DNA of 64,000 nt from Burkholderiales bacterium (lineage in GTDB: Bacteria; Pseudomonadota; Gammaproteobacteria; Burkholderiales; Burkholderiaceae_C): the NCBI GenBank assembly GCA_019510465.1, contig JAEKKH010000154.1, forward strand, positions 1 through 64,000, written 5' to 3'. Shown here piece after piece: positions 1 to 64,000 of this stretch. Position 1 is the stretch's first letter. Each line of letters opens with the position of its first letter. The translations under genes and the position numbers were made by a program. The notes below the pieces were generated by a model, which saw nothing but the letters and a program-made list of their open reading frames with translations, was not told the origin of the DNA and searched no databases.

Positions 1-169
1 GCGGCTTCCCTCGTGCGTACGCGACTCCTAGATTCATGCCGCCCGCCTTATCGATGAACCGCACACTAGCCGTCTCGCCGGTCGAGGGTGACATGTAAGG
101 CGGCGCCAGCGTGTTGCATCCCGTCAGGGCGCTGATTGTCAGCAGAGCGCAGAGAAGAAGCAGTCTCAT
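1..169 (-). CDS. Lipoprotein, truncated at left window edge
   Basis: Reverse strand reads MRLLLLCALLTISALTGCNTLAPPYMSPSTGETASVRFIDKAGGMNLGVAYARGKP..., a signal peptide with lipobox LTGC, open to the window edge (not in the ORF track because it is truncated). Confidence 0.7.
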   Translation of the reverse strand, partial: MRLLLLCALLTISALTGCNTLAPPYMSPSTGETASVRFIDKAGGMNLGVAYARGKP

Positions 170-322
170 TCGAGGTGGATCCTAGTGTTTCGACGCCATT
201 GTGGCGCGCCAGCGTGCCTTGGTGTTGGTCGATCGTCCGGGCGCAGTCAAATCGGACGATCATGCGGCTCACTCGCCTTAAAGCCGACCTTGGCGAAGGA
301 CTGCTCCTGGCCGGCAGCCGAA

Positions 323-694
323 TCAAGCGCGCGGCTTGAACTGAGCCGGATCGTAGAAGAACTGCTCTTCGCGAATGCGCTCGCCCACCCAACGCTGATA
401 AGCCAGTTCCTCGAACTGGACTGGATGTCCGCGGCTGTCGACATAGCCGAATGTCCAGCGAAGAACAACCGTGTCTCCTTCAATCAAGAACGGGCGAATG
501 CACCGCGCCGTCATGTTGGTGACGGACGCCTGGGCAGCGGTCTCGTGTGCCAAGAGCGCCAGCTTGCCAATTCGCGGGGCTGACTGGTTCTCCTGCATCG
601 ACGCATTCTCTGCGTAGAACTCATCAAGCGCGGCGACCCCCTGGCCGGCTTCCACAAGATCAACGAATCGCTCCACTGTCTGACGCATCGGCAT
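323..694 (-). CDS. SnoaL-like / nuclear transport factor 2-fold protein
   Basis: MPMRQTVERFVDLVEAGQGVAALDEFYAENASMQENQ... is typical of SnoaL/NTF2-like proteins; internal start chosen. Confidence 0.7.
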   Translation of the reverse strand: MPMRQTVERFVDLVEAGQGVAALDEFYAENASMQENQSAPRIGKLALLAHETAAQASVTNMTARCIRPFLIEGDTVVLRWTFGYVDSRGHPVQFEELAYQRWVGERIREEQFFYDPAQFKPRA

Positions 695-1241
695 GCCAGG
701 ATTGTCCACGGAATTCGGGGCAACAATGCTGCTCTGAAGCTGCCGTTCGCGACCGCCCGCTCGTGGCCGAAATGGGCGCCCGTCCTGCCTCGGGGACATC
801 ACGGCCGATACTTCTCCATGTCCCGCGGCCACTGCAGGTATGGCATGAGAGTCTTACGATCCTCGTCGCTCAACGGGGCCGCCAAGGCAGGTGCAAGAGC
901 CCGTACCTGCGGCCAAGGTGCGTTCGCGGTCACCACGCTGGCGAAGCCCATGAGCTTTTCGATATTCTCCAGCGGTGGACGAACGCTGAGCGGGCGTAGG
1001 TCGCAACTGAAGTCATACATCATGACGTTGATCGCACGACGCCATTCATCCGGGAACTGAGCCGGACGTTCCCTGAGGTGCAGTGAGCCGCCGATGGCGT
1101 TCGACCGCAGGTCCAGCCTCCTCGAAAGCGGTCGACCGAAAGGGACGGCGACTGGCCGCGTGCCTCCCGGCAGCAGTCGGGGCGATCGTCACGTCGCCTG
1201 GTTGCGATGGAGAGCGGCTCCTCGTCGTCCGAAAGTCGTCA

Positions 1242-1805
1242 TCAACCGGCGAGTGGGCTCGTGTCCGCGCCCGCCTTCGGCCAACCGGCTTGCGCTGCCC
1301 GACGAAGACTTGCCTTGACGACCAGGCGATGAAAAGGCGCAATGAGACGGATGTAGGCCCGACCCAGAAGGTTGTGGCAGTGGACGACGGTCGAGATCGT
1401 CAGTTGGCCGCCCGCGGTTGGGGACGGATCGGGACTGCGCAGTACCGATAGCCTGAAATCGAGGTGCCTGTCGTCCTCCCCCAGGATGAGCTCGGACTCG
1501 CCCCTGCTGTACACCCTGAAGAAGGCGATTCGGTCGCCCTCGGCCTCATCGGAGAGAGTCGAAAGGCGTCTGGCAGTCTTGAGACCAAAGCACGCGACGA
1601 TGGCGTCTCGGAAACTGGTGAGCCATCCGATCCACAACGGCTGCTGCGACATGACGAATCGCCACAAGACCTCCGGATCGCAAGAGGTGCCCAAGGGAAG
1701 TCGAACGGCAAATGCGTCCGCAAGACTCGTTGAAGCGTAGAGACGAGTCACGCAAGACTGCCGGGGAATGGCAACCGGTTCGACGAGCGTCAATTCACTT
1801 GGCAC
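1242..1805 (-). CDS. DUF2867 domain-containing protein
   Basis: C-terminal HNLLGRAYIRLIAPFHRLVVKASLRRA motif typical of DUF2867. Confidence 0.75.
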   Translation of the reverse strand: MPSELTLVEPVAIPRQSCVTRLYASTSLADAFAVRLPLGTSCDPEVLWRFVMSQQPLWIGWLTSFRDAIVACFGLKTARRLSTLSDEAEGDRIAFFRVYSRGESELILGEDDRHLDFRLSVLRSPDPSPTAGGQLTISTVVHCHNLLGRAYIRLIAPFHRLVVKASLRRAAQAGWPKAGADTSPLAG

Positions 1806-2015
1806 GACAAGACTCCCGAGTCATCGGCACGTTGCCCTGGATGGTCCGACGAAGACCTGTGATGCGATGCGTTTCGGCTCGAACCTGGAGATCGCGAAGA
1901 CGCGCGCGATCATCGAACCTGGGTCGATCCCGCATGCGCTACATTTCCTGTAGCAACCAATATAGCCGACATCCTTGGCTTCCGCTACTTCTTTGGTAGC
2001 AATGGAGAATCAACC

Positions 2016-2375
2016 GTGGCCGACACACCTCTCCCGGGCAAGCCGGTGCGTGGCTCCAGAACGGGCCGGCCGGTGATGGCCCTGTTCGACCTTCTCGGGC
2101 GCAACTGGGCCATGAGGATCCTGTGGGAGCTGTGCCACGACGCACCGTGCACCTTTCGCGAATTGCAGGGGCGATGCGAGTCCGTTTCCCCGGGCGTCCT
2201 CAACTCGCGCCTCAAGGAACTCCGGGAGGCTCAGCTCGTCGAACTCGGTGCCAGGGGCTACCAGCCAACGTCCATGGGCAGGAGCCTGTTTGAAGTACTC
2301 CTGCCGCTGGATCGCTGGTCGAAGCGTTGGGCGACTTCACTGGCGCGCAATCAGTTGCCGCGGATCCTCACTTGA
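2016..2375 (+). CDS. HxlR-family winged-helix transcriptional regulator
   Basis: DLLGRNWAMRILWELCHDAPCTFRELQGRCESVSPGVLNSRLKELREAQLVE: HxlR wHTH; divergent from the DUF2867 gene. Confidence 0.85.
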   Translation: MADTPLPGKPVRGSRTGRPVMALFDLLGRNWAMRILWELCHDAPCTFRELQGRCESVSPGVLNSRLKELREAQLVELGARGYQPTSMGRSLFEVLLPLDRWSKRWATSLARNQLPRILT

Positions 2376-2393
2376 ATGACAGCGCAGCGCGGG

Positions 2394-2705
2394 CTACTTC
2401 TTCGCGAGCAGCAGTTGACCGGCTTGCTGAATGCGCCCTTTGAGGCCGCTGGCGATCATGCCGAGGACCCCGGCCAGCTGAAGGTCCATCGTCACTGAGG
2501 CCTCGCGCACGTCGATGACCCCCGACATGCCCTGTCCCAGCCCCGAAACGGTGAAGATCAGGCGATCGCCCTCCCATCGCTGGCTGCAAGCGCCGGCGAC
2601 GCCGGGCAACTGTCCGACGAGTTTCGCGAAGCCGGCGTCGATGCGGCGTCGCGCCTCGGCGCGGCCGAGCTGATGCGGGATGCTGATTGAAATCGGCGTG
2701 GCCAT
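2394..2705 (-). CDS. Polyhydroxyalkanoic acid system family protein (putative)
   Basis: MATPISISIPHQLGRAEARRRIDAGFAKLVGQLPG... resembles the PHA_gran_rgn family; start at 2705. Confidence 0.65.
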   Translation of the reverse strand: MATPISISIPHQLGRAEARRRIDAGFAKLVGQLPGVAGACSQRWEGDRLIFTVSGLGQGMSGVIDVREASVTMDLQLAGVLGMIASGLKGRIQQAGQLLLAKK

Positions 2706-2830
2706 GCGCGTCGGTCCGGGTTCGCTGCAGCGCGGCAAGATCCAGGCCTGCCCGATGTTCGAAGTGGCACCGCCAAGATTCCATCGAAGACGCATCGGCG
2801 GTGCGCGCGAAACGCGATGGAGATCGGAGA

Positions 2831-3562
2831 TCACCGGTAGCGCTTGACGATCGCCTGGTACGAACCATCCGCCCTCATCTGCTCGATGGCGTCCGAGATC
2901 CTCTTGGCGACGTCCTTCGGAAACTCCTGCGACGCCGCGACCCACGACACCTTGACCGGGCCCAAGGTCGGCCCGTACTTCAGTTCGGCCGGGTCGAATC
3001 CGGCCTGGCGGTAGACGCCGCGCGCCATGAGGTCGGTGGTGATCCAGGCGCCGATGCGTCCCCGCTTCAGCTTCCTGGCATTCGTCACGTCGTCGTCGGT
3101 CTCCTCGACATACGGAAATCCCGCATGTTCGACCTCGTCCTTGAAACTGGTGCCGCGCACATATCCCACCACGCGCGTCCGCGCCTCTTCGATGGACGCG
3201 GGCGGCTGCGTGAGGGTCACCAACACGGTGTGGAACTCCAGCACCGGCGCGATCCATTGGTACTGCGCTTCCCTGCCCGGCGTCCGGGTGAAGGGGATGA
3301 TGAGCACGTCATTCCTGCCCAGCGCTTCCAGCTGGGCCCGCTGCCACGGGAGAAAGCTGAATTCGAGCGAGATGCCGGCCTTGCCGCATGCCTCGCGGAC
3401 CACCTCCAGGACGACGCCGCCCGGCTGTCCGCCGGCTTCCGTCGTCAGCGGAGGAAACTCCGCCGCAACCACCTTGATGACTCGGTCGGCCGCGTCGGAT
3501 GTCCGGAGAATCGGTGCGAGCAACGCGAGCAAGCCGACGCGGTGGATAGCCCGTCTTCGCAT
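2831..3562 (-). CDS. Periplasmic substrate-binding protein (SBP_bac_3 / amino-acid type)
   Basis: Signal peptide, then VIKVVAAEFPPLTTEAGGQPGGVVLEVVREACGKAGI...; SBP_bac_3-like fold, 243 aa. Confidence 0.8.
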   Translation of the reverse strand: MRRRAIHRVGLLALLAPILRTSDAADRVIKVVAAEFPPLTTEAGGQPGGVVLEVVREACGKAGISLEFSFLPWQRAQLEALGRNDVLIIPFTRTPGREAQYQWIAPVLEFHTVLVTLTQPPASIEEARTRVVGYVRGTSFKDEVEHAGFPYVEETDDDVTNARKLKRGRIGAWITTDLMARGVYRQAGFDPAELKYGPTLGPVKVSWVAASQEFPKDVAKRISDAIEQMRADGSYQAIVKRYR

Positions 3563-3821
3563 GCGGAGTCCTCCTTCGAGATGAGTCGTGGCCGTCCAAC
3601 CGGATCCGGGCCGTCCGAACCACCCCGGCGCATCAACGCGCGCGAGGACGAGGCGGCGGGCCCGCGCCGTCCGGATCGGCTGCCAGGCGACCGAACACCC
3701 GGCGACGGCTTGTCTGCCCGTTCCGCGCCAGCGTAATATCAGATATACACCATTTCAGACCCGCCGGTGAAGGCGAAGACGTCGCCGTACCCCGTGTCGC
3801 GAGTCATGGTCCGGCGTCCCT

Positions 3822-7061
<3,240 letters not shown>

Positions 7062-7151
7062 AGTCGCCGGAACGTCAGTCGCGCCGGGTTCCTCGCGGAA
7101 TCGGCGCCGGACCTGCCGCCTCCTGCGCTGCGAAGCGCTCCGCCCAAGCGG

Positions 7152-7574
7152 TCAGGAAAATGGCCGCGCCAGCCAGGCCTTGGCCGCGCCGACCTCCTCG
7201 AAGATGTCGATGTCCCAGCCAAGGCCCTTTGCAAGCTCGATGCCGAAAGCCAGGACGCCCCGCGCGCGCGGCTCCGCGACGACCATGGCGTAGCGCAGGC
7301 TTCGATCGAGGCCGAACTCCTCGAGATTCAGGTGGAGCCCGCGAACGTAGGTACTCGAGATCTCGCCCACCAGTTCATTGAGTACCAGCACCCTGCGGAT
7401 TCCCTTGCGCCGGCATCGCTCGGTCGCTTCCGGCCAGAACTCCCATTGCTGTTCCAGCTTCTCGAAATCGTGCACGCGGCGATCCCCGCTGAAGACCACC
7501 GTCAGGGTGTCCTCAGTCTCGAAGCTGGCGAACGATGATCCGGCCGTGGCAGCCTCCGTAGACGACCCACGCAT
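7152..7574 (-). CDS. Conserved hypothetical protein, possible STAS/SpoIIAA-like fold
   Basis: Intact 140-aa ORF from MRGSSTEAATAG...; fold guess only. Confidence 0.5.
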   Translation of the reverse strand: MRGSSTEAATAGSSFASFETEDTLTVVFSGDRRVHDFEKLEQQWEFWPEATERCRRKGIRRVLVLNELVGEISSTYVRGLHLNLEEFGLDRSLRYAMVVAEPRARGVLAFGIELAKGLGWDIDIFEEVGAAKAWLARPFS

Positions 7575-7748
7575 GCGCGATTCCTCGCGAGTTTGGCGCA
7601 TATCACGTGCGCTGGAAATCGCCTGCGGCAAAGGCATCCGCCCAGGATGTGGCATGCGACACGCCGTCTGCCGCACCGCGAACCCGCCCTGCCTGGCGTC
7701 ACGCCTGCAATCCCCGTGCGTGCGCTCGTCCGGCGTCGCCGGGCTCGC

Positions 7749-8807
7749 TCACTCCGGCGCCACGTGCAGCGTCGCGCGGAAGAATGACAGCGCGTCCGCG
7801 TCGATCTGCGCGTGCAGCGCGGCGCGCGAGACGCCCGGCGAATCGGCGCAGATCATCGGGTTGTCCTTGGCGAGCTCGGGGCTGCACGGCGGGATGAAGG
7901 CCCAATGGTCGGCCCCGGCGACCGCTTTCACGCCGACCAGCGTCGGCACGAGTGGCGCGAGGCGCGCCGCGTTCTCGTCCGGGCGCAGGACGCGGTCCGC
8001 GTCGCCGTAGTAGAGGAAGACCGGGCGGTCGATCGCGCCCGCACCCGCCGCGTCGAACACCAGGCTGAGCGGCGCCATGGCGAACGCGGCCTTCACACGC
8101 GGGTCGGCTGGCGGGCCCCAGCGCGTCAGCTCGGCCTGCATGTCGTCCATGAACTGCTCGAGGCTGCGGCCTTGTCGCTTCGCCTCGGCCTCCACGCGCG
8201 GCGCCTCCGCGCAGAGCGCATCCTCGGCGTAGCGGCGGCAGTAGTCGACGAAGCGCCGGAAGCGCGGCACCGCGCCGGCCAGCAGCAGGCTGGTATAGCC
8301 GCCGGCCGAGAAGCCCGCCACGCCGATGCGCGCGGGATCGACCAGCCGTTTCCACTGCGGGTCGGCCAGCAGCGCGGTGATCGTGGCCTGCACCTGGAGG
8401 GGCCGGCCGACGAGCACCGCGGCCTGGCCGACGCCGCTGGTGTCGTGGAAGTTGTCGCGGGGGTGCTCGAGGGTCGCGACCACGAAGCCATGCAGCGCGA
8501 GGAAGGCGGCGAGGTCGTGGTGGCCGAGCGCGGAGCCGGCGTTGCCATGCGACAGGACGACCAGCGGCTTCGGGCCGGGGCGCGGCGGCGCGTCGAGCGT
8601 GGCGGCCACGTCATAGGGGCCGATGCGCGTGTCCTTGCCGGCCTGGTCGCTCGGGTAGAACACGTAGCCGGGCATGCTGCCGCCGCCCACGGGATCGACG
8701 ACGCGCAGCGCGCGAAAGCCCGCGCCGGGCGCGGCGAGCAGCGCGGCGGGCGCAAGCAGCAGGGCAGCCAGGAATCGGTGCAGGCGTGGCATCGGCATGG
8801 GCTCCAT
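7749..8807 (-). CDS. Alpha/beta hydrolase (platelet-activating-factor acetylhydrolase / dienelactone hydrolase-like), secreted
   Basis: Signal peptide; VVLSHGNAGSALGHHDLAAFLALHGFVV; nucleophile elbow GVAGFSAGGYTSL. Confidence 0.85.
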   Translation of the reverse strand: MEPMPMPRLHRFLAALLLAPAALLAAPGAGFRALRVVDPVGGGSMPGYVFYPSDQAGKDTRIGPYDVAATLDAPPRPGPKPLVVLSHGNAGSALGHHDLAAFLALHGFVVATLEHPRDNFHDTSGVGQAAVLVGRPLQVQATITALLADPQWKRLVDPARIGVAGFSAGGYTSLLLAGAVPRFRRFVDYCRRYAEDALCAEAPRVEAEAKRQGRSLEQFMDDMQAELTRWGPPADPRVKAAFAMAPLSLVFDAAGAGAIDRPVFLYYGDADRVLRPDENAARLAPLVPTLVGVKAVAGADHWAFIPPCSPELAKDNPMICADSPGVSRAALHAQIDADALSFFRATLHVAPE

Positions 8808-8858
8808 CGCATGGCGGAACGGCCACTGTAGCGGACGACCCCCGGCCGCGCTTCGGCG

Positions 8859-9908
8859 TCAGGGCGAGCCCGGGAGGGATGGCGGCAGGCCGAAGGCGGC
8901 AAGGACCGTGTTCTCGAAACGGATCACCGCAGCGATGCGGTCGCCTTCGATCGCCAGGACGAAGAACCCGACGCCCTGGATGCCCGTCGGGGTCGGCAGG
9001 TAGACCCCGAAGGCCGGCTGTCCGTTGGCGCGCGCCGGTAGCAGCCGAAATCCCCGCGCCACGCCGAAGACGAACGCGAAGAAGCGGCCCACGCTGCTGC
9101 GTCCCCGGTACTGCAACGGCAGCGGCGGCATCGACAGGAAGACGTCGTCGGTGAACAGGGCCACCAATGCGTCGACGTCGGCAGCCTCATAGGCGCTGAC
9201 GAACCTGGACACGATCTCGCGTTGCGCTGCCGCATCCGTCTCGGGCAGCGCGCGCCGGGCCGCCGTCGCCGGCTGTCGGCGCTGCAGGCCCGAACGCGCG
9301 CGCTTGAGGGCGCTCTTGACGGACTCGACCGAGGTGTCGAGCATGCCGGCGACTTCGTCGGCGTGGAATCCGAGGACGTCGCGCAGGATGAGGACGGCGA
9401 GCTGGCGCGGCGGCAGGAACTGCAGCGCGGTCACGAACGCCAGGGACAGCGACTCGGCCTGCTCGTAGCGGACCTCCGGACCGGGCGATGCCCCGCCCGT
9501 GTCGTCGAGCAGTGCATCCGGATAAGGCTCGAGCCAGTGGATCTCGCCGAACTCGGTGGCTTGCGGCGGTTCGATTCCCGGGATGTCCCACGGCTTGGGC
9601 GGACGCCGGCGAACCGCCCGCAGGGCGTCGAGGCAGCGGTTGGTCGCGATGCGGTAGAGCCAGGTGCGCAGCGACGCGCGCCCGTCGAATCCGGCCAGAC
9701 CCCGCCAGGCGGCGAGCAGCACCTCCTGGAGCGCGTCCTCGGCATCGTGGAAGGAGCCGAGCATGCGGTAGCAATGGACCTGGAGCTCGCGGCGGTGCGG
9801 CTCGGTCAGCGCCCGGAAGGCCTGGCCGTCGCCGGCCCGCGCCCTCGACATCAGGTCCATTCCCGTCATCGCCATTTCCGCCATTTCGATGCCTGCATGC
9901 AGATCCAT
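8859..9908 (-). CDS. ECF sigma-70 factor with C-terminal SnoaL-like domain
   Basis: Sigma region 2 LQVHCYRMLGSFHDAEDALQEVLLAAWRGLAGFDGRASLRTWLYRIATNRCLD; region 4 RQLAVLILRDVLGFHADEVAGMLDTSVESVKSALKRAR; start at 9908. Confidence 0.88.
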   Translation of the reverse strand: MDLHAGIEMAEMAMTGMDLMSRARAGDGQAFRALTEPHRRELQVHCYRMLGSFHDAEDALQEVLLAAWRGLAGFDGRASLRTWLYRIATNRCLDALRAVRRRPPKPWDIPGIEPPQATEFGEIHWLEPYPDALLDDTGGASPGPEVRYEQAESLSLAFVTALQFLPPRQLAVLILRDVLGFHADEVAGMLDTSVESVKSALKRARSGLQRRQPATAARRALPETDAAAQREIVSRFVSAYEAADVDALVALFTDDVFLSMPPLPLQYRGRSSVGRFFAFVFGVARGFRLLPARANGQPAFGVYLPTPTGIQGVGFFVLAIEGDRIAAVIRFENTVLAAFGLPPSLPGSP

Positions 9909-9933
9909 TGTGTACAGACGTCCGGCAGCTCGC

Positions 9934-9962
9934 AAAGGGGGCGCTCGCCGAGCGCCCCTTTT
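9934..9962. terminator. Terminator-like hairpin in divergent intergenic region
   Basis: AAAGGGGGCGCTCG-C-CGAGCGCCCCTTTT: about 13-bp stem, short T run. Confidence 0.5.
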
Positions 9963-10020
9963 CGCGCTGCGGCGGCGTCTACACCAGGGATCGCCGACCA
10001 CTTGCACAAGGAGCACCGAA

Positions 10021-10614
10021 ATGGGAAGAATCGTCATCAGCACCAATGCCACCCTCGACGGCGTCGTCGAGGACCCGGACGGCCAGGAAGGCTTCGAACG
10101 GGGTGGCTGGTTCCACCAGCACGCGGGTGCCGGGGACTTCGAGGCCTGGGTCGCCAGCGAGACGGCTGAAATCCTCGCTACCGAGGCCCTGTTGCTCGGC
10201 AGGCGAAGCTTCGAATGGTTCGCGTCCCGGGCCCCGGCGATGGGCGAGCGTGTCAGCCAGCAATGGGCGGACAGGATGAACCGCCTGCCCAAGTACGTCG
10301 TGTCGTCGACGCCCCCGCGCACCGAATGGAGCCAGGCGACGCTGCTCGATCGCGACCCGATGGCCGCGATCGCGGCGCTGAAACAGACGCTGGACGGGGA
10401 CATCCTGGTCTACGGCAGCTTCCAGCTCGTGCGCACCCTGGTGGCGCGGAACCTGGCCGACGAGCTGCGGCTGGTCCTCTTTCCGGTCGTCCTGGGAACC
10501 GGCCGGAGCCTGTTCGACGGCACGGCCGAGAGCAAGCCGCTTCGACGGGTCGCCCTGCGGACGCTCGGTGACGGCCTGATGCACTGCACCTACGCGTTCG
10601 CCGGTGCCGCCTGA
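10021..10614 (+). CDS. Dihydrofolate reductase family protein (RibD C-terminal)
   Basis: MGRIVISTNATLDGVVEDPDGQEGFERGGW...ILVYGSFQLVRTLV...LRLVLFPVVLGTGRSLF. Confidence 0.9.
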   Translation: MGRIVISTNATLDGVVEDPDGQEGFERGGWFHQHAGAGDFEAWVASETAEILATEALLLGRRSFEWFASRAPAMGERVSQQWADRMNRLPKYVVSSTPPRTEWSQATLLDRDPMAAIAALKQTLDGDILVYGSFQLVRTLVARNLADELRLVLFPVVLGTGRSLFDGTAESKPLRRVALRTLGDGLMHCTYAFAGAA

Positions 10615-10838
10615 TGAGCCCGGCCGACACGCCCGAAGCGTCCACGCCGCAGCGCGACTTCCTCTACCAGCGACGTCTCGTCGCGCTGCGCCCGTTCGTC
10701 ACCGACGACGGCGTGCCGGGCGTGCAGCTGAGGTTCGCGGGCGACGAGACGATGGCGGTGCGGATCGACGTCCGCCTGCTCGACCTCGTGCAGCAGGCCA
10801 TCGAGCGGCTGCGGACCAGTCCGGCCGTCAGGCGCTAG
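10614..10838 (+). CDS. Hypothetical protein
   Basis: 74-aa ORF overlapping the DHFR-like stop by 1 nt (TGATG), suggesting an operon. Confidence 0.45.
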   Translation: MSPADTPEASTPQRDFLYQRRLVALRPFVTDDGVPGVQLRFAGDETMAVRIDVRLLDLVQQAIERLRTSPAVRR

Positions 10839-10886
10839 CGGGGCCCGCGTGCCGCCGTCCCGTGCCACCGTTCGCCGCGTGCACGG

Positions 10887-12113
10887 TCACTTCGGCGTGA
10901 GCCGGTACAAGCCGCCCTCGTGGTCGTCCTCGATCAACCACAGGGCGCCGTCCGGCCCCTGGGCGACATCGCGCACGCGAAAGCCGACCGTCCAGTGTTC
11001 GGCCGGCGTCGCAGCCGCGCCGTGGACCTGGATCCGGTGCAGGGCGTGGCTCACGAGACCGCCCGCGAACGCCGAGCCCTTCCACTTCGGGAACATCGCG
11101 CCGCTGTAGAACATGAGGCTGCCGGGCGCGAAGACCGGCGTCCAGTAGATCACGGGTTCGGCGAGATCGGGGCGCGTGTCGGGGCTCGCGATGGGCACGC
11201 CGTCGTAGTTCACCGCATAGGAGACGAGCGGCCAGCCGTAGTTCCTTCCGGGTTCGATCAGGTTGAGCTCGTCGCCGCCGCGCGGTCCGTGCTCGAGTTC
11301 CCACAGGCGGCCGTCGGGTGCGAACGCGAGGCCGTAAGGCGTGCGATGGCCCGAGGTCCAGGTCTCGGATGGCGTCAGGTTGGGGCCGTCGAAGACGACC
11401 GTGCGCACGGCCGGTGCCGTCCTGGCCGCCTCCGTGTCCTTCGGGGGATCGATCAACTCGACCGATTTCGCGCCGACCTGGCCCGCCATCGGATTGCCGG
11501 GCGCGGGCTTGCCGTCGAGCGTCAGGCGCAGGATCTTGCCGGCCGGCTGGTTCGGGTCCTGGGCCGGCGTGAAGCGCTGCCGGTCGCCGGCCGTGAGGAA
11601 GAGGAATTTCTGGTCCGGCGAGAAGGCCACGGCCGCGCCGACCTGCCCTCCCCGGCCCTTGACCGGGTCGCGCCAGACGACCTTCAGGTCCGCCAGCGAG
11701 GCGGCGTCGGCGGCGATCTTCAGCGTCGCGCGCGCGAGCGCCAGGCTGGAGCTGCCCGCATCCGGCCCGGGCTCCGAGTAGGTCAGGTAGATCGCGCCAT
11801 CGCTTGCATGGGACGGCGCGAGGTAGACGCCGAGCAGGCCGTTCTGCCCGCCATACTGCACCGGCGGCACGCCGGCGACCTCGAGCTTCTGCCCGGACGC
11901 GGTCGCGACGAAGAGCTTGCCGCGCTTCTCGGTGACCAGCATGCGGCCGTCCGGCAGGAAGGCGATGCGCCAGGGCTGGTCGAACTGCGCCACCTTCGTG
12001 AGCTTGAACGGCGGCGACGGGGTCGGGGGCAGCGCGCCCGCGTTGATCTGCGCCATCGCGGGCGCCGCACCGATGAGCAATGACAGGATGAGTCCGGGCT
12101 GCGGGATGGCCAT
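10887..12113 (-). CDS. PQQ-dependent sugar dehydrogenase (aldose sugar dehydrogenase family)
   Basis: VAQFDQPWRIAFLPDGRMLVTEKRGKLFV...WTSGHRTPYGLAFAPDGRLWELEHGPRGGDELNLIEPGRNYGWPLVSY. Confidence 0.92.
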   Translation of the reverse strand: MAIPQPGLILSLLIGAAPAMAQINAGALPPTPSPPFKLTKVAQFDQPWRIAFLPDGRMLVTEKRGKLFVATASGQKLEVAGVPPVQYGGQNGLLGVYLAPSHASDGAIYLTYSEPGPDAGSSSLALARATLKIAADAASLADLKVVWRDPVKGRGGQVGAAVAFSPDQKFLFLTAGDRQRFTPAQDPNQPAGKILRLTLDGKPAPGNPMAGQVGAKSVELIDPPKDTEAARTAPAVRTVVFDGPNLTPSETWTSGHRTPYGLAFAPDGRLWELEHGPRGGDELNLIEPGRNYGWPLVSYAVNYDGVPIASPDTRPDLAEPVIYWTPVFAPGSLMFYSGAMFPKWKGSAFAGGLVSHALHRIQVHGAAATPAEHWTVGFRVRDVAQGPDGALWLIEDDHEGGLYRLTPK

Positions 12114-12256
12114 GCGTCGTTCGCCAGTGGATCGTGCGGGCAGTATGGCGCGGCGCCGAAGGCCGTGCCGCGCGCCGGCCTATCCCCGTGGCGCACCGGA
12201 TCGCGCGCCCCGCAGGCAGCGCGCCGCCACGCGATCGCGGCTCGCCCGTCGTGCCT

Positions 12257-12814
12257 TCAGCGCGACGGCGGCAGCCTGATCGACGCCGTGCCGGCCAGAA
12301 GACGATCGGCGCGCAGGCGCTCGATCAGCTGCGTGGCGATGTCGTCGGCGACGCCGTCGCCCCACTGCCCGAATCCGAGCGTGGCCATGCGGATCTCCGC
12401 CGTCCAGATCGGTCTCTCGTACAGGCGGTCCTGGAGCGTCGCACGCATGACCAGCGCCTGTCCGGTGCGGCTGTTCCAGGATGCGGAGACCGGCTCCAGC
12501 GTCAGCACCTCCTCGCCCGTCGCCGGCGCGGCGCCGTCGCTCCACCAGCGCGCCTGCAGTCCGTTCAGGCTCAGGTCCGCCGGCAGGCGCTCCTGCAGGC
12601 TGGGCGCGAGCCTGTCGAGATTGCGCTGCCCCAGGTTGCCGGCCAGGTTGGCCTTGGCGAAGCTGCCGGGCCTGGCCAGCACGATGACGCGGTCGACCGG
12701 TCCGTGCGGCGCGCCGATGACGTTGCTGCTGACATGCGTCGACACGCAGCCCGCGAGCGAACCGGCCAGGGCCGCGGCGAGCGCGATCGCGCCCGCGAAT
12801 CCGAGCTGGGTCAC
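12257..12814 (-). CDS. Lipoprotein of unknown function
   Basis: Lipobox SLAGC; 185 aa. Confidence 0.6.
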   Translation of the reverse strand: MTQLGFAGAIALAAALAGSLAGCVSTHVSSNVIGAPHGPVDRVIVLARPGSFAKANLAGNLGQRNLDRLAPSLQERLPADLSLNGLQARWWSDGAAPATGEEVLTLEPVSASWNSRTGQALVMRATLQDRLYERPIWTAEIRMATLGFGQWGDGVADDIATQLIERLRADRLLAGTASIRLPPSR

Positions 12815-12818
12815 GGCG

Positions 12819-13442
12819 TCACCGGCCGGCCATCGGGCCGCTGTGCACGAGGTGCGTGATCGACGTGTAGCGGCGTCCGAGTCCGACCGACATCGCCATG
12901 CTGCCCATGCATTGCTGGGCCATGATGCCGTCGGGCGTGCCGCTGGGCGAGCTGCTGAGGTAGTAGGTCATGCCGGCGCCGTGCTCGATCTCGGCGAACA
13001 CCGGCGGCACGTCCTTGGCTTGGCCGCGGCAGGCGACCTCCATCATCGACGCCAGCTCGTCGATCGTCGGGACGCGCCAGCCCGGTGCGTCCGACCGGGC
13101 GGCCTCGCCCAGCGCGTCGGCCGTCGCATGCCGCTTGACGCCGCGGCACCAGCCGCTCGACTCGTCCCAGCTCTGGCCGAAATCGCAGCGCTGCCAGGTC
13201 AGGTCGGTCTTGCGGTCGTAGACCTGGTCGCCCGCGACCTGGAAGCGCCTGGCGACCTGCTCGGCGTCGAGCCCGGGGGTCGGCGCCTGCTGGATGACGG
13301 TGCGGGTCGTGCCCGGCGCGCCGGCGGGCGGCAAGGGCATCGACCGGGGCCAGCCGCCGGGCGCGCTGGCCGACTGCGCGACGGCCATCGAGGTGGCGCC
13401 GGCAGCCAGGAGGGAAACGAGGAGCAGGGGGCAAGAACGCAT
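12819..13442 (-). CDS. DUF1566 domain-containing secreted protein
   Basis: VYDRKTDLTWQRCDFGQSW...WRVPTIDELASMME: DUF1566 hallmark. Confidence 0.82.
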   Translation of the reverse strand: MRSCPLLLVSLLAAGATSMAVAQSASAPGGWPRSMPLPPAGAPGTTRTVIQQAPTPGLDAEQVARRFQVAGDQVYDRKTDLTWQRCDFGQSWDESSGWCRGVKRHATADALGEAARSDAPGWRVPTIDELASMMEVACRGQAKDVPPVFAEIEHGAGMTYYLSSSPSGTPDGIMAQQCMGSMAMSVGLGRRYTSITHLVHSGPMAGR

Positions 13443-13630
13443 GGATCGGCGCGGCGAAGGCGCGGCAGTCACGTGAGGTCGCCATGCTAGCGGCGCGGCC
13501 CGGCCCTCGCGCGAACGGGCGCGCCGCGCGCATGAAGCTTTTCACGCAAGCGGGGCGCGCCGCCTGTCTCGCGAGCGTCAACGCGGTCTTCACAACAGGG
13601 CTATCCTGCCGGCAACACCCCGGAGGCCCC

Positions 13631-14386
13631 ATGCACATTCCGTCCCTGAAGGAAGTCGTCAGCGCCGAGGAATGGCAGCTGCGCTGCGACCTCGCCGCCT
13701 GCTACCGCCTCGTCGCCGCCCATGGCTGGAGCGACCTCGTCTTCACCCACATCAGCGCACGCGTGCCCGGCGGCGGCCACAGCTTCCTGATCAATCCGTA
13801 CGGCCTGATGTTCGACGAGATCACGGCGTCGTCGCTGGTGCTGATCGACCAGGAGGGCAACAAGCTGCGGGAGTCGCCATTTCCGGTCAACCGCGCCGGC
13901 TTCGTGATCCACAGCGCGATCCATGCCGCGCGCGAGGACGCGCAGTGCGTCCTGCACACCCACACCCGCGCGGGCGTGGCCGTGAGCGCGCAGGCGGGCG
14001 GCGTGCTGCCGATCTCGCAGCAGTCCACCTTCGTGCTGGCATCGCTCGCGTACCACGACTACGAGGGCGTGGCGCTGCGCGACGAGGAGAAGCCGCGGCT
14101 GCAGGCCGACCTCGGCACGGCCAGCTACCTGATGCTGCGCAACCACGGCCTGCTGACGGTGGGCCGGTCGATCCCCGAGGCCTTCCTCGCGATGTACATG
14201 TTCGAGAGCACCTGCAGCATCCAGCTCGCCGCGCAGGCCGGCGGCCCGCTGACGACGGTGCCGCCCGAGATCCTCGCCGGCGTCGCCGAGTCGATGCGGG
14301 TGCAGACCGGCAACCAGGGCGGAGCGTTCGTCTGGCCCGCGCTGCTGCGCAAGGTGGAGCGCATGGATCCGGGCTACCGCACGTGA
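13631..14386 (+). CDS. Class II aldolase/adducin family protein
   Basis: GWSDLVFTHISARVPGGGHSFLINPYGLMFDEITASSLVLID...HTHTRAGVAVSAQ...LRNHGLLTVG. Confidence 0.92.
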   Translation: MHIPSLKEVVSAEEWQLRCDLAACYRLVAAHGWSDLVFTHISARVPGGGHSFLINPYGLMFDEITASSLVLIDQEGNKLRESPFPVNRAGFVIHSAIHAAREDAQCVLHTHTRAGVAVSAQAGGVLPISQQSTFVLASLAYHDYEGVALRDEEKPRLQADLGTASYLMLRNHGLLTVGRSIPEAFLAMYMFESTCSIQLAAQAGGPLTTVPPEILAGVAESMRVQTGNQGGAFVWPALLRKVERMDPGYRT

Positions 14387-14554
14387 AGGCGGGCCGGAGC
14401 GGCCTGCGTGGGCGCGGCGCAACGGCGGATTCGTGCCATCCGCCGCAGGAAATCGTTCGCCCGGGCCCGATCGACCCGGGTGCCTCCTTCAGCGACAGGA
14501 AATCGTGAGCCGGAGCGGCTATCCTGCCGGCCATCCTGAGGAGGAGCTGAAAAA

Positions 14555-15628
14555 GTGAAATGCCATGCCTGCGGGCAGGACAACGCCGACAGCGCGCTGT
14601 TCTGCACTGCCTGCCGCCGACCCCTGGTGGCCCCGACCAAGCTGCCGACGCGCCTGGAACCGCTGGCCGCGACCGCGGTCCCGTCCGTCCCGGCGATGCC
14701 GGCGCCGACCCCGCCTGCGCCCGCGCCGGGCGACCTCGGCGGCCACAACCGCTATGCGCCGCCCGAGACCGGCGTCCCGGGCCGGGCCAGCCGTCTCGGC
14801 GACCCGTCCGAGGTGCTGACCGACGAGGACGCGCGCGCTGCCGTCATCGGCGACTCCAACACCGTCTACTACCTCGGCCGCTTCGACCGCATCGCCCATG
14901 GCGAGAGCGGCGGCTGGAACTGGCCGGCGTTCCTCGTGACGTGGTATTGGATGCTGTACCGCAAGATGTGGGTGCCGGCGCTGCTGTACTTCGTCGCGCC
15001 GTACTTCGTCATGGCGCTGCTGTTCGGCGTGGCCGCCGCCTCGCCCGCCGTCGGTGCCGTGTTGTGGCTGGCCTGGGTCGCGGCCTGGCTGATCGGCCCG
15101 GGCCTGCTGGCCAACGGCTGGTACTACGGGCATGTGCGCAGGAAGATCCGCGACGTGCGCGCACGCGGCGGCTCGAAGGACCAGATCGTCACCCGCCTGG
15201 AGGCCGCCGGCGGCACCAGCAGCGTCGCCGTGATCGTCGTGGCCGTGCTGTGCGTGCTCGTCGTCCCGGGCATGCTCGCGGCGATCGCGCTGCCCGCCTA
15301 CCAGACGTACACGGTCAAGGCCAAGGTGGCCGACGCCATCCTCGAGAGCACCGCCGTGGCGACGGTCGCCGGCCGCCAGTTCGAGGCGACCGGCCAGTAC
15401 CCGACCGACATCGACCGCATCGCGCAGCAGGTGCCGCAGCAGTCGAAGTACGTGCGCGGCTTCGAGATCGACGGCCTGTCCGGCACCATCACCGTGCGCA
15501 TCCAGGCGACGCCCTCGATCGACGGCTCGATCCGGCTCACGCCATACGTCGATGACCAGCGCCACGTCACGTGGTCGTGCTCGACGACCGACCTGCTGCG
15601 CTACGTGCCCAAGAGCTGCCGCGGCTAG
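14555..15628 (+). CDS. Zinc-ribbon / DUF2628-like membrane / pilin-like fusion protein
   Basis: N-terminal MKCHACGQDNADSALFCTACRR; DUF2628-like NWPAFLVTWYWMLYRKMW; C-terminal pilin-like GMLAAIALPAYQTYTVKAKVADAILESTAVATVAGRQF. Confidence 0.75.
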   Translation: MKCHACGQDNADSALFCTACRRPLVAPTKLPTRLEPLAATAVPSVPAMPAPTPPAPAPGDLGGHNRYAPPETGVPGRASRLGDPSEVLTDEDARAAVIGDSNTVYYLGRFDRIAHGESGGWNWPAFLVTWYWMLYRKMWVPALLYFVAPYFVMALLFGVAAASPAVGAVLWLAWVAAWLIGPGLLANGWYYGHVRRKIRDVRARGGSKDQIVTRLEAAGGTSSVAVIVVAVLCVLVVPGMLAAIALPAYQTYTVKAKVADAILESTAVATVAGRQFEATGQYPTDIDRIAQQVPQQSKYVRGFEIDGLSGTITVRIQATPSIDGSIRLTPYVDDQRHVTWSCSTTDLLRYVPKSCRG

Positions 15629-15659
15629 CGAGCCGCGCCGGGCCCGCCGCGAGGCTGGC

Positions 15660-16214
15660 TCAAGCCATCGGCACCCGCACCGCGCGCAGGAACTTGCCCG
15701 CCACGCGCATCACCGCCGTGGCGGCCGCCTCGCTCGCGTAGACGTCGGGCACGCACACGGCCATGCCGCGCGCGGTGAGCGTGCCGGGGTGGCGGATGCG
15801 GAAGAACGGCGCCGGCGGCTCGAAGGCCTTGGGGAACGCGCGGATCAGCGCGATGTCGGTGCCCGGGCCGCGGTCGGCCACGCTGCCGGCGGGCAGGTCG
15901 CAGCTGGCGAGCACGTGCATCGCGAAGAACACGCCGTAGCCCGCGACCATCACCGGCAGGAACTCCAGCTCCGGGAAGTGCGACAGCTCGTCGCGCACGC
16001 CCTGCGAGACCACGTGGGCGGTCGGGTGGAACAGCACCGCGGTCGGGCTCATCTCCGAACGGTAGAGCTCCAGCGCCGGCGGCACCCAGCGCTCGGCCAG
16101 CGGCGCGGTGGCGCGCAGCAGCGGCTCGTTCCAGGCGGAGTGCCGGTCGTCGACCCACTCGGCCGCGGCGTCCGTGCCGTCGATGAAGACGGGCTTGATC
16201 TCGAAGACGGGCAT
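15660..16214 (-). CDS. Hypothetical protein
   Basis: Intact 184-aa ORF, plausible composition, no family recognised. Confidence 0.55.
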   Translation of the reverse strand: MPVFEIKPVFIDGTDAAAEWVDDRHSAWNEPLLRATAPLAERWVPPALELYRSEMSPTAVLFHPTAHVVSQGVRDELSHFPELEFLPVMVAGYGVFFAMHVLASCDLPAGSVADRGPGTDIALIRAFPKAFEPPAPFFRIRHPGTLTARGMAVCVPDVYASEAAATAVMRVAGKFLRAVRVPMA

Positions 16215-16477
16215 GACCCAGTGTAGGGCCAGCGGCGTGCCATGCCGCGGGACAAGGGACGTCGGCGCGCGGCCGTGACCTGCGCCGGTTCGGCCCTCCC
16301 GAGGCCGGGCATGGGACGCCGCGGCCGCCGACCGTCAACTAGTGCGCATGGCGGCGTTGACGGAGGGCACGACCGGCCACCCGGAAGCGGCGCGCAGCCG
16401 TAGACTGGCCTCACAAGGGGTTACGCGCCAGCCGAACGGCCAAGACCGGGCATGGCGCTTCCAGCGCTACAGCGAGC

Positions 16478-19400
16478 ATGAACCGATCGTCCGCGCGCTT
16501 CAGGCGTGCGTCTGCACTCGTCGTCGCCGTCGGGGTCGCGATCCTGGGCGGCATCGCCTGGTCCACGCACGAACAGTCGGTGCGCCTCGACGAGACCGCG
16601 GGCTGGGCCGGCCGCGCGCGCGACAGCGTGGCCGCCATCCACGCCGTGACGCAGGACGCGGCCGAGGCCGAGTCGGCGCAGCGCGGCGTGCTGCTCGGCG
16701 CGGCGTCCGGCCCGGCGCACTACCGCGAGGCCGCGGCCGACGCCCGGCGGCAGCTGGACCGCCTGGCCGGCGCGATCGGCGACGATCCCGAGCAGCGTGC
16801 GCTGCTTTCCGGCCTGCGCATGGCCGTCGAATCGCACTTCGGGGGGCTCGACCGGGCGCTGGCGCCCGCCGCGGGCGGCGCGGCCAGGCCGCCGCACGAT
16901 GCCGACGAACGCCAGATCCGGCACGACATCGCCAGCTTCGCCGACGCGATGGCCGCCACCGAGGGCCGGCGCCTCGACGAGCGCCTGGCCGCCGGCCGCG
17001 ACGCACGCCACGCCGCGGAGGCCGGCGCCGGCGTCTCGCTGCTGCTGCTGGCCGTCCTCGTGGCCTGTGGCGCGATCGTCGCGCTGCGCGAGTTCAAGGT
17101 GCGCGCGGCGATGACGGCGGCGCTGGTGGACAGCCGCACGAAGCTCGAGCTCGGCGAGCGGCGCCTGCGCGCGATCGCCGACAACATGCCCGCACGCATC
17201 GCCTACATCGATAAGACCGAGATCTTCCGCTTCACCAACGCCGCGTTCGAGACGATCGCCGGCGTGCCTGCGCAGGCCTACCTGGGCCGCACGATCGCCG
17301 AGATGCTGGGGCAGCACACGCGCGACGAGCTCGAGCCGTACATCGCGGGCGCGCTGGCCGGCCGGCAGATGCACTTCGAGCGTCGCGGCATGGGCCGGCA
17401 GCCCGAGTCGACGTTCATGGTCAGCTACGTGCCCGACGTCGGCGCGGGCGGCGACGTCGACGGCTTCTATGTGATGTCGCTGGACATCACCGAGCGCAAG
17501 AAGGCCGAGCTGGCGCTGGCCAACAGCGAACGCCGGCTGCGCACGATCACCGACAACCTGCCGGCCACCATCGTGCGCATGGACACCGACGGCATCTGCA
17601 GCTACGCCAACGAACAGCTGCGGCGCCTGTACGGCATCGACCCGGCGATGCTGGTGGGCATGTCGCACCGCGCCTTCCGCGGCGAGGACGAATGGGCCTG
17701 GATCGCGCCGCACGTCGAGGCCGCGCTGCAAGGCGAGCTGCGCCGCTTCGAGGTGCCGGCGCTCGTCAACGGCGAGCAGCAGTGGGTGCAGCAGAGCCTC
17801 ATCCCCGACGTCGACGCCGACGGCCGCATCGTCGGCTACCTGTCGGTCACCTTCGACATCACCGACCGCAAGCAGCAGGAGGAAGCCCTGCGCAAGAGCA
17901 CGCAGTTCCTCGATCGCACCGGCCGGATGGCCGGCGTCGGCGGCTGGGAGGTGGACCTGGCCAGCGGCAGCGTCGTGTGGTCGCGCGAGACGCGGCGCAT
18001 CCACGGCGTCGACGACGACTACGAGCCCGACCTGGAGCGCGCCTTCGCGTTCTTCCCGCCGGAATCGCGACCGCGCATCGAGCAGGCCGTGCAGCAGGCG
18101 ATGGCCGACGGCACGCCGTGGGACATGGAACTGCCCTTCGTGCGCCAGGATGGCCGCCGCCTGTGGGTGCGCGCGGTCGGCTCGGCCGAGCTCGCGGGCG
18201 GCGCGCCGGTGCGCCTGGTGGGCGCGTTCCAGGACATCAGCGACAAGATCGCGCAGCGCCTCCAGATCAAGGAGATCAACGACCGCGTGGCGCTGGCCAC
18301 CGAGAGCGGCGGCATCGGCATCTGGGATCTCGACATCGCCAGCGGCGAGCTGATCTGGGACGCCCGCATGTACCAGCTGTTCGGCGACACCAGCGGCGGC
18401 CGTGCCGCCCCCATCGCGCTGTGGGCCCAGTGCGTCCATCCCGACGACCTGCCCGGCCTGCAGGAGGCGATCCGCCAGGCCACGCAGGGCGACCAGTTGC
18501 TCGATCGCGACTACCGCATCGTCCTGGACGACGGCCGCATCCGCCACCTGCGCGGCACGGCGCGCGCGATGCGCGACGCCTCGGGCAAGCCGATCCGCCT
18601 GATCGGCGCGAACTGGGACATCACCGAGCTGCGCGAGCTCGCGACCAACCTTGCGGAGGATCGCTCGCTGCTGAGCGTCACGCTGGAATCCATCGGCGAC
18701 GCCGTCATCACCACCAACGGGCGCGGCCAGATCACCTGGCTGAACCCGGTGGCCGAGCGCCTGACCGGATGGACCTCGCCGGAGGCGATCGGGCGCGCGC
18801 TGACGCAGGTGTTCCACATCGTCGACGAGAAGACGCGCGAGCCCGCGGCCGATCCGGTGCGCGATTGCCTCGAGCAGGGCCGCCGCGTCGCGCGCTCGGA
18901 CAACACGCTGCTGCTGTCGCGCAACGGCGAGGAGTTCGGCATCCAGGACTCGATCGCGCCCATCCGCCGCGAGGACGGCACGGTGCTGGGCGCGGTGCTC
19001 GTGTTCCACGACGTCAGCGAGCAGCGCCGCCTCACCGGCGAGATGAGCTGGCGTGCGACGCACGACGCGCTGACGGGACTCGTCAACCGCGCCGAGTTCG
19101 AGGCCCGCCTCGGCCGCCTGCTCGCCAGCGCGCAGGACAGCGGCGGCGAGCATGCCCTGCTCTACATCGACCTCGACCAGTTCAAGCTGGTCAACGACGC
19201 CTGCGGCCACTCGGTGGGCGACCAGCTGCTCACCCAGGTCGCGCGCATGCTCACCGACAGCGTGCGAACGCGCGACACGATCGCGCGGCTCGGCGGCGAC
19301 GAGTTCGCGATCCTGATGGAGCGTTGCACCGTGGCGCAGGCGCAGCGCGTCGCGCAGAAGCTGTGCGACCGCATGGACGACTTCCGCTTCGTGCACGAGG

Positions 19401-20347
19401 AGCGGCGCTTCCGCATCGGCATGAGCATCGGACTGGTGCCGGTCGACCGTCGCTGGCAGGCCACCGCGGCCATCCAGCAGGCGGCCGACACGTCGTGCTA
19501 CGCCGCCAAGGAGGCGGGCCGCAACCGCGTGCACACCTGGTTCGACACCGACGTGGCGATGCGCGAGCGCCAGTTCGAGATGCAGTGGACGACGCGCATC
19601 GAGCACGCGCTGGACGAGGACGGCTTCGTGCTGTACGCGCAGCGCCTGACGCCGCTGAAGGACGCCTGCGACGGCGTGCACGCCGAGGTGCTGCTGCGCA
19701 TGCGCCAGGACGGCGGCGCGCTGGTGGCGCCCGGCGCGTTCCTGCCGGCCGCCGAACGCTTCCATCTCGCCTCGCGCATCGACCGCTGGGTGCTGCGCCA
19801 TGTCATCGACTGGATGAAGGCGCTGCCCGCCCCGTCGCGCATCGGCCAGCTCAGCGTGAACCTGTCCGGCCAGTCGGTGGGCGACAACAGCTTCCACCGC
19901 TGGGCGCTCGACGTGCTTGCCAACGCCGGCCCCGCGCTGTGCCGCGCGCTGTGCCTGGAGATCACCGAGACGGCGGCGATCACCAACATCGCGGATGCCG
20001 CGGCGTTCATCGACCAGGTGCGGGCGTTCGGCGTCAAGGTGGCGTTGGACGACTTCGGGGCGGGCGCGGCGTCGTTCGGCTATCTCAAGACGCTGCGCGT
20101 CGACACGCTCAAGATCGACGGCCAGTTCGTGCGCGACCTGGTCGACGACCCGCTGGACGAGGTCGCCGTGCGCTGCTTCGCGGACGTCGCCAAGGTGATG
20201 GGGCTGACGACGGTGGCCGAATTCGTCGACAAGGCGGCGGTGCTCGAGCGCCTGAAGGCGATGGAGGTCGACTTCGCGCAGGGCTACCTGCTGCATGAGC
20301 CGGCGCCGATCGAGGAATTGATCGCGCCGGCGCCCGTGGCGGCTTGA
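16478..20347 (+). CDS. CHASE3-like/multi-PAS GGDEF-EAL protein (c-di-GMP turnover)
   Basis: GGDEF intact (IARLGGDEFAIL) with upstream I-site RTRD; EAL-type motif as EVLLR; NLSGQS, EITET, LDDFGAG, KIDGQFV, QGYLL retained. Confidence 0.93.
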   Translation: MNRSSARFRRASALVVAVGVAILGGIAWSTHEQSVRLDETAGWAGRARDSVAAIHAVTQDAAEAESAQRGVLLGAASGPAHYREAAADARRQLDRLAGAIGDDPEQRALLSGLRMAVESHFGGLDRALAPAAGGAARPPHDADERQIRHDIASFADAMAATEGRRLDERLAAGRDARHAAEAGAGVSLLLLAVLVACGAIVALREFKVRAAMTAALVDSRTKLELGERRLRAIADNMPARIAYIDKTEIFRFTNAAFETIAGVPAQAYLGRTIAEMLGQHTRDELEPYIAGALAGRQMHFERRGMGRQPESTFMVSYVPDVGAGGDVDGFYVMSLDITERKKAELALANSERRLRTITDNLPATIVRMDTDGICSYANEQLRRLYGIDPAMLVGMSHRAFRGEDEWAWIAPHVEAALQGELRRFEVPALVNGEQQWVQQSLIPDVDADGRIVGYLSVTFDITDRKQQEEALRKSTQFLDRTGRMAGVGGWEVDLASGSVVWSRETRRIHGVDDDYEPDLERAFAFFPPESRPRIEQAVQQAMADGTPWDMELPFVRQDGRRLWVRAVGSAELAGGAPVRLVGAFQDISDKIAQRLQIKEINDRVALATESGGIGIWDLDIASGELIWDARMYQLFGDTSGGRAAPIALWAQCVHPDDLPGLQEAIRQATQGDQLLDRDYRIVLDDGRIRHLRGTARAMRDASGKPIRLIGANWDITELRELATNLAEDRSLLSVTLESIGDAVITTNGRGQITWLNPVAERLTGWTSPEAIGRALTQVFHIVDEKTREPAADPVRDCLEQGRRVARSDNTLLLSRNGEEFGIQDSIAPIRREDGTVLGAVLVFHDVSEQRRLTGEMSWRATHDALTGLVNRAEFEARLGRLLASAQDSGGEHALLYIDLDQFKLVNDACGHSVGDQLLTQVARMLTDSVRTRDTIARLGGDEFAILMERCTVAQAQRVAQKLCDRMDDFRFVHEERRFRIGMSIGLVPVDRRWQATAAIQQAADTSCYAAKEAGRNRVHTWFDTDVAMRERQFEMQWTTRIEHALDEDGFVLYAQRLTPLKDACDGVHAEVLLRMRQDGGALVAPGAFLPAAERFHLASRIDRWVLRHVIDWMKALPAPSRIGQLSVNLSGQSVGDNSFHRWALDVLANAGPALCRALCLEITETAAITNIADAAAFIDQVRAFGVKVALDDFGAGAASFGYLKTLRVDTLKIDGQFVRDLVDDPLDEVAVRCFADVAKVMGLTTVAEFVDKAAVLERLKAMEVDFAQGYLLHEPAPIEELIAPAPVAA

Positions 20348-20561
20348 GCGCGCCGGGGCACTCCAGGGCGACGTCCGCCGCGCCGCGAAATGCCGGCCGG
20401 CTCGCCGGAAGCGCCCGGGCGCCAGCCGGTCGTCCAGCGCGCGCCGACGCCGAAAGTCGCCCAGGGACAACACCCGCGCAGTCGGCTTTTTTCCTGGGTA
20501 GGATATGTCTCAAGCGACGGTCGTTGCAGCGATGCCGTCCGGAGAACCCGAAAGGACACTG

Positions 20562-21173
20562 ATGATCACCAAAGCCCTGCTGTTTCGCTTCGAATCGCAG
20601 ACCGACGAGGACACGATGGACACGTTCCTCGAGGACCTCGCCACCCAGGTCTCCTGGGAGAAGGCCACGCAAGCGTGGTTCGGCATCCGCTACATGCGCG
20701 GCGAGTTCGGCGTGTACTCGTGCTTCGACGACGACGCCGGCCGCGAGGCCCATCTGACGGGCGAGGCCGCCCAGCACATCTTCGCCGCCGAGCACAAGCT
20801 GATGACCGCCGCGCCGCGCACCACGAAGATCGAGATCCTCGGCTGCAAGATGCCCACCGCGCTCACGGGCGTCACCAAGGGCCTCGTGCTGCGCTTCAAG
20901 GCGAAGCCCGGCAAGGAAGCGGACGTCGCGCGGATGATGCGCGACTGCGCGCCGCTGGTCGAGAAGGAATCGGGCACCCTGGCCTGGTTCGCGAACCAGT
21001 ACGACGAGAGCCACTTCGGCACCTTCGCGGCATTCGCCGACACCGGTGCCCGCTTCGCGCACCTCACCGGCCAGATCCCGAGGGAGCTGGGCATCACCGG
21101 CCTGTCGCTGCTGGGCGGCACGCCCGAGGTGCACATGGTGGACGTGATGGCGGGCACCGCGCGCCAGCGCTGA
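20562..21173 (+). CDS. Protein with two antibiotic-biosynthesis-monooxygenase (ABM)-like repeats
   Basis: Two homologous halves: ITKALLFRFESQTDEDTMDTFLEDL... and VTKGLVLRFKAKPGKEADVARMMRDC... Confidence 0.65.
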   Translation: MITKALLFRFESQTDEDTMDTFLEDLATQVSWEKATQAWFGIRYMRGEFGVYSCFDDDAGREAHLTGEAAQHIFAAEHKLMTAAPRTTKIEILGCKMPTALTGVTKGLVLRFKAKPGKEADVARMMRDCAPLVEKESGTLAWFANQYDESHFGTFAAFADTGARFAHLTGQIPRELGITGLSLLGGTPEVHMVDVMAGTARQR

Positions 21174-21263
21174 ACGAAGCTCGCGCGTGCCGCGCGCCCG
21201 CGAGGGTGCGTCACGCGCGACGCGCCGTCGCCCGGCCGCGCCTGCGCGAGCGTGTGCGCGAGC

Positions 21264-21572
21264 TCAGGCCGCGGCGCCCGAGCCCGATACCGTCCGGTCG
21301 ATGAAGCGCGCCAGCTCGATGTCCTTCATCGTCAAGCCCTTGGCGTCGTGCGAGGTCAAGGTCACGTCGACGACGTTGTAGGAGTTCGACCAGTCCGGAT
21401 GGTGGTTGCGCCGCTCCGCGGCCAGCGCGACGCGCGCCATGAAGGCGAATGCCTCGTTGAAATCGGCGAACTCGAGGTGGCGCGAGATGGACGACGCCTT
21501 CGAGTCGAGCGACCAGCCCGGGAGCTGGGACAGCAAGCCGGGCAGCTGGGCGGAATCGAGCTTGGCGGTCAT
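21264..21572 (-). CDS. phhB: 4a-hydroxytetrahydrobiopterin dehydratase
   Basis: FAFMARVALAAERRNHHPDWSNSYNVVDVTLTSHDAKGLTMKDIELARFID: PCD/DCoH motif. Confidence 0.92.
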   Translation of the reverse strand: MTAKLDSAQLPGLLSQLPGWSLDSKASSISRHLEFADFNEAFAFMARVALAAERRNHHPDWSNSYNVVDVTLTSHDAKGLTMKDIELARFIDRTVSGSGAAA

Positions 21573-21687
21573 GCGGGACCTTTCGGGGACTGCGGCGGCA
21601 GCGATGGCCTCACTCTAGGGCCTGGGGCCGGCCCTCGCCGCGTCGCGGGTTCTCGGCTCGCCAACGAGCGCTTCGCTTCTTGCGAAC

Positions 21688-22656
21688 TCAGCCATTGCGC
21701 GTGCGGCGGCCGCGCGCGGGACGCTCCCAGCTGTGTGCGATCGCCTCGCGCAGCGCGTCGCATTCGGCCTGCAGCGCCGCCTCGAAGCGTGCCACCAGCG
21801 CATTGCCCGGCCGGTGCGCGGGCCGCACCGAATACACGCGGAACGGGACGGCGAACGACAGCGGCCGCACGGCGATGCCGGACTCGGGGCCCGACAGCGC
21901 CAGCGCCGTCAGCGGATTGACGATCGCCAGCCCCAGCCCGTGCCGCACCATCGCGCACACGGCCACGGCGCTGTCGGTCTCCACTGCCAGCTGGCGGTCG
22001 ACGCCGGCCTCGGCGAACACCTTGTCGACCCATTGCCGGTAGCGGTCGCGCGGGTGGAAGCTGACGAAGTCCTGGCCGGCGAAGTCGGCCTCTGCCAGGC
22101 GCTTCTTCGCCAGCAGCGGGTGGCCCGCAGGCAGCACCGCCACTTCGTCGAGCTCCAGCAGCGGCGACGGCTGGGCGCCGGCCAGCACGGTGTCGTGCTC
22201 GGTCACGCCGAGGTCGTGCGCCTGCGCGGCCAGGCGCTCCTCCAGCAACGGCGACTCGCAGGGGTTGACCGACATGCTGACGCCCGGATGCGCCGCCTGG
22301 AAGCGCGCGCAGGCGCCGGGCATCAGCGCATGCGAGAACGCCGGCAGGCACGCGAGCGACAACTGCCCTTGCGTGAACTGGCGCAGGCGCAGCGCGGTGT
22401 CGGCCACGCGCTCCAGGCCGGCATACGAGCGCTGCACCTCCTCGAACAGCGCATAGGCCTGCGCGGTGGGCTGCAGGCGGCCACGCAGGCGCTCGAACAA
22501 CACCAGGCGCAGCAGCCGCTCCATGCGCGACAACTCGCGGCTGATCGTGGGCTGCGACGTGAACAGCGCCGCGGCCGCGCCGGTGACGCTGCCGGCCGTC
22601 ATCACGGCACGGAACACCTCGACGTGGCGATGGGTGAGGAGGGACGGGCCGGACAT
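21688..22656 (-). CDS. lysR: LysR-family regulator, likely LysR of lysA
   Basis: HVEVFRAVMTAGSVTGAAAALFTSQPTISRELSRMERLL; divergent from lysA. Confidence 0.85.
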   Translation of the reverse strand: MSGPSLLTHRHVEVFRAVMTAGSVTGAAAALFTSQPTISRELSRMERLLRLVLFERLRGRLQPTAQAYALFEEVQRSYAGLERVADTALRLRQFTQGQLSLACLPAFSHALMPGACARFQAAHPGVSMSVNPCESPLLEERLAAQAHDLGVTEHDTVLAGAQPSPLLELDEVAVLPAGHPLLAKKRLAEADFAGQDFVSFHPRDRYRQWVDKVFAEAGVDRQLAVETDSAVAVCAMVRHGLGLAIVNPLTALALSGPESGIAVRPLSFAVPFRVYSVRPAHRPGNALVARFEAALQAECDALREAIAHSWERPARGRRTRNG

Positions 22657-22737
22657 CGCTCGACCATATCAAACATGAAAGATCCAGGCAAATCTAAGTA
22701 TTGGACTGATATGTCGCTCGAGCGCAGCATGGTGGTC

Positions 22738-24033
22738 ATGACGACGCTCCAGCACCCCGCCCCCGCCACCTTCACCGCCGAACGGCTCCAGTCGCTGGCG
22801 CAGGCCCACGCCACGCCGCTGTGGGTCTACGACGCCGACACCATCCGCGCCCGCGTCGAGCGCCTGCGCATGTTCGACACGGTGCGCTTCGCGCAGAAGG
22901 CCTGCTCCAACACCCACGTGCTGCGGCTGCTGCGCGGGCTCGGCGTGCGGGTGGACGCCGTGTCGGCCGGCGAGATCGAGCGCGCGCTGCACGCGGGCTA
23001 CGACGCGGCCGACGAACACGCCGGCATCGTGTTCACGGCCGACGAGATCGACCGCGCGACGCTGGATCTCGTCGCGCGCCACGGCATTCCCGTCAACGCC
23101 GGCTCGGTCGACATGCTGGCCCAGCTGGGCCGCCACCTCGGCGAGCGCGCGAGCGGCCATCGCGTCTGGCTGCGCATCAACCCGGGCTTCGGCCACGGCC
23201 ACAGCCGCAAGACCAACACCGGCGGCGAGCACAGCAAGCACGGCATCTGGCCGTCCGACATTCCCGCCGCGCTCGAGGTGATCGCCCGCCACGGGCTGCG
23301 CCTCGTCGGCCTGCACATGCACATCGGCTCGGGCGTCGACTACGGCCACCTCGAGCGCGTGTGCGATGCGATGGTGACGCATGTGCGCGACGTCGTCGCG
23401 CGCGGGCACGACGTCACGGCGATCTCCGCCGGCGGCGGCCTGTCGATCCCGTACCGCGCCGGCGAGCCGGTGGTCGACACCGCGCACTACTTCAGCCTGT
23501 GGAACGACGCGCGTCACCGCCTCGCCGCGGAGCTGGGCCATCCGGTGAGCCTGGAGATCGAGCCGGGCCGCTTCCTCGTCGCCGAATCGGGCGCCCTCGT
23601 GGCCGAGGTGCGCGCCGTCAAGGACATGGGCACCAACCACTTCGTGCTGTGCGACGCCGGATTCAACGAGCTGGTTCGTCCGGCGATGTACGGCGGCTGG
23701 CATGCCATCAGCGTCCTGCCGCGCGCCAACGCCGCGGTGCGCGCCGATCTCGGCCAGGCCGCCGAGCGCCGTCCCACGGTCGTCGCGGGGCCGCTGTGCG
23801 AGTCCGGCGACGTGTTCACGCAGGACGCGGGCGGCGTGGTCGAGCCGCGCGCGCTCGCGCCGGCCGAGATCGGCGACCTGCTCGTCTTCCACGACACGGG
23901 CGCCTACGGCGCTTCCATGAGTTCCAACTACAACACGCGACCGCTGGCGGCCGAGGTGCTGGTCGACGGCGCGACGGCGCGCGTCATCCGGCGTCGCCAG
24001 ACGGTGGCGGAGCTCATCGCGCTCGAGGACTGA
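22738..24033 (+). CDS. lysA: Diaminopimelate decarboxylase
   Basis: TPLWVYDADTIRARV...VRFAQKACSN...GLHMHIGSG...CESGDVF...; start uncertain (22711, 22729 and 22738 all in frame). Confidence 0.93.
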   Translation: MTTLQHPAPATFTAERLQSLAQAHATPLWVYDADTIRARVERLRMFDTVRFAQKACSNTHVLRLLRGLGVRVDAVSAGEIERALHAGYDAADEHAGIVFTADEIDRATLDLVARHGIPVNAGSVDMLAQLGRHLGERASGHRVWLRINPGFGHGHSRKTNTGGEHSKHGIWPSDIPAALEVIARHGLRLVGLHMHIGSGVDYGHLERVCDAMVTHVRDVVARGHDVTAISAGGGLSIPYRAGEPVVDTAHYFSLWNDARHRLAAELGHPVSLEIEPGRFLVAESGALVAEVRAVKDMGTNHFVLCDAGFNELVRPAMYGGWHAISVLPRANAAVRADLGQAAERRPTVVAGPLCESGDVFTQDAGGVVEPRALAPAEIGDLLVFHDTGAYGASMSSNYNTRPLAAEVLVDGATARVIRRRQTVAELIALED

Positions 24034-24168
24034 GGCCGCTCCAGCGGCGCGCCGGGCCGCCGCGGAGTCCGGTGTCGAATGCCGCCCGAGGAAACGCCGC
24101 CCGCGGGCCGGGCCCCGACTTGTCAAATCGCCCGCGCGCCGCCGGTGGGAACGTGCGCTCCTCGGTCC

Positions 24169-24855
24169 TCACCCCAGGTGCTTCGCGAAATGGAACAGCG
24201 TGCGCTCCAGCGCCGTGGCCGCGGCGCCGGCGTTGTACGAGCCGCGCTGGTCGCAGTTGAAGCCGTGGTCGGCGGCGTACAGGTGCACCTCGACCTCGGG
24301 ATGCTTCCGCTCGAAGGCCTTCACGCTGTCGAGGCTGATGTGCTTGTCCAGCTCGCCGAAGTGCGACAGCGTCGGCACGGCCGGCTTGCGGTCGGGCTCC
24401 TTGCCCATCGTCATGCCGCCGCCGTAGTACGTCACGGCCGCGGCCAGGCCCTTGACCTGCTCCGCCGCGCGCCACGCCAGCAGCCCGCCCCAGCAATAGC
24501 CGACGACGCCCACGCGGCCCGACTCGCCGGCGCGTTCGACGGCGGCCTGGATGTCCTGCAGCACGCCCGGCGCCGGCAGCGCCTCGATGACGGCCTTGAG
24601 CGCGCTGCCGCGCTTCATGTCGTCCGGGCCGTAGCCCGTCTCCACGCCGCGCTCGGCACGCTCGAAGGTGGACGGCGCGATCGCCAGGTAGCCTGCGGAC
24701 GCGAAGCGGTCGGCCACGCCGCGGATGTGCGCGTTGACGCCGAAGATCTCCGGCAGCACCACGATCGCGCCGCGCGGCTTGGTGGCGGGCTCGCTGACGT
24801 AGGCCGGGCACTGGAAGCCGTCGGCGGCGGTGAGGGTGATGCGGGAAGACGCCAT
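24169..24855 (-). CDS. Dienelactone hydrolase family protein
   Basis: GAIVVLPEIFGVNAHIRGVADRFASAGYLAIAPS...VGVVGYCWGGLLAW. Confidence 0.93.
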   Translation of the reverse strand: MASSRITLTAADGFQCPAYVSEPATKPRGAIVVLPEIFGVNAHIRGVADRFASAGYLAIAPSTFERAERGVETGYGPDDMKRGSALKAVIEALPAPGVLQDIQAAVERAGESGRVGVVGYCWGGLLAWRAAEQVKGLAAAVTYYGGGMTMGKEPDRKPAVPTLSHFGELDKHISLDSVKAFERKHPEVEVHLYAADHGFNCDQRGSYNAGAAATALERTLFHFAKHLG

Positions 24856-25448
24856 GGGAACTCCTGGGTGTCGGACGGGGTTGCGGGAGCAGCAGTGAGC
24901 AGTGCGCTGCCGCCTTGTACATCGCGGCGGGAGACACGCTGCGGGGGACCGCACCCACCGGACGGCAAATCGCGCGCCTCGGCGGCGAGCGCAGCGGCGC
25001 CGCCATGACCCGCCGCCAAACTCGAATATTCAGGCGCTGGAAAGATTCCAGACAGTTTCATCCCGACTACCCGGTTCGGGGTATTGCGCAGGATTCCTTG
25101 AATGCCCGCCGGGGCGTTCCACCCAGTTCCACGAATATCTGCACCGGCAAGCGCGGGCACGCACCGAACGAGCGCATGGCACGCGTCCGCGCCTGCCGCC
25201 TGCGCCCGCGCGTGACGCGCGAAGCACCACTGTCGACATCCCGTCGTCGCCGCCTCGCGCCGTCCACCTGCGAGCAGGAGGGAGATGGCCGCCAAATCCC
25301 CGGTCGATTGGTATTCAAACAACGCCAGATACTCGCGGGAAAACGCGATGCGCGTTTCCGATGACTCCTCGCCGATGCGCCATCAAACCTATATTGCGTG
25401 ACCCCAGGCGCGGCCTGGCCCTTTCACTCGCAGATATTGGAGTTTCGA

Positions 25449-27134
25449 ATGATCCGACCGGAAGTCACACGGAATCCGCTGGCCACGTCGCTGGCGCTGG
25501 CCGCAGCGCTGGCGCTCGGGAACGCGGCGCACGCCGAGGGCACGCACACGAAGCACGTCCACGCCGCCATCAAGGGCGGCGAGGCGCAGATGGTGGGCAG
25601 TCCGGCCCCGACGCAGGTGATGAACCTCGACGTCGTGCTGCCCGTGCGCGACCGCCCGGGCCTGAAGGCGCTGGCGCAGGCGGTGTCCGATCCGGACAGC
25701 CCGATGTTCCACCACTACCTGACGCCGGCGCAGTTCACTGAGCGATTCGGCCCCACGCAGGCCGACTACGACACGGTGCTGCGCTACATGGAAGAGCGCG
25801 GCCTGCGGGTGACCGGCGGCTCGCGCGACGGCATGGAGTTGCAGGTGCGCGGCACCATCGACAAGGTCGAGGCCGCGTTCCATGTGACGATGCGCAACTA
25901 CAAGCACCCGAGCGAGAACCGCGTGTTCTTCTCGCCGGACCGCGAGCCGACCACCGACATGGCCGTCAAGCTGTGGCACGTCTCGGGCCTGGACAACTTC
26001 TCCGTCCCGCATCCGAAGGTCGTCAAGCGCAGCGACTACGCGGCGGCCAAGGGCATCTCGCTCGACGCGGTCGTCAGCCACGCCACCACCGGCTCGGGGC
26101 CGTCGGGCTCGTTCACGGGCAGCGACATGCGCGCCGCCTACTACGGCAACGGCGCGCTCACGGGCGCGGGCCAGCATGTCGCGCTGCTCGAGTACTACGG
26201 CACCGACCTGGCCGACCTCGACACCTACTACAAGAACATCGGCCAGACCAACCAGGTGCCGGTGACGCTGATCTCGGTGGACGGCACCAGCACCTCGTGC
26301 CTCGCGAAGAACAATTGCGACGACGGCGAGCAGGAGCTCGACATCACGCAGGCCCTCGGCATGGCGCCGGGCCTCGCCGGCCTGGAGATGTACGTGGGTT
26401 CGACCGACACGGCCATCATCAGCGCGATGACCACGCACAGCCCGCTGGCGCTGGCGATCGGCTGCTCGTGGGGCTGGACGCCGGCCGACGCGAGCACGCT
26501 CGACCCGTACTTCGAGAAGATGGCCGTGCAAGGCCAGACCTTCTTCGTCGCCTCGGGCGACAACTCGACGTGGAAGAAGAGCGGCGCGGCCGAGGCCTGG
26601 CCGGGCGACGACGCGCACATCATCTCGGTGGGCGGCACCGACCTCGTCACCGCGAGCGCCGGCGGTGCCTGGGCGTCCGAGACGGCCTGGGTCGATTCCG
26701 GCGGCGGCATCTCGCCCGACCGCGTCGCGATCCCGAGCTGGCAGCAGATCTCGGGCGTGATCACCACGGCCAACAAGGGCTCGACCACGCTGCGCAACGG
26801 CCCGGACGTCGCGGCCAACGCGAACTTCACGTTCTACACCTGCGACAACCAGACCACCTGCCAGGCCAACACCTACGGCGGCACCAGCTTCGCCGCCCCG
26901 ATGTGGGCCGGCCTGGTCGCGCTCGCCAACCAGCAGGCAGCGAGCACGGGCAAGGCGCCGGTGGGCTTCTTCAACCCGAAGATCTACGCGCAGAACGTGA
27001 CGTCCAGCTATTCGACGGGCTTCCATGACGTGACCAGCGGCACGTCCGGCAGCTACAAGGCGGGCACGAACTTCGACCTCGTGACCGGCTGGGGCAGCCC
27101 GAAGGCGGCGATCATCGATCAGCTGCTGAAGTAG
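25449..27134 (+). CDS. S53 family (sedolisin/kumamolisin-type) secreted peptidase with pro-domain
   Basis: Signal peptide; pro-kumamolisin domain; catalytic GEQELDITQALG and NTYGGTSFAAPMWAGL. Confidence 0.93.
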   Translation: MIRPEVTRNPLATSLALAAALALGNAAHAEGTHTKHVHAAIKGGEAQMVGSPAPTQVMNLDVVLPVRDRPGLKALAQAVSDPDSPMFHHYLTPAQFTERFGPTQADYDTVLRYMEERGLRVTGGSRDGMELQVRGTIDKVEAAFHVTMRNYKHPSENRVFFSPDREPTTDMAVKLWHVSGLDNFSVPHPKVVKRSDYAAAKGISLDAVVSHATTGSGPSGSFTGSDMRAAYYGNGALTGAGQHVALLEYYGTDLADLDTYYKNIGQTNQVPVTLISVDGTSTSCLAKNNCDDGEQELDITQALGMAPGLAGLEMYVGSTDTAIISAMTTHSPLALAIGCSWGWTPADASTLDPYFEKMAVQGQTFFVASGDNSTWKKSGAAEAWPGDDAHIISVGGTDLVTASAGGAWASETAWVDSGGGISPDRVAIPSWQQISGVITTANKGSTTLRNGPDVAANANFTFYTCDNQTTCQANTYGGTSFAAPMWAGLVALANQQAASTGKAPVGFFNPKIYAQNVTSSYSTGFHDVTSGTSGSYKAGTNFDLVTGWGSPKAAIIDQLLK

Positions 27135-27308
27135 CCGCCGCCCACGTCGTCCTGGACGGCGGAACGACGGGGCGACCCGGCGTCCCGCCGTCGCCGCTCG
27201 TGCCGCCGGGCAGGCGACGCGCCGGGGCATCTGCCCGCGCGGCGTCGCGCCGGCTCGAGTCGAGGTACGCTCGCGCTATCGACCAAGACGACCCCCGGAG
27301 CTCGACAA

Positions 27309-27896
27309 ATGCACATGGAAACCCCTCCCGCGCCCGCGACCAACGCCGACGCCCGCAGTTCCTTCCTGGAAGAGAAGGCGTTCAAGTCGCGCACGGTGCT
27401 CGTGTTCGGCGCGATCAACGACCAGACGGCCGCCGACACCGTGCGCCGGCTCATCGCGCTCGACGCGGCGTCGGACGCACCGATCGACATGCTGGTGTCC
27501 TCGCCCGGCGGCCATCTCGAGTCGGGCGACACGGTGCACGACGTCGTGCGCTTCATCAGCGCGCCGGTGCGCATGATCGGCACCGGCTGGGTAGGCAGCG
27601 CCGCCACGCACCTGTTCCTGGCCGTGCCCAAGGAGCGCCGCTTCTGCCTGCCGCAGACCCGTTTCCTGATCCACCAGCCCAGCGGCGGCGCGGGCGGCCA
27701 GGCCACCGACATCGCCATCGTGGCGCGCGAGATCATCAAGGCCCGCGAGCGCATCGCGCGCGTGATCGCCCGCGAGACGGGGCATCCGCTCGAGAAGGTG
27801 CAGATCGACATCGAGCGCGACAACTGGATGGGCCCGGAAGAGGCCATCGAGTACGGACTGATCTCGCGCATCATCGAGCGGCGCACGGACCTGTGA
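27309..27896 (+). CDS. ClpP-like ATP-dependent protease proteolytic subunit paralog
   Basis: MLVSSPGGHLESGDTVHDVV; Ser in GWVGSAATHLFLA; RFCLPQTRFLIHQPSGGAGGQATDI; IERDNWMGPEEAIEYGLI. Confidence 0.9.
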   Translation: MHMETPPAPATNADARSSFLEEKAFKSRTVLVFGAINDQTAADTVRRLIALDAASDAPIDMLVSSPGGHLESGDTVHDVVRFISAPVRMIGTGWVGSAATHLFLAVPKERRFCLPQTRFLIHQPSGGAGGQATDIAIVAREIIKARERIARVIARETGHPLEKVQIDIERDNWMGPEEAIEYGLISRIIERRTDL

Positions 27897-28110
27897 GCCC
27901 CACGGTCGCTTCCCCCCGGAGGGGAGGCTTCGCGCGCGCTCCCTGCCCCCGAGGGGCGAGCCGCGAGCGGCCCGGCGGAGCCGGATCCGCCGCTCCCTTG
28001 AACTGCTCTCCGCATGGGTGAGCGGCAGCGCCGGAGATCAGGGCATCCGGCCCCGGTGCGCCGCCTCTTGCGAGGGCGAGCGGGCAGGGCCGATGGCTGC
28101 ACCTGCAGGG

Positions 28111-28812
28111 TCAGTGGACGTCGAGCTGGTAGGTGGTCGACAGCACCGTGCTGTCGAAGCGCGCCCGCGCGACGATCGTGTGGGGGCCGGGCGCCAGCGG
28201 GGGCAGCATCGCGAACCAGCCGTCGGAGACGGCCTGCCTTGCGTCCTGCCGGGGCGACAGGCGCAGGCCCAGCGCGAAGCAGCCGCCGCTGGGTTGGCGG
28301 TAGGCGCCGAGTTCGTCCAGCGGCCGGCCGTCGATCACCAGCGACATGGCGTTGACATGCGTCAGGTTGGTGGCCGCGACGCGCGCCATCGCGGCGCAGT
28401 CCGGTTCGCGATTGCCCGAACGCTCCAGCACGCTCGCGACCGGCACGAACAGCGTCTTGCCGGCCGGCACCACGCATTGGCGCTCCACGGGCGCGGTGCC
28501 GTCGGAACTCGCGAGGAACCACACCTCGCCGGACTGCTTGGCGGCGCACAGCGCACCGGTGGCGTCCGAAACCGGGCTGCTGCCGCGGGGGAATGCGGCG
28601 ACCCACTGCAGGTAGGCCTGCGACCACTCGGACTGGGTGCGGTCGAACACGAGCTCGTCGGGATCGATCGCGGTGACGGGCTTGCCGGCCGGGGACGGCG
28701 GGGTGGCGGCTGGATCGGCGGCGCCGGCGGACAGCACCAGCATGGCGAGGACGGCGCAGGCCGTCGTGCGCAGGACGTCGGGCGTCCGCGCGAAGGGCAT
28801 TCGAAGGAACAT
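28111..28812 (-). CDS. Secreted hypothetical protein
   Basis: Signal peptide, then DPDELVFDRTQSEWSQAYLQWVAAFPRGSSPVSD...; intact from 28812. Confidence 0.6.
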   Translation of the reverse strand: MFLRMPFARTPDVLRTTACAVLAMLVLSAGAADPAATPPSPAGKPVTAIDPDELVFDRTQSEWSQAYLQWVAAFPRGSSPVSDATGALCAAKQSGEVWFLASSDGTAPVERQCVVPAGKTLFVPVASVLERSGNREPDCAAMARVAATNLTHVNAMSLVIDGRPLDELGAYRQPSGGCFALGLRLSPRQDARQAVSDGWFAMLPPLAPGPHTIVARARFDSTVLSTTYQLDVH

Positions 28813-28936
28813 GAACCGATTGTCCCGCGCGCCGCCTTCGCAGGCCTGGCGCGTGCAAAAAGGCACTGCGCGCCAACCGGTCGGCCGAGCGACGCAGGTT
28901 AAGCTGCGCGCACGACACGACAGGGGGAGAACAGAC

Positions 28937-29335
28937 ATGTCGACTTCGAACGACTGGAACCCGAAGAAGGACGCCTCGCGGCCGGCCGACGTCACCGAGA
29001 ACATCCACCGCGTCATCGCGTGGATCTACGGCGTCATCGGCGCGTTCATCCTGGTGTTCGTCGGCATCGGACAGCATCCGAACTGGGCCATGTTCGCCGG
29101 CTTCGCCGCGATCTTCGGCACGATCGTCGCGGTGCACGCCGCGCTCGCGGCGGGTGCGCGACGGCGCAGCGGCCTCGCGAAGGCCGGTTCGATGGTGGTC
29201 GGCGTCCTGATGCTGGCAGGCTTTCCGATCGGCACGATCGTCGGCGGGCTGCTGATCTACAACGCCGCGCAGAACTGGCCGCCGCGCCCTGTCGGCTCCG
29301 CCGAACCGGCCGGCGCCGACATGCGCCTGCTCTGA
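28937..29335 (+). CDS. Small membrane protein
   Basis: 132 aa, three to four predicted TM helices; preceded by a GGGGAG RBS. Confidence 0.65.
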   Translation: MSTSNDWNPKKDASRPADVTENIHRVIAWIYGVIGAFILVFVGIGQHPNWAMFAGFAAIFGTIVAVHAALAAGARRRSGLAKAGSMVVGVLMLAGFPIGTIVGGLLIYNAAQNWPPRPVGSAEPAGADMRLL

Positions 29336-29357
29336 ACGGCCCGGACGACGCCTCGAC

Positions 29358-30083
29358 ATGCCCCACTTCGCCGCCCGCCGCGCGGCCTTCACCCGCAAGG
29401 AGTGGGCGCTGATCGTCCTGGGCCTGGCCACGTGGGTGGCCATCATCGCGGTCGCCGTCTGGTTCGTGCACCAGATGACGCGCAGCCAGGCCGCGTGCGG
29501 CACGGCGCTCGAGGCCCGCAGCCTCAAGCTCGACGGCGCCGAGGCGGCGCGCAGTGCGATCTCGCGCCATTTCGAAGCGTCGTTCGCGCCCGGCGCGCGC
29601 GTGCTGGACGTCGGCTGCGGCAAGGGCCGCGATGTCGTCGCGCTGCTGGACATGGGCTTCGACGCCTGGGGCGTCGAGCCGAACGACGCGATGCGCGCCC
29701 GCGCGCTCGCACGCGACCCCCGCCTGCCCGGCCGCATCGCCGCCGCCGGCCTCCCGGGCCTCGGCCAGCCCTTCGGCGGCGGGTTCGACGCGGTCGTGTG
29801 CTGCGCCGTGCTGATGCACCTCGCGCCCGACGACCTGCCGGCGGCGCTCGAGGCACTGGCCGGGGTGTTGGAGCCGCGTGGCCGCCTGCTGCTGGCGCTG
29901 CCCGAGATGCTCGCCGACAGGCTGGTCGACGGCCACGACCCCGACGGCCGCGCATTCGCCAACCATGCGCCCGAGCGGGTCCAGGCGCTGCTCGCCGACG
30001 CCGGCCTGGCGCTCCTGCGCAGCGAGGAGATTCCGACGTCGTCGGCCGAAACGCGGTGGCGCGTGCTGCTGTTCGAGCGTTGA
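29358..30083 (+). CDS. Class I SAM-dependent methyltransferase with N-terminal TM segment
   Basis: N-terminal ALIVLGLATWVAIIAVAVWFVHQM; motif I ARVLDVGCGKGRDVVALL. Confidence 0.8.
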   Translation: MPHFAARRAAFTRKEWALIVLGLATWVAIIAVAVWFVHQMTRSQAACGTALEARSLKLDGAEAARSAISRHFEASFAPGARVLDVGCGKGRDVVALLDMGFDAWGVEPNDAMRARALARDPRLPGRIAAAGLPGLGQPFGGGFDAVVCCAVLMHLAPDDLPAALEALAGVLEPRGRLLLALPEMLADRLVDGHDPDGRAFANHAPERVQALLADAGLALLRSEEIPTSSAETRWRVLLFER

Positions 30084-30202
30084 TTGACGCGGGACCGGGC
30101 CTGTTGCCTGCAGGCAGGCGCCGCCGATGAGCGCCCGATCCGCGATCGCGGTGGAGGGCGGGTCCCGATCGGCCCGACCGCCCGACGTTCACTCGCGGGC
30201 CG

Positions 30203-31417
30203 TCAATCCCACCGCACGCGCCGCGAGAGCAAGGCGAGCGCGAACGCCGCCGCCGCCACGACGGACAGCCCCCAGGACAGGTTGGTCGCCTGCGCGACGG
30301 CGCCGATCAGGGGCGGCGCGACGAGAAACCCCAGCGAGCCCAGCGTCATCACCGCCGCCAGCGCGACGCCGCCCTCGCGCGCACCCGCCGCGTACACGCA
30401 GGGCGACACCGTGGCCACGCCGATGCCGAACAGGCCGAAGGCCACCAGCGCCGGCACGACGCCGCCGATCAGCAGCGCCGCCGCCAGGCTGACCCCCGCC
30501 AGCAGAGAGCCGGCGAACAGCAGCTTGCGCGCGCCCCAGCGCACGCGTGCGCGATCGCCGAACCAGCGCGTGACGAGCATGGCGCCCTGCAGGCTCGCGA
30601 TGCCCAGCGGCGCCGCCTGCTGCGAGGCGCCGGCGCGCTCGCGCAGGTACAGGGTCGACCAGTCCACCATCGAGCCCTCGGCGATCATGCCCAGGAAGGC
30701 CATCGCGCCGATCAGCAGCGCCGTCCCACGCGGCAGCGCGAACGAGCGGGTGCCGCCCTCGATCGGCTTCGCGTCCGCGACGAGGCCCGAGCGCGGCAGC
30801 AGCACCGCGGCCAGCACGCCGGCCGATGCGACGACGAAATGCAGCGGCAGGGAGGGGGTGACGCTGGTAATGCCCGACGCGAAGAATGCCCCGCACATGG
30901 TGCCGAGACTGAAGACGGCATGCAGCCGCGACATCACCGCCTCGCCGGTGGCCCGCTCCACCTCGACGCCCTGCGCGTTCATCGCGACGTCCAGCGTGCT
31001 GGCCACCACGCCGTACGCGCCCATCACGACACAGGCCGCGAGCCAGCTCGGCGCGATGCCGAGCGCCACCAGCCCGGCGGCCAGCAGCACGCCGGACAGC
31101 AGGCAGGCGCCGCGCGAGCCCAGCCTGTGCAGCGCGGCGGCCGTCACGGGAAACGAGAAGAGCGCGCCGAGCGCCGCGGACAGCATCATCACGCTGACCT
31201 GCGAGGTGCTCAGGCCGAGGTTGGCCTTGAGCGCGGGCAGCCGCGAGGTCCAGGTGCCGTAGCTGAAGCCGAGCGCGCCGAACAGCGAGGCGACGGCCAG
31301 CTGGCTGCGGCGGATGCTGCTCCTGTCGGGCACCGGCAGCGGGTCAGCGTCAGGACTCAACGGAGGAGCGTATGGGTCGGAGCGTGTCACAGGGGGTCGC
31401 AATGGCGGGCCCGCCAT
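30203..31417 (-). CDS. MFS transporter
   Basis: 12-TM pattern; SLFGALGFSYGTWTSRLPALKANLGLS. Confidence 0.88.
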   Translation of the reverse strand: MAGPPLRPPVTRSDPYAPPLSPDADPLPVPDRSSIRRSQLAVASLFGALGFSYGTWTSRLPALKANLGLSTSQVSVMMLSAALGALFSFPVTAAALHRLGSRGACLLSGVLLAAGLVALGIAPSWLAACVVMGAYGVVASTLDVAMNAQGVEVERATGEAVMSRLHAVFSLGTMCGAFFASGITSVTPSLPLHFVVASAGVLAAVLLPRSGLVADAKPIEGGTRSFALPRGTALLIGAMAFLGMIAEGSMVDWSTLYLRERAGASQQAAPLGIASLQGAMLVTRWFGDRARVRWGARKLLFAGSLLAGVSLAAALLIGGVVPALVAFGLFGIGVATVSPCVYAAGAREGGVALAAVMTLGSLGFLVAPPLIGAVAQATNLSWGLSVVAAAAFALALLSRRVRWD

Positions 31418-31528
31418 CGACGGTCGCGAGCCCGCACCGATTGTCGGCGAGGACGACGCCGCGGCGGCCCGGACGGGCCATGGATTTCGATCGGTGCGAC
31501 CGCGACGGATGCCCCCTTCCCGCAGGAT

Positions 31529-31852
31529 TCACGGCCCGGGCACGATGCCGGTGACCCGGGCGAGCGTGATCGCACTCTCCGGACAGGCGGTGACACACCG
31601 ACCGCAGCCATGACACCGGTCAGCCTGGACGGCCTCGGCCTGCAGGCCGCCGTGCACCCACCACTTGGCAGCGCCCAGCAGCGTCAGCCCCGGCAGCTCG
31701 GCGCGCTCGCGCCGGCGCACGACGAAGACGTCGAACGGACACTCGGCCGCACACGCGGCCTTGCCTTCGCAGCGGTTGGGATCGATGACGGGGCGCAGCA
31801 CGCCGGCCGGATGCCGGCAGTCCGGCGGCACGCCGGGGTCACTCGGAGACAT
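31529..31852 (-). CDS. 4Fe-4S ferredoxin family protein
   Basis: RCEGKAACAAECPFDVF and RCHGCGRCVTACPESAI. Confidence 0.85.
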   Translation of the reverse strand: MSPSDPGVPPDCRHPAGVLRPVIDPNRCEGKAACAAECPFDVFVVRRRERAELPGLTLLGAAKWWVHGGLQAEAVQADRCHGCGRCVTACPESAITLARVTGIVPGP

Positions 31853-32561
31853 CGTCCTCCCGCACCGCATCGGCCCCGTGGAAGAGGCGATCGTAGGCAA
31901 AGGCCGCATCGTTCAACTCGCGGCCGAATCGGGCGGCCACTGAGGGCGGGTTCAGCGCCTTGGCGAACGCGTGGCGGGACTCGTTGGACTGGTCGCCCTG
32001 CCAGATGGACAGCACGAGGCGATGGCGCTCCGGGCCGTGGCCGAACACGCCCTCGAGATCGAGCTCCTTCAGGACGTGCAGGATGATCCGGAAGACCTCG
32101 TCGACCTCGGGATCCCCTTGTTCCAGCGCCTCTTCGAATTCGTCGTCGTCGAGATCCGCGTCGTCGCTCCAGCGCCCCTCGACGTCGAGCTCGCGCACGA
32201 GCTCGTCCGAGCGCGGCAGCAGGCCGGCCCCGCACTCGTGCAGCGGCGAATCGCACGGGCTCCAGCGCAGCGACTGCCGCTGCAACGCCGGGTCGTCCGG
32301 CGTGCCGCCATTGTCGAGCGCGAACTGCCGCAGCTCGGCATGGCGGCCGGCCGGTCCGAAGTCGGCCACGGACTGCGCCACGCGCGCCTCCAGGCCGCTC
32401 TCGCTGAACGCCGTGACCATCAGATAGCTCGCAGAGTCGGTGGTGTAGACGCCGAAGCCGTAGAGTGGGTCCGCGCCATGTTCGGCGTGGAGCTTGCGCC
32501 AGGCGGCGCGCAGTTCGTCGCGCAGCGTGGAATGCAGCAGGGCGGAATCGAGGGCGGGCAT
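31839..32561 (-). CDS. DUF4303-like protein
   Basis: HAEHGADPLYGFGVYTTDSASYLMVTAFSESGL...; overlaps the ferredoxin start by 14 nt. Confidence 0.7.
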   Translation of the reverse strand: MPALDSALLHSTLRDELRAAWRKLHAEHGADPLYGFGVYTTDSASYLMVTAFSESGLEARVAQSVADFGPAGRHAELRQFALDNGGTPDDPALQRQSLRWSPCDSPLHECGAGLLPRSDELVRELDVEGRWSDDADLDDDEFEEALEQGDPEVDEVFRIILHVLKELDLEGVFGHGPERHRLVLSIWQGDQSNESRHAFAKALNPPSVAARFGRELNDAAFAYDRLFHGADAVREDDVSE

Positions 32562-32681
32562 CGCGGTGGACCGAGTGGATGACGCGTCCAGCTTAGCGCG
32601 CCGGCCCGTGCGCGCCCGGCGCATTCGCGGAGGTTTCGGCCTCGAAAGCGCCCGGACAGGCCAGGCAAGCCTCCAAAACAA

Positions 32682-32705
32682 AACGCACGCCGGGTGGCGT
32701 GCGTT
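32682..32705 (-). terminator. Rho-independent terminator of the 32751-32981 gene
   Basis: Perfect 10-bp stem AACGCACGCC-GGGT-GGCGTGCGTT; on the minus strand it is followed by TTTTGTTTT. Confidence 0.85.
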
Positions 32706-32750
32706 CGTGAAGCGTGTGGCGGAGCCCGACCGGCGCCCCGCCGTCAGGCA

Positions 32751-32981
32751 TCAAGCCGCGGGAGCGTCGGCTTCCTTGCAGTTGGGCGCGCAGACCGACT
32801 GGGCGCGGCCCAGCAGCTTGCGGGTCTTGAGCTGGGCACGGGGACGATGCTTGCCGCACAGGAAGCACGACATCGTGGCGGCGCCGAAAGCGCCGGTGGC
32901 TGCGAACGGGGAACCCGCGGCCTTGGAGCGATAGCGCAGGCCATCGGCGCCGAGGGTGGTCTTGACTTCTTGCTTCGACAT
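32751..32981 (-). CDS. Small Cys-containing (zinc-ribbon-like) protein
   Basis: MSCFLCGKHRPRAQLKTRKLLGRAQSVCAPNCKEA; CxxC...CxxxC; has its own terminator. Confidence 0.65.
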   Translation of the reverse strand: MSKQEVKTTLGADGLRYRSKAAGSPFAATGAFGAATMSCFLCGKHRPRAQLKTRKLLGRAQSVCAPNCKEADAPAA

Positions 32982-33190
32982 CGAGTGATGATCCTTCCGG
33001 GATAGGAACAGGGCGCGTACGCTTGGCCGGAGAGCCGCACGTCCTTCCTCGCGCCATCCGACATTCTAGCAGATAACTGTATATACCCTCAGCCAGGCGA
33101 CGCGGGGACTTCCCCGTCGTGCAAGGCGCGTGCCAGAGCTCGACAGTGCACGCCGGCCGAACGGGTCATGGCTCCCGAAGTGCGCTTCGG

Positions 33191-33595
33191 GAGGCGAGGA
33201 TCGCATCCGAGCCGATCCGAGCTCCCCCTCGGGGGGCAGCGACGGGAGGAGCGAGGGGGCCGTCATGTCGGGAAGCGAGGATCGCATCCGAGCCAACCCG
33301 AGCTCCCCCTCGGGGGGCAGCGACGGGAGGAGCGAGGGGGCCGTCATGTCGGGAGGCGAGGATCGCATCCGAGCCAACCCGAGCTCCCCCTCGGGGGGCA
33401 GCGACGGGAGGAGCGAGGGGGCCGTCATGTCGGGAGGCGAGGATCGCATCCGAGCCGATCCGAGCTCGCCCTCGGGGGGCAGCGACGGGAGGAGCGAGGG
33501 GGCCGTCATGTCGGGAGGCGAGGATCGCATCCGAGCCGATCCGAGCTCCCCCTCGGGGGGCAGCGACGGGAGGAGCGAGGGGGCTGTCAATTCTC
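33191..33595. repeat. Tandem array: five copies of an 81-bp unit
   Basis: Units begin at 33191, 33272, 33353, 33434 and 33515: GA(G/A)GCGAGGATCGCATCCGAGCC(GAT/AAC)CCGAGCTCCCCCTCGGGGGGCAGCGACGGGAGGAGCGAGGGGGCCGTCATGTCGG. The last copy runs into the paaZ stop codon. Confidence 0.97.
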
Positions 33596-35644
33596 GCGTT
33601 TCGCGACCAGGGTCAGGATGTCGTAGCTCGCCACGATCTCGCCGTCCTGGTTGGTGACCTCGACGTCCCACGCCACCACGCCCTGCCCGCGTCCATCGGC
33701 GCCGACCTTGTTGCGGTCGATCTTGCGCTTGCAGGTCAGGCGCGCGCGGATCGTGTCGCCGATGCCCACCGGCTTGACGAAGCGCAGCGTGTCGAGGCCG
33801 TAGTTCGCCAGCACCGGGCCTTCACCCGGCGACACGAACAGGCCGGCCGCGGCGGACAGCACGAAGTAGCCGTGCGCGATGCGCTTGCCGAACGGGGATG
33901 CCTTTGCGGCAATTTCGTCGAAGTGCATGTAGAAGAAATCGCCCGAGATGCCGCCGAAGGCGACGATGTCGGCGTCGGTCACGGTGCGGCGGTGCGTCAG
34001 CAGCGAGTCGCCCACGGTCAGGTCCTCGAACGCGTGGCGGAACGGATGGACGCCCGACTCGTGCACCGCCGCGCCCTTCACGTGCTCGCCGGTGACGGCG
34101 GCCAGCATCGTCGGCGACCCCTGCACCGCGGCGCGCTGCAGGTAGTGCTTGACGGCGCGGATGCCGCCCAGTTCCTCGCCGCCGCCGGCACGGCCCGGGC
34201 CGCCGTGCTTGAGCGCGGGCAGCGGCGACCCGTGGCCGGTGGATTCGCCCGCGGCGTCGCGATCGAGCACCAGGATGCGGCCATGCAGCGCCGCCAGCCG
34301 GCCGACGGCGTGCGCCGCGCGGTGCGGGTCACGCGTGACCAGCGTGCCCACCAGGCTGCCGCGCCCGCGCTCGGCGAGCGCCAGCGCCTCGTCGAACTCG
34401 TCGTAGGGCATCAGCGTGCTGACGGGTCCGAAGGCCTCGACGTCGTGCGCCGCGGACTGCATGTCGGGGCGCTCGCACAGCAACAGCGTCGGCGCGAAGA
34501 ACGCGCCCTGGTCCGTGCCGGTGCCGCGCGGCGCGAAGCCGCCCGCTTCCGGGTCATGGCCGCCGAACAGCACCGTGTTGCCCCGCGCCAGCTGCGCCAC
34601 GCGCTCGGCGACATCGCGCTGCTGGTCGCGCGAGGCGAGCGCGCCCATCGTCACGCCCTCCAGCGACGGATCGCCGACGACGACCTTGGCGAGCCGCGCC
34701 TTCAGCCGCTCGGTGACGGCCTGCAGGTGCCGGCGCGGCACGATCGCGCGCCGGATCGCGGTGCACTTCTGGCCGGCCTTGACCGTCATCTCGCGCGCCA
34801 CCTCCTTGACGAAGAGATCGAATTCCACGTCGTCGGGCGTCACGTCGTCGGCCAGCACCGCGCAGTTCAGCGAGTCGGCCTCGGCGTTGAACGGCACGCT
34901 GTGGGCGATGAGGTTGGGGCGCACGCGCAGCCTGGCGGCGGTGTCGGCCGAGCCGGTGAAGGTGACGATGTCGCGCCCGTCGACGCGATCGAGCAGGTCG
35001 CCCGTCGGCCCCACCACCAGCTGCAGTGCGCCCTCGGGCAGCAGGCCCGACTCCACGGCCAGGCGCACCATCGCCTCGGTGAGATAGCTGGTGGACGTGG
35101 CCGGCTTGACGATGCTGGGCATGCCGGCCAGGAAGGTCGGCGCGAACTTCTCGAGCGCGCCCCAGACGGGGAAGTTGAACGCGTTGATGTGCACCGCCAC
35201 GCCGCGCCGCGGCACCAGCACGTGGGTGCCGGAGAACTGGCCCTTCTTGCCCAGCGGCATCGCCGGGCCTTCGTGGATCAGGTTGCCGGACGGCAGCTCG
35301 TTGCTGCCCATGCTGGCGTACGCGAACAGCGTGCCGGCGCCGCCCTCGATGTCGATCCAGCTGTCGGCACGCGTGGCGCCGGTGTGCGCGGAGATGGCGT
35401 ACAGGTCTTCCTTGCGCTCCATCAGGAACCTGGCCAGCGCCTTCAGCCGCGCGGCGCGCTGCTGGAAGTCGAGCGCCAGCAGCGCGGGCACGCCGACGCG
35501 GCGGGCGTGGTCGACGGCTTCGCCGAAATCGATCTCGTCGGCGTGCGCGAATGCCACGGTGCGGCCGTCGACCGCGCTCGCGAGCGCCGCGCCCGCGCGC
35601 GTGCCCACGAAGCGGCCGCCGATGTAGCTCTGCAGCGGGTTCAT
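33587..35644 (-). CDS. paaZ: Oxepin-CoA hydrolase / 3-oxo-5,6-dehydrosuberyl-CoA semialdehyde dehydrogenase
   Basis: Aldehyde dehydrogenase domain plus C-terminal MaoC-like domain, 685 aa, paa context. Confidence 0.95.
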   Translation of the reverse strand: MNPLQSYIGGRFVGTRAGAALASAVDGRTVAFAHADEIDFGEAVDHARRVGVPALLALDFQQRAARLKALARFLMERKEDLYAISAHTGATRADSWIDIEGGAGTLFAYASMGSNELPSGNLIHEGPAMPLGKKGQFSGTHVLVPRRGVAVHINAFNFPVWGALEKFAPTFLAGMPSIVKPATSTSYLTEAMVRLAVESGLLPEGALQLVVGPTGDLLDRVDGRDIVTFTGSADTAARLRVRPNLIAHSVPFNAEADSLNCAVLADDVTPDDVEFDLFVKEVAREMTVKAGQKCTAIRRAIVPRRHLQAVTERLKARLAKVVVGDPSLEGVTMGALASRDQQRDVAERVAQLARGNTVLFGGHDPEAGGFAPRGTGTDQGAFFAPTLLLCERPDMQSAAHDVEAFGPVSTLMPYDEFDEALALAERGRGSLVGTLVTRDPHRAAHAVGRLAALHGRILVLDRDAAGESTGHGSPLPALKHGGPGRAGGGEELGGIRAVKHYLQRAAVQGSPTMLAAVTGEHVKGAAVHESGVHPFRHAFEDLTVGDSLLTHRRTVTDADIVAFGGISGDFFYMHFDEIAAKASPFGKRIAHGYFVLSAAAGLFVSPGEGPVLANYGLDTLRFVKPVGIGDTIRARLTCKRKIDRNKVGADGRGQGVVAWDVEVTNQDGEIVASYDILTLVAKREN

Positions 35645-35785
35645 GTCGGCTCCCCTGGCGTCGTGCGCCTTCCCTCCGGGAGGGCGCTCCCGCCCTTCGG
35701 GCGGCCGTGCGGGCTCGGTTGGCTCATGTCGATGTCCTCCAGTTGCGATGTCTTCTGCTGGAACGCCGGCCTGGGCCGCGAACCG

Positions 35786-36943
35786 TTACGGCTGGACCTT
35801 CCAGGCGCCGTTCTCGATCTTGACCATCACGCGGGCGCGCTGGTCCAGGCCCAGGTGGTCGGTCGGGCTCATGTTGAAGATGCCGTGCGCGCCGGCCACG
35901 TCCTTGGCGTTCTCGAGCGCGTCGCGCAGCGCAGCGCGGAACTCGGGCGTGCCGGGCTGTGCCTTCTTCAGCGCGACGGGCACGGCCGCGGCCATCAGCC
36001 TGCCGGCGTCCCAGGCGTGGCCGCCGAAGGTCGACACCGTGTCCTTGCCGTACATCGCCTCGTACCTGGTGACGTAGTCGATGGCGGAGTTGCGCACCGG
36101 GTTCGATGCCGGCAGCTGCCTGGCCACCAGCACCGGGCCCGCGGGCAGGTAGGTGCCTTCGACGTTCTTGCCGCCCACGCGCAGGAAGTCGGCGTTGGCC
36201 ACGCCGTGGGTCTGGTAGATCAGGCCCGTGTAGCCGCGCTCCTTGAGCGTGATCTGCGGCAGCGCGGCCGGCGTGCCGGAGCCGCCGACCAGGATCGCGT
36301 CGGGCTTGGCGGCCTGCAGCTTGAGCACCTGCGCCGTGACCGACGAGTCGTTGCGCGCGAAGCGCTCGTTGGCGACGACCGTGATGCCCTTGAGCGCCGC
36401 CGCCTTGGAGAACTCGTTGTACCAGCCCTCGCCGTAGGCGTCGGCAAAGCCGATGTAGCCCACCGTCTTGACGCCGTGGTCCTTCATGTGGGATGCGATC
36501 GCCAGCGACATCATGATGTCGTTCTGCGGCGTCTTGAACACCCACCTGCGCTTGGCGTCCACGGGGTCGACGATCTTGGCCGACGCGGCCATCGAGATCA
36601 TCGGCACCTGCGCCTCGGAGACGACGTCGATCATCGCCAGCGAGTTGGGCGTGACGGTCGAGCCCAGGATGACGTCGACCTTGTCCTCGGTGATCAGCTT
36701 GCGCGTGTTGCTGACGGCCTTGGTGGTGTCGGAACCGTCGTCCAGCACGATGTAGTGCACCTTCTGGCCGGCGATCTCCTGCGGCATCAGCGCGATCGTG
36801 TTCTTCTCCGGGATGCCCAGCGACGCGGCCGGGCCGGTGGCCGACACCGTGACGCCGACGTTGATGTCGGCCAGCGCGGCCCCGGCGGCCAGCGCGAGCA
36901 CGGCGGCCACGAGGGCCCGGAACGGGAAGCGGTTCTTGTTCAT
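35786..36943 (-). CDS. Branched-chain amino acid / aromatic ABC transporter substrate-binding protein
   Basis: Signal peptide, then DINVGVTVSATGPAASLGIPEKNTIALMPQEIAGQKV...; Peripla_BP_6-like. Confidence 0.9.
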   Translation of the reverse strand: MNKNRFPFRALVAAVLALAAGAALADINVGVTVSATGPAASLGIPEKNTIALMPQEIAGQKVHYIVLDDGSDTTKAVSNTRKLITEDKVDVILGSTVTPNSLAMIDVVSEAQVPMISMAASAKIVDPVDAKRRWVFKTPQNDIMMSLAIASHMKDHGVKTVGYIGFADAYGEGWYNEFSKAAALKGITVVANERFARNDSSVTAQVLKLQAAKPDAILVGGSGTPAALPQITLKERGYTGLIYQTHGVANADFLRVGGKNVEGTYLPAGPVLVARQLPASNPVRNSAIDYVTRYEAMYGKDTVSTFGGHAWDAGRLMAAAVPVALKKAQPGTPEFRAALRDALENAKDVAGAHGIFNMSPTDHLGLDQRARVMVKIENGAWKVQP

Positions 36944-36969
36944 CTCGATCGTCTCCATCAATCAGCTTG

Positions 36970-37620
36970 TCAGTCGGTGAGGGAAGGTACAGCGGCATCC
37001 CGGCGCGCCGCGCCGCGGGGCTTGCGCACCGCGGCCAGGCCGCCGAAGAACAGGTCGGCCACGAGCGGCGCCATCTGCTCGTGGGTGAGGCTGCCATCGG
37101 GGCGCAGCCACGTGAACATCCAGTTGATCATGCCGAACAGCAGCATCGCCAGCGGCCGGTCGAGCTCGTTGCGCGCGAGGTTCGGGCGCACGGCCGCGAT
37201 GGCGTCGGCGAAGGCGGCCACGACGCGGCGCTGCGGCTCCTGCACGCGGGCGCGCTCGTCGGGCTCGAGGAAGCGCACGTCCTCGGTCAGCACGCGGTGC
37301 TCGTTCTGCGCGTCGGCGTATTCGCGCACGAAGCGCAGGATCAGGGCGCGCAGCCGCGTGTCGGCGTCGGCCTCGCGCGTCTCCTGCAGCACCTCGGCGA
37401 CGAACTGCTCCAGCCGCGCGACGTGGCCCGCGGTGATCTGGAACAGCAGCTCGCGCTTGTCGCGCCAGTAGTGGTAGAGGCCGGCCTTGGACACGCCGCA
37501 GGCCGCGGCGATGTCGTTCATGGACGTGGCGGTGTAGCCCTGCTCCGCGAACAGCTTGGCCGCCTGCGCGAGGATGGTGTCGCGCTGGTCGTCGTAGGTG
37601 GCGGAGCGGGTGCGGGCCAT
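36970..37620 (-). CDS. paaR: TetR/AcrR family regulator, probable PaaR
   Basis: AKLFAEQGYTATSMNDIAAACGVSKAGLYHYWRDKRELL; located in the paa cluster. Confidence 0.85.
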   Translation of the reverse strand: MARTRSATYDDQRDTILAQAAKLFAEQGYTATSMNDIAAACGVSKAGLYHYWRDKRELLFQITAGHVARLEQFVAEVLQETREADADTRLRALILRFVREYADAQNEHRVLTEDVRFLEPDERARVQEPQRRVVAAFADAIAAVRPNLARNELDRPLAMLLFGMINWMFTWLRPDGSLTHEQMAPLVADLFFGGLAAVRKPRGAARRDAAVPSLTD

Positions 37621-37665
37621 CAGTGCTGCGATTGGAAGTTCGTCTGCACGCGAGCGCAGAGGCGA

Positions 37666-37848
37666 GGGGTCTGGCATCTCCTTCGTCCGCGCCGCGCGGT
37701 CGGCGAAGGCCGGGAGCTCGGCCGCGGACGGAGGCAATGCCTGACCCCGCGTTCCTGCGAAACCGGGGTCGGGCATTGCCTCGAATCGCGGCGAAGCTGC
37801 CGATTGTCATGCAACCGGGCAGCGCGATCCGAGGAGATGCCAGATCCC
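37666..37848. repeat. Nested inverted repeats between paaR and paaE
   Basis: Outer arms GGGGTCTGGCATCTCCT / AGGAGATGCCAGATCCC (16/17); inner arms GGCAATGCCTGACCCCG / CGGGGTCGGGCATTGCC (16/17). Confidence 0.85.
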
Positions 37849-37891
37849 TTGCATGGCAGCGCGCGGACGACGGTCGGAGGCATGCCGTTCT

Positions 37892-38992
37892 TCAGCGGTG
37901 GTCGAACGAGATCTTCACCTCGGCCGTCGTCGGGTGCGCCTGGCAGGTCAGGATGAAGCCGGCGTCGAGGTCGCGCTTCTCGAGCGCGTAGTTGCGCGTC
38001 ATGCGCACCTCGCCGGAATCGAGGTGCGCGCGGCAGGTGCCGCACACGCCCGACTTGCAGGAGTACGGCACGTCGAGGCCGGCGTGGGCGCAGGCGTCGA
38101 GCAGGTTGTTGTCGGCCTCGTGGAACTCGATCTGGTGCGTGACGCCGTCGCGCACGACGGTGAGCTGCGCGTCGGCCGCGTCGCCCGGCGCCGGGGCCGG
38201 CACCGGCGCGGCCTGCGCGCCGAAGCCCGTGTCGGCGGGGATCGGCACGCCGAAGCGCTCGATGTGGATGCGGTCGGCCGCGACGCCCGCGGCCAGCAAC
38301 GCGGCCTCGGCCTCGTCGTTCATCATGAACGGGCCGCAGACGAAGGCGTGGTCGATGTGGTCGGCCCTGATCAGCCCCTGCAGGAACTCGCCCAGCTTCG
38401 CGCGGTCGAGGACGCCCTGGTTCAGCGGCGAATCCACGCGCTCCTCGGAGAACACGTGGTGCAGCGATACCCGGGTGACGTACCGGTTCTTCAGGTCTTC
38501 CAGTTCTTCCCTGAACATCGTCGACGCCGCGCGGCGGTTGCCGTAGACCAGCGTCACGCGGCTGCCCGGCTCGTTGGCGAGCACGGTGCGCATGATGGAG
38601 ATCATCGGCGTGATGCCGCTGCCGCCGGCCACGCACAGGTAGTTGCGGTGCACGCTCGCGTCGATGGGCACGAAGAAGCGGCCCTGCGGGGGCATGACGT
38701 CGATGGTGTCGCCGGCGCGCAGGTTCTCGGCCAGCCAGTTCGAGAAGCGCCCTCCGCGCACGCGCCGCACGCCCACGCGGAGCTCGCCGTCGTCGATGCC
38801 CGCGCAGATCGAGTACGAGCGGCGCACCTCCTCGCCCGCGATGCGCTGGCGCAGCGTCAGGTACTGGCCCTGCGTGAAGCGGAAGCGGTCGCCGAGCTCC
38901 TCGGGGATGTCGAACGAGACGACCATCGCCTCGTCGGTCTCGGGGCGCACGCAGCGCACCTTCAGCGGATGGAAATGGGTGTCGACGGCCAT
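37892..38992 (-). CDS. paaE: 1,2-phenylacetyl-CoA epoxidase reductase subunit
   Basis: FAD/NAD reductase plus C-terminal 2Fe-2S ferredoxin (CKSGVCGTCRAHLDSG). Confidence 0.95.
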   Translation of the reverse strand: MAVDTHFHPLKVRCVRPETDEAMVVSFDIPEELGDRFRFTQGQYLTLRQRIAGEEVRRSYSICAGIDDGELRVGVRRVRGGRFSNWLAENLRAGDTIDVMPPQGRFFVPIDASVHRNYLCVAGGSGITPMISIMRTVLANEPGSRVTLVYGNRRAASTMFREELEDLKNRYVTRVSLHHVFSEERVDSPLNQGVLDRAKLGEFLQGLIRADHIDHAFVCGPFMMNDEAEAALLAAGVAADRIHIERFGVPIPADTGFGAQAAPVPAPAPGDAADAQLTVVRDGVTHQIEFHEADNNLLDACAHAGLDVPYSCKSGVCGTCRAHLDSGEVRMTRNYALEKRDLDAGFILTCQAHPTTAEVKISFDHR

Positions 38993-38995
38993 GGC

Positions 38996-39589
38996 TCAGA
39001 GGGGTTTGAAATGCTCGAAGGGCTCGCGGCAGGCGAGGCAGCGGTACAGCGACTTGCAGGCGGTCGAGCCGAAGGCCGACAAGCGCTCGGTCCGCGCGCT
39101 GCCGCAGCGCGGGCAGGCGACATCGCGCGCCATGAGCCGGATGCGATGGACGGCCCCCTCGCTCCTCCCGTCGCTGCCCCCGGGGGGAGAGCTCGCCGGT
39201 CCTCGGGTGCGACCCCCGGACGGCGAATCGGAGGCGCAGGCGCCCGGCGGCGCGATGCCGTAGGCGCGCAGCTTCTCGCGGCCTTCCGGCGTGATCCAGT
39301 CGGTCGTCCAGGCGGGCGCGCGCCGCTGCGTCACGCGCGCGGGCCCGAGGCCGGCGTCGTCGATGGCGGCGGCGATGGCCTGTTCGATGACCTCGGTCGC
39401 GGGGCAGCCGGAGTAGGTCGGCGTCACGAGCACCTCGAGCCCGTCGTCATGCTCGATCACGCCGCGCACGATGCCGAGGTCGGTGACGGAGATCGCCGGC
39501 ACCTCGGGGTCGAGCACGCCGTGCAGCACCTCCCACGCCCGCGCGACGCGTGCGGAGGAGGGCCCGGGCGCCGCCATCGCACTCACCAT
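38996..39589 (-). CDS. paaD: 1,2-phenylacetyl-CoA epoxidase subunit PaaD, with repeat-derived linker insertion
   Basis: DPEVPAISVTDLGIVR...TPTYSGCPATEVIEQAI...APAWTTDWITPEGREKLRAYGIAPP...CPRCGSARTERLSAFGSTACKSLYRCLACREPFEHFKPL. Confidence 0.95.
   Translation of the reverse strand: MVSAMAAPGPSSARVARAWEVLHGVLDPEVPAISVTDLGIVRGVIEHDDGLEVLVTPTYSGCPATEVIEQAIAAAIDDAGLGPARVTQRRAPAWTTDWITPEGREKLRAYGIAPPGACASDSPSGGRTRGPASSPPGGSDGRSEGAVHRIRLMARDVACPRCGSARTERLSAFGSTACKSLYRCLACREPFEHFKPL
39131..39237. repeat. Dispersed GC-rich repeat copy inside paaD
   Basis: 33-nt identity (39149-39181) to the 81-bp tandem unit: GGGGGCAGCGACGGGAGGAGCGAGGGGGCCGTC on the minus strand, plus weaker flanking similarity. Confidence 0.88.
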
Positions 39590-40425
39590 TGCCCGCCCGG
39601 GAACGAGCGCTGCAGCGCCTGCATCTCGGCCAGCAGGTAGCCCATGTGCTCGCTGTGCACGCCGCGCGAGCCGGTGGAGCGGAACGCGCCCGAGGCCGGG
39701 ATCTTCAGGCCGGCGTCGGCGAACACCGGCTCGACGATGGCCTGCCAGCCCACGCGCAGCGCCGCGCGCACCGGGCCGAGGCCGGACTCGGCCGCGGCGG
39801 TGTCGACGGCATCGGTCTCGAACAGCTCCGCGGTGTAGGGCCAGAGGCGATCGACCGCCTGGCGCATGCGGCGCGTCGAATCCTCGCTGCCGTCGCCCAG
39901 GCGCACCACCCAGTCGCCCGCGTGGGCCACGTGGTAGCGCGATTCCTTGACGGCCTTGCCGGCGATGGCGGCGACCTCGGCGTCGCCCGACTGCGCGAGC
40001 TTGGCCCACGACACGTGCATCCAGGCGGACAGCAGGAAGTTGCGCAGGACGGCGTCGGCGAAGTCGCGGCCCGCGCGGCGGCCCGGCAGCTCGGCGATCG
40101 TGAAGTTGAAGAAGGCGCGTTCATCGCGCAGGAACGCGAGCTGGTCCTCGTCGAAGCCGGTCTGGCGGCCCACGTGCGTCAGCAGCGCGCGCGCCTGGCC
40201 CACGAGGTCGAGCGCGAGGTTGGTCAGCGCGATGTCCTCTTCGAGGATCGGCGCATGGCCGCTCCATTCGGCCAGGCGCTGCGCGTGGATCAGGCAGCTG
40301 TCGCCGATGCGCATCAGGTAGGTCTGCTGCGGCGTCGGCGCGAACCGGATGGACTCGGTCGTCGCCGAGGCGGCCGCGGCGCTGGGACTCGCGCTCGTCG
40401 GCAAGGGGGCGAAGGAGGTGCTCAT
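39583..40425 (-). CDS. paaC: 1,2-phenylacetyl-CoA epoxidase subunit PaaC
   Basis: YLMRIGDSCLIHAQRLAEWSGHAPILEEDIALTNLALDLVGQARALL... Confidence 0.95.
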   Translation of the reverse strand: MSTSFAPLPTSASPSAAAASATTESIRFAPTPQQTYLMRIGDSCLIHAQRLAEWSGHAPILEEDIALTNLALDLVGQARALLTHVGRQTGFDEDQLAFLRDERAFFNFTIAELPGRRAGRDFADAVLRNFLLSAWMHVSWAKLAQSGDAEVAAIAGKAVKESRYHVAHAGDWVVRLGDGSEDSTRRMRQAVDRLWPYTAELFETDAVDTAAAESGLGPVRAALRVGWQAIVEPVFADAGLKIPASGAFRSTGSRGVHSEHMGYLLAEMQALQRSFPGGQW

Positions 40426-40433
40426 GGCGTCGC

Positions 40434-40769
40434 TCACATGTGGCCGACTTCGGGCGGCAGCTCGTAGAAGGTCGGATGGCGGTAGACCTTGTCCTCCATC
40501 GGATCGAACAGCATCGCCTTGTCGGCCGGGTCGGACGCGACGATCTGGTCGGAGCGCACGACCCACACGCTGATGCCTTCCTGGCGGCGGGTGTAGACCT
40601 CGCGCGCCAGCTGCAGCGCCATCTTCGAGTCGGCGGCGTGCAGGCTGCCGCAGTGCTTGTGGTCGAGGCCGGCCTTGGGGCGCAGGAACACCTCCCACAG
40701 CGGCCACTCATGGGCCTGGACCTTGGCGTTGGCGTTGGCGTTGGCGAGATCGGTGGCGGATGCGGTCAT
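40434..40769 (-). CDS. paaB: 1,2-phenylacetyl-CoA epoxidase subunit PaaB
   Basis: EWPLWEVFLRPKAGLDHKHCGSLHAADSKMALQLAREVYTRRQEGISVWVV. Confidence 0.95.
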   Translation of the reverse strand: MTASATDLANANANAKVQAHEWPLWEVFLRPKAGLDHKHCGSLHAADSKMALQLAREVYTRRQEGISVWVVRSDQIVASDPADKAMLFDPMEDKVYRHPTFYELPPEVGHM

Positions 40770-40797
40770 GTCGTTGCTCTCTTCGATGTTCGTGTGA

Positions 40798-41805
40798 TCA
40801 GGCCGCGGCCTTCTCGTTGCGGGCGGCCAGCTTGCGGGCGTGGGCGAGGGCCGCCTCGCGCACCCACTCGCCGTCGTTCCAGGCGTCCACGCGCTCGGCC
40901 AGGCGTTCCTTGTTGCACGGGCCGTCGCCGCCGACGACCTGCCAGAACTCCGTCCAGTCGATGGCGCCGAAGTCGTAGGCGCCGCGCGCCTCGTTCCACT
41001 TCAGGTCGGGGTCGGGCAGCGACACGCCGAGGATCCTGGCCTGTTCGACGGTGGCGTTGACGAACTTCTGGCGCAGCTCGTCGTTGGTGAGCCGCTTGAT
41101 GCCCCAGCGCATCGACTGCGCCGTGTTGGGCGACTGGTCGTCCGGCGGGCCGAACATCATCAGGCTGGGCCACCACCAGCGGTTGGTGGCGTCCTGCACC
41201 ATCGCGCGCTGCGCATCGGTGCCCCTCTGCATCATCGTCAGCAGCGCGTCGTAGCCCTGGCGCTGGTGGAACGACTCCTCGCGGCAGATGCGCACCATCG
41301 CGCGGGCATACGGCGCATACGAGCAGCGGCACAGCGGGATCTGGTTCATGATGGCCGCGCCGTCCACCAGCCAGCCGATCACGCCGACGTCGGCCCAGGT
41401 GAGCGTCGGGTAGTTGAAGATCGACGAGTACTTGGCCTTGCCGGTGTGCAGCGCATCGAGCATCTGGTCGCGCGAGGTGCCGAGCGTCTCGCCGGCCGCG
41501 TACAGGTACAGGCCGTGGCCGGCCTCGTCCTGCACCTTGGCCAGGAGGATCGCCTTGCGCTTGAGCGTCGGCGCGCGCGTGATCCAGTTGCCTTCGGGCA
41601 GCATGCCCACGATCTCGGAGTGCGCGTGCTGGCTGATCTGGCGCACCAGCGTCTTGCGGTAGTGCTCGGGCATCCAGTCCTTGGCCTCGATGAAGCCCTC
41701 GTCGTCGAGCGCCGCCTCGAAGGCCTGCTCGGCGACGACCTCGTCCGCATTGCGGATGGCGACGCGCTCTTCCTTGGGCGCGGTGTCCATGGCTTGGGTG
41801 TACAT
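40798..41805 (-). CDS. paaA: 1,2-phenylacetyl-CoA epoxidase catalytic subunit PaaA
   Basis: Diiron oxygenase subunit; [42 protein letters not shown]. Confidence 0.96.
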
Positions 41806-41831
41806 GTCGTACTCCTTCTCGATTCGTGCTG

Positions 41832-42007
41832 GGGGTCAGGTCTTGAATGTTGCGGCGCTGGCCGGGGTCAGGTCTTTGAGCTCTGGGGTCAGGTCTTGAA
41901 CGTTGCGCGCGGAGGCCCTGAGCTCTGGGGTCAGGTCTTGAAAGTTGCGCGCGGAGGCCCCGCCCGATCGCGATCGCCCCGCCGCGCAACGTTCAAGACC
42001 TGACCCC
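41832..42007. repeat. REP/BIME-like array with terminal inverted copy between paaA and paaK
   Basis: GGGGTCAGGTCTT(T/-)GAA... at 41832, 41864 (partial), 41885 and 41927; inverted copy GCCGCGCAACGTTCAAGACCTGACCCC at 41981-42007; palindrome CGATCGCGATCG between the arms. Confidence 0.92.
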
Positions 42008-42014
42008 GCATTGG

Positions 42015-43322
42015 CTATTTCCTGCGTTGATCGACGACGCGGCGCGCCTTGCCGACCAGCGTGCGTTCGATGGAATCGGGCGGGCCGACGCGCACCGCGG
42101 TGCTCACGCCGGTCAGCGTCTTGATGCGTTCCTGCAGCTCGCGGCCGACGGCGCCCGGGTCGGCGGCCACGTGCGTGGGCAGCAGCTCGCACAGCACCTC
42201 GACCTGGTCGAGCAGCCCCTCGCGCGTGACCACCAGCTGGTACTGGCCGCCGAGCGCGCCGTGCGCCAGCACGATCTCCTCGATCTGCGTCGGGAACAGG
42301 TTGACGCCGCGGATGATCAGCATGTCGTCGGAGCGGCCGACGATCTTGCCCATGCGGCGCATGCTGCGCGCCGTCGGCGGCAGCAGGCGCGTGAGGTCGC
42401 GCGTGCGGTAGCGGATCACCGGAAAGGCCTGCTTGGTCAGCGTCGTGAAGACGAGCTCGCCCTCTTCGCCGTCGGGCAGCACCTCGCCTGTCTCGGGGTC
42501 GATGATCTCGGGGTAGAAATGGTCTTCCCAGATGACCGGACCGTCCTGCGTCTCGACGCATTCGCTGGCCACGCCGGGGCCCATCACTTCGGACAAGCCG
42601 TAGATGTCGACGGCGTCGATATCGGCGGTCTGCTGGATGTCGCGCCGCATCGCCTCCGTCCAGGGCTCGGCGCCGAAGATGCCCACGCGCACGCTCATCT
42701 GGCGCGGATCCATGCCCTGGCGGCGGAACTCCTCGCAGATCACCTGCATGTACGACGGCGTGACCATGATCGCGTCGGGCTTGAAATCGGTGATCAGCTG
42801 CACCTGCTTCTCGGTCTGGCCGCCGGACATCGGCACCACCGTGCAGCCGAGGCGCTCGGCGCCATAGTGCGCGCCCAGGCCGCCGGTGAACAGGCCGTAG
42901 CCGTAGGCCACGTGCACCATGTCGCCGCGGCGCACCCCCGCGGCGCGCAGCGAGCGCGCCACCAGGTCGGCCCAGTGGTCGATGTCGGAGGACGTGTAGC
43001 CGACGACGGTCGGCTTGCCCGTGGTGCCCGACGACGCGTGCACGCGCACCACCTGTTCGCGCGGCACGGCGAACATCCCGAACGGGTAGTTGGCGCGCAG
43101 GTCGGCCTTGCCGGTGAACGGGAACTTCGCGAGGTCGGCCAGCGTCTTCAGGTCCGACGGATGCACGCCCTTCTCGTCGAACGCGCGCTGGTAGTGCGGC
43201 ACGTTGGCGTAGACGTGCTGCAGCGTGGCGCGCAGGCGCCCCAGCTGCAGCGCGGCGATCTCGTCACGGCTGGCGCGCTCGATGGGGTCCAGTTCGACCG
43301 GACGCACGGCATGCACAGGCAT
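42015..43322 (-). CDS. paaK: Phenylacetate-CoA ligase
   Basis: VHASSGTTGKPTVVGYTSSDIDHWADLVARSLRAAG...; PaaK/AMP-binding. Confidence 0.96.
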   Translation of the reverse strand: MPVHAVRPVELDPIERASRDEIAALQLGRLRATLQHVYANVPHYQRAFDEKGVHPSDLKTLADLAKFPFTGKADLRANYPFGMFAVPREQVVRVHASSGTTGKPTVVGYTSSDIDHWADLVARSLRAAGVRRGDMVHVAYGYGLFTGGLGAHYGAERLGCTVVPMSGGQTEKQVQLITDFKPDAIMVTPSYMQVICEEFRRQGMDPRQMSVRVGIFGAEPWTEAMRRDIQQTADIDAVDIYGLSEVMGPGVASECVETQDGPVIWEDHFYPEIIDPETGEVLPDGEEGELVFTTLTKQAFPVIRYRTRDLTRLLPPTARSMRRMGKIVGRSDDMLIIRGVNLFPTQIEEIVLAHGALGGQYQLVVTREGLLDQVEVLCELLPTHVAADPGAVGRELQERIKTLTGVSTAVRVGPPDSIERTLVGKARRVVDQRRK

Positions 43323-43323
43323 C

Positions 43324-43761
43324 TCAACCCTCCGCGGCAAGAACGGGCTTGCCTTTCATGGTGTAGGACCGCCCGCGGAACGCGAGCACGCGCTCGTCGC
43401 GCTGGTTGCGCACGTCGACGTCGTAGACGCCCAGGCGGCCCGTCTTGCTCACTTCCACCGCCGTGGCGACGAGCTGGTCGCCCAGCCTGCCCGGGGCGAC
43501 GATCTGCACGTCGAACCCCGCGGCCACGGTGATCTCGTTGTAGGCGTTGCACGCGAACGCGAAGCAGGAGTCGGCCAGCGCGGTCAGCAGGCCGCCCTGG
43601 CAACTGCCGTAGCCGTTGAGCATGTCCTCGCGCACCGTCATCGTCATCGTGCAGCTGCCCGGGCCGATGGCCGCGACGCGCATGCCCATGCCCTGCGAGG
43701 CGCGGTCGGTGGACCACATGTGGTCGCGCACGCGTTCGGCGATGCGTTGCGGCGTCTGCAT
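43324..43761 (-). CDS. paaI: Hydroxyphenylacetyl-CoA thioesterase
   Basis: Hotdog fold; MLNGYGSCQGGLLTALADSCFAFACNAYN. Confidence 0.93.
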   Translation of the reverse strand: MQTPQRIAERVRDHMWSTDRASQGMGMRVAAIGPGSCTMTMTVREDMLNGYGSCQGGLLTALADSCFAFACNAYNEITVAAGFDVQIVAPGRLGDQLVATAVEVSKTGRLGVYDVDVRNQRDERVLAFRGRSYTMKGKPVLAAEG

Positions 43762-44579
43762 CAGCGATCCTTGAACACGGCCGGGCGCTTCTGCTGGAAT
43801 GCCGCCACGCCCTCGGCGAAGTCGTGCGCGCGGCCCAGCTCGCCCTGCATGTGCGCCTCCAGGGTGAGCGCGTCCGACAGCGTCAGCGACTGGGACGCGT
43901 CGAGCGCCTGGCGCGTGGCCACGAGGGCCCTGGACGGCATCACGGCCAGCCGGTCGGCCAGCGCCTGCGCCTGCGCCGGCAGCTCGGCGTCGTCGACCAC
44001 CTGCCACACCATGCCGAAACGTTCGGCGTCGGCGGCGGAGAGCTTGTCGCCCGTGAGCGCCAGCGCCAGCGCGCGGGGACGGCCCACCAGGCGCGGCAGC
44101 AGCCAGGTGCCGCCGCAGTCGGGGATCAGGCCGATTCTGGCGAACGCCTGGATGAAGCTGGCCGAGCGCCCGGCCAGGACGATGTCGCAGCAGAACGCGA
44201 AGTTCGCTCCCGCGCCCGCGGCCACGCCGTTGACGGCGCACACCACCGGCACCGGCATCGACTGGATGCGCAGCGCGAGCGGGCGGTAGTTCTTCTCGAT
44301 GACCGCGCCGATGTCGGGCTTGCCGTCGGCGCCGGCGCCCATGCCGGGGTCGTTGAGATCCTGCCCGGCGCAGAAGGCCCGGCCGGCGCCGGTGATCAGC
44401 ACCGCGCGGACGGCGTCGTCGGCGGCCGCGGCGTCGAGCGCGGCGCGCAGCTCGGCGTGCATGTCGGTCGTGAAGCTGTTGAGCGAGGCCGGACGGTTGA
44501 GCGTGAGCGTGCGCACGGCGCCGCGCTGCGCGACCAGGATCAGCGCGTCGGGCGACGACAGGAGGATCGGTTCGGACAT
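43761..44579 (-). CDS. paaG: 2-(1,2-epoxy-1,2-dihydrophenyl)acetyl-CoA isomerase
   Basis: Crotonase fold; GAGRAFCAGQDLNDPG; IGLIPDCGGTWLLPRLVG. Confidence 0.93.
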   Translation of the reverse strand: MSEPILLSSPDALILVAQRGAVRTLTLNRPASLNSFTTDMHAELRAALDAAAADDAVRAVLITGAGRAFCAGQDLNDPGMGAGADGKPDIGAVIEKNYRPLALRIQSMPVPVVCAVNGVAAGAGANFAFCCDIVLAGRSASFIQAFARIGLIPDCGGTWLLPRLVGRPRALALALTGDKLSAADAERFGMVWQVVDDAELPAQAQALADRLAVMPSRALVATRQALDASQSLTLSDALTLEAHMQGELGRAHDFAEGVAAFQQKRPAVFKDR

Positions 44580-44727
44580 GGCTGCCTCGGAGGGGTTGCT
44601 GCGAACCCCGGTCTGGGATGGGGCGGGCGCCGGGGACGCGACGACGGGCGCCGGGATCGCCCGCGTCCGCCATCGCTCGAAAAGGGTTGTCTCCCCCACC
44701 AGCGTCGCTGGCTTGGTCGATTCTTTG

Positions 44728-44741
44728 ACCGACCGGTCGGT
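44728..44741. promoter_or_regulatory. Candidate PaaR operator
   Basis: Perfect 14-bp palindrome ACCGACCGGTCGGT between divergent paaG and paaY; TetR-type operator, paaR located in the cluster. Confidence 0.75.
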
Positions 44742-44812
44742 TAATCTTAGACTCACCCTTGATCTGGCGCAAGCCCGCACGCCGGACGTTGCCATGTCTT
44801 GAGGTAAACCCC

Positions 44813-45421
44813 ATGCCCTGCTACGAGATCGACGGCCTGCGCCCGGTCGTCCACCCGACGGCCTACGTCCACCCCACCGCCGTGCTCATCGGCGACGTGG
44901 TGGTCGGCCCGGGCGCCTACATCGGCCCTTGCGCGAGCCTGCGCGGCGACTTCGGCCGCATCGTGCTGCGCAGCGGCTGCAACGTGCAGGACACCTGCGT
45001 GATCCACGGCTTTCCCGCCTCCGACACGCTGCTGGAGGACAACGCGCACATCGGCCACGGCGCCGTGCTGCACGGCTGCGTCGTGCGCGCCGATGCGCTG
45101 GTGGGCATGAACGCGGTCGTGATGGACGAGGCCGAGATCGGCGCCGGCGCCTTCGTCGCCGCGAGCGCCTTCGTCCGTGCCGGCCTGAAGGTGCCGCCGC
45201 GTTCGCTGGCCGCCGGCGTGCCCGCCAAGGTCCTGCGCGAGCTCAGCGACCAGGAGCTCGGCTGGAAGCGCGAAGGCACCGCCACCTACCAGCGGCTGAC
45301 CGAGCGCTGCCTGGCGACGATGAAGGAATGCGCGCCGCTGGCGGCCGAGGAGCCCGGCCGGCCGCGCCTGGACGCCGGCAACGTCCAGCCCCTGGTGGCG
45401 ACCCGGCGCGGCGCCGGCTGA
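44813..45421 (+). CDS. paaY: Phenylacetate catabolism hexapeptide-repeat protein PaaY
   Basis: Left-handed beta-helix repeats; GDVVVGPGAYIGPCASLRGDFGRI...CVIHGFP...HIGHGAVLHGC. Confidence 0.94.
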   Translation: MPCYEIDGLRPVVHPTAYVHPTAVLIGDVVVGPGAYIGPCASLRGDFGRIVLRSGCNVQDTCVIHGFPASDTLLEDNAHIGHGAVLHGCVVRADALVGMNAVVMDEAEIGAGAFVAASAFVRAGLKVPPRSLAAGVPAKVLRELSDQELGWKREGTATYQRLTERCLATMKECAPLAAEEPGRPRLDAGNVQPLVATRRGAG

Positions 45422-45532
45422 GCGGCGCGCCGGCGCGGCTGCGCCGTTTCGCGTACCCTTGCGTGGTTTCGTGGGGTTGGCGCAGCCTCCGGGGCCTGCC
45501 GACAATCCCGCCTTCACCCGGGAGACAGAAGA

Positions 45533-45904
45533 ATGGAACAACGCGAGTTCGAGGCGGTTGTGGACGAGTTCGGAGCCGACGTGCAGGACCTCGTCGAGCT
45601 GGTGGAGACCGCGCGCTACGAGCAGGCGACGGCCGTGGAGATCTCGCGGCTGCTCGACGCGCGGGAAGACCTGCTGGTGCTGGTCAACAAGCTGCCGGCG
45701 CTGCGCGCGGCCGAGGCACCGCCCAGCATGAGCGTGCCGCTGGCCAGCCTGCGCGAGCGCATCGCCCACGCGCGCGAGGCCTTGCGGTCCAGCCACGACT
45801 CCAAGGAGATCCTGCAGATGGTGGCCGAGACCGGCGAGACCTTCGCCAGCATCGTCGCGCCGCTGCAGGCCGCGGGCCGCTGGCCCAAGGGCCGCGCGCG
45901 CTGA
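45533..45904 (+). CDS. Hypothetical helical protein
   Basis: 123 aa, charged helical sequence, preceded by a GGGAGA RBS. Confidence 0.6.
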   Translation: MEQREFEAVVDEFGADVQDLVELVETARYEQATAVEISRLLDAREDLLVLVNKLPALRAAEAPPSMSVPLASLRERIAHAREALRSSHDSKEILQMVAETGETFASIVAPLQAAGRWPKGRAR

Positions 45905-45929
45905 GCCGCCTGGCGGCGAGAATGCGTCC

Positions 45930-46442
45930 ATGAAACTCGTCATGGACGTCCACATCGCCGGCGAGACCGCCCGGGTCGGCGCGGTCGCGTTCGAGGACTG
46001 GGGCGCGGCCGAAGGCACGCGCCACTACACCCTCGACATCGCGCACGTCGACAAGCCCGCCAAGGGCGAGCTCGACCTGCGCGCCCTGCCGTGGCTGATC
46101 CAGCTGCTCGAAGCCAACCGCCTGCAGCCGGAGGCCATCGTGCTCGACGGGTTCGTGCACCTCGACGCGCAGGACACGCCCGCCCTCGGGCGCCGCCTGC
46201 ACGACACGCTCGCCGGGCGCAGCGCCGTCATCGCGGTGTCGAAGTCCGTCTTCAAGGGCGCGGACACGCCCGACCAGTTCTGCGTCTTCCGCGAGGACGA
46301 GGCGCCGCCGCTGATCGTCACCTGCGCCGGCATCGACCTCGGCGCCGCGAAGGCGCGCGTGCGCATGATGCACGGCCGCAAGCGCGTGCCCACGCTGCTG
46401 AAGCTGGCGGCGCGCATCGCCAAGGGAACCGTGGACGCCTGA
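45930..46442 (+). CDS. Endonuclease V-family-like protein (divergent)
   Basis: MKLVMDVH, KGELDLRALPWLIQLL, IVLDGFVHLD, VIAVSKSVFKG, LIVTCAGIDLGAAKARVRMM parallel EndoV motifs. Confidence 0.65.
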   Translation: MKLVMDVHIAGETARVGAVAFEDWGAAEGTRHYTLDIAHVDKPAKGELDLRALPWLIQLLEANRLQPEAIVLDGFVHLDAQDTPALGRRLHDTLAGRSAVIAVSKSVFKGADTPDQFCVFREDEAPPLIVTCAGIDLGAAKARVRMMHGRKRVPTLLKLAARIAKGTVDA

Positions 46443-46468
46443 TCCTCGACAAGTCGACACCGCTGCAC

Positions 46469-47071
46469 ATGGACGCCACCACCCTCGCCGCCTACGACGC
46501 CGACGCCGCCGGCTACGCCCGCACCTGGGACACGCAACCGCCGCCCGAGGACCTGTACGAGCAGTTGCGCGCCTGGTTCACGCCGGGCCCGACGGCGGAG
46601 ATCGGCACGGGCAGCGGCCGCGACGCCGCCTGGCTCGCCGACCACGGCTTCGACGTGCACGGCTTCGACGCCTCGGCCGGCCTGCTGGCGCAGGCACGCG
46701 CCGCGCACCCGGGCATCCCGTTCGATCTCGCCACGCTGCCCGAGCTGGCCGGCGTGGCGCGCGGCGCCTGGCAGAACGTGTTGTGCGAGACGGTGATCAT
46801 GCACCTGGACACCGCGCAGATCGCGCCGTCGGTGCGCGCGCTGCTGTCGCTGCTGCGCCCGGGCGGCACGCTGTACCTCAGCTGGCGCGTGACGACCGAC
46901 GCCTCCACGCGCGATCCGGCCGGCCGGCTCTACGCCGCGTTCGACAAGTCGCTCGTCACGAACGAGCTGGCGCCCGGCGACGCCATCGTCTTCGACGAGG
47001 ACGCGACCAGCGTCGCCTCGGCCAAGCGCCTGCAGCGGCTCGTCATCCGCCGCGCGCCTTCCGCGCCCTAG
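46469..47071 (+). CDS. Class I SAM-dependent methyltransferase
   Basis: TAEIGTGSGRDAAWLADHGFDVHGFDASAGLLAQARAAHPGI. Confidence 0.9.
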   Translation: MDATTLAAYDADAAGYARTWDTQPPPEDLYEQLRAWFTPGPTAEIGTGSGRDAAWLADHGFDVHGFDASAGLLAQARAAHPGIPFDLATLPELAGVARGAWQNVLCETVIMHLDTAQIAPSVRALLSLLRPGGTLYLSWRVTTDASTRDPAGRLYAAFDKSLVTNELAPGDAIVFDEDATSVASAKRLQRLVIRRAPSAP

Positions 47072-48087
47072 GAAACGGTGACGCGGCGGTCCTCGTCCTC
47101 GTGGACCGGCGTGTCGACGTAGTCGAGGTAGGCCGAGTCGAAGGCGTCCGGCGCGGCATAGCGGCGCACGAACGCGAGCGCCGCGTCGGCGACCTCGCGC
47201 CAGCCGCGGTCGATCACCAGCGAGTGGCCGCGGCCGGGAATCTCGACGATCTCGGTGTGGCCCGGGTTGAGCAACTGCTGCCGGTAGGCCGCGTTGGCGA
47301 CGGTCCACGGCACGGTGTTGTCCATCTGCCCGGAGATGATCAGCAGCGGGCCGCGCTCCTGGTTCAGCGTGTCGACCTGGGCTTGCGTCCACGGGTTGAG
47401 GTTGGCCGTCGCGGCCTGGAACAGCGGTGCCCCCGGCGCCGGCACCGCGAACTCGGCGAACAGGGCCTGCGCCTCCTCGTCGGGCACGGCGTTGGCGAAC
47501 GCGAAGCGGAACTGCTCGTAGGTCAGGCCGACCGCGCGCCGGCGGTTCGACAGGCTCCCCAGCACCGGCCACGAGGCCTTCAGCGCGGACAGCGGCAGCG
47601 ACAGCACGCCACGGAACGGCGCCGGATCGATGGCCACGGTGACGTGCGACTGCCCGCGGCCCGCCAGGAGCTGCGCCAGCAGGCCGCCGAACGAATGGCC
47701 GATGAGCGCGGGCTTGCGTTCGAGCTGCGAGATGACCGTCGACAGGTGGTCGGCCACCTGGCCCACCGTCTGGCCGGCCATCGCGTCGGGGTGGGCGTTC
47801 GCCTCGGCCGCCGTGGCGGGGTCGCCGGGCCAGCCCGGGGTCAGCGCGATGTAGCCCGCCTCCTCGAAGGCCTCGGCCCAGCGTTGCCAACTGCCTGCCA
47901 GCAGCCACAGGCCATGCACGAAGACGACGGGCTGCAGTCCCGAGACGTTGGCGCGCTGGATCTGCTCGCGTTCGCCCGCCGTGAGGCTGCCCGCCAATGA
48001 CGATGCCGAAGTGCCCATGGGCCTGCTCCCCGCCGGATCCGGGCCTCGACGCGAGGTCCGTTTCGGATCCGATTTCATCGTATCCAA
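47068..48087 (-). CDS. Alpha/beta fold hydrolase
   Basis: VVFVHGLWLLAGSW...PALIGHSFGGLLAQLLAG...PGRGHSLVIDRGW. Confidence 0.9.
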   Translation of the reverse strand: MDTMKSDPKRTSRRGPDPAGSRPMGTSASSLAGSLTAGEREQIQRANVSGLQPVVFVHGLWLLAGSWQRWAEAFEEAGYIALTPGWPGDPATAAEANAHPDAMAGQTVGQVADHLSTVISQLERKPALIGHSFGGLLAQLLAGRGQSHVTVAIDPAPFRGVLSLPLSALKASWPVLGSLSNRRRAVGLTYEQFRFAFANAVPDEEAQALFAEFAVPAPGAPLFQAATANLNPWTQAQVDTLNQERGPLLIISGQMDNTVPWTVANAAYRQQLLNPGHTEIVEIPGRGHSLVIDRGWREVADAALAFVRRYAAPDAFDSAYLDYVDTPVHEDEDRRVTVS

Positions 48088-48174
48088 ATGTTGCGCGGCG
48101 TCAATCGGGGCGGCGCGGCCGTCCCCTGTTCCGAGGAGGACCGTTACATCGCGTGGGCCCGGCGCGACGGCGCC

Positions 48175-50793
48175 TCAGCCGGCGGGCGCGTGCGCCGCGA
48201 GCCAGCGATCGGCCTCGGGCAGGCGTTGCGTGCGCACGGTGGCGCGGTAACGTATCAGCGCGGCGTTCTTGACGATGCGCTCGCGCGTGGCCGCGGGCAC
48301 GTGGGCGCGCACGAACGCGTCCAGGCGCGGCAGCAACGCGGGGTCGGCGCCGGTGTCGAAGAAGCGCGCGGCGATCGTGGCGCCCGCGCCTTCGCCGAAC
48401 AGCGGCTCGACCTGCGCCCAGTGGCCGGCGATGAAGTCCAGCGTCAGGCCGGGATGGACCCGTCCCACCGCGCGCATCAGGCGACTGGCCACCGTGGTCG
48501 GCGGCTCGCCGGAGATCGCGAGCTCGAGCGCGCGCTGCGCCAGCGCCGGATCGCGCGGGTGGCCCAGCATCTCGTAGTCTTCCGCCCTCTCCAGTTCCGA
48601 GCCGGCCGCCCGCGCGAGTCCGTGCAACTGCTCCCAGGTGCGCTCGTCCGCGCGCGTCGCGACGACATACAGGACCGCCTCGCGGTGGTCGGCGTCCAGG
48701 CTGTCGTGCTGATCCAGGTAGCGCGCGAACGCCTGGTCGACCCGGCCCAGCACCTGCGGGTCGCCGAACTCGCCCAGCGCCTCGATGAGCGCGACGCGCA
48801 GCGTGCGGACGTCGCCGCTGTCGTCGGGGCGGCCGTCCCAGCCCACGGCGGCCAGGAACGGCGCGAGGCGCGCCCGCGCCCAGCTGCGCAAGGCCGCCTG
48901 CGACGCCAACCCGTCGTGCAGTCGATCGAGATCCTCCAGCTGGGCGACCAGCAGCTGCGCGACGGCCGGCTTGTCGCGCGAGGGCGGCACGCCGTCCATC
49001 AGCGCGAGCAGCTCGCCCATCGGCCGGCGGCCGGCGAGCGCGAGGGCCTGCGTGTCGGCCAGCAGTCCGAGCTGGTCGTCGACGCCCAGGCGTCCGAACG
49101 CGGGCAGCAGCGCGTCCAGGCCCGCGGGCGAATAGCGGACGCGAGCGTAGGTCGACTGGCCCGCGTTGATGATGACCGGGCCGCAGCCGGGCACCGTGAC
49201 CGCCTGCGGCGCCGCGCCGGCGATCACCGCGCGCGTCTCGCCGCCGCCCAGCACCGCCACCTTCACCGGCACGCGCCAGCGTTCGACATGCGGTGCGTCG
49301 ATGCTGAACTGGCCCTGCGAGAGGGTGACCACCGTGCGGCCGTCCGCGCAGCGTGCGTCGAGCTCGGTGACCAGCGGCACGCCGGCCTGCAGCGTGAGGT
49401 CGCGCGCGATGGCGGACACCGGGCGCGGCGTGTCGACGTCCAGCGCGCGCCACAGGTCCTCGGTCACCGTGTTGCCGTACGCATGCCTGGCGATGTAGCG
49501 CCGCACGCCGTCGCGGAAGGTCTCGTCGCCCTGCCAGGCCTCCAGCGTGCGCACCACCTGCGCGCCCTTCGAGTAGGTAATCGTGTCGAACGCGCCCTCG
49601 GCCTGGCTGACGTCGTCGATGTGCATGATCACGGGATGGGTGCCGCGGCGCGCGTCGATGTCCATCGCGCGCTGCTTCTCGCCGGCGTCGTTGGCCCAGC
49701 CGGTCCATTCGGGGTGCAGCTGCTCGACGGCCTTGACCTGCATCCACGACGCGAAACCCTCGTTGAGCCACAGGTCGTCCCACCAGGCCATGGTCACCAG
49801 GTTGCCGAACCACTGGTGCGCGATCTCGTGCGCCACCGTCTCGAAGACGCGGCGGCGGTCATCCTCGCTGGCGCGCCTGTCGTCGACGAGCAGGTCGCGC
49901 TCGAAGTAGAAGATCGCGCCCCAGTTCTCCATCGCGCCGAAGGTGACGCTGCCGCCCGCGCCGGCCACCATGTCCAGCTTGGGCAGCGGATACGGCGTGC
50001 CGAACCACGCGTTGTAGAAAGGCAGCAGCTTCGCGGCGGCATCCAGCGCGTAGGCCGCCTGCGCGGTGTCGCCGCGCTTGACGACGACGCCCACGTCGAC
50101 GCCGCCGACCGTGCGGTGCACGCGCTCGAACTCGCCCAGGCCGAAGAACAGCAGGTAGGTCGACATCGGCGGCGTCCTGGCGAAGCGCACGCGCTTGAGC
50201 TCCCCGGGCAGCGCCTCGGTGGACGCCACCGGCATGTTGCCGATGGGCATCAGCGCGGCGGGCACCGTCACGGTCAGCTCGAAGGTGGCGCGGCGCGCGG
50301 GCTCGTCCCAGCTCGGGACGAAGCGGCGCGCGTCGGAGTCCTCGAACATCGTGTAGAGCGAACGCACGGGCCCTTGCGGCGACTCGTGGTCGAGGTGGAA
50401 CAGGCCGGCGGCCTGGTCGTTGATGTGGCCCGAGTAAGCGATGCGCAGCACGTGGCGGCCGGTCGTGAGCGCATGCGCGAAGGTGAACGTGGCGCGCTGG
50501 CGCTTCGCGTCGAGCGCCATGCGCGGCGCGCCGGCCTCGCCGTCCAGGCGGGCGCTGGCAATGGCCAGGTCGGCGCTGTCCAGCTCGATGCGCTTCGTGC
50601 GGCGCCGCACGTCGACGTCGATCTCGACGCGGCCGTCGAACGTGGACTCGGCCAGGTGCGGCGTGATCTCGAGGCGGTATGCGTCCGGCACGACGTCGTC
50701 GGGCAGGATCATGCGGTTCGCGGGCGCGGCGATCGCGCCGGTGCACAGCACGACGAGGGTGCCGGCGGCGAGCCGGGAAAGGTTCTTCAGCAT
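48175..50793 (-). CDS. M1 family zinc aminopeptidase, secreted
   Basis: GAMENWG; HEIAHQWFGNLVTMAWWDDLWLNEGFASW (HExxH-x18-E). Confidence 0.96.
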   Translation of the reverse strand: MLKNLSRLAAGTLVVLCTGAIAAPANRMILPDDVVPDAYRLEITPHLAESTFDGRVEIDVDVRRRTKRIELDSADLAIASARLDGEAGAPRMALDAKRQRATFTFAHALTTGRHVLRIAYSGHINDQAAGLFHLDHESPQGPVRSLYTMFEDSDARRFVPSWDEPARRATFELTVTVPAALMPIGNMPVASTEALPGELKRVRFARTPPMSTYLLFFGLGEFERVHRTVGGVDVGVVVKRGDTAQAAYALDAAAKLLPFYNAWFGTPYPLPKLDMVAGAGGSVTFGAMENWGAIFYFERDLLVDDRRASEDDRRRVFETVAHEIAHQWFGNLVTMAWWDDLWLNEGFASWMQVKAVEQLHPEWTGWANDAGEKQRAMDIDARRGTHPVIMHIDDVSQAEGAFDTITYSKGAQVVRTLEAWQGDETFRDGVRRYIARHAYGNTVTEDLWRALDVDTPRPVSAIARDLTLQAGVPLVTELDARCADGRTVVTLSQGQFSIDAPHVERWRVPVKVAVLGGGETRAVIAGAAPQAVTVPGCGPVIINAGQSTYARVRYSPAGLDALLPAFGRLGVDDQLGLLADTQALALAGRRPMGELLALMDGVPPSRDKPAVAQLLVAQLEDLDRLHDGLASQAALRSWARARLAPFLAAVGWDGRPDDSGDVRTLRVALIEALGEFGDPQVLGRVDQAFARYLDQHDSLDADHREAVLYVVATRADERTWEQLHGLARAAGSELERAEDYEMLGHPRDPALAQRALELAISGEPPTTVASRLMRAVGRVHPGLTLDFIAGHWAQVEPLFGEGAGATIAARFFDTGADPALLPRLDAFVRAHVPAATRERIVKNAALIRYRATVRTQRLPEADRWLAAHAPAG

Positions 50794-50858
50794 GGAATCG
50801 GGGAATGAAGCGGCGCTGCGCATTCTAGGGATCGGGCCGGGACGCGCTTGCCTTTGAT

Positions 50859-50880
50859 TAACCATACGGTTTACCATTAA
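50859..50880. promoter_or_regulatory. Candidate ArsR-type operator / promoter region
   Basis: AT-rich TAACCATACGGTTTACCATTAAT with AACC-N4-GGTT dyad, just upstream of the VOC/ArsR/SRPBCC operon. Confidence 0.45.
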
Positions 50881-50913
50881 TCCATTCGTTGACCACTTCC
50901 AGCGAGGCATCCC

Positions 50914-51387
50914 ATGCGCAAGTCCCCGCCGGCCGGCTGGCCGCAGGCCCAGTCCGGCCTCTACTATCGCGACGCCGCCAAGGCGATCGACTGGCTGTGC
51001 GACGCGTTCGGCTTCGAACTTCGCCTGAAGGTCGAGGGCGAGCCCGGCGAGATCATCCACAGCGAGCTCGTCTACGGCAGCGCGATGATCTACGTCGGCA
51101 GCGCCGCGAAGCCCGGCGAGGCCGCCGAGCCCGGCCGCGAGTTCAAGACCCGGCATGCCAGCCCGCTGGACGTCGGCGGCCGCAACACGCAGTCGGTGTG
51201 CCTGTTCGTCGACGACGCCGATGCGCACTGCGCCCAGGCCCGCGCGCACGGCGCGGTCATCGTGTCGGAGCCGGCCACGCACGACTACGGCGACGACTAC
51301 TGGAGCGACCGCAGCTACGGCGCAGTCGACCTCGAGGGCCACTCGTGGTGGTTCATGCACCGCGTGCGCGAGCAGCCCGCCCGGTGA
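50914..51387 (+). CDS. VOC (glyoxalase/bleomycin-resistance) family protein
   Basis: YYRDAAKAIDWLCDAFGFELRLKVEGEPGEIIHSEL...YGAVDLEGHSWWF. Confidence 0.92.
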   Translation: MRKSPPAGWPQAQSGLYYRDAAKAIDWLCDAFGFELRLKVEGEPGEIIHSELVYGSAMIYVGSAAKPGEAAEPGREFKTRHASPLDVGGRNTQSVCLFVDDADAHCAQARAHGAVIVSEPATHDYGDDYWSDRSYGAVDLEGHSWWFMHRVREQPAR

Positions 51388-51767
51388 CGCGCCGCGCCGC
51401 TTCCTCCGCGGTCGACGGCGGCGCGCTCGACCGCACGCTGCAGGCCCTGGCCGAGCCCACCCGGCGTGCGGTCGTCGGGCTGCTGCGCCATGGTCCGCGG
51501 CGCGCGGGCGAGATCGCCGACGCGCTCGCGATGTCGCGCCAGGCGATGAGCCGCCACCTGCGCGTGCTGCGCCAGGCCGGCGTGATCCACGAGGTCGCCG
51601 CCGCCGGCCCCGACGACGACGCCCGCGCCCGCACCTACCGTCTCGAGGCCCGGCCGCTGGCCGACCTGCAGTCCTGGCTGGACGAGGTGCAATCGTTCTG
51701 GAGCGTGCAGATGCAGTCGTTCAGGAAACAGGCCGAACGCGTCGCGCGCGAGCGGGGCCGTCGATGA
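51384..51767 (+). CDS. ArsR-family winged-helix regulator
   Basis: LDRTLQALAEPTRRAVVGLLRHGPRRAGEIADALAMSRQAMSRHLRVLRQAGVI; GTG start overlaps the VOC stop (GTGA). Confidence 0.9.
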   Translation: MTRRAASSAVDGGALDRTLQALAEPTRRAVVGLLRHGPRRAGEIADALAMSRQAMSRHLRVLRQAGVIHEVAAAGPDDDARARTYRLEARPLADLQSWLDEVQSFWSVQMQSFRKQAERVARERGRR

Positions 51768-52699
51768 GCGCCGGCGACCGCGTCAGCGCCAGCGTCTTCG
51801 TCGACGCGCCGCCCGACATCGCGTTCGAGGTCTTCACCCGCCAGATCGACAGCTGGTGGCGCCACGGCATGAAGTTCCGCAGCGGGGCGCGCGAGGTCAG
51901 CGTCCTGCACCTGGAGTGCCGGCTCGGCGGCCGCCTGTTCGAGACGATCGAGGCGCCCGGCGGCGACGCCGGCCATGTCGTGCAGACCGGCACGGTCACC
52001 GCGTGGGATCCGCCGCGCGCGCTCGAGATCGAGTGGCGCGGCGTGAACTTCGCGCCGCAGGAAAGGACCACCGTCGCCGTCACGTTCGAGCCGCGCCGCG
52101 AGGGCACGCAAGTGACGCTGGTGCACGCCGGCTGGGCCGCGCTGCCGCCCGACCATCCTGTGCGCCACGGCCAGGCCGTGCGCCCGTTCATCGCCGGCAT
52201 GGGCCTGTGGTGGTCCGACCAGATGACGTCGCTGCGCATGACCGTCGACACGCTGCGCGACGCGCCCTGGCTGCGCATCGCGCGCGCCGAGACCGGCGTG
52301 CGCGCCCATCCGCCGGGCAGCAGCAACCCGCGCATCACCGCGTACCACGCCCATACCGACATCGCCGGCTACGACGACAAGGCGAACTGGTGCTCGTCCT
52401 TCGTCGGCTGGTCCTTGCGCCAGGCCGGCATCGCGGGCACCGGCTCGGCGCTGGCGCGCAGCTGGCTCGACTGGGGCGAGCCGCTCGCCGCGCCGCGCCC
52501 CGGCTGCATCGCCGTGCTGTGGCGCGAGGATCCGGCCAGCTGGAAGGGGCATGTCGGCTTCTTCGTGCGCGAGGACGGCGACGAGATCGTGCTGCTGGGC
52601 GGCAACCAGCTCGGCGCCGTCCGCGAGCAGCGCCATCCGCGGGCGAACGTGCTGTCGTATCGCTGGCCGGCCGCGGCGACCCGGGAGACGGCGCCCTGA
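51764..52699 (+). CDS. SRPBCC (AHSA1-like) domain fused to TIGR02594/CHAP-NlpC-like domain
   Basis: N-term VSASVFVDAPPDIAFEVFTRQIDSWW...; C-term APWLRIARAETGVRAHPPGSSNPRITAYHAHTDIAGYDDKANWCSSFVGWSLRQAGIAGTGSALARSWLDWGEPL...GHVGFF...LLGGNQ. One uninterrupted ORF with ATGA coupling to arsR. Confidence 0.88.
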   Translation: MSAGDRVSASVFVDAPPDIAFEVFTRQIDSWWRHGMKFRSGAREVSVLHLECRLGGRLFETIEAPGGDAGHVVQTGTVTAWDPPRALEIEWRGVNFAPQERTTVAVTFEPRREGTQVTLVHAGWAALPPDHPVRHGQAVRPFIAGMGLWWSDQMTSLRMTVDTLRDAPWLRIARAETGVRAHPPGSSNPRITAYHAHTDIAGYDDKANWCSSFVGWSLRQAGIAGTGSALARSWLDWGEPLAAPRPGCIAVLWREDPASWKGHVGFFVREDGDEIVLLGGNQLGAVREQRHPRANVLSYRWPAAATRETAP

Positions 52700-52848
52700 T
52701 GAGCCCGGGCCGGACTACGGGTAAAGCCTAGGTGTTGGGCGGCCGCGGGGACGCGGAAGATGCAGCGCAGACGCGCCTCGTGACGAGGCACGCCGGTTCT
52801 TTCACAGGTCCCGGGGCCCGCGCGCCCGCCTGAACGAGGAGACATCCC

Positions 52849-53331
52849 GTGAACGTTCCACTGTCGTTGACCGTCAACGCCAAAGCGGTCGAGGCGAGCG
52901 TCGATCCCCGCACGCTGCTGGTGCAGTTCCTGCGCGAGCAGCTCCGGCTGACCGGCACCCATGTCGGCTGCGACACCGCCCAGTGCGGCGCCTGCACGGT
53001 GCACCTGGACGGACGGGCCGTGAAGTCCTGTTCGATGCTCGCCGTGCAGGCGCAGGGCCGCGCCGTGACGACCATCGAGGGCCTCGCGCCCGCGGGCGAG
53101 CTGCATCCGATGCAGGCCGCGTTCCGCGAATGCCATGGCCTGCAGTGCGGGTTCTGCACGCCCGGCATGGTGATGGCCTCGGTGCAACTGCTCGCCGACA
53201 ACCCCAAGGCGACCGAGGACGACATCCGCTGCGGCCTCGATGGCAACCTGTGCCGCTGCACGGGATATCACAACATCGTGCGCGCGGTGCAGGCCTGCCA
53301 GTCCGGCCAGGTCGGCTCCACCGCCATCTGA
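52849..53331 (+). CDS. coxS: (2Fe-2S)-binding small subunit of a molybdenum hydroxylase (CoxS-like)
   Basis: [23 protein letters not shown]...[10 protein letters not shown]...[10 protein letters not shown]. Confidence 0.93.
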
Positions 53332-53344
53332 AGGAGGCGCCGCC

Positions 53345-55705
53345 ATGACCGACCTCTCGCAGCCGCCCGCCTCCCTCATCGGCCAGCCGCTCAGGCGCCG
53401 CGAGGATGCGCGCTTCCTCACCGGCGCCGGCCAGTACACGGACGACGTCGTCCTGCCCGGCCAGAGCTACGCCGTGTTCGTGCGCTCGCCCCATGCGCAT
53501 GCCCGCATCACGTCCATCGACACGTCGGCGGCCAAGGCCGCGCCCGGCGTGCTCGCCGTCTTCACCGGCGCGGACCTGGCCGAGGCCAAGGTCGGCGGCC
53601 TGCCCTGCGGCTGGCTCATCCACAGCCAGGACGGCTCGCCGATGAAGGAGCCGCCGCACCCGGTGCTGGCGCAGGGCAAGGTGCGCCATGTCGGCGACCA
53701 GCTGGCGCTCGTGGTCGCCGAGACGCTGCTGCAGGCCAAGGACGCGGCCGAGCTCGTGGCGGTCGACTACGAGGAACTGCCGCCGGTGGTCGACCTGAAG
53801 AGCGCCGCCGGCGCCGCCTCGTCGGTGCACGACGACGTCCCCGGCAACGTCTGCTACGACTGGTCCCACGGCGACAAGGCCGCGGTCGACGCCGCGTTCG
53901 CGCGCGCCGCGCGGGTCACCAGGCTGGAATTCGCCAACAACCGGCTCGTGCCCAACGCGATCGAGCCGCGCGCCGCCAACGCGCAGTACACGCGCCACGA
54001 CGACAGCTACACGCTGTGGGTCGCCAACCAGAACCCGCACGTCGAGCGGCTGCTGATGACGGCCTTCGTGCTGGGCCTGCCCGAATCCAAGGTCCGCGTG
54101 ATCGCGCCCGACGTGGGCGGCGGCTTCGGCTCGAAGATCTTCCTCTACCCCGAGGAGACGGCGCTCGTGTGGGCGTCCAGGCGCGTGGGCCGGCCCATCA
54201 AGTGGACCGCCGAGCGCAGCGAGTCGTTCCTGACCGACGCGCACGGCCGCGACCACCTGACGACCGCGGAACTGGCCATGAACGAGCAGGGCGACTTCCT
54301 CGCCATGCGCGTGAAGACGACCGCCAACATGGGCGCGTATCTCTCGACCTTCGCATCCAGCGTGCCCACCATCCTGTACGCCACGCTGCTCGCGGGCCAG
54401 TACCGCACGCCCGCCATCCACGCCCAGGTCACCGCCGTCTTCACGAACACGGCGCCGGTGGACGCCTACCGCGGCGCGGGCCGCCCCGAGGCGACCTACG
54501 TCGTCGAACGGCTGGTGGAGACCGCGGCGCGCGACCTCGGCATGAGCCCGGTGGACATCCGCCGGCGCAACTTCATCACCGAGTTCCCGTACGCGACGCC
54601 GGTCGGGCTGACCTACGACACCGGCAACTACGCCGCCCACCTGGACCGCGCGCTCGAGCTCGCGGACGTGGCCGGCTTCGCCGCGCGGCGCGAGCAGTCG
54701 AGGGCGGCCGGCAATCTGCGCGGCCTCGGCTACAGCTGCTACATCGAGGCCTGCGGCCTGGCGCCCAGCAACATCGCCGGGGCGCTCGGCGCGCGCGCCG
54801 GCCTGTTCGAGGCGGGCGAGGTGCGCGTGCACCCGACGGGCAGCGTCACCGTGTTCACCGGCTCGCACAGCCACGGCCAGGGCCACGAGACGACCTTCGC
54901 GCAGGTGGTCGCGGCGCGCCTGGGCATCCCGGTCGAGAGCGTCGAGATCGTGCACGGCGACACCGGCCGCGTCCCCTTCGGCATGGGCACCTACGGCAGC
55001 CGCTCGCTGGCGGTGGGCGGCACGGCCATCGTCAAGGCGGTCGACAAGGTGATCGCCAAGGGCAGGAAGATCGCCGCGCACCTGCTCGAGGCCGCGGACT
55101 CCGACATCGAGTTCGAGAACGGCGAGTTCAAGGTGGCCGGCACCGACCGCAAGATCCCGTTCGGCCAGGTGGCGCTGACAGCCTACGTGCCGCACAACTA
55201 CCCCCTCGACAAGCTCGAGCCCGGCCTGAACGAGAACGCGTTCTACGACCCGACCAACTTCACCTACCCGGCGGGCAGCTACGTCTGCGAGGTCGAGGTC
55301 GACCCCGAGACGGGCCGCGTGCGCGTCGAGCGCTTCACCGCGGTGGACGACTTCGGCAACATCGTCAACCCGATGATCGTGCAGGGCCAGGTGCACGGCG
55401 GCATCGCGCAGGGCCTGGGCCAGGCGATGCTCGAAGGCTGCCGCTACGACCCGGAGTCGGGCCAGCTGCTCACCGGCTCGTACATGGACTACTGCATGCC
55501 GCGGGCCGACGACCTGCCCAGCTACCAGGTCGACCACACGGTGACCCCGTGCACGCACAACCCGCTGGGCGTCAAGGGCTGCGGCGAGGCCGGCGCCATC
55601 GGCTCGCCGCCGGCCTACATCAACGCGCTCACCGACGCGCTCGGCGTGCGCGACATCGCCATGCCCGCCACGCCCGAGCGCGTCTGGCGCGCCGTCAACC
55701 GCTGA
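53345..55705 (+). CDS. coxL: Xanthine dehydrogenase family molybdopterin-binding subunit (form II CoxL-like)
   Basis: [15 protein letters not shown]; active-site loop [19 protein letters not shown] (form II type). Confidence 0.93.
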
Positions 55706-55724
55706 ACGCCGAGGAGGTCCCGCC

Positions 55725-56519
55725 ATGTACGACTTCGACTACCAGCGCCCCGCCGACGCGAAGGCGGCCGCGGCCGCGTTCCAGGGCGACGCGCGCTATC
55801 TCGCGGGCGGCCAGAGCCTCGTGCAGGCGATGCGGCTGCGGCTGTCGAGCAGCGAACGCCTCGTCGACCTCGGCGCCATCCCGGCGCTGAAGGGCATCCG
55901 CGTGGACGGCGGCACGGTGACCATCGGCGCGATGACCACCCACGCCACGGTCGCGCGCTCGCCCGAAGTGCGCCAGGCGATCCCCGCGCTGGCGGACCTC
56001 GCGGGCTGGATCGGCGACCCGAGCGTGCGCAACATGGGCACCCTCGGCGGCTCCATCGCCAACGCCGACCCCGCCGCCGACTACCCCGCGGCGCTGCTGG
56101 CCCTCGGCGCCACGGTGCAGACCGACCGGCGCACGATCCCCGCGGAGCAGTTCTTCACCGGCCTGTACGAGACGGGCCTGCAGCCCGGCGAGCTGGTCGC
56201 GGCGGTGCGCTTTCCCGTGCCGCAGGCCGCCGGCTACGAGAAGTACCGCAACCCGGCCTCGCGCTTCGCGCTGGTGGGCGTGTTCGTCGCGAAGACGGCG
56301 GCCGGCGTGCGCGTGGCCGTCACGGGCGCGAAGAGCCACGTCTTCCGCAGTCCCGAGCTCGAGGCCGCGCTCTCGGCGAACTTCGCGCCCGACGCCGCCA
56401 AGGCGGTGCGCCTGTCGCCCGGCGGCATGAACGCCGACCTGCATGCCTCGAGCGAGTACCGCGCGGCGATGGTCAGCGTGATGGCGTCGCGGGCGGTGGC
56501 GGCGGCGCTGGCGCGATGA
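55725..56519 (+). CDS. coxM: FAD-binding medium subunit (CoxM-like)
   Basis: [16 protein letters not shown]...[30 protein letters not shown]. Confidence 0.93.
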
Positions 56520-56580
56520 GCGCCCACCGCGCCGCTGCGAAGGGCGCTCGCACGGCAGCCCGCAGGGCGGAGCCCGCCTT
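56516..56580 (+). repeat. 65-bp junctional repeat, copy A (between coxM and moxR/coxD)
   Basis: ATGAGCG...GCGAAGGGCGCTCGCACGGCAGCCCGCAGGGCGGAG...; same length and core as the 62269 and 62334 copies; starts on the coxM stop overlap (ATGA) and ends at the GTGA of the next gene. Confidence 0.92.
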
Positions 56581-57513
56581 GTGAGCGAGGGCGAGCGCGA
56601 TGCGGCGCGGCCCCCGCCGCCCGCGTCCGTCGACGAGCTCGCGGCGCGCCTGGCCGCGCAGGACTACGTCTGCGACCGATCGCTGGCCACCGCGCTGTTC
56701 CTCGCGCTGAAGCTGGGCCGGCCGCTGTTCCTCGAGGGCGAGCCCGGCGTCGGCAAGACCGAGCTCGCGAAGTCCCTCGCGCGCGCGCTCGACGCACGGC
56801 TGCTGCGCGTGCAGTGCTTCGAGGGACTGGACATCGCGCAGACGGCCTACGAGTGGAACGTCGCGCGGCAGATGATCGAGATCCGCCTCGCGGAGGCCGC
56901 GCACGACGTCGACCGCGCCCGGCTCGCGCAGTCGCTGTACGCGCGCGACATGCTCATCGAGCGCCCGCTGCTGCAGGCCCTGACGCAGGCGGCGTCGCCG
57001 GTGCTGCTCATCGACGAGCTCGATCGCGCCGACGAGCCCTTCGACGCCTTCCTGCTCGAGGTGCTGGCCGAGAACCAGCTCACCATTCCCGAGTTCGGCA
57101 CCGTGCGCGCCGTCGCGCCGCCGATCACGATCATCACGAGCAACCGCACGCGCGAGGTGCATGACGCGCTCAAGCGCCGCTGCCTGTACCACTGGGTCGG
57201 CTTCCCGGACGTGGAGCGCGAGCTCGAGATCCTGCGCCTGCGCGTGCCCGGCGCCCCGCAGCGGCTGTCGCGCCAGGTCGTCGAATTCGTGCAGCGCATG
57301 CGCGGGCTCGACCTGTTCAAGGCGCCCGGCGTCGCCGAGACGATCGACTGGACGAACGCGCTCGTCGCGCTCGACGCGATCAGCCTCGACCCGCGCACCG
57401 TGCACGACACGCTGGGCGTGCTGCTGAAGTACCAGGAGGACATCGAACGCCTGCGCGCCGGCGACTCGAACCGCCTGCTCGACGAGCTGCGCGCCGCGGG
57501 AGCGCTCGCGTGA
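56581..57513 (+). CDS. coxD: MoxR-family AAA+ ATPase (CoxD-like)
   Basis: GTG start; PLFLEGEPGVGKTELAKSLARAL (Walker A), PVLLIDELDRADEPFDAFLLEVLAENQ. Confidence 0.92.
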   Translation: MSEGERDAARPPPPASVDELAARLAAQDYVCDRSLATALFLALKLGRPLFLEGEPGVGKTELAKSLARALDARLLRVQCFEGLDIAQTAYEWNVARQMIEIRLAEAAHDVDRARLAQSLYARDMLIERPLLQALTQAASPVLLIDELDRADEPFDAFLLEVLAENQLTIPEFGTVRAVAPPITIITSNRTREVHDALKRRCLYHWVGFPDVERELEILRLRVPGAPQRLSRQVVEFVQRMRGLDLFKAPGVAETIDWTNALVALDAISLDPRTVHDTLGVLLKYQEDIERLRAGDSNRLLDELRAAGALA

Positions 57514-58694
57514 TCGCCGAGAACGTCGCGCACTTCGCGCGCGTGCTGCGCGCGGCGGGCCTGGCCGTGGGGCCCGACCGCGTCGTCGTCGCGGTCACCG
57601 CGCTGGAGTGCGTCGGATTCGACCGGCGCGAGGACGTGCGCGCCGCGCTGTCGGCCGTGATGACCGATCGCCACGACCAGCAGCCCCTGTTCGACGCCGC
57701 CTTCGACGCCTTCTGGCGCGACCCCAAGCTGCTCGAGAAGCTGCTGATGGAACTGCTGCCCAGGATCAGCGGGCGCGGCACGCGGCCGCGCGAGGCGCGC
57801 TCCAATCGCCTCGCGCAGGCGCTGGCGCCCGGGCGCGAGCGCTCGCCGGCGCCCGCGAACCCGGGTGCGAGCGAGGACATCCGTTTCGATGCAAGCTTCA
57901 CGTTCTCCGATCGCGAACGACTGCAGCGGGCGGACTTCGAGACCATGACCTCCGACGAATTCGCGCTCGCCAGCCGCCTGGCCGAGGAACTGCCGCCGCC
58001 GGTCGCCCCCGTGCGGCGGCGACGCCACGAGCGCGCGCCGCGCGGCCGGCCCGACTTGCGCGCCACGCTGCGCCGCATGGCCCGCGCGCCGGACACGCTC
58101 GTGCCCGCCACGACCCGGCCGCGGCGCGAGCTGCCGCCGGTGGTCGTGCTGCTCGACGTCTCGGGTTCGATGGACCGCTATGCGCGGGTCATGCTGCACT
58201 ACGTCCATGGCCTCGCGCGGCGCCACGTCCGCGTCCACGCCTTCGCGTTCGGCACCCGGCTGACCGACATCACGCGCTGCCTGCGCGACCGCGATCCCGA
58301 CGTCGCGCTGGCGGCGGTCGCCGAGCGCGTGGGCGACTGGCATGGCGGCACGCGCATCGCGAGCTGCCTGGCCGAATTCAACCGCCGCTGCGCGCGCCGC
58401 GTGCTGGGCGCCAACGCGGCCGTCCTGCTGGTGACCGACGGCCTGGACCGCGACGAGCACGGCGGCCTCGCCGAGGAGGCGGCGCGGCTGCGGCGCCAGG
58501 CGCACGAGCTCGTGTGGCTCAACCCCTTGCTGCGCTTCGAGGGCTTCGAACCCCGCGCCGCGGGCGTGCGGGCGCTGCTGCCGCACGTCGACCGCTTTCT
58601 TCCGGTGCACAACCTCGCGAGCCTGGCCGACCTGCGGCGCGCGCTGCAGGCCGCCACCGCGTCGCCCCGACCTTCGAGCCGACCATGGAACTGA
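57510..58694 (+). CDS. coxE: VWA domain-containing protein (CoxE-like)
   Basis: VVVLLDVSGSMDRYARVMLHYVHGL MIDAS motif. Confidence 0.92.
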   Translation: MIAENVAHFARVLRAAGLAVGPDRVVVAVTALECVGFDRREDVRAALSAVMTDRHDQQPLFDAAFDAFWRDPKLLEKLLMELLPRISGRGTRPREARSNRLAQALAPGRERSPAPANPGASEDIRFDASFTFSDRERLQRADFETMTSDEFALASRLAEELPPPVAPVRRRRHERAPRGRPDLRATLRRMARAPDTLVPATTRPRRELPPVVVLLDVSGSMDRYARVMLHYVHGLARRHVRVHAFAFGTRLTDITRCLRDRDPDVALAAVAERVGDWHGGTRIASCLAEFNRRCARRVLGANAAVLLVTDGLDRDEHGGLAEEAARLRRQAHELVWLNPLLRFEGFEPRAAGVRALLPHVDRFLPVHNLASLADLRRALQAATASPRPSSRPWN

Positions 58695-59290
58695 CCGGCG
58701 AGCGACTCATCCCCGCGGATCGCGCCACGACCTGGGCCGCCATCAACGATCCCGCGATCCTCAAGGACTGCATCGCCGGCTGCGAGTCGCTCGAGCGCAC
58801 GGGCGACGACGGCTTCGCGGCCGTCGTCGCCGTGCGCGTCGGTCCCGTCAGCGCGAAGTTCCGGGGCACGCTGCGCCTGCTCGACGTCCGGCCGCCCGAG
58901 CACTGCACGCTGCAGTTCGACGCGCAGGGCGGCGCCGCGGGCTTCGGCAAGGGGTCGGCCGACGTCGACCTGTCCGAGGCCGGGCCCGGGCGCACGACGC
59001 TGCGCTATGCGTCCCGGGCCACGGTGGGCGGCAAGATGGCGCAGATCGGCTCGCGGCTCGTCGATGCCGCCGCCGCCAAGCTCGCGGAGGACTTCTTCAC
59101 GGCCTTCGAGGCGCGGCTCGCGCCACCGGCCGCCGCGGCGCCACCGGCCGGCGCGGCGGGCTCGTTGAGCGCCGACGCCACGTCGACGCCATCGCCTGCG
59201 GCCGCGAGCCCGGCTCGCAACGGCCTGCTGGCGGTGGTCGTCCTTGCAGCGGCGCTGCTGGCGATCGCCGCCTGGCTCGCGACGAGGTGA
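58685..59290 (+). CDS. coxG: CoxG-like SRPBCC protein with C-terminal TM anchor
   Basis: MELTGERLIPADRATTWAAINDPAILKDCIAGCESLE; C-terminal NGLLAVVVLAAALLAIAAWLATR. Confidence 0.92.
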   Translation: MELTGERLIPADRATTWAAINDPAILKDCIAGCESLERTGDDGFAAVVAVRVGPVSAKFRGTLRLLDVRPPEHCTLQFDAQGGAAGFGKGSADVDLSEAGPGRTTLRYASRATVGGKMAQIGSRLVDAAAAKLAEDFFTAFEARLAPPAAAAPPAGAAGSLSADATSTPSPAAASPARNGLLAVVVLAAALLAIAAWLATR

Positions 59291-59294
59291 CGCG

Positions 59295-60269
59295 ATGGAC
59301 AGCCTCGACCTGCAGGTGCTCTCCCAGGCGCGCGACTGGCTCGCGCAGGGCCACGCCGTCTGGCTGGTGACGGTGCTCGAGACCTGGGGTTCCGCGCCGC
59401 GGCCGCCCGGCGCGCTGCTCGCGCTGCGCGACGACGGCCCGGTCGTCGGCTCGGTCTCCGGCGGTTGCGTCGAGGACGACCTGATCGATCGCGTGCGCCA
59501 CGGCGAGCGCGTCGCGGCGCCGGCGCTCGTCTCGTACGGCGTCACGCGCGAGGAGGCCGCGCGCTTCGGGCTGCCCTGCGGCGGCACGCTGCGCCTGGTG
59601 CAGGAGCCGCTGCGCAACGCCGGCTGGATCACCGAGATCCTCGAGCGCTGCGCGCGCCACGAGCTCGTCGCCCGCACGCTGGATCTCGCGTCCGGCGCGG
59701 TCGCGGTCGAGCCGGCGGCCCGCGGCGAGCGCTTCGCCTTCGACGGCCGGCGCATGCGCACCCTGTTCGGGCCGCGCTGGCGGCTGGTCATCATCGGGGC
59801 CGGCCAGCTCTCGCGGGTGGTCGCGCCAATCGCGCTCGCGCTCGATTTCGAGGTGCTGTGCTGCGACCCGCGCGAGGAATACAACGTGACCTGGGACGTC
59901 CCCGGCACCGCCTTCAGCCGCGAGATGCCCGACGACCTGGTGCAGCGCGTGCAGCTCGACGCCCACAGCGCGCTGGTGGCGCTCACGCACGACCCGAAAC
60001 TCGACGACCTGGCGCTGATGGAGGCGTTGAAGTCCGCCGCCTTCTACGTCGGCGCGCTCGGCTCGCGCGCGAACACGGCCCGCCGCAAGGAGCGCCTCGC
60101 CCTGTTCGACCTCTCGCCCGAGGAGATCGGCCGCCTGCACGGCCCGGTCGGGCTCGACCTCGGCGGCCGCACGCCGGCCGAGATCGCGGTCTCGATCCTG
60201 GCCGAGATCGTCGCGGTCAAGAACGCGGTCGCGATCGTGCAGAAGAAGCCGGCGCTGTCGGCGGGTTGA
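59295..60269 (+). CDS. XdhC family protein (molybdenum cofactor maturation)
   Basis: LVTVLETWGSAPRPPGALLALRDDGPVVGSVSGGCVEDDLI; Rossmann LVIIGAGQLSRVVAPIA. Confidence 0.93.
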   Translation: MDSLDLQVLSQARDWLAQGHAVWLVTVLETWGSAPRPPGALLALRDDGPVVGSVSGGCVEDDLIDRVRHGERVAAPALVSYGVTREEAARFGLPCGGTLRLVQEPLRNAGWITEILERCARHELVARTLDLASGAVAVEPAARGERFAFDGRRMRTLFGPRWRLVIIGAGQLSRVVAPIALALDFEVLCCDPREEYNVTWDVPGTAFSREMPDDLVQRVQLDAHSALVALTHDPKLDDLALMEALKSAAFYVGALGSRANTARRKERLALFDLSPEEIGRLHGPVGLDLGGRTPAEIAVSILAEIVAVKNAVAIVQKKPALSAG

Positions 60270-60279
60270 GGCGCGCAGC

Positions 60280-60297
60280 GCCGGATGTCCGGCTTTT
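60280..60297 (+). terminator. Rho-independent terminator at end of cox-like operon
   Basis: GCCGGA-TG-TCCGGC followed by TTTT, just after the XdhC stop. Confidence 0.7.
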
Positions 60298-60361
60298 CCG
60301 TTCGATGGTGTTCTTACCCCTGAGGCCGCGCACGTTGCCGGCATCAGACCAGGAGGACATC

Positions 60362-62272
60362 ATGCGATCCACGCTCTTGCCCGGCACGCGCCTGCGCGCC
60401 GTCCATCTTCTTTTCGCCTGCCTTGCCGGTGGCAGCCTGCACGGGTGCTGGGACGACGGTTCGCCCGACGCGCCGCCCGCCGCCACGCCGCCGCCCGCGC
60501 CGACCCCGGCGCCTCAGTCCTACACCGTGGGCGGCGCCGTCAGCGGGCTGGGTGCCTCCGGACTGGTGCTGGCCAACGGCGAGGACACGCTCGCCGTGGC
60601 CGCCGGTGCCACGGCCTTCACGCTGCCCACCGCCGTCGCCCCGGGCGCGAGCTACGCCGTCGCCGTCAGGACGCAGCCGCAGGGCGAGCAATGCAGCGTG
60701 GGCAACGCCACGGGCACGATGGCGGGCGCCAGCGTGACGAACGTGGCGGTGACCTGCGCCGTGCTCGCGCACAGCCTGGGGGGCAGCATCTCCGGCCTGC
60801 CGTCCACGGGCCTCGTGCTGGGCAATGGCACCGACACGGTCGCCCCGGCGGCCGGCGCGCTGTCGTTCACGTTCGCCTCCCCGGTGGCCGAAGGCGGCAG
60901 CTATTCGGTCGCCGTGCAGGCGCAGCCCTCGGGCGCGACCTGCAGCGTGGGCAGCGGCTCGGGAACGATGGGCAGCGCCGACGTGAACGCGGTCGCGGTG
61001 ACCTGCTCCGCGAACGCCTACCACCTGAGCGGCTCGATCACCGGCCTGGCCACCGGCGGCCTCGTGCTGGCCAACGGCGCGGACACGGTGAGCCCGGCGT
61101 CCGGCGCCACCACCTTCGCGTTCGCCCGCGCGGTGGCGTTCGACGGCAGCTACAGCGTCACGGTGCAGCAGCAGCCCGCCGGGCAGGCGTGCGCCGTCGC
61201 GGGCAACTTCCCCGCCACGATGGGGCCGGGCGACGTCACGGACCTGTCCGTGACCTGCACCGCCGTCGGCGCGCTGTCGCTCGTCGCCGGGCAGGCGGTC
61301 TGCCCGATCCCGGACGGCCCGCTCGCCGGCCACGGCGCCGGCGCCAGCGTGCCGCAGGCCGAGGGCCTCGCCTTCGACCGCAACGGCAACCTGCTCGCGA
61401 TCGGAACGCAGGCCAAGGTGCTGCAGAGGATCACGCCCGCGGGCGACGTGAGCGTCCTGGCGGGCAACAGGTCCAACGCGGGCCCGGTCGATGGCACCGG
61501 CGCGGGCGCATCGTTCGGCTACCCGCTGGGGATCGCGCTGGACGACGCCGGCAATCTCGATATCACAGACCAGTACTTGATGCGCCGCGTCACGCCGGCC
61601 GGTGTCGTGACGACCCTGGCCGGCGCCGCGAATTCGCCGGGGCTGGTCGATGGCACGGGGTCGGCCGCGCGCTTCAACTTCATGAAGGGCGTCGCGACGG
61701 ACACGGCCGGCAACGCCTACATCGCCGATTCGAACAACAACGTGATCCGCAGGATGACGCCTGCCGGCGTCGTCACGACCTTCGCGGGGGGCGGGAGCGC
61801 CGGCGGCAGCGCCTCGGGTTTCGCCGATGGCACGGGCACGGCGGCGCTCTTCTCGGGGCCGGTGGCGGTCGTCATCGATGCCGCGGGCAACCTCTACGTG
61901 GCGGACTACCTCAACTGGGCCATCCGCAAGATCACGCCGGCCGGCGTCGTCAGCACGCTCGCCGGCGGCGGCCCGACGCACGGGGGCCTGGCCGACGGCA
62001 CGGGCAGCGCCGCGCGCTTCGGCGGCACGACGTCCCTGGCGCTGGGGCCGGCCGGCAGCCTGTACGTGCTGGACCAGGCCTACTCCGCGGTCCGTCTCGT
62101 GACGGCCGACGGCGTGGTCACGACGCTGGCGACGCAGCCGGGCTTGCAGACGGGCCCGATCTCGCCGACCTCGTTCACGATGCCCAGCCAATCGACCGTG
62201 GGCATCGCCGCCGACGCCAGCGGGACGCTGTTCATGGCCTCGGGCTGCTCGATCCAGAAGTTCGGGCCATGA
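60362..62272 (+). CDS. Secreted NHL-repeat protein with three N-terminal ~80-aa tandem domains
   Basis: Signal-like N-terminus; three copies of xxVGGxxSGLxxxGLVLxNGxDTxxxxxGAxxFxF...CSVGxxxGTMxxxxVxxVAVTC; then NHL repeats (ITPAGVVSTLAGG...DGTGSAARF). Confidence 0.88.
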   Translation: MRSTLLPGTRLRAVHLLFACLAGGSLHGCWDDGSPDAPPAATPPPAPTPAPQSYTVGGAVSGLGASGLVLANGEDTLAVAAGATAFTLPTAVAPGASYAVAVRTQPQGEQCSVGNATGTMAGASVTNVAVTCAVLAHSLGGSISGLPSTGLVLGNGTDTVAPAAGALSFTFASPVAEGGSYSVAVQAQPSGATCSVGSGSGTMGSADVNAVAVTCSANAYHLSGSITGLATGGLVLANGADTVSPASGATTFAFARAVAFDGSYSVTVQQQPAGQACAVAGNFPATMGPGDVTDLSVTCTAVGALSLVAGQAVCPIPDGPLAGHGAGASVPQAEGLAFDRNGNLLAIGTQAKVLQRITPAGDVSVLAGNRSNAGPVDGTGAGASFGYPLGIALDDAGNLDITDQYLMRRVTPAGVVTTLAGAANSPGLVDGTGSAARFNFMKGVATDTAGNAYIADSNNNVIRRMTPAGVVTTFAGGGSAGGSASGFADGTGTAALFSGPVAVVIDAAGNLYVADYLNWAIRKITPAGVVSTLAGGGPTHGGLADGTGSAARFGGTTSLALGPAGSLYVLDQAYSAVRLVTADGVVTTLATQPGLQTGPISPTSFTMPSQSTVGIAADASGTLFMASGCSIQKFGP

Positions 62273-62402
62273 GCGCACGCCAGGCCGTTCCGAAGGGCGC
62301 TCGCACCGCAGCCCGCAGGGCGGAGGTTTCCACATGAGCGCACGCCCGGCCGTTCCGAAGGGCGCTCGCACCGCAGCCCGCAGGGCGGAGGTTGCCTGGT
62401 GA
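62269..62402 (+). repeat. 65-bp junctional repeat, tandem copies B and C
   Basis: Copies start at 62269 and 62334 (exact 65-bp period), with a partial GTGAGCGC boundary at 62399. Confidence 0.95.
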
Positions 62403-62461
62403 GCGCGCCGGCCGTCACGCTCGTGCGCGAGCGAGCCGGCGGCGGCAGCGGGCCACCCGGC

Positions 62462-63013
62462 TCAGGCCGGGACGTCCTCGGTCGCCGCGGTCTGGCCGCC
62501 CAGCTCGCGCAGCAGCCACGCGCGCGCCTTCTCCCAGTCGCGCCGCACGGTGCGGTCCGTCAGGCCGAGCGCGGCCGCCGTCTCCTCGTCGTTGTAGCCG
62601 CCGAAGAAGCGGCACTCGACCACCTGGGCCAGGCGCGCGCTGAACCGGCCCAGGCGCTCCAGCGCGTCGGCCACTTCCAGCAGGGATTCGGCGCTCGGCG
62701 CCGGCAGTTCCGGGGCGTCGTGCAGCGCCACTTCGGACGCCCCACCGCCGCGCTTGTCGGCGAGGGCCTCGCGGGCCAGGTTGACGAGGATCTGGCGCAT
62801 GGCGATCGCGGCCGAGCGCATGAAGTGCTGGCGGTCGGCGAACCCTTCGCTGCGCTGAAGGCGCAGGTAGGCCTCGTGCACCAGCGCGGTGGTCTGCAGC
62901 GTGGAACCCGCGGAAACCCGCCAGCGCGCACTGCGCGCCAGGCGGCGCAGGTCGTCGTACAGCACGGGAACGAGCAGTTCGGCGGTGGCCAGGGTGTCCG
63001 GTGGGGTCGACAT
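62462..63013 (-). CDS. ECF-type RNA polymerase sigma factor (TIGR02999-like)
   Basis: ELLVPVLYDDLRRLARSARWRVSAGSTLQTTALVHEAYLRLQ...RHFMRSAAIAMRQILVNLAREA...GYNDEETAAALGLTDRTVRRDWEKARAWL. Confidence 0.92.
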   Translation of the reverse strand: MSTPPDTLATAELLVPVLYDDLRRLARSARWRVSAGSTLQTTALVHEAYLRLQRSEGFADRQHFMRSAAIAMRQILVNLAREALADKRGGGASEVALHDAPELPAPSAESLLEVADALERLGRFSARLAQVVECRFFGGYNDEETAAALGLTDRTVRRDWEKARAWLLRELGGQTAATEDVPA

Positions 63014-63112
63014 GCCTCGTCAGCGGTTGCGACGCCGGGAACGGCGCCGCGGCACGCGCGTGCTCGTTTTCACTGGCGCTTCCACGGCTCGCTGGGATAG
63101 ATTCTGCGGGAC

Positions 63113-64000
63113 ATGGTCGACACCGTCACTCCCGAGGACCGAAGCGCCATCAGCTGGCAACGCGTCGAAGCCGCGCTCGACCTGCTGCTGGCCTTGCCCG
63201 CGAACGAGCGCGAGGCCGCCACGCAGCGCATCGCCGACGGCGATGCGGCGCTGGCGACGGAACTGCGGTCCTTGCTCGCCCACATGGCGACGGGAGACAG
63301 CCTGCTCGATCGGCCCGCGGCCGAACTGCTGTCCACCACCGCGCTCCCTGACAGCGGCCTGGCTCCCGGCACCCGCCTGGGGCCATGGGCCGTCGTCGGG
63401 CCGATCGGTCGCGGCGGCATGGGCCACGTCTACCGGGGCCGGCGCGCCGACGGGCAGTTCGAGCAGGACGTCGCGATCAAGCTCGCCCGCGCCGACTCGA
63501 TCGCCGCATGGCAACGCTTCCCGCTCGAGCGCCAGATCGTGGCGCGGCTCGATCATCCCGGCATCGCCCGCCTGATCGACGGCGGCATCGCCGACGGCGG
63601 CCAACCCTACATGGTGATGGAGCTGGTGTCCGGCCAGGAGATCACCACCTGGTGCGACAGCCACGGTGCCAGCCTGGCTCGACGCCTGGCCCTGTTCCAG
63701 TCGGTCTGCGACGCGGTGGCCTACGCGCACCGGCACCTCGTCCTCCACCGCGACATCAAGCCGTCCAACGTGATGGTCACCGACGACGAACGCGTCAAGC
63801 TGCTGGACTTCGGCATCGCGCGTCTGCTCGATGCAGCCGGCTCGGCCACGACCGCCGAACTCGTCCTCACCCCGGCCTACTGCGCCCCCGAGCAGCTCAG
63901 CGGACAAGCCTTGTCGACGGCCACCGATGTCTACGCGCTCGGCCTGCTGCTGCACGAGCTGCTCACGGGCGCGAGCGCGCAGCGCGTGTCGGGCCTGCCC
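63113..64000 (+). CDS. Serine/threonine protein kinase, truncated at right window edge
   Basis: GPIGRGGMGHVYRGRRADGQFEQDVAIKLARA...VLHRDIKPSNVMVTDDERVKLLDFGIARLL...YCAPEQLSG. Confidence 0.93.
   Translation, partial: MVDTVTPEDRSAISWQRVEAALDLLLALPANEREAATQRIADGDAALATELRSLLAHMATGDSLLDRPAAELLSTTALPDSGLAPGTRLGPWAVVGPIGRGGMGHVYRGRRADGQFEQDVAIKLARADSIAAWQRFPLERQIVARLDHPGIARLIDGGIADGGQPYMVMELVSGQEITTWCDSHGASLARRLALFQSVCDAVAYAHRHLVLHRDIKPSNVMVTDDERVKLLDFGIARLLDAAGSATTAELVLTPAYCAPEQLSGQALSTATDVYALGLLLHELLTGASAQRVSGLP

Follow-up and report, generated by a model that had tools for sequence, protein, structure and literature searches.

YkfC is a cytosolic gamma-D-Glu-diamino-acid endopeptidase (PMC2954226, PMC9928106), and the YkfC protein of Chlamydia, a leaderless member of the NlpC/P60 group, acts in cytosolic peptidoglycan recycling (PMC9928106). 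The TIGR02594 domain is present in T6SS effectors (PMC13055248; PMC13340143); in this family, the domain either stands alone or is preceded by LysM, SH3, glycosidase-like or phage tail domains. Among the AHSA1-like SRPBCC proteins, those with a solved structure, such as 3q63 and TxnO9 (5z36), consist of a single domain.

Here, we analysed a window of 64,000 nucleotides from a Burkholderiales bacterium (contig JAEKKH010000154.1, assembly GCA_019510465.1), in which an SRPBCC half and a TIGR02594 half are encoded by one gene. The N-terminal half of the product matches 3q63 and TxnO9 in fold and sequence, whereas the complete protein, in contrast to these, consists of two domains. Its C-terminal half shares with the TIGR02594 family the full-length model match as well as the motifs WCSSF, GHVGFF and GGNQ, and differs from its relatives in standing behind an SRPBCC domain. 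The fusion pairs two already known domain families, and the pairing is uncommon and genus-specific. No paper on an SRPBCC-NlpC fusion was found in the literature.

Gene organisation

The fusion gene stands at the end of a VOC-ArsR-SRPBCC operon (Table 1), in which the stop codon of arsR overlaps the fusion start in the sequence ATGA, while the VOC gene overlaps arsR in the sequence GTGA. VOC and ArsR orthologues occupy the same place in 4/4 fused and 5/5 unfused operons; an overlap of the arsR end with the fusion start is found in three of the four genus genomes, the copy of an uncultured beta-proteobacterium (L021) having its start downstream of the arsR end. Profile searches assigned both halves of the product: the AHSA1 model (PF08327) was matched by residues 14-131 with 41.8 bits (Pfam gathering cut-off 22.1), and TIGR02594 by residues 168-301 with 123.3 bits and an E-value of 7.9e-36 (NCBIfam curated cut-off 70.55), the latter model being covered from end to end (positions 1-132 of 132). 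A signal peptide was not apparent at the N-terminus when read by eye, and we infer a cytosolic location of the protein.

The initial annotation, made from the letters and open reading frames of the same DNA, had described a leaderless, uninterrupted 311-codon frame coupled to arsR by ATGA, with these two domains, in a VOC-ArsR-SRPBCC operon. This description holds throughout: the frame is open, the overlap is present, the N-terminus shows no apparent leader by eye, the domains are confirmed by the two profile matches, and gene order, overlaps and Pfam matches agree with the operon. Its additional CHAP label turned out to be a poor one, as CHAP (PF05257) gave a marginal score of 27.0 bits at a cut-off of 26 and the fold is nearest to NlpC/P60 D,L-endopeptidases.

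Table 1. Positions of the fusion gene, its parts and the other operon features within the window.
Feature	Position	Strand	Description and evidence
Candidate ArsR operator	50854..50877	.	imperfect palindrome TTGATTAACCATACGGTTTACCAT; palindromic sequence, same place in 4 fused operons
Second candidate operator element	50877..50892	.	TTAATCCATTCGTTGA, degenerate here; near-perfect in relatives
VOC (glyoxalase/bleomycin-resistance fold)	50914..51387	+	157 aa, first gene of the operon; PF00903 2e-11
ArsR-type repressor	51384..51767	+	127 aa, GTG start; winged helix by HTH_20 (PF12840) 4.3e-14 and HTH_5 (PF01022) 5.1e-11
Fusion gene SRPBCC (AHSA1-like) + TIGR02594 (NlpC/P60-like)	51764..52699	+	311 aa, single uninterrupted frame (ORF check of the window); kept in 4/4 genus genomes
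SRPBCC/AHSA1 half	51764..52243	+	residues 1-160 including C-terminal helix; PF08327, ends of unfused orthologues, PDB fold matches
Junction	52244..52264	+	residues 161-167; alignment with the ends of unfused SRPBCC proteins and the starts of standalone TIGR02594 proteins, AF2 helices
TIGR02594 cysteine-peptidase-like domain	52265..52666	+	residues 168-301; full-length model match, mean AF2 pLDDT 93.5, NlpC/P60 folds
Cys210 codon TGC	52391..52393	+	candidate nucleophile in WCSSF; invariant in 52 sequences
His263 codon CAT	52550..52552	+	candidate general base in GHVGFF; invariant in 52 sequences
Asn281 codon AAC	52604..52606	+	candidate third catalytic residue in GGNQ; invariant in 52 sequences

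Upstream of the VOC gene, two palindromic elements are candidate ArsR operators by position only; the second, degenerate in the window, has the near-perfect form ATCAACGCATCCGTTGAT in Scleromatobacter humisilvae (L022). Some unfused operons have other palindromes at the corresponding place. On the upstream side, the operon adjoins a divergent gene read by eye as an M1-type aminopeptidase with an apparent signal peptide (48175-50793, minus strand), whose position beside the operon is conserved in L021 and L022. The downstream genes (52849-59290, plus strand) resemble, likewise by eye, a carbon-monoxide-dehydrogenase-type molybdenum hydroxylase cluster with 2Fe-2S, large and FAD subunits as well as MoxR-like, VWA and CoxG-like members.

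Conservation and distribution

The fusion was found in all four genomes of the genus, namely that of the window, S. humisilvae (L022/L002), an uncultured beta-proteobacterium (L021/L101) and a further genome (G201; L102), with the same operon, the same domain order and 75-77% identity. None of the four copies contains a stop or frameshift and all of them carry the catalytic residues. In pairwise comparisons of the four fused genes, pN/pS ranged from 0.35 to 0.52 in the SRPBCC half and from 0.42 to 0.72 in the TIGR02594 half, figures that are unreliable because pS is distorted at a GC3 of ~0.96; pN was lower than pS in both halves, and the C-terminal ratio was somewhat above the N-terminal one.

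The window comes from a fragmented draft genome of 516 contigs and 89% completeness, and an indel or a misassembly could in principle have fused two neighbouring genes. However, three further, independent assemblies carry the same fusion, one of them that of the isolate S. humisilvae with its copy on a 2-Mb contig. Since fusion, operon and domain order recur in three other genomes, they reflect neither chance nor an assembly error; we thus rule out the artefact and regard the fusion as a single intact gene with near certainty. The two scenarios that the initial annotation had named as fatal to its reading, genes joined by a sequencing indel and homologues encoded as two proteins, fail accordingly: the fusion recurs in four separate assemblies, and a search for homologues of the operon with the two halves as neighbouring separate genes found none. 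Two copies that looked like split genes (L002 and L102) were rejected as such, the apparent internal stops being terminal stops.

Outside the genus, a match covering both halves was obtained in none of the 397 other family genomes, 368 class genomes and 398 phylum genomes sampled (samples that overlap partly), and the SRPBCC half as the only query (E <= 1e-20) gave no further match in the order sample. When ~85,000 species were scanned with peptides of the two halves, 140 relatives emerged, and among the best 80 of these only L021 and L022 cover both halves; the scan relies on the chosen peptides, so that distant fusions without them would escape. Apparently longer SRPBCC rows (G656, G726 and others) were discarded, as the extension crosses a stop into unrelated sequence.

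Evolutionary origin

Unfused VOC-ArsR-SRPBCC operons are present in five genomes (L008, L009, L109, L110 and L111). They share the gene order and orthologous VOC, ArsR and SRPBCC genes with the locus described here, whereas their SRPBCC proteins, which are 42-47% identical to the N-terminal half of the fusion, terminate in the alignment within a few residues of the junction and have no TIGR02594 half. Standalone TIGR02594 genes, in turn, are scattered through the Burkholderiales; they encode leaderless proteins (no signal peptide was apparent) of ~145 aa with up to ~73% identity and start at the junction. As the unfused SRPBCC proteins end close to this point and the standalone TIGR02594 proteins start at it, we consider it highly probable that two complete genes were joined head to tail. 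In the phylogenetic tree, the fused copies form one group (one change; 97% of bootstrap trees; branch support 93/37) nested in a clade of 44, and the joining probably occurred once, in the genus ancestor. An intermediate with both genes side by side was not found. The observed architecture and its conservation would fit a route in which, in the genus ancestor, a TIGR02594 gene of the standalone, leaderless kind came to lie immediately downstream of the operon and the SRPBCC stop was lost, leaving one gene for a cytosolic two-domain protein.

That the gene might be a fusion had already been proposed in the initial annotation, and the unfused operons and standalone genes that meet at the junction support this idea. 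Its attribute 'recent' is not supported, since the two halves of the gene in the window have the same GC3 (~0.96) and the four copies are ~25% apart in protein. A recent horizontal gain was rejected as well, given the equal composition of both halves.

The fusion might also be neutral, with two domains that work independently and a peptidase half that merely gained a promoter and a tether. Both halves retain the conserved residues of their unfused relatives, the junction comprises only a few residues between complete domains, and standalone copies occur in scattered contexts, all of which would be expected from such an event. We nevertheless give it a low probability, as the two domains are kept as one gene throughout four divergent genomes and the split form was never seen behind a VOC-ArsR-SRPBCC operon.

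Structure and predicted catalysis

According to its confident AF2 model, the TIGR02594 half is a papain-like NlpC/P60 fold. The nearest folds in the PDB were NlpC/P60 endopeptidases, namely C. difficile autolysins, MepS, a T. thermophilus endopeptidase, RipB and B. cereus 3h41, the top matches having an E-value of 1e-4, a TM-score of ~0.5-0.6 and an identity of 10-19%. The entry 3h41, which we take to be YkfC of B. cereus, aligned with a TMq of 0.59 and an rmsd of 3.9. CHAP endolysins ranked below the NlpC/P60 domains, and the E. coli glutathionylspermidine amidase was among the weak matches. In an alignment of 52 sequences from Burkholderiales, Rhizobiales, Bacteroidota and others (L084 left out), the columns W209, C210, H263, G280 and N281 are invariant, and they include the Cys (NWCSSF) and His (GHVGFF) proposed as catalytic from the outset. 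Judged from these residues, the C-terminal half is likely an active cysteine hydrolase with a putative Cys210-His263-Asn281 triad. In the sequence left out (L084:4028-4456, from a Hyphomicrobiales MAG), Ser replaces the catalytic Cys (TSWSSAF); L053, closely related to it, begins with an Rv2525c glycosidase-like region.

For the SRPBCC half, AHSA1/START proteins were on top of the PDB fold search. The AF2 model contains strands and a C-terminal helix (139-166) as in the helix-grip fold; its quality is moderate in places, with stretches below pLDDT 50, and the packing of the two domains is unreliable. In the model of the whole protein, the helix 139-166 is followed with hardly a gap by the first peptidase helix (168-174), and a continuous helical junction of this kind would allow interdomain coupling. 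The SRPBCC half would be a ligand-binding module for a hydrophobic small ligand.

Relatives of the peptidase half

The C-terminal domain of Ackermannviridae-type baseplate hub/tail lysozymes (phrog_1259) is 43-47% identical to the fusion over the catalytic domain; it is part of a large virion protein without SRPBCC, whereas the fusion has an SRPBCC partner. Further cell-wall surroundings of the TIGR02594 domain are proteins in which it follows LysM or Rv2525c glycosidase-like N-termini, and by eye a holin-like gene family was seen beside TIGR02594 in 22 loci. TIGR02594 genes of Bacteroidota (L064-L100; many of them Flavobacteria) lie near holin-like and tail-collar-like genes, which suggests phage or tailocin lysis cassettes.

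Tail lysozymes, holin-like neighbours in Flavobacteria and the T6SS effectors mentioned above would agree with the toxin-like effector considered in the initial annotation, or with a lytic one. Such a protein would be a phage lysin or T6SS-type peptidase that was domesticated and serves to attack competitors or to lyse the cell itself. However, the proteins most closely related to the C-terminal half are encoded on Burkholderiales chromosomes, stand alone, lack a leader and are not T6SS or phage proteins, and the fusion itself has no signal peptide by eye. Reading by eye of the genes called around the fusion in the window and in L021 and L022 revealed no delivery domain, immunity gene, holin or virion context, and the genes next to it included no recognisable T6SS marker or secretion gene. 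To our knowledge, SRPBCC is not a known delivery domain either, which we count against this reading. The effector idea is thus weak, and we rejected it as highly improbable.

The architecture had been called odd. The pairing of the domains is uncommon, but the wide occurrence of leaderless TIGR02594 proteins in Burkholderiales makes it less strange than it had seemed. In Paraburkholderia and Burkholderia, including plasmids, a gene for a VanX-type M15 D-Ala-D-Ala dipeptidase overlaps or adjoins the TIGR02594 gene (L117:4273-5405; L118:4277-5423; L050-L052). The paired M15 proteins have no apparent signal peptide, which points to a possible role of this branch in cytosolic peptidoglycan-peptide metabolism. 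In beta-proteobacterial MAGs, a nitronate monooxygenase gene is overlapped at its end by a standalone TIGR02594 gene (L039:914-2313; L041:3048-4441). Since the contexts of the standalone Burkholderiales relatives are very varied, no pathway is fixed by context.

Functional interpretation

What, then, might the fusion protein do? We favour, with a probability of roughly 0.5, an ArsR-controlled cytosolic cysteine peptidase that acts on soluble peptidoglycan peptides and carries SRPBCC as a ligand module. ArsR would probably repress the operon from the palindromes upstream of VOC; release by an inducer would then lead to joint production of VOC and the fusion protein. Like YkfC, the C-terminal domain would probably work in the cytosol and cleave an amide bond of soluble peptides derived from peptidoglycan. 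The most speculative step concerns SRPBCC, which may bind a hydrophobic small ligand and either act as a tether that links the peptidase with the same stress response, or modulate the peptidase via the helical junction.

The likeness to YkfC extends to the NlpC/P60 fold, catalysis by Cys, His and a polar residue (predicted in the fusion) and the absence of a leader. In contrast, the polar residue is Asn in the fusion and His in YkfC, and the sequence identity is ~10%. The SH3b domains of YkfC shape its S2-S1 substrate pocket, whereas the fusion has SRPBCC in their place, its N-terminal half being SRPBCC by Pfam and AF2 and not an SH3b of the YkfC type. As the operon does not contain any cell-wall gene, the substrate assignment rests on the relatives of the domain, and by this analogy we propose peptidoglycan peptides tentatively, at somewhat less than even odds. 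A functional coupling between SRPBCC and the peptidase is conceivable, with the balance tilted against it. In its strongest form, the SRPBCC ligand would switch the cytosolic NlpC/P60 peptidase on or off via the helical junction, turning a stress signal into breakdown of peptidoglycan peptides; we consider this rather improbable. If true, it would link a chemical stress signal to the breakdown of such peptides.

The peptidase half might instead be a repurposed amidase. It would then split an amide or isopeptide bond of a xenobiotic or thiol conjugate that SRPBCC binds or delivers, so that VOC, SRPBCC and peptidase would form one detoxification operon. VOC and SRPBCC under an ArsR repressor are typical of small-molecule stress modules, glutathionylspermidine amidase is among the weak fold matches, and the lack of a cell-wall gene would fit as well. 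However, the closest solved folds are peptidoglycan endopeptidases, and the C-terminal half is up to ~73% identical to standalone proteins outside such operons, so that little specialisation is visible in it. Hence, we regard the repurposed amidase as unlikely and prefer the cytosolic peptidase acting on peptidoglycan peptides.

If the C-terminal half is an active hydrolase of peptidoglycan peptides, a small-molecule-binding fold would be tied directly to a cytosolic cell-wall peptidase, with the repressor encoded in the same operon. The system is present in the cultured S. humisilvae. Beyond the fusion itself, leaderless TIGR02594 proteins emerge as an uncharacterised group spread across the Burkholderiales, and in one of its branches they are coupled to VanX-type dipeptidases.
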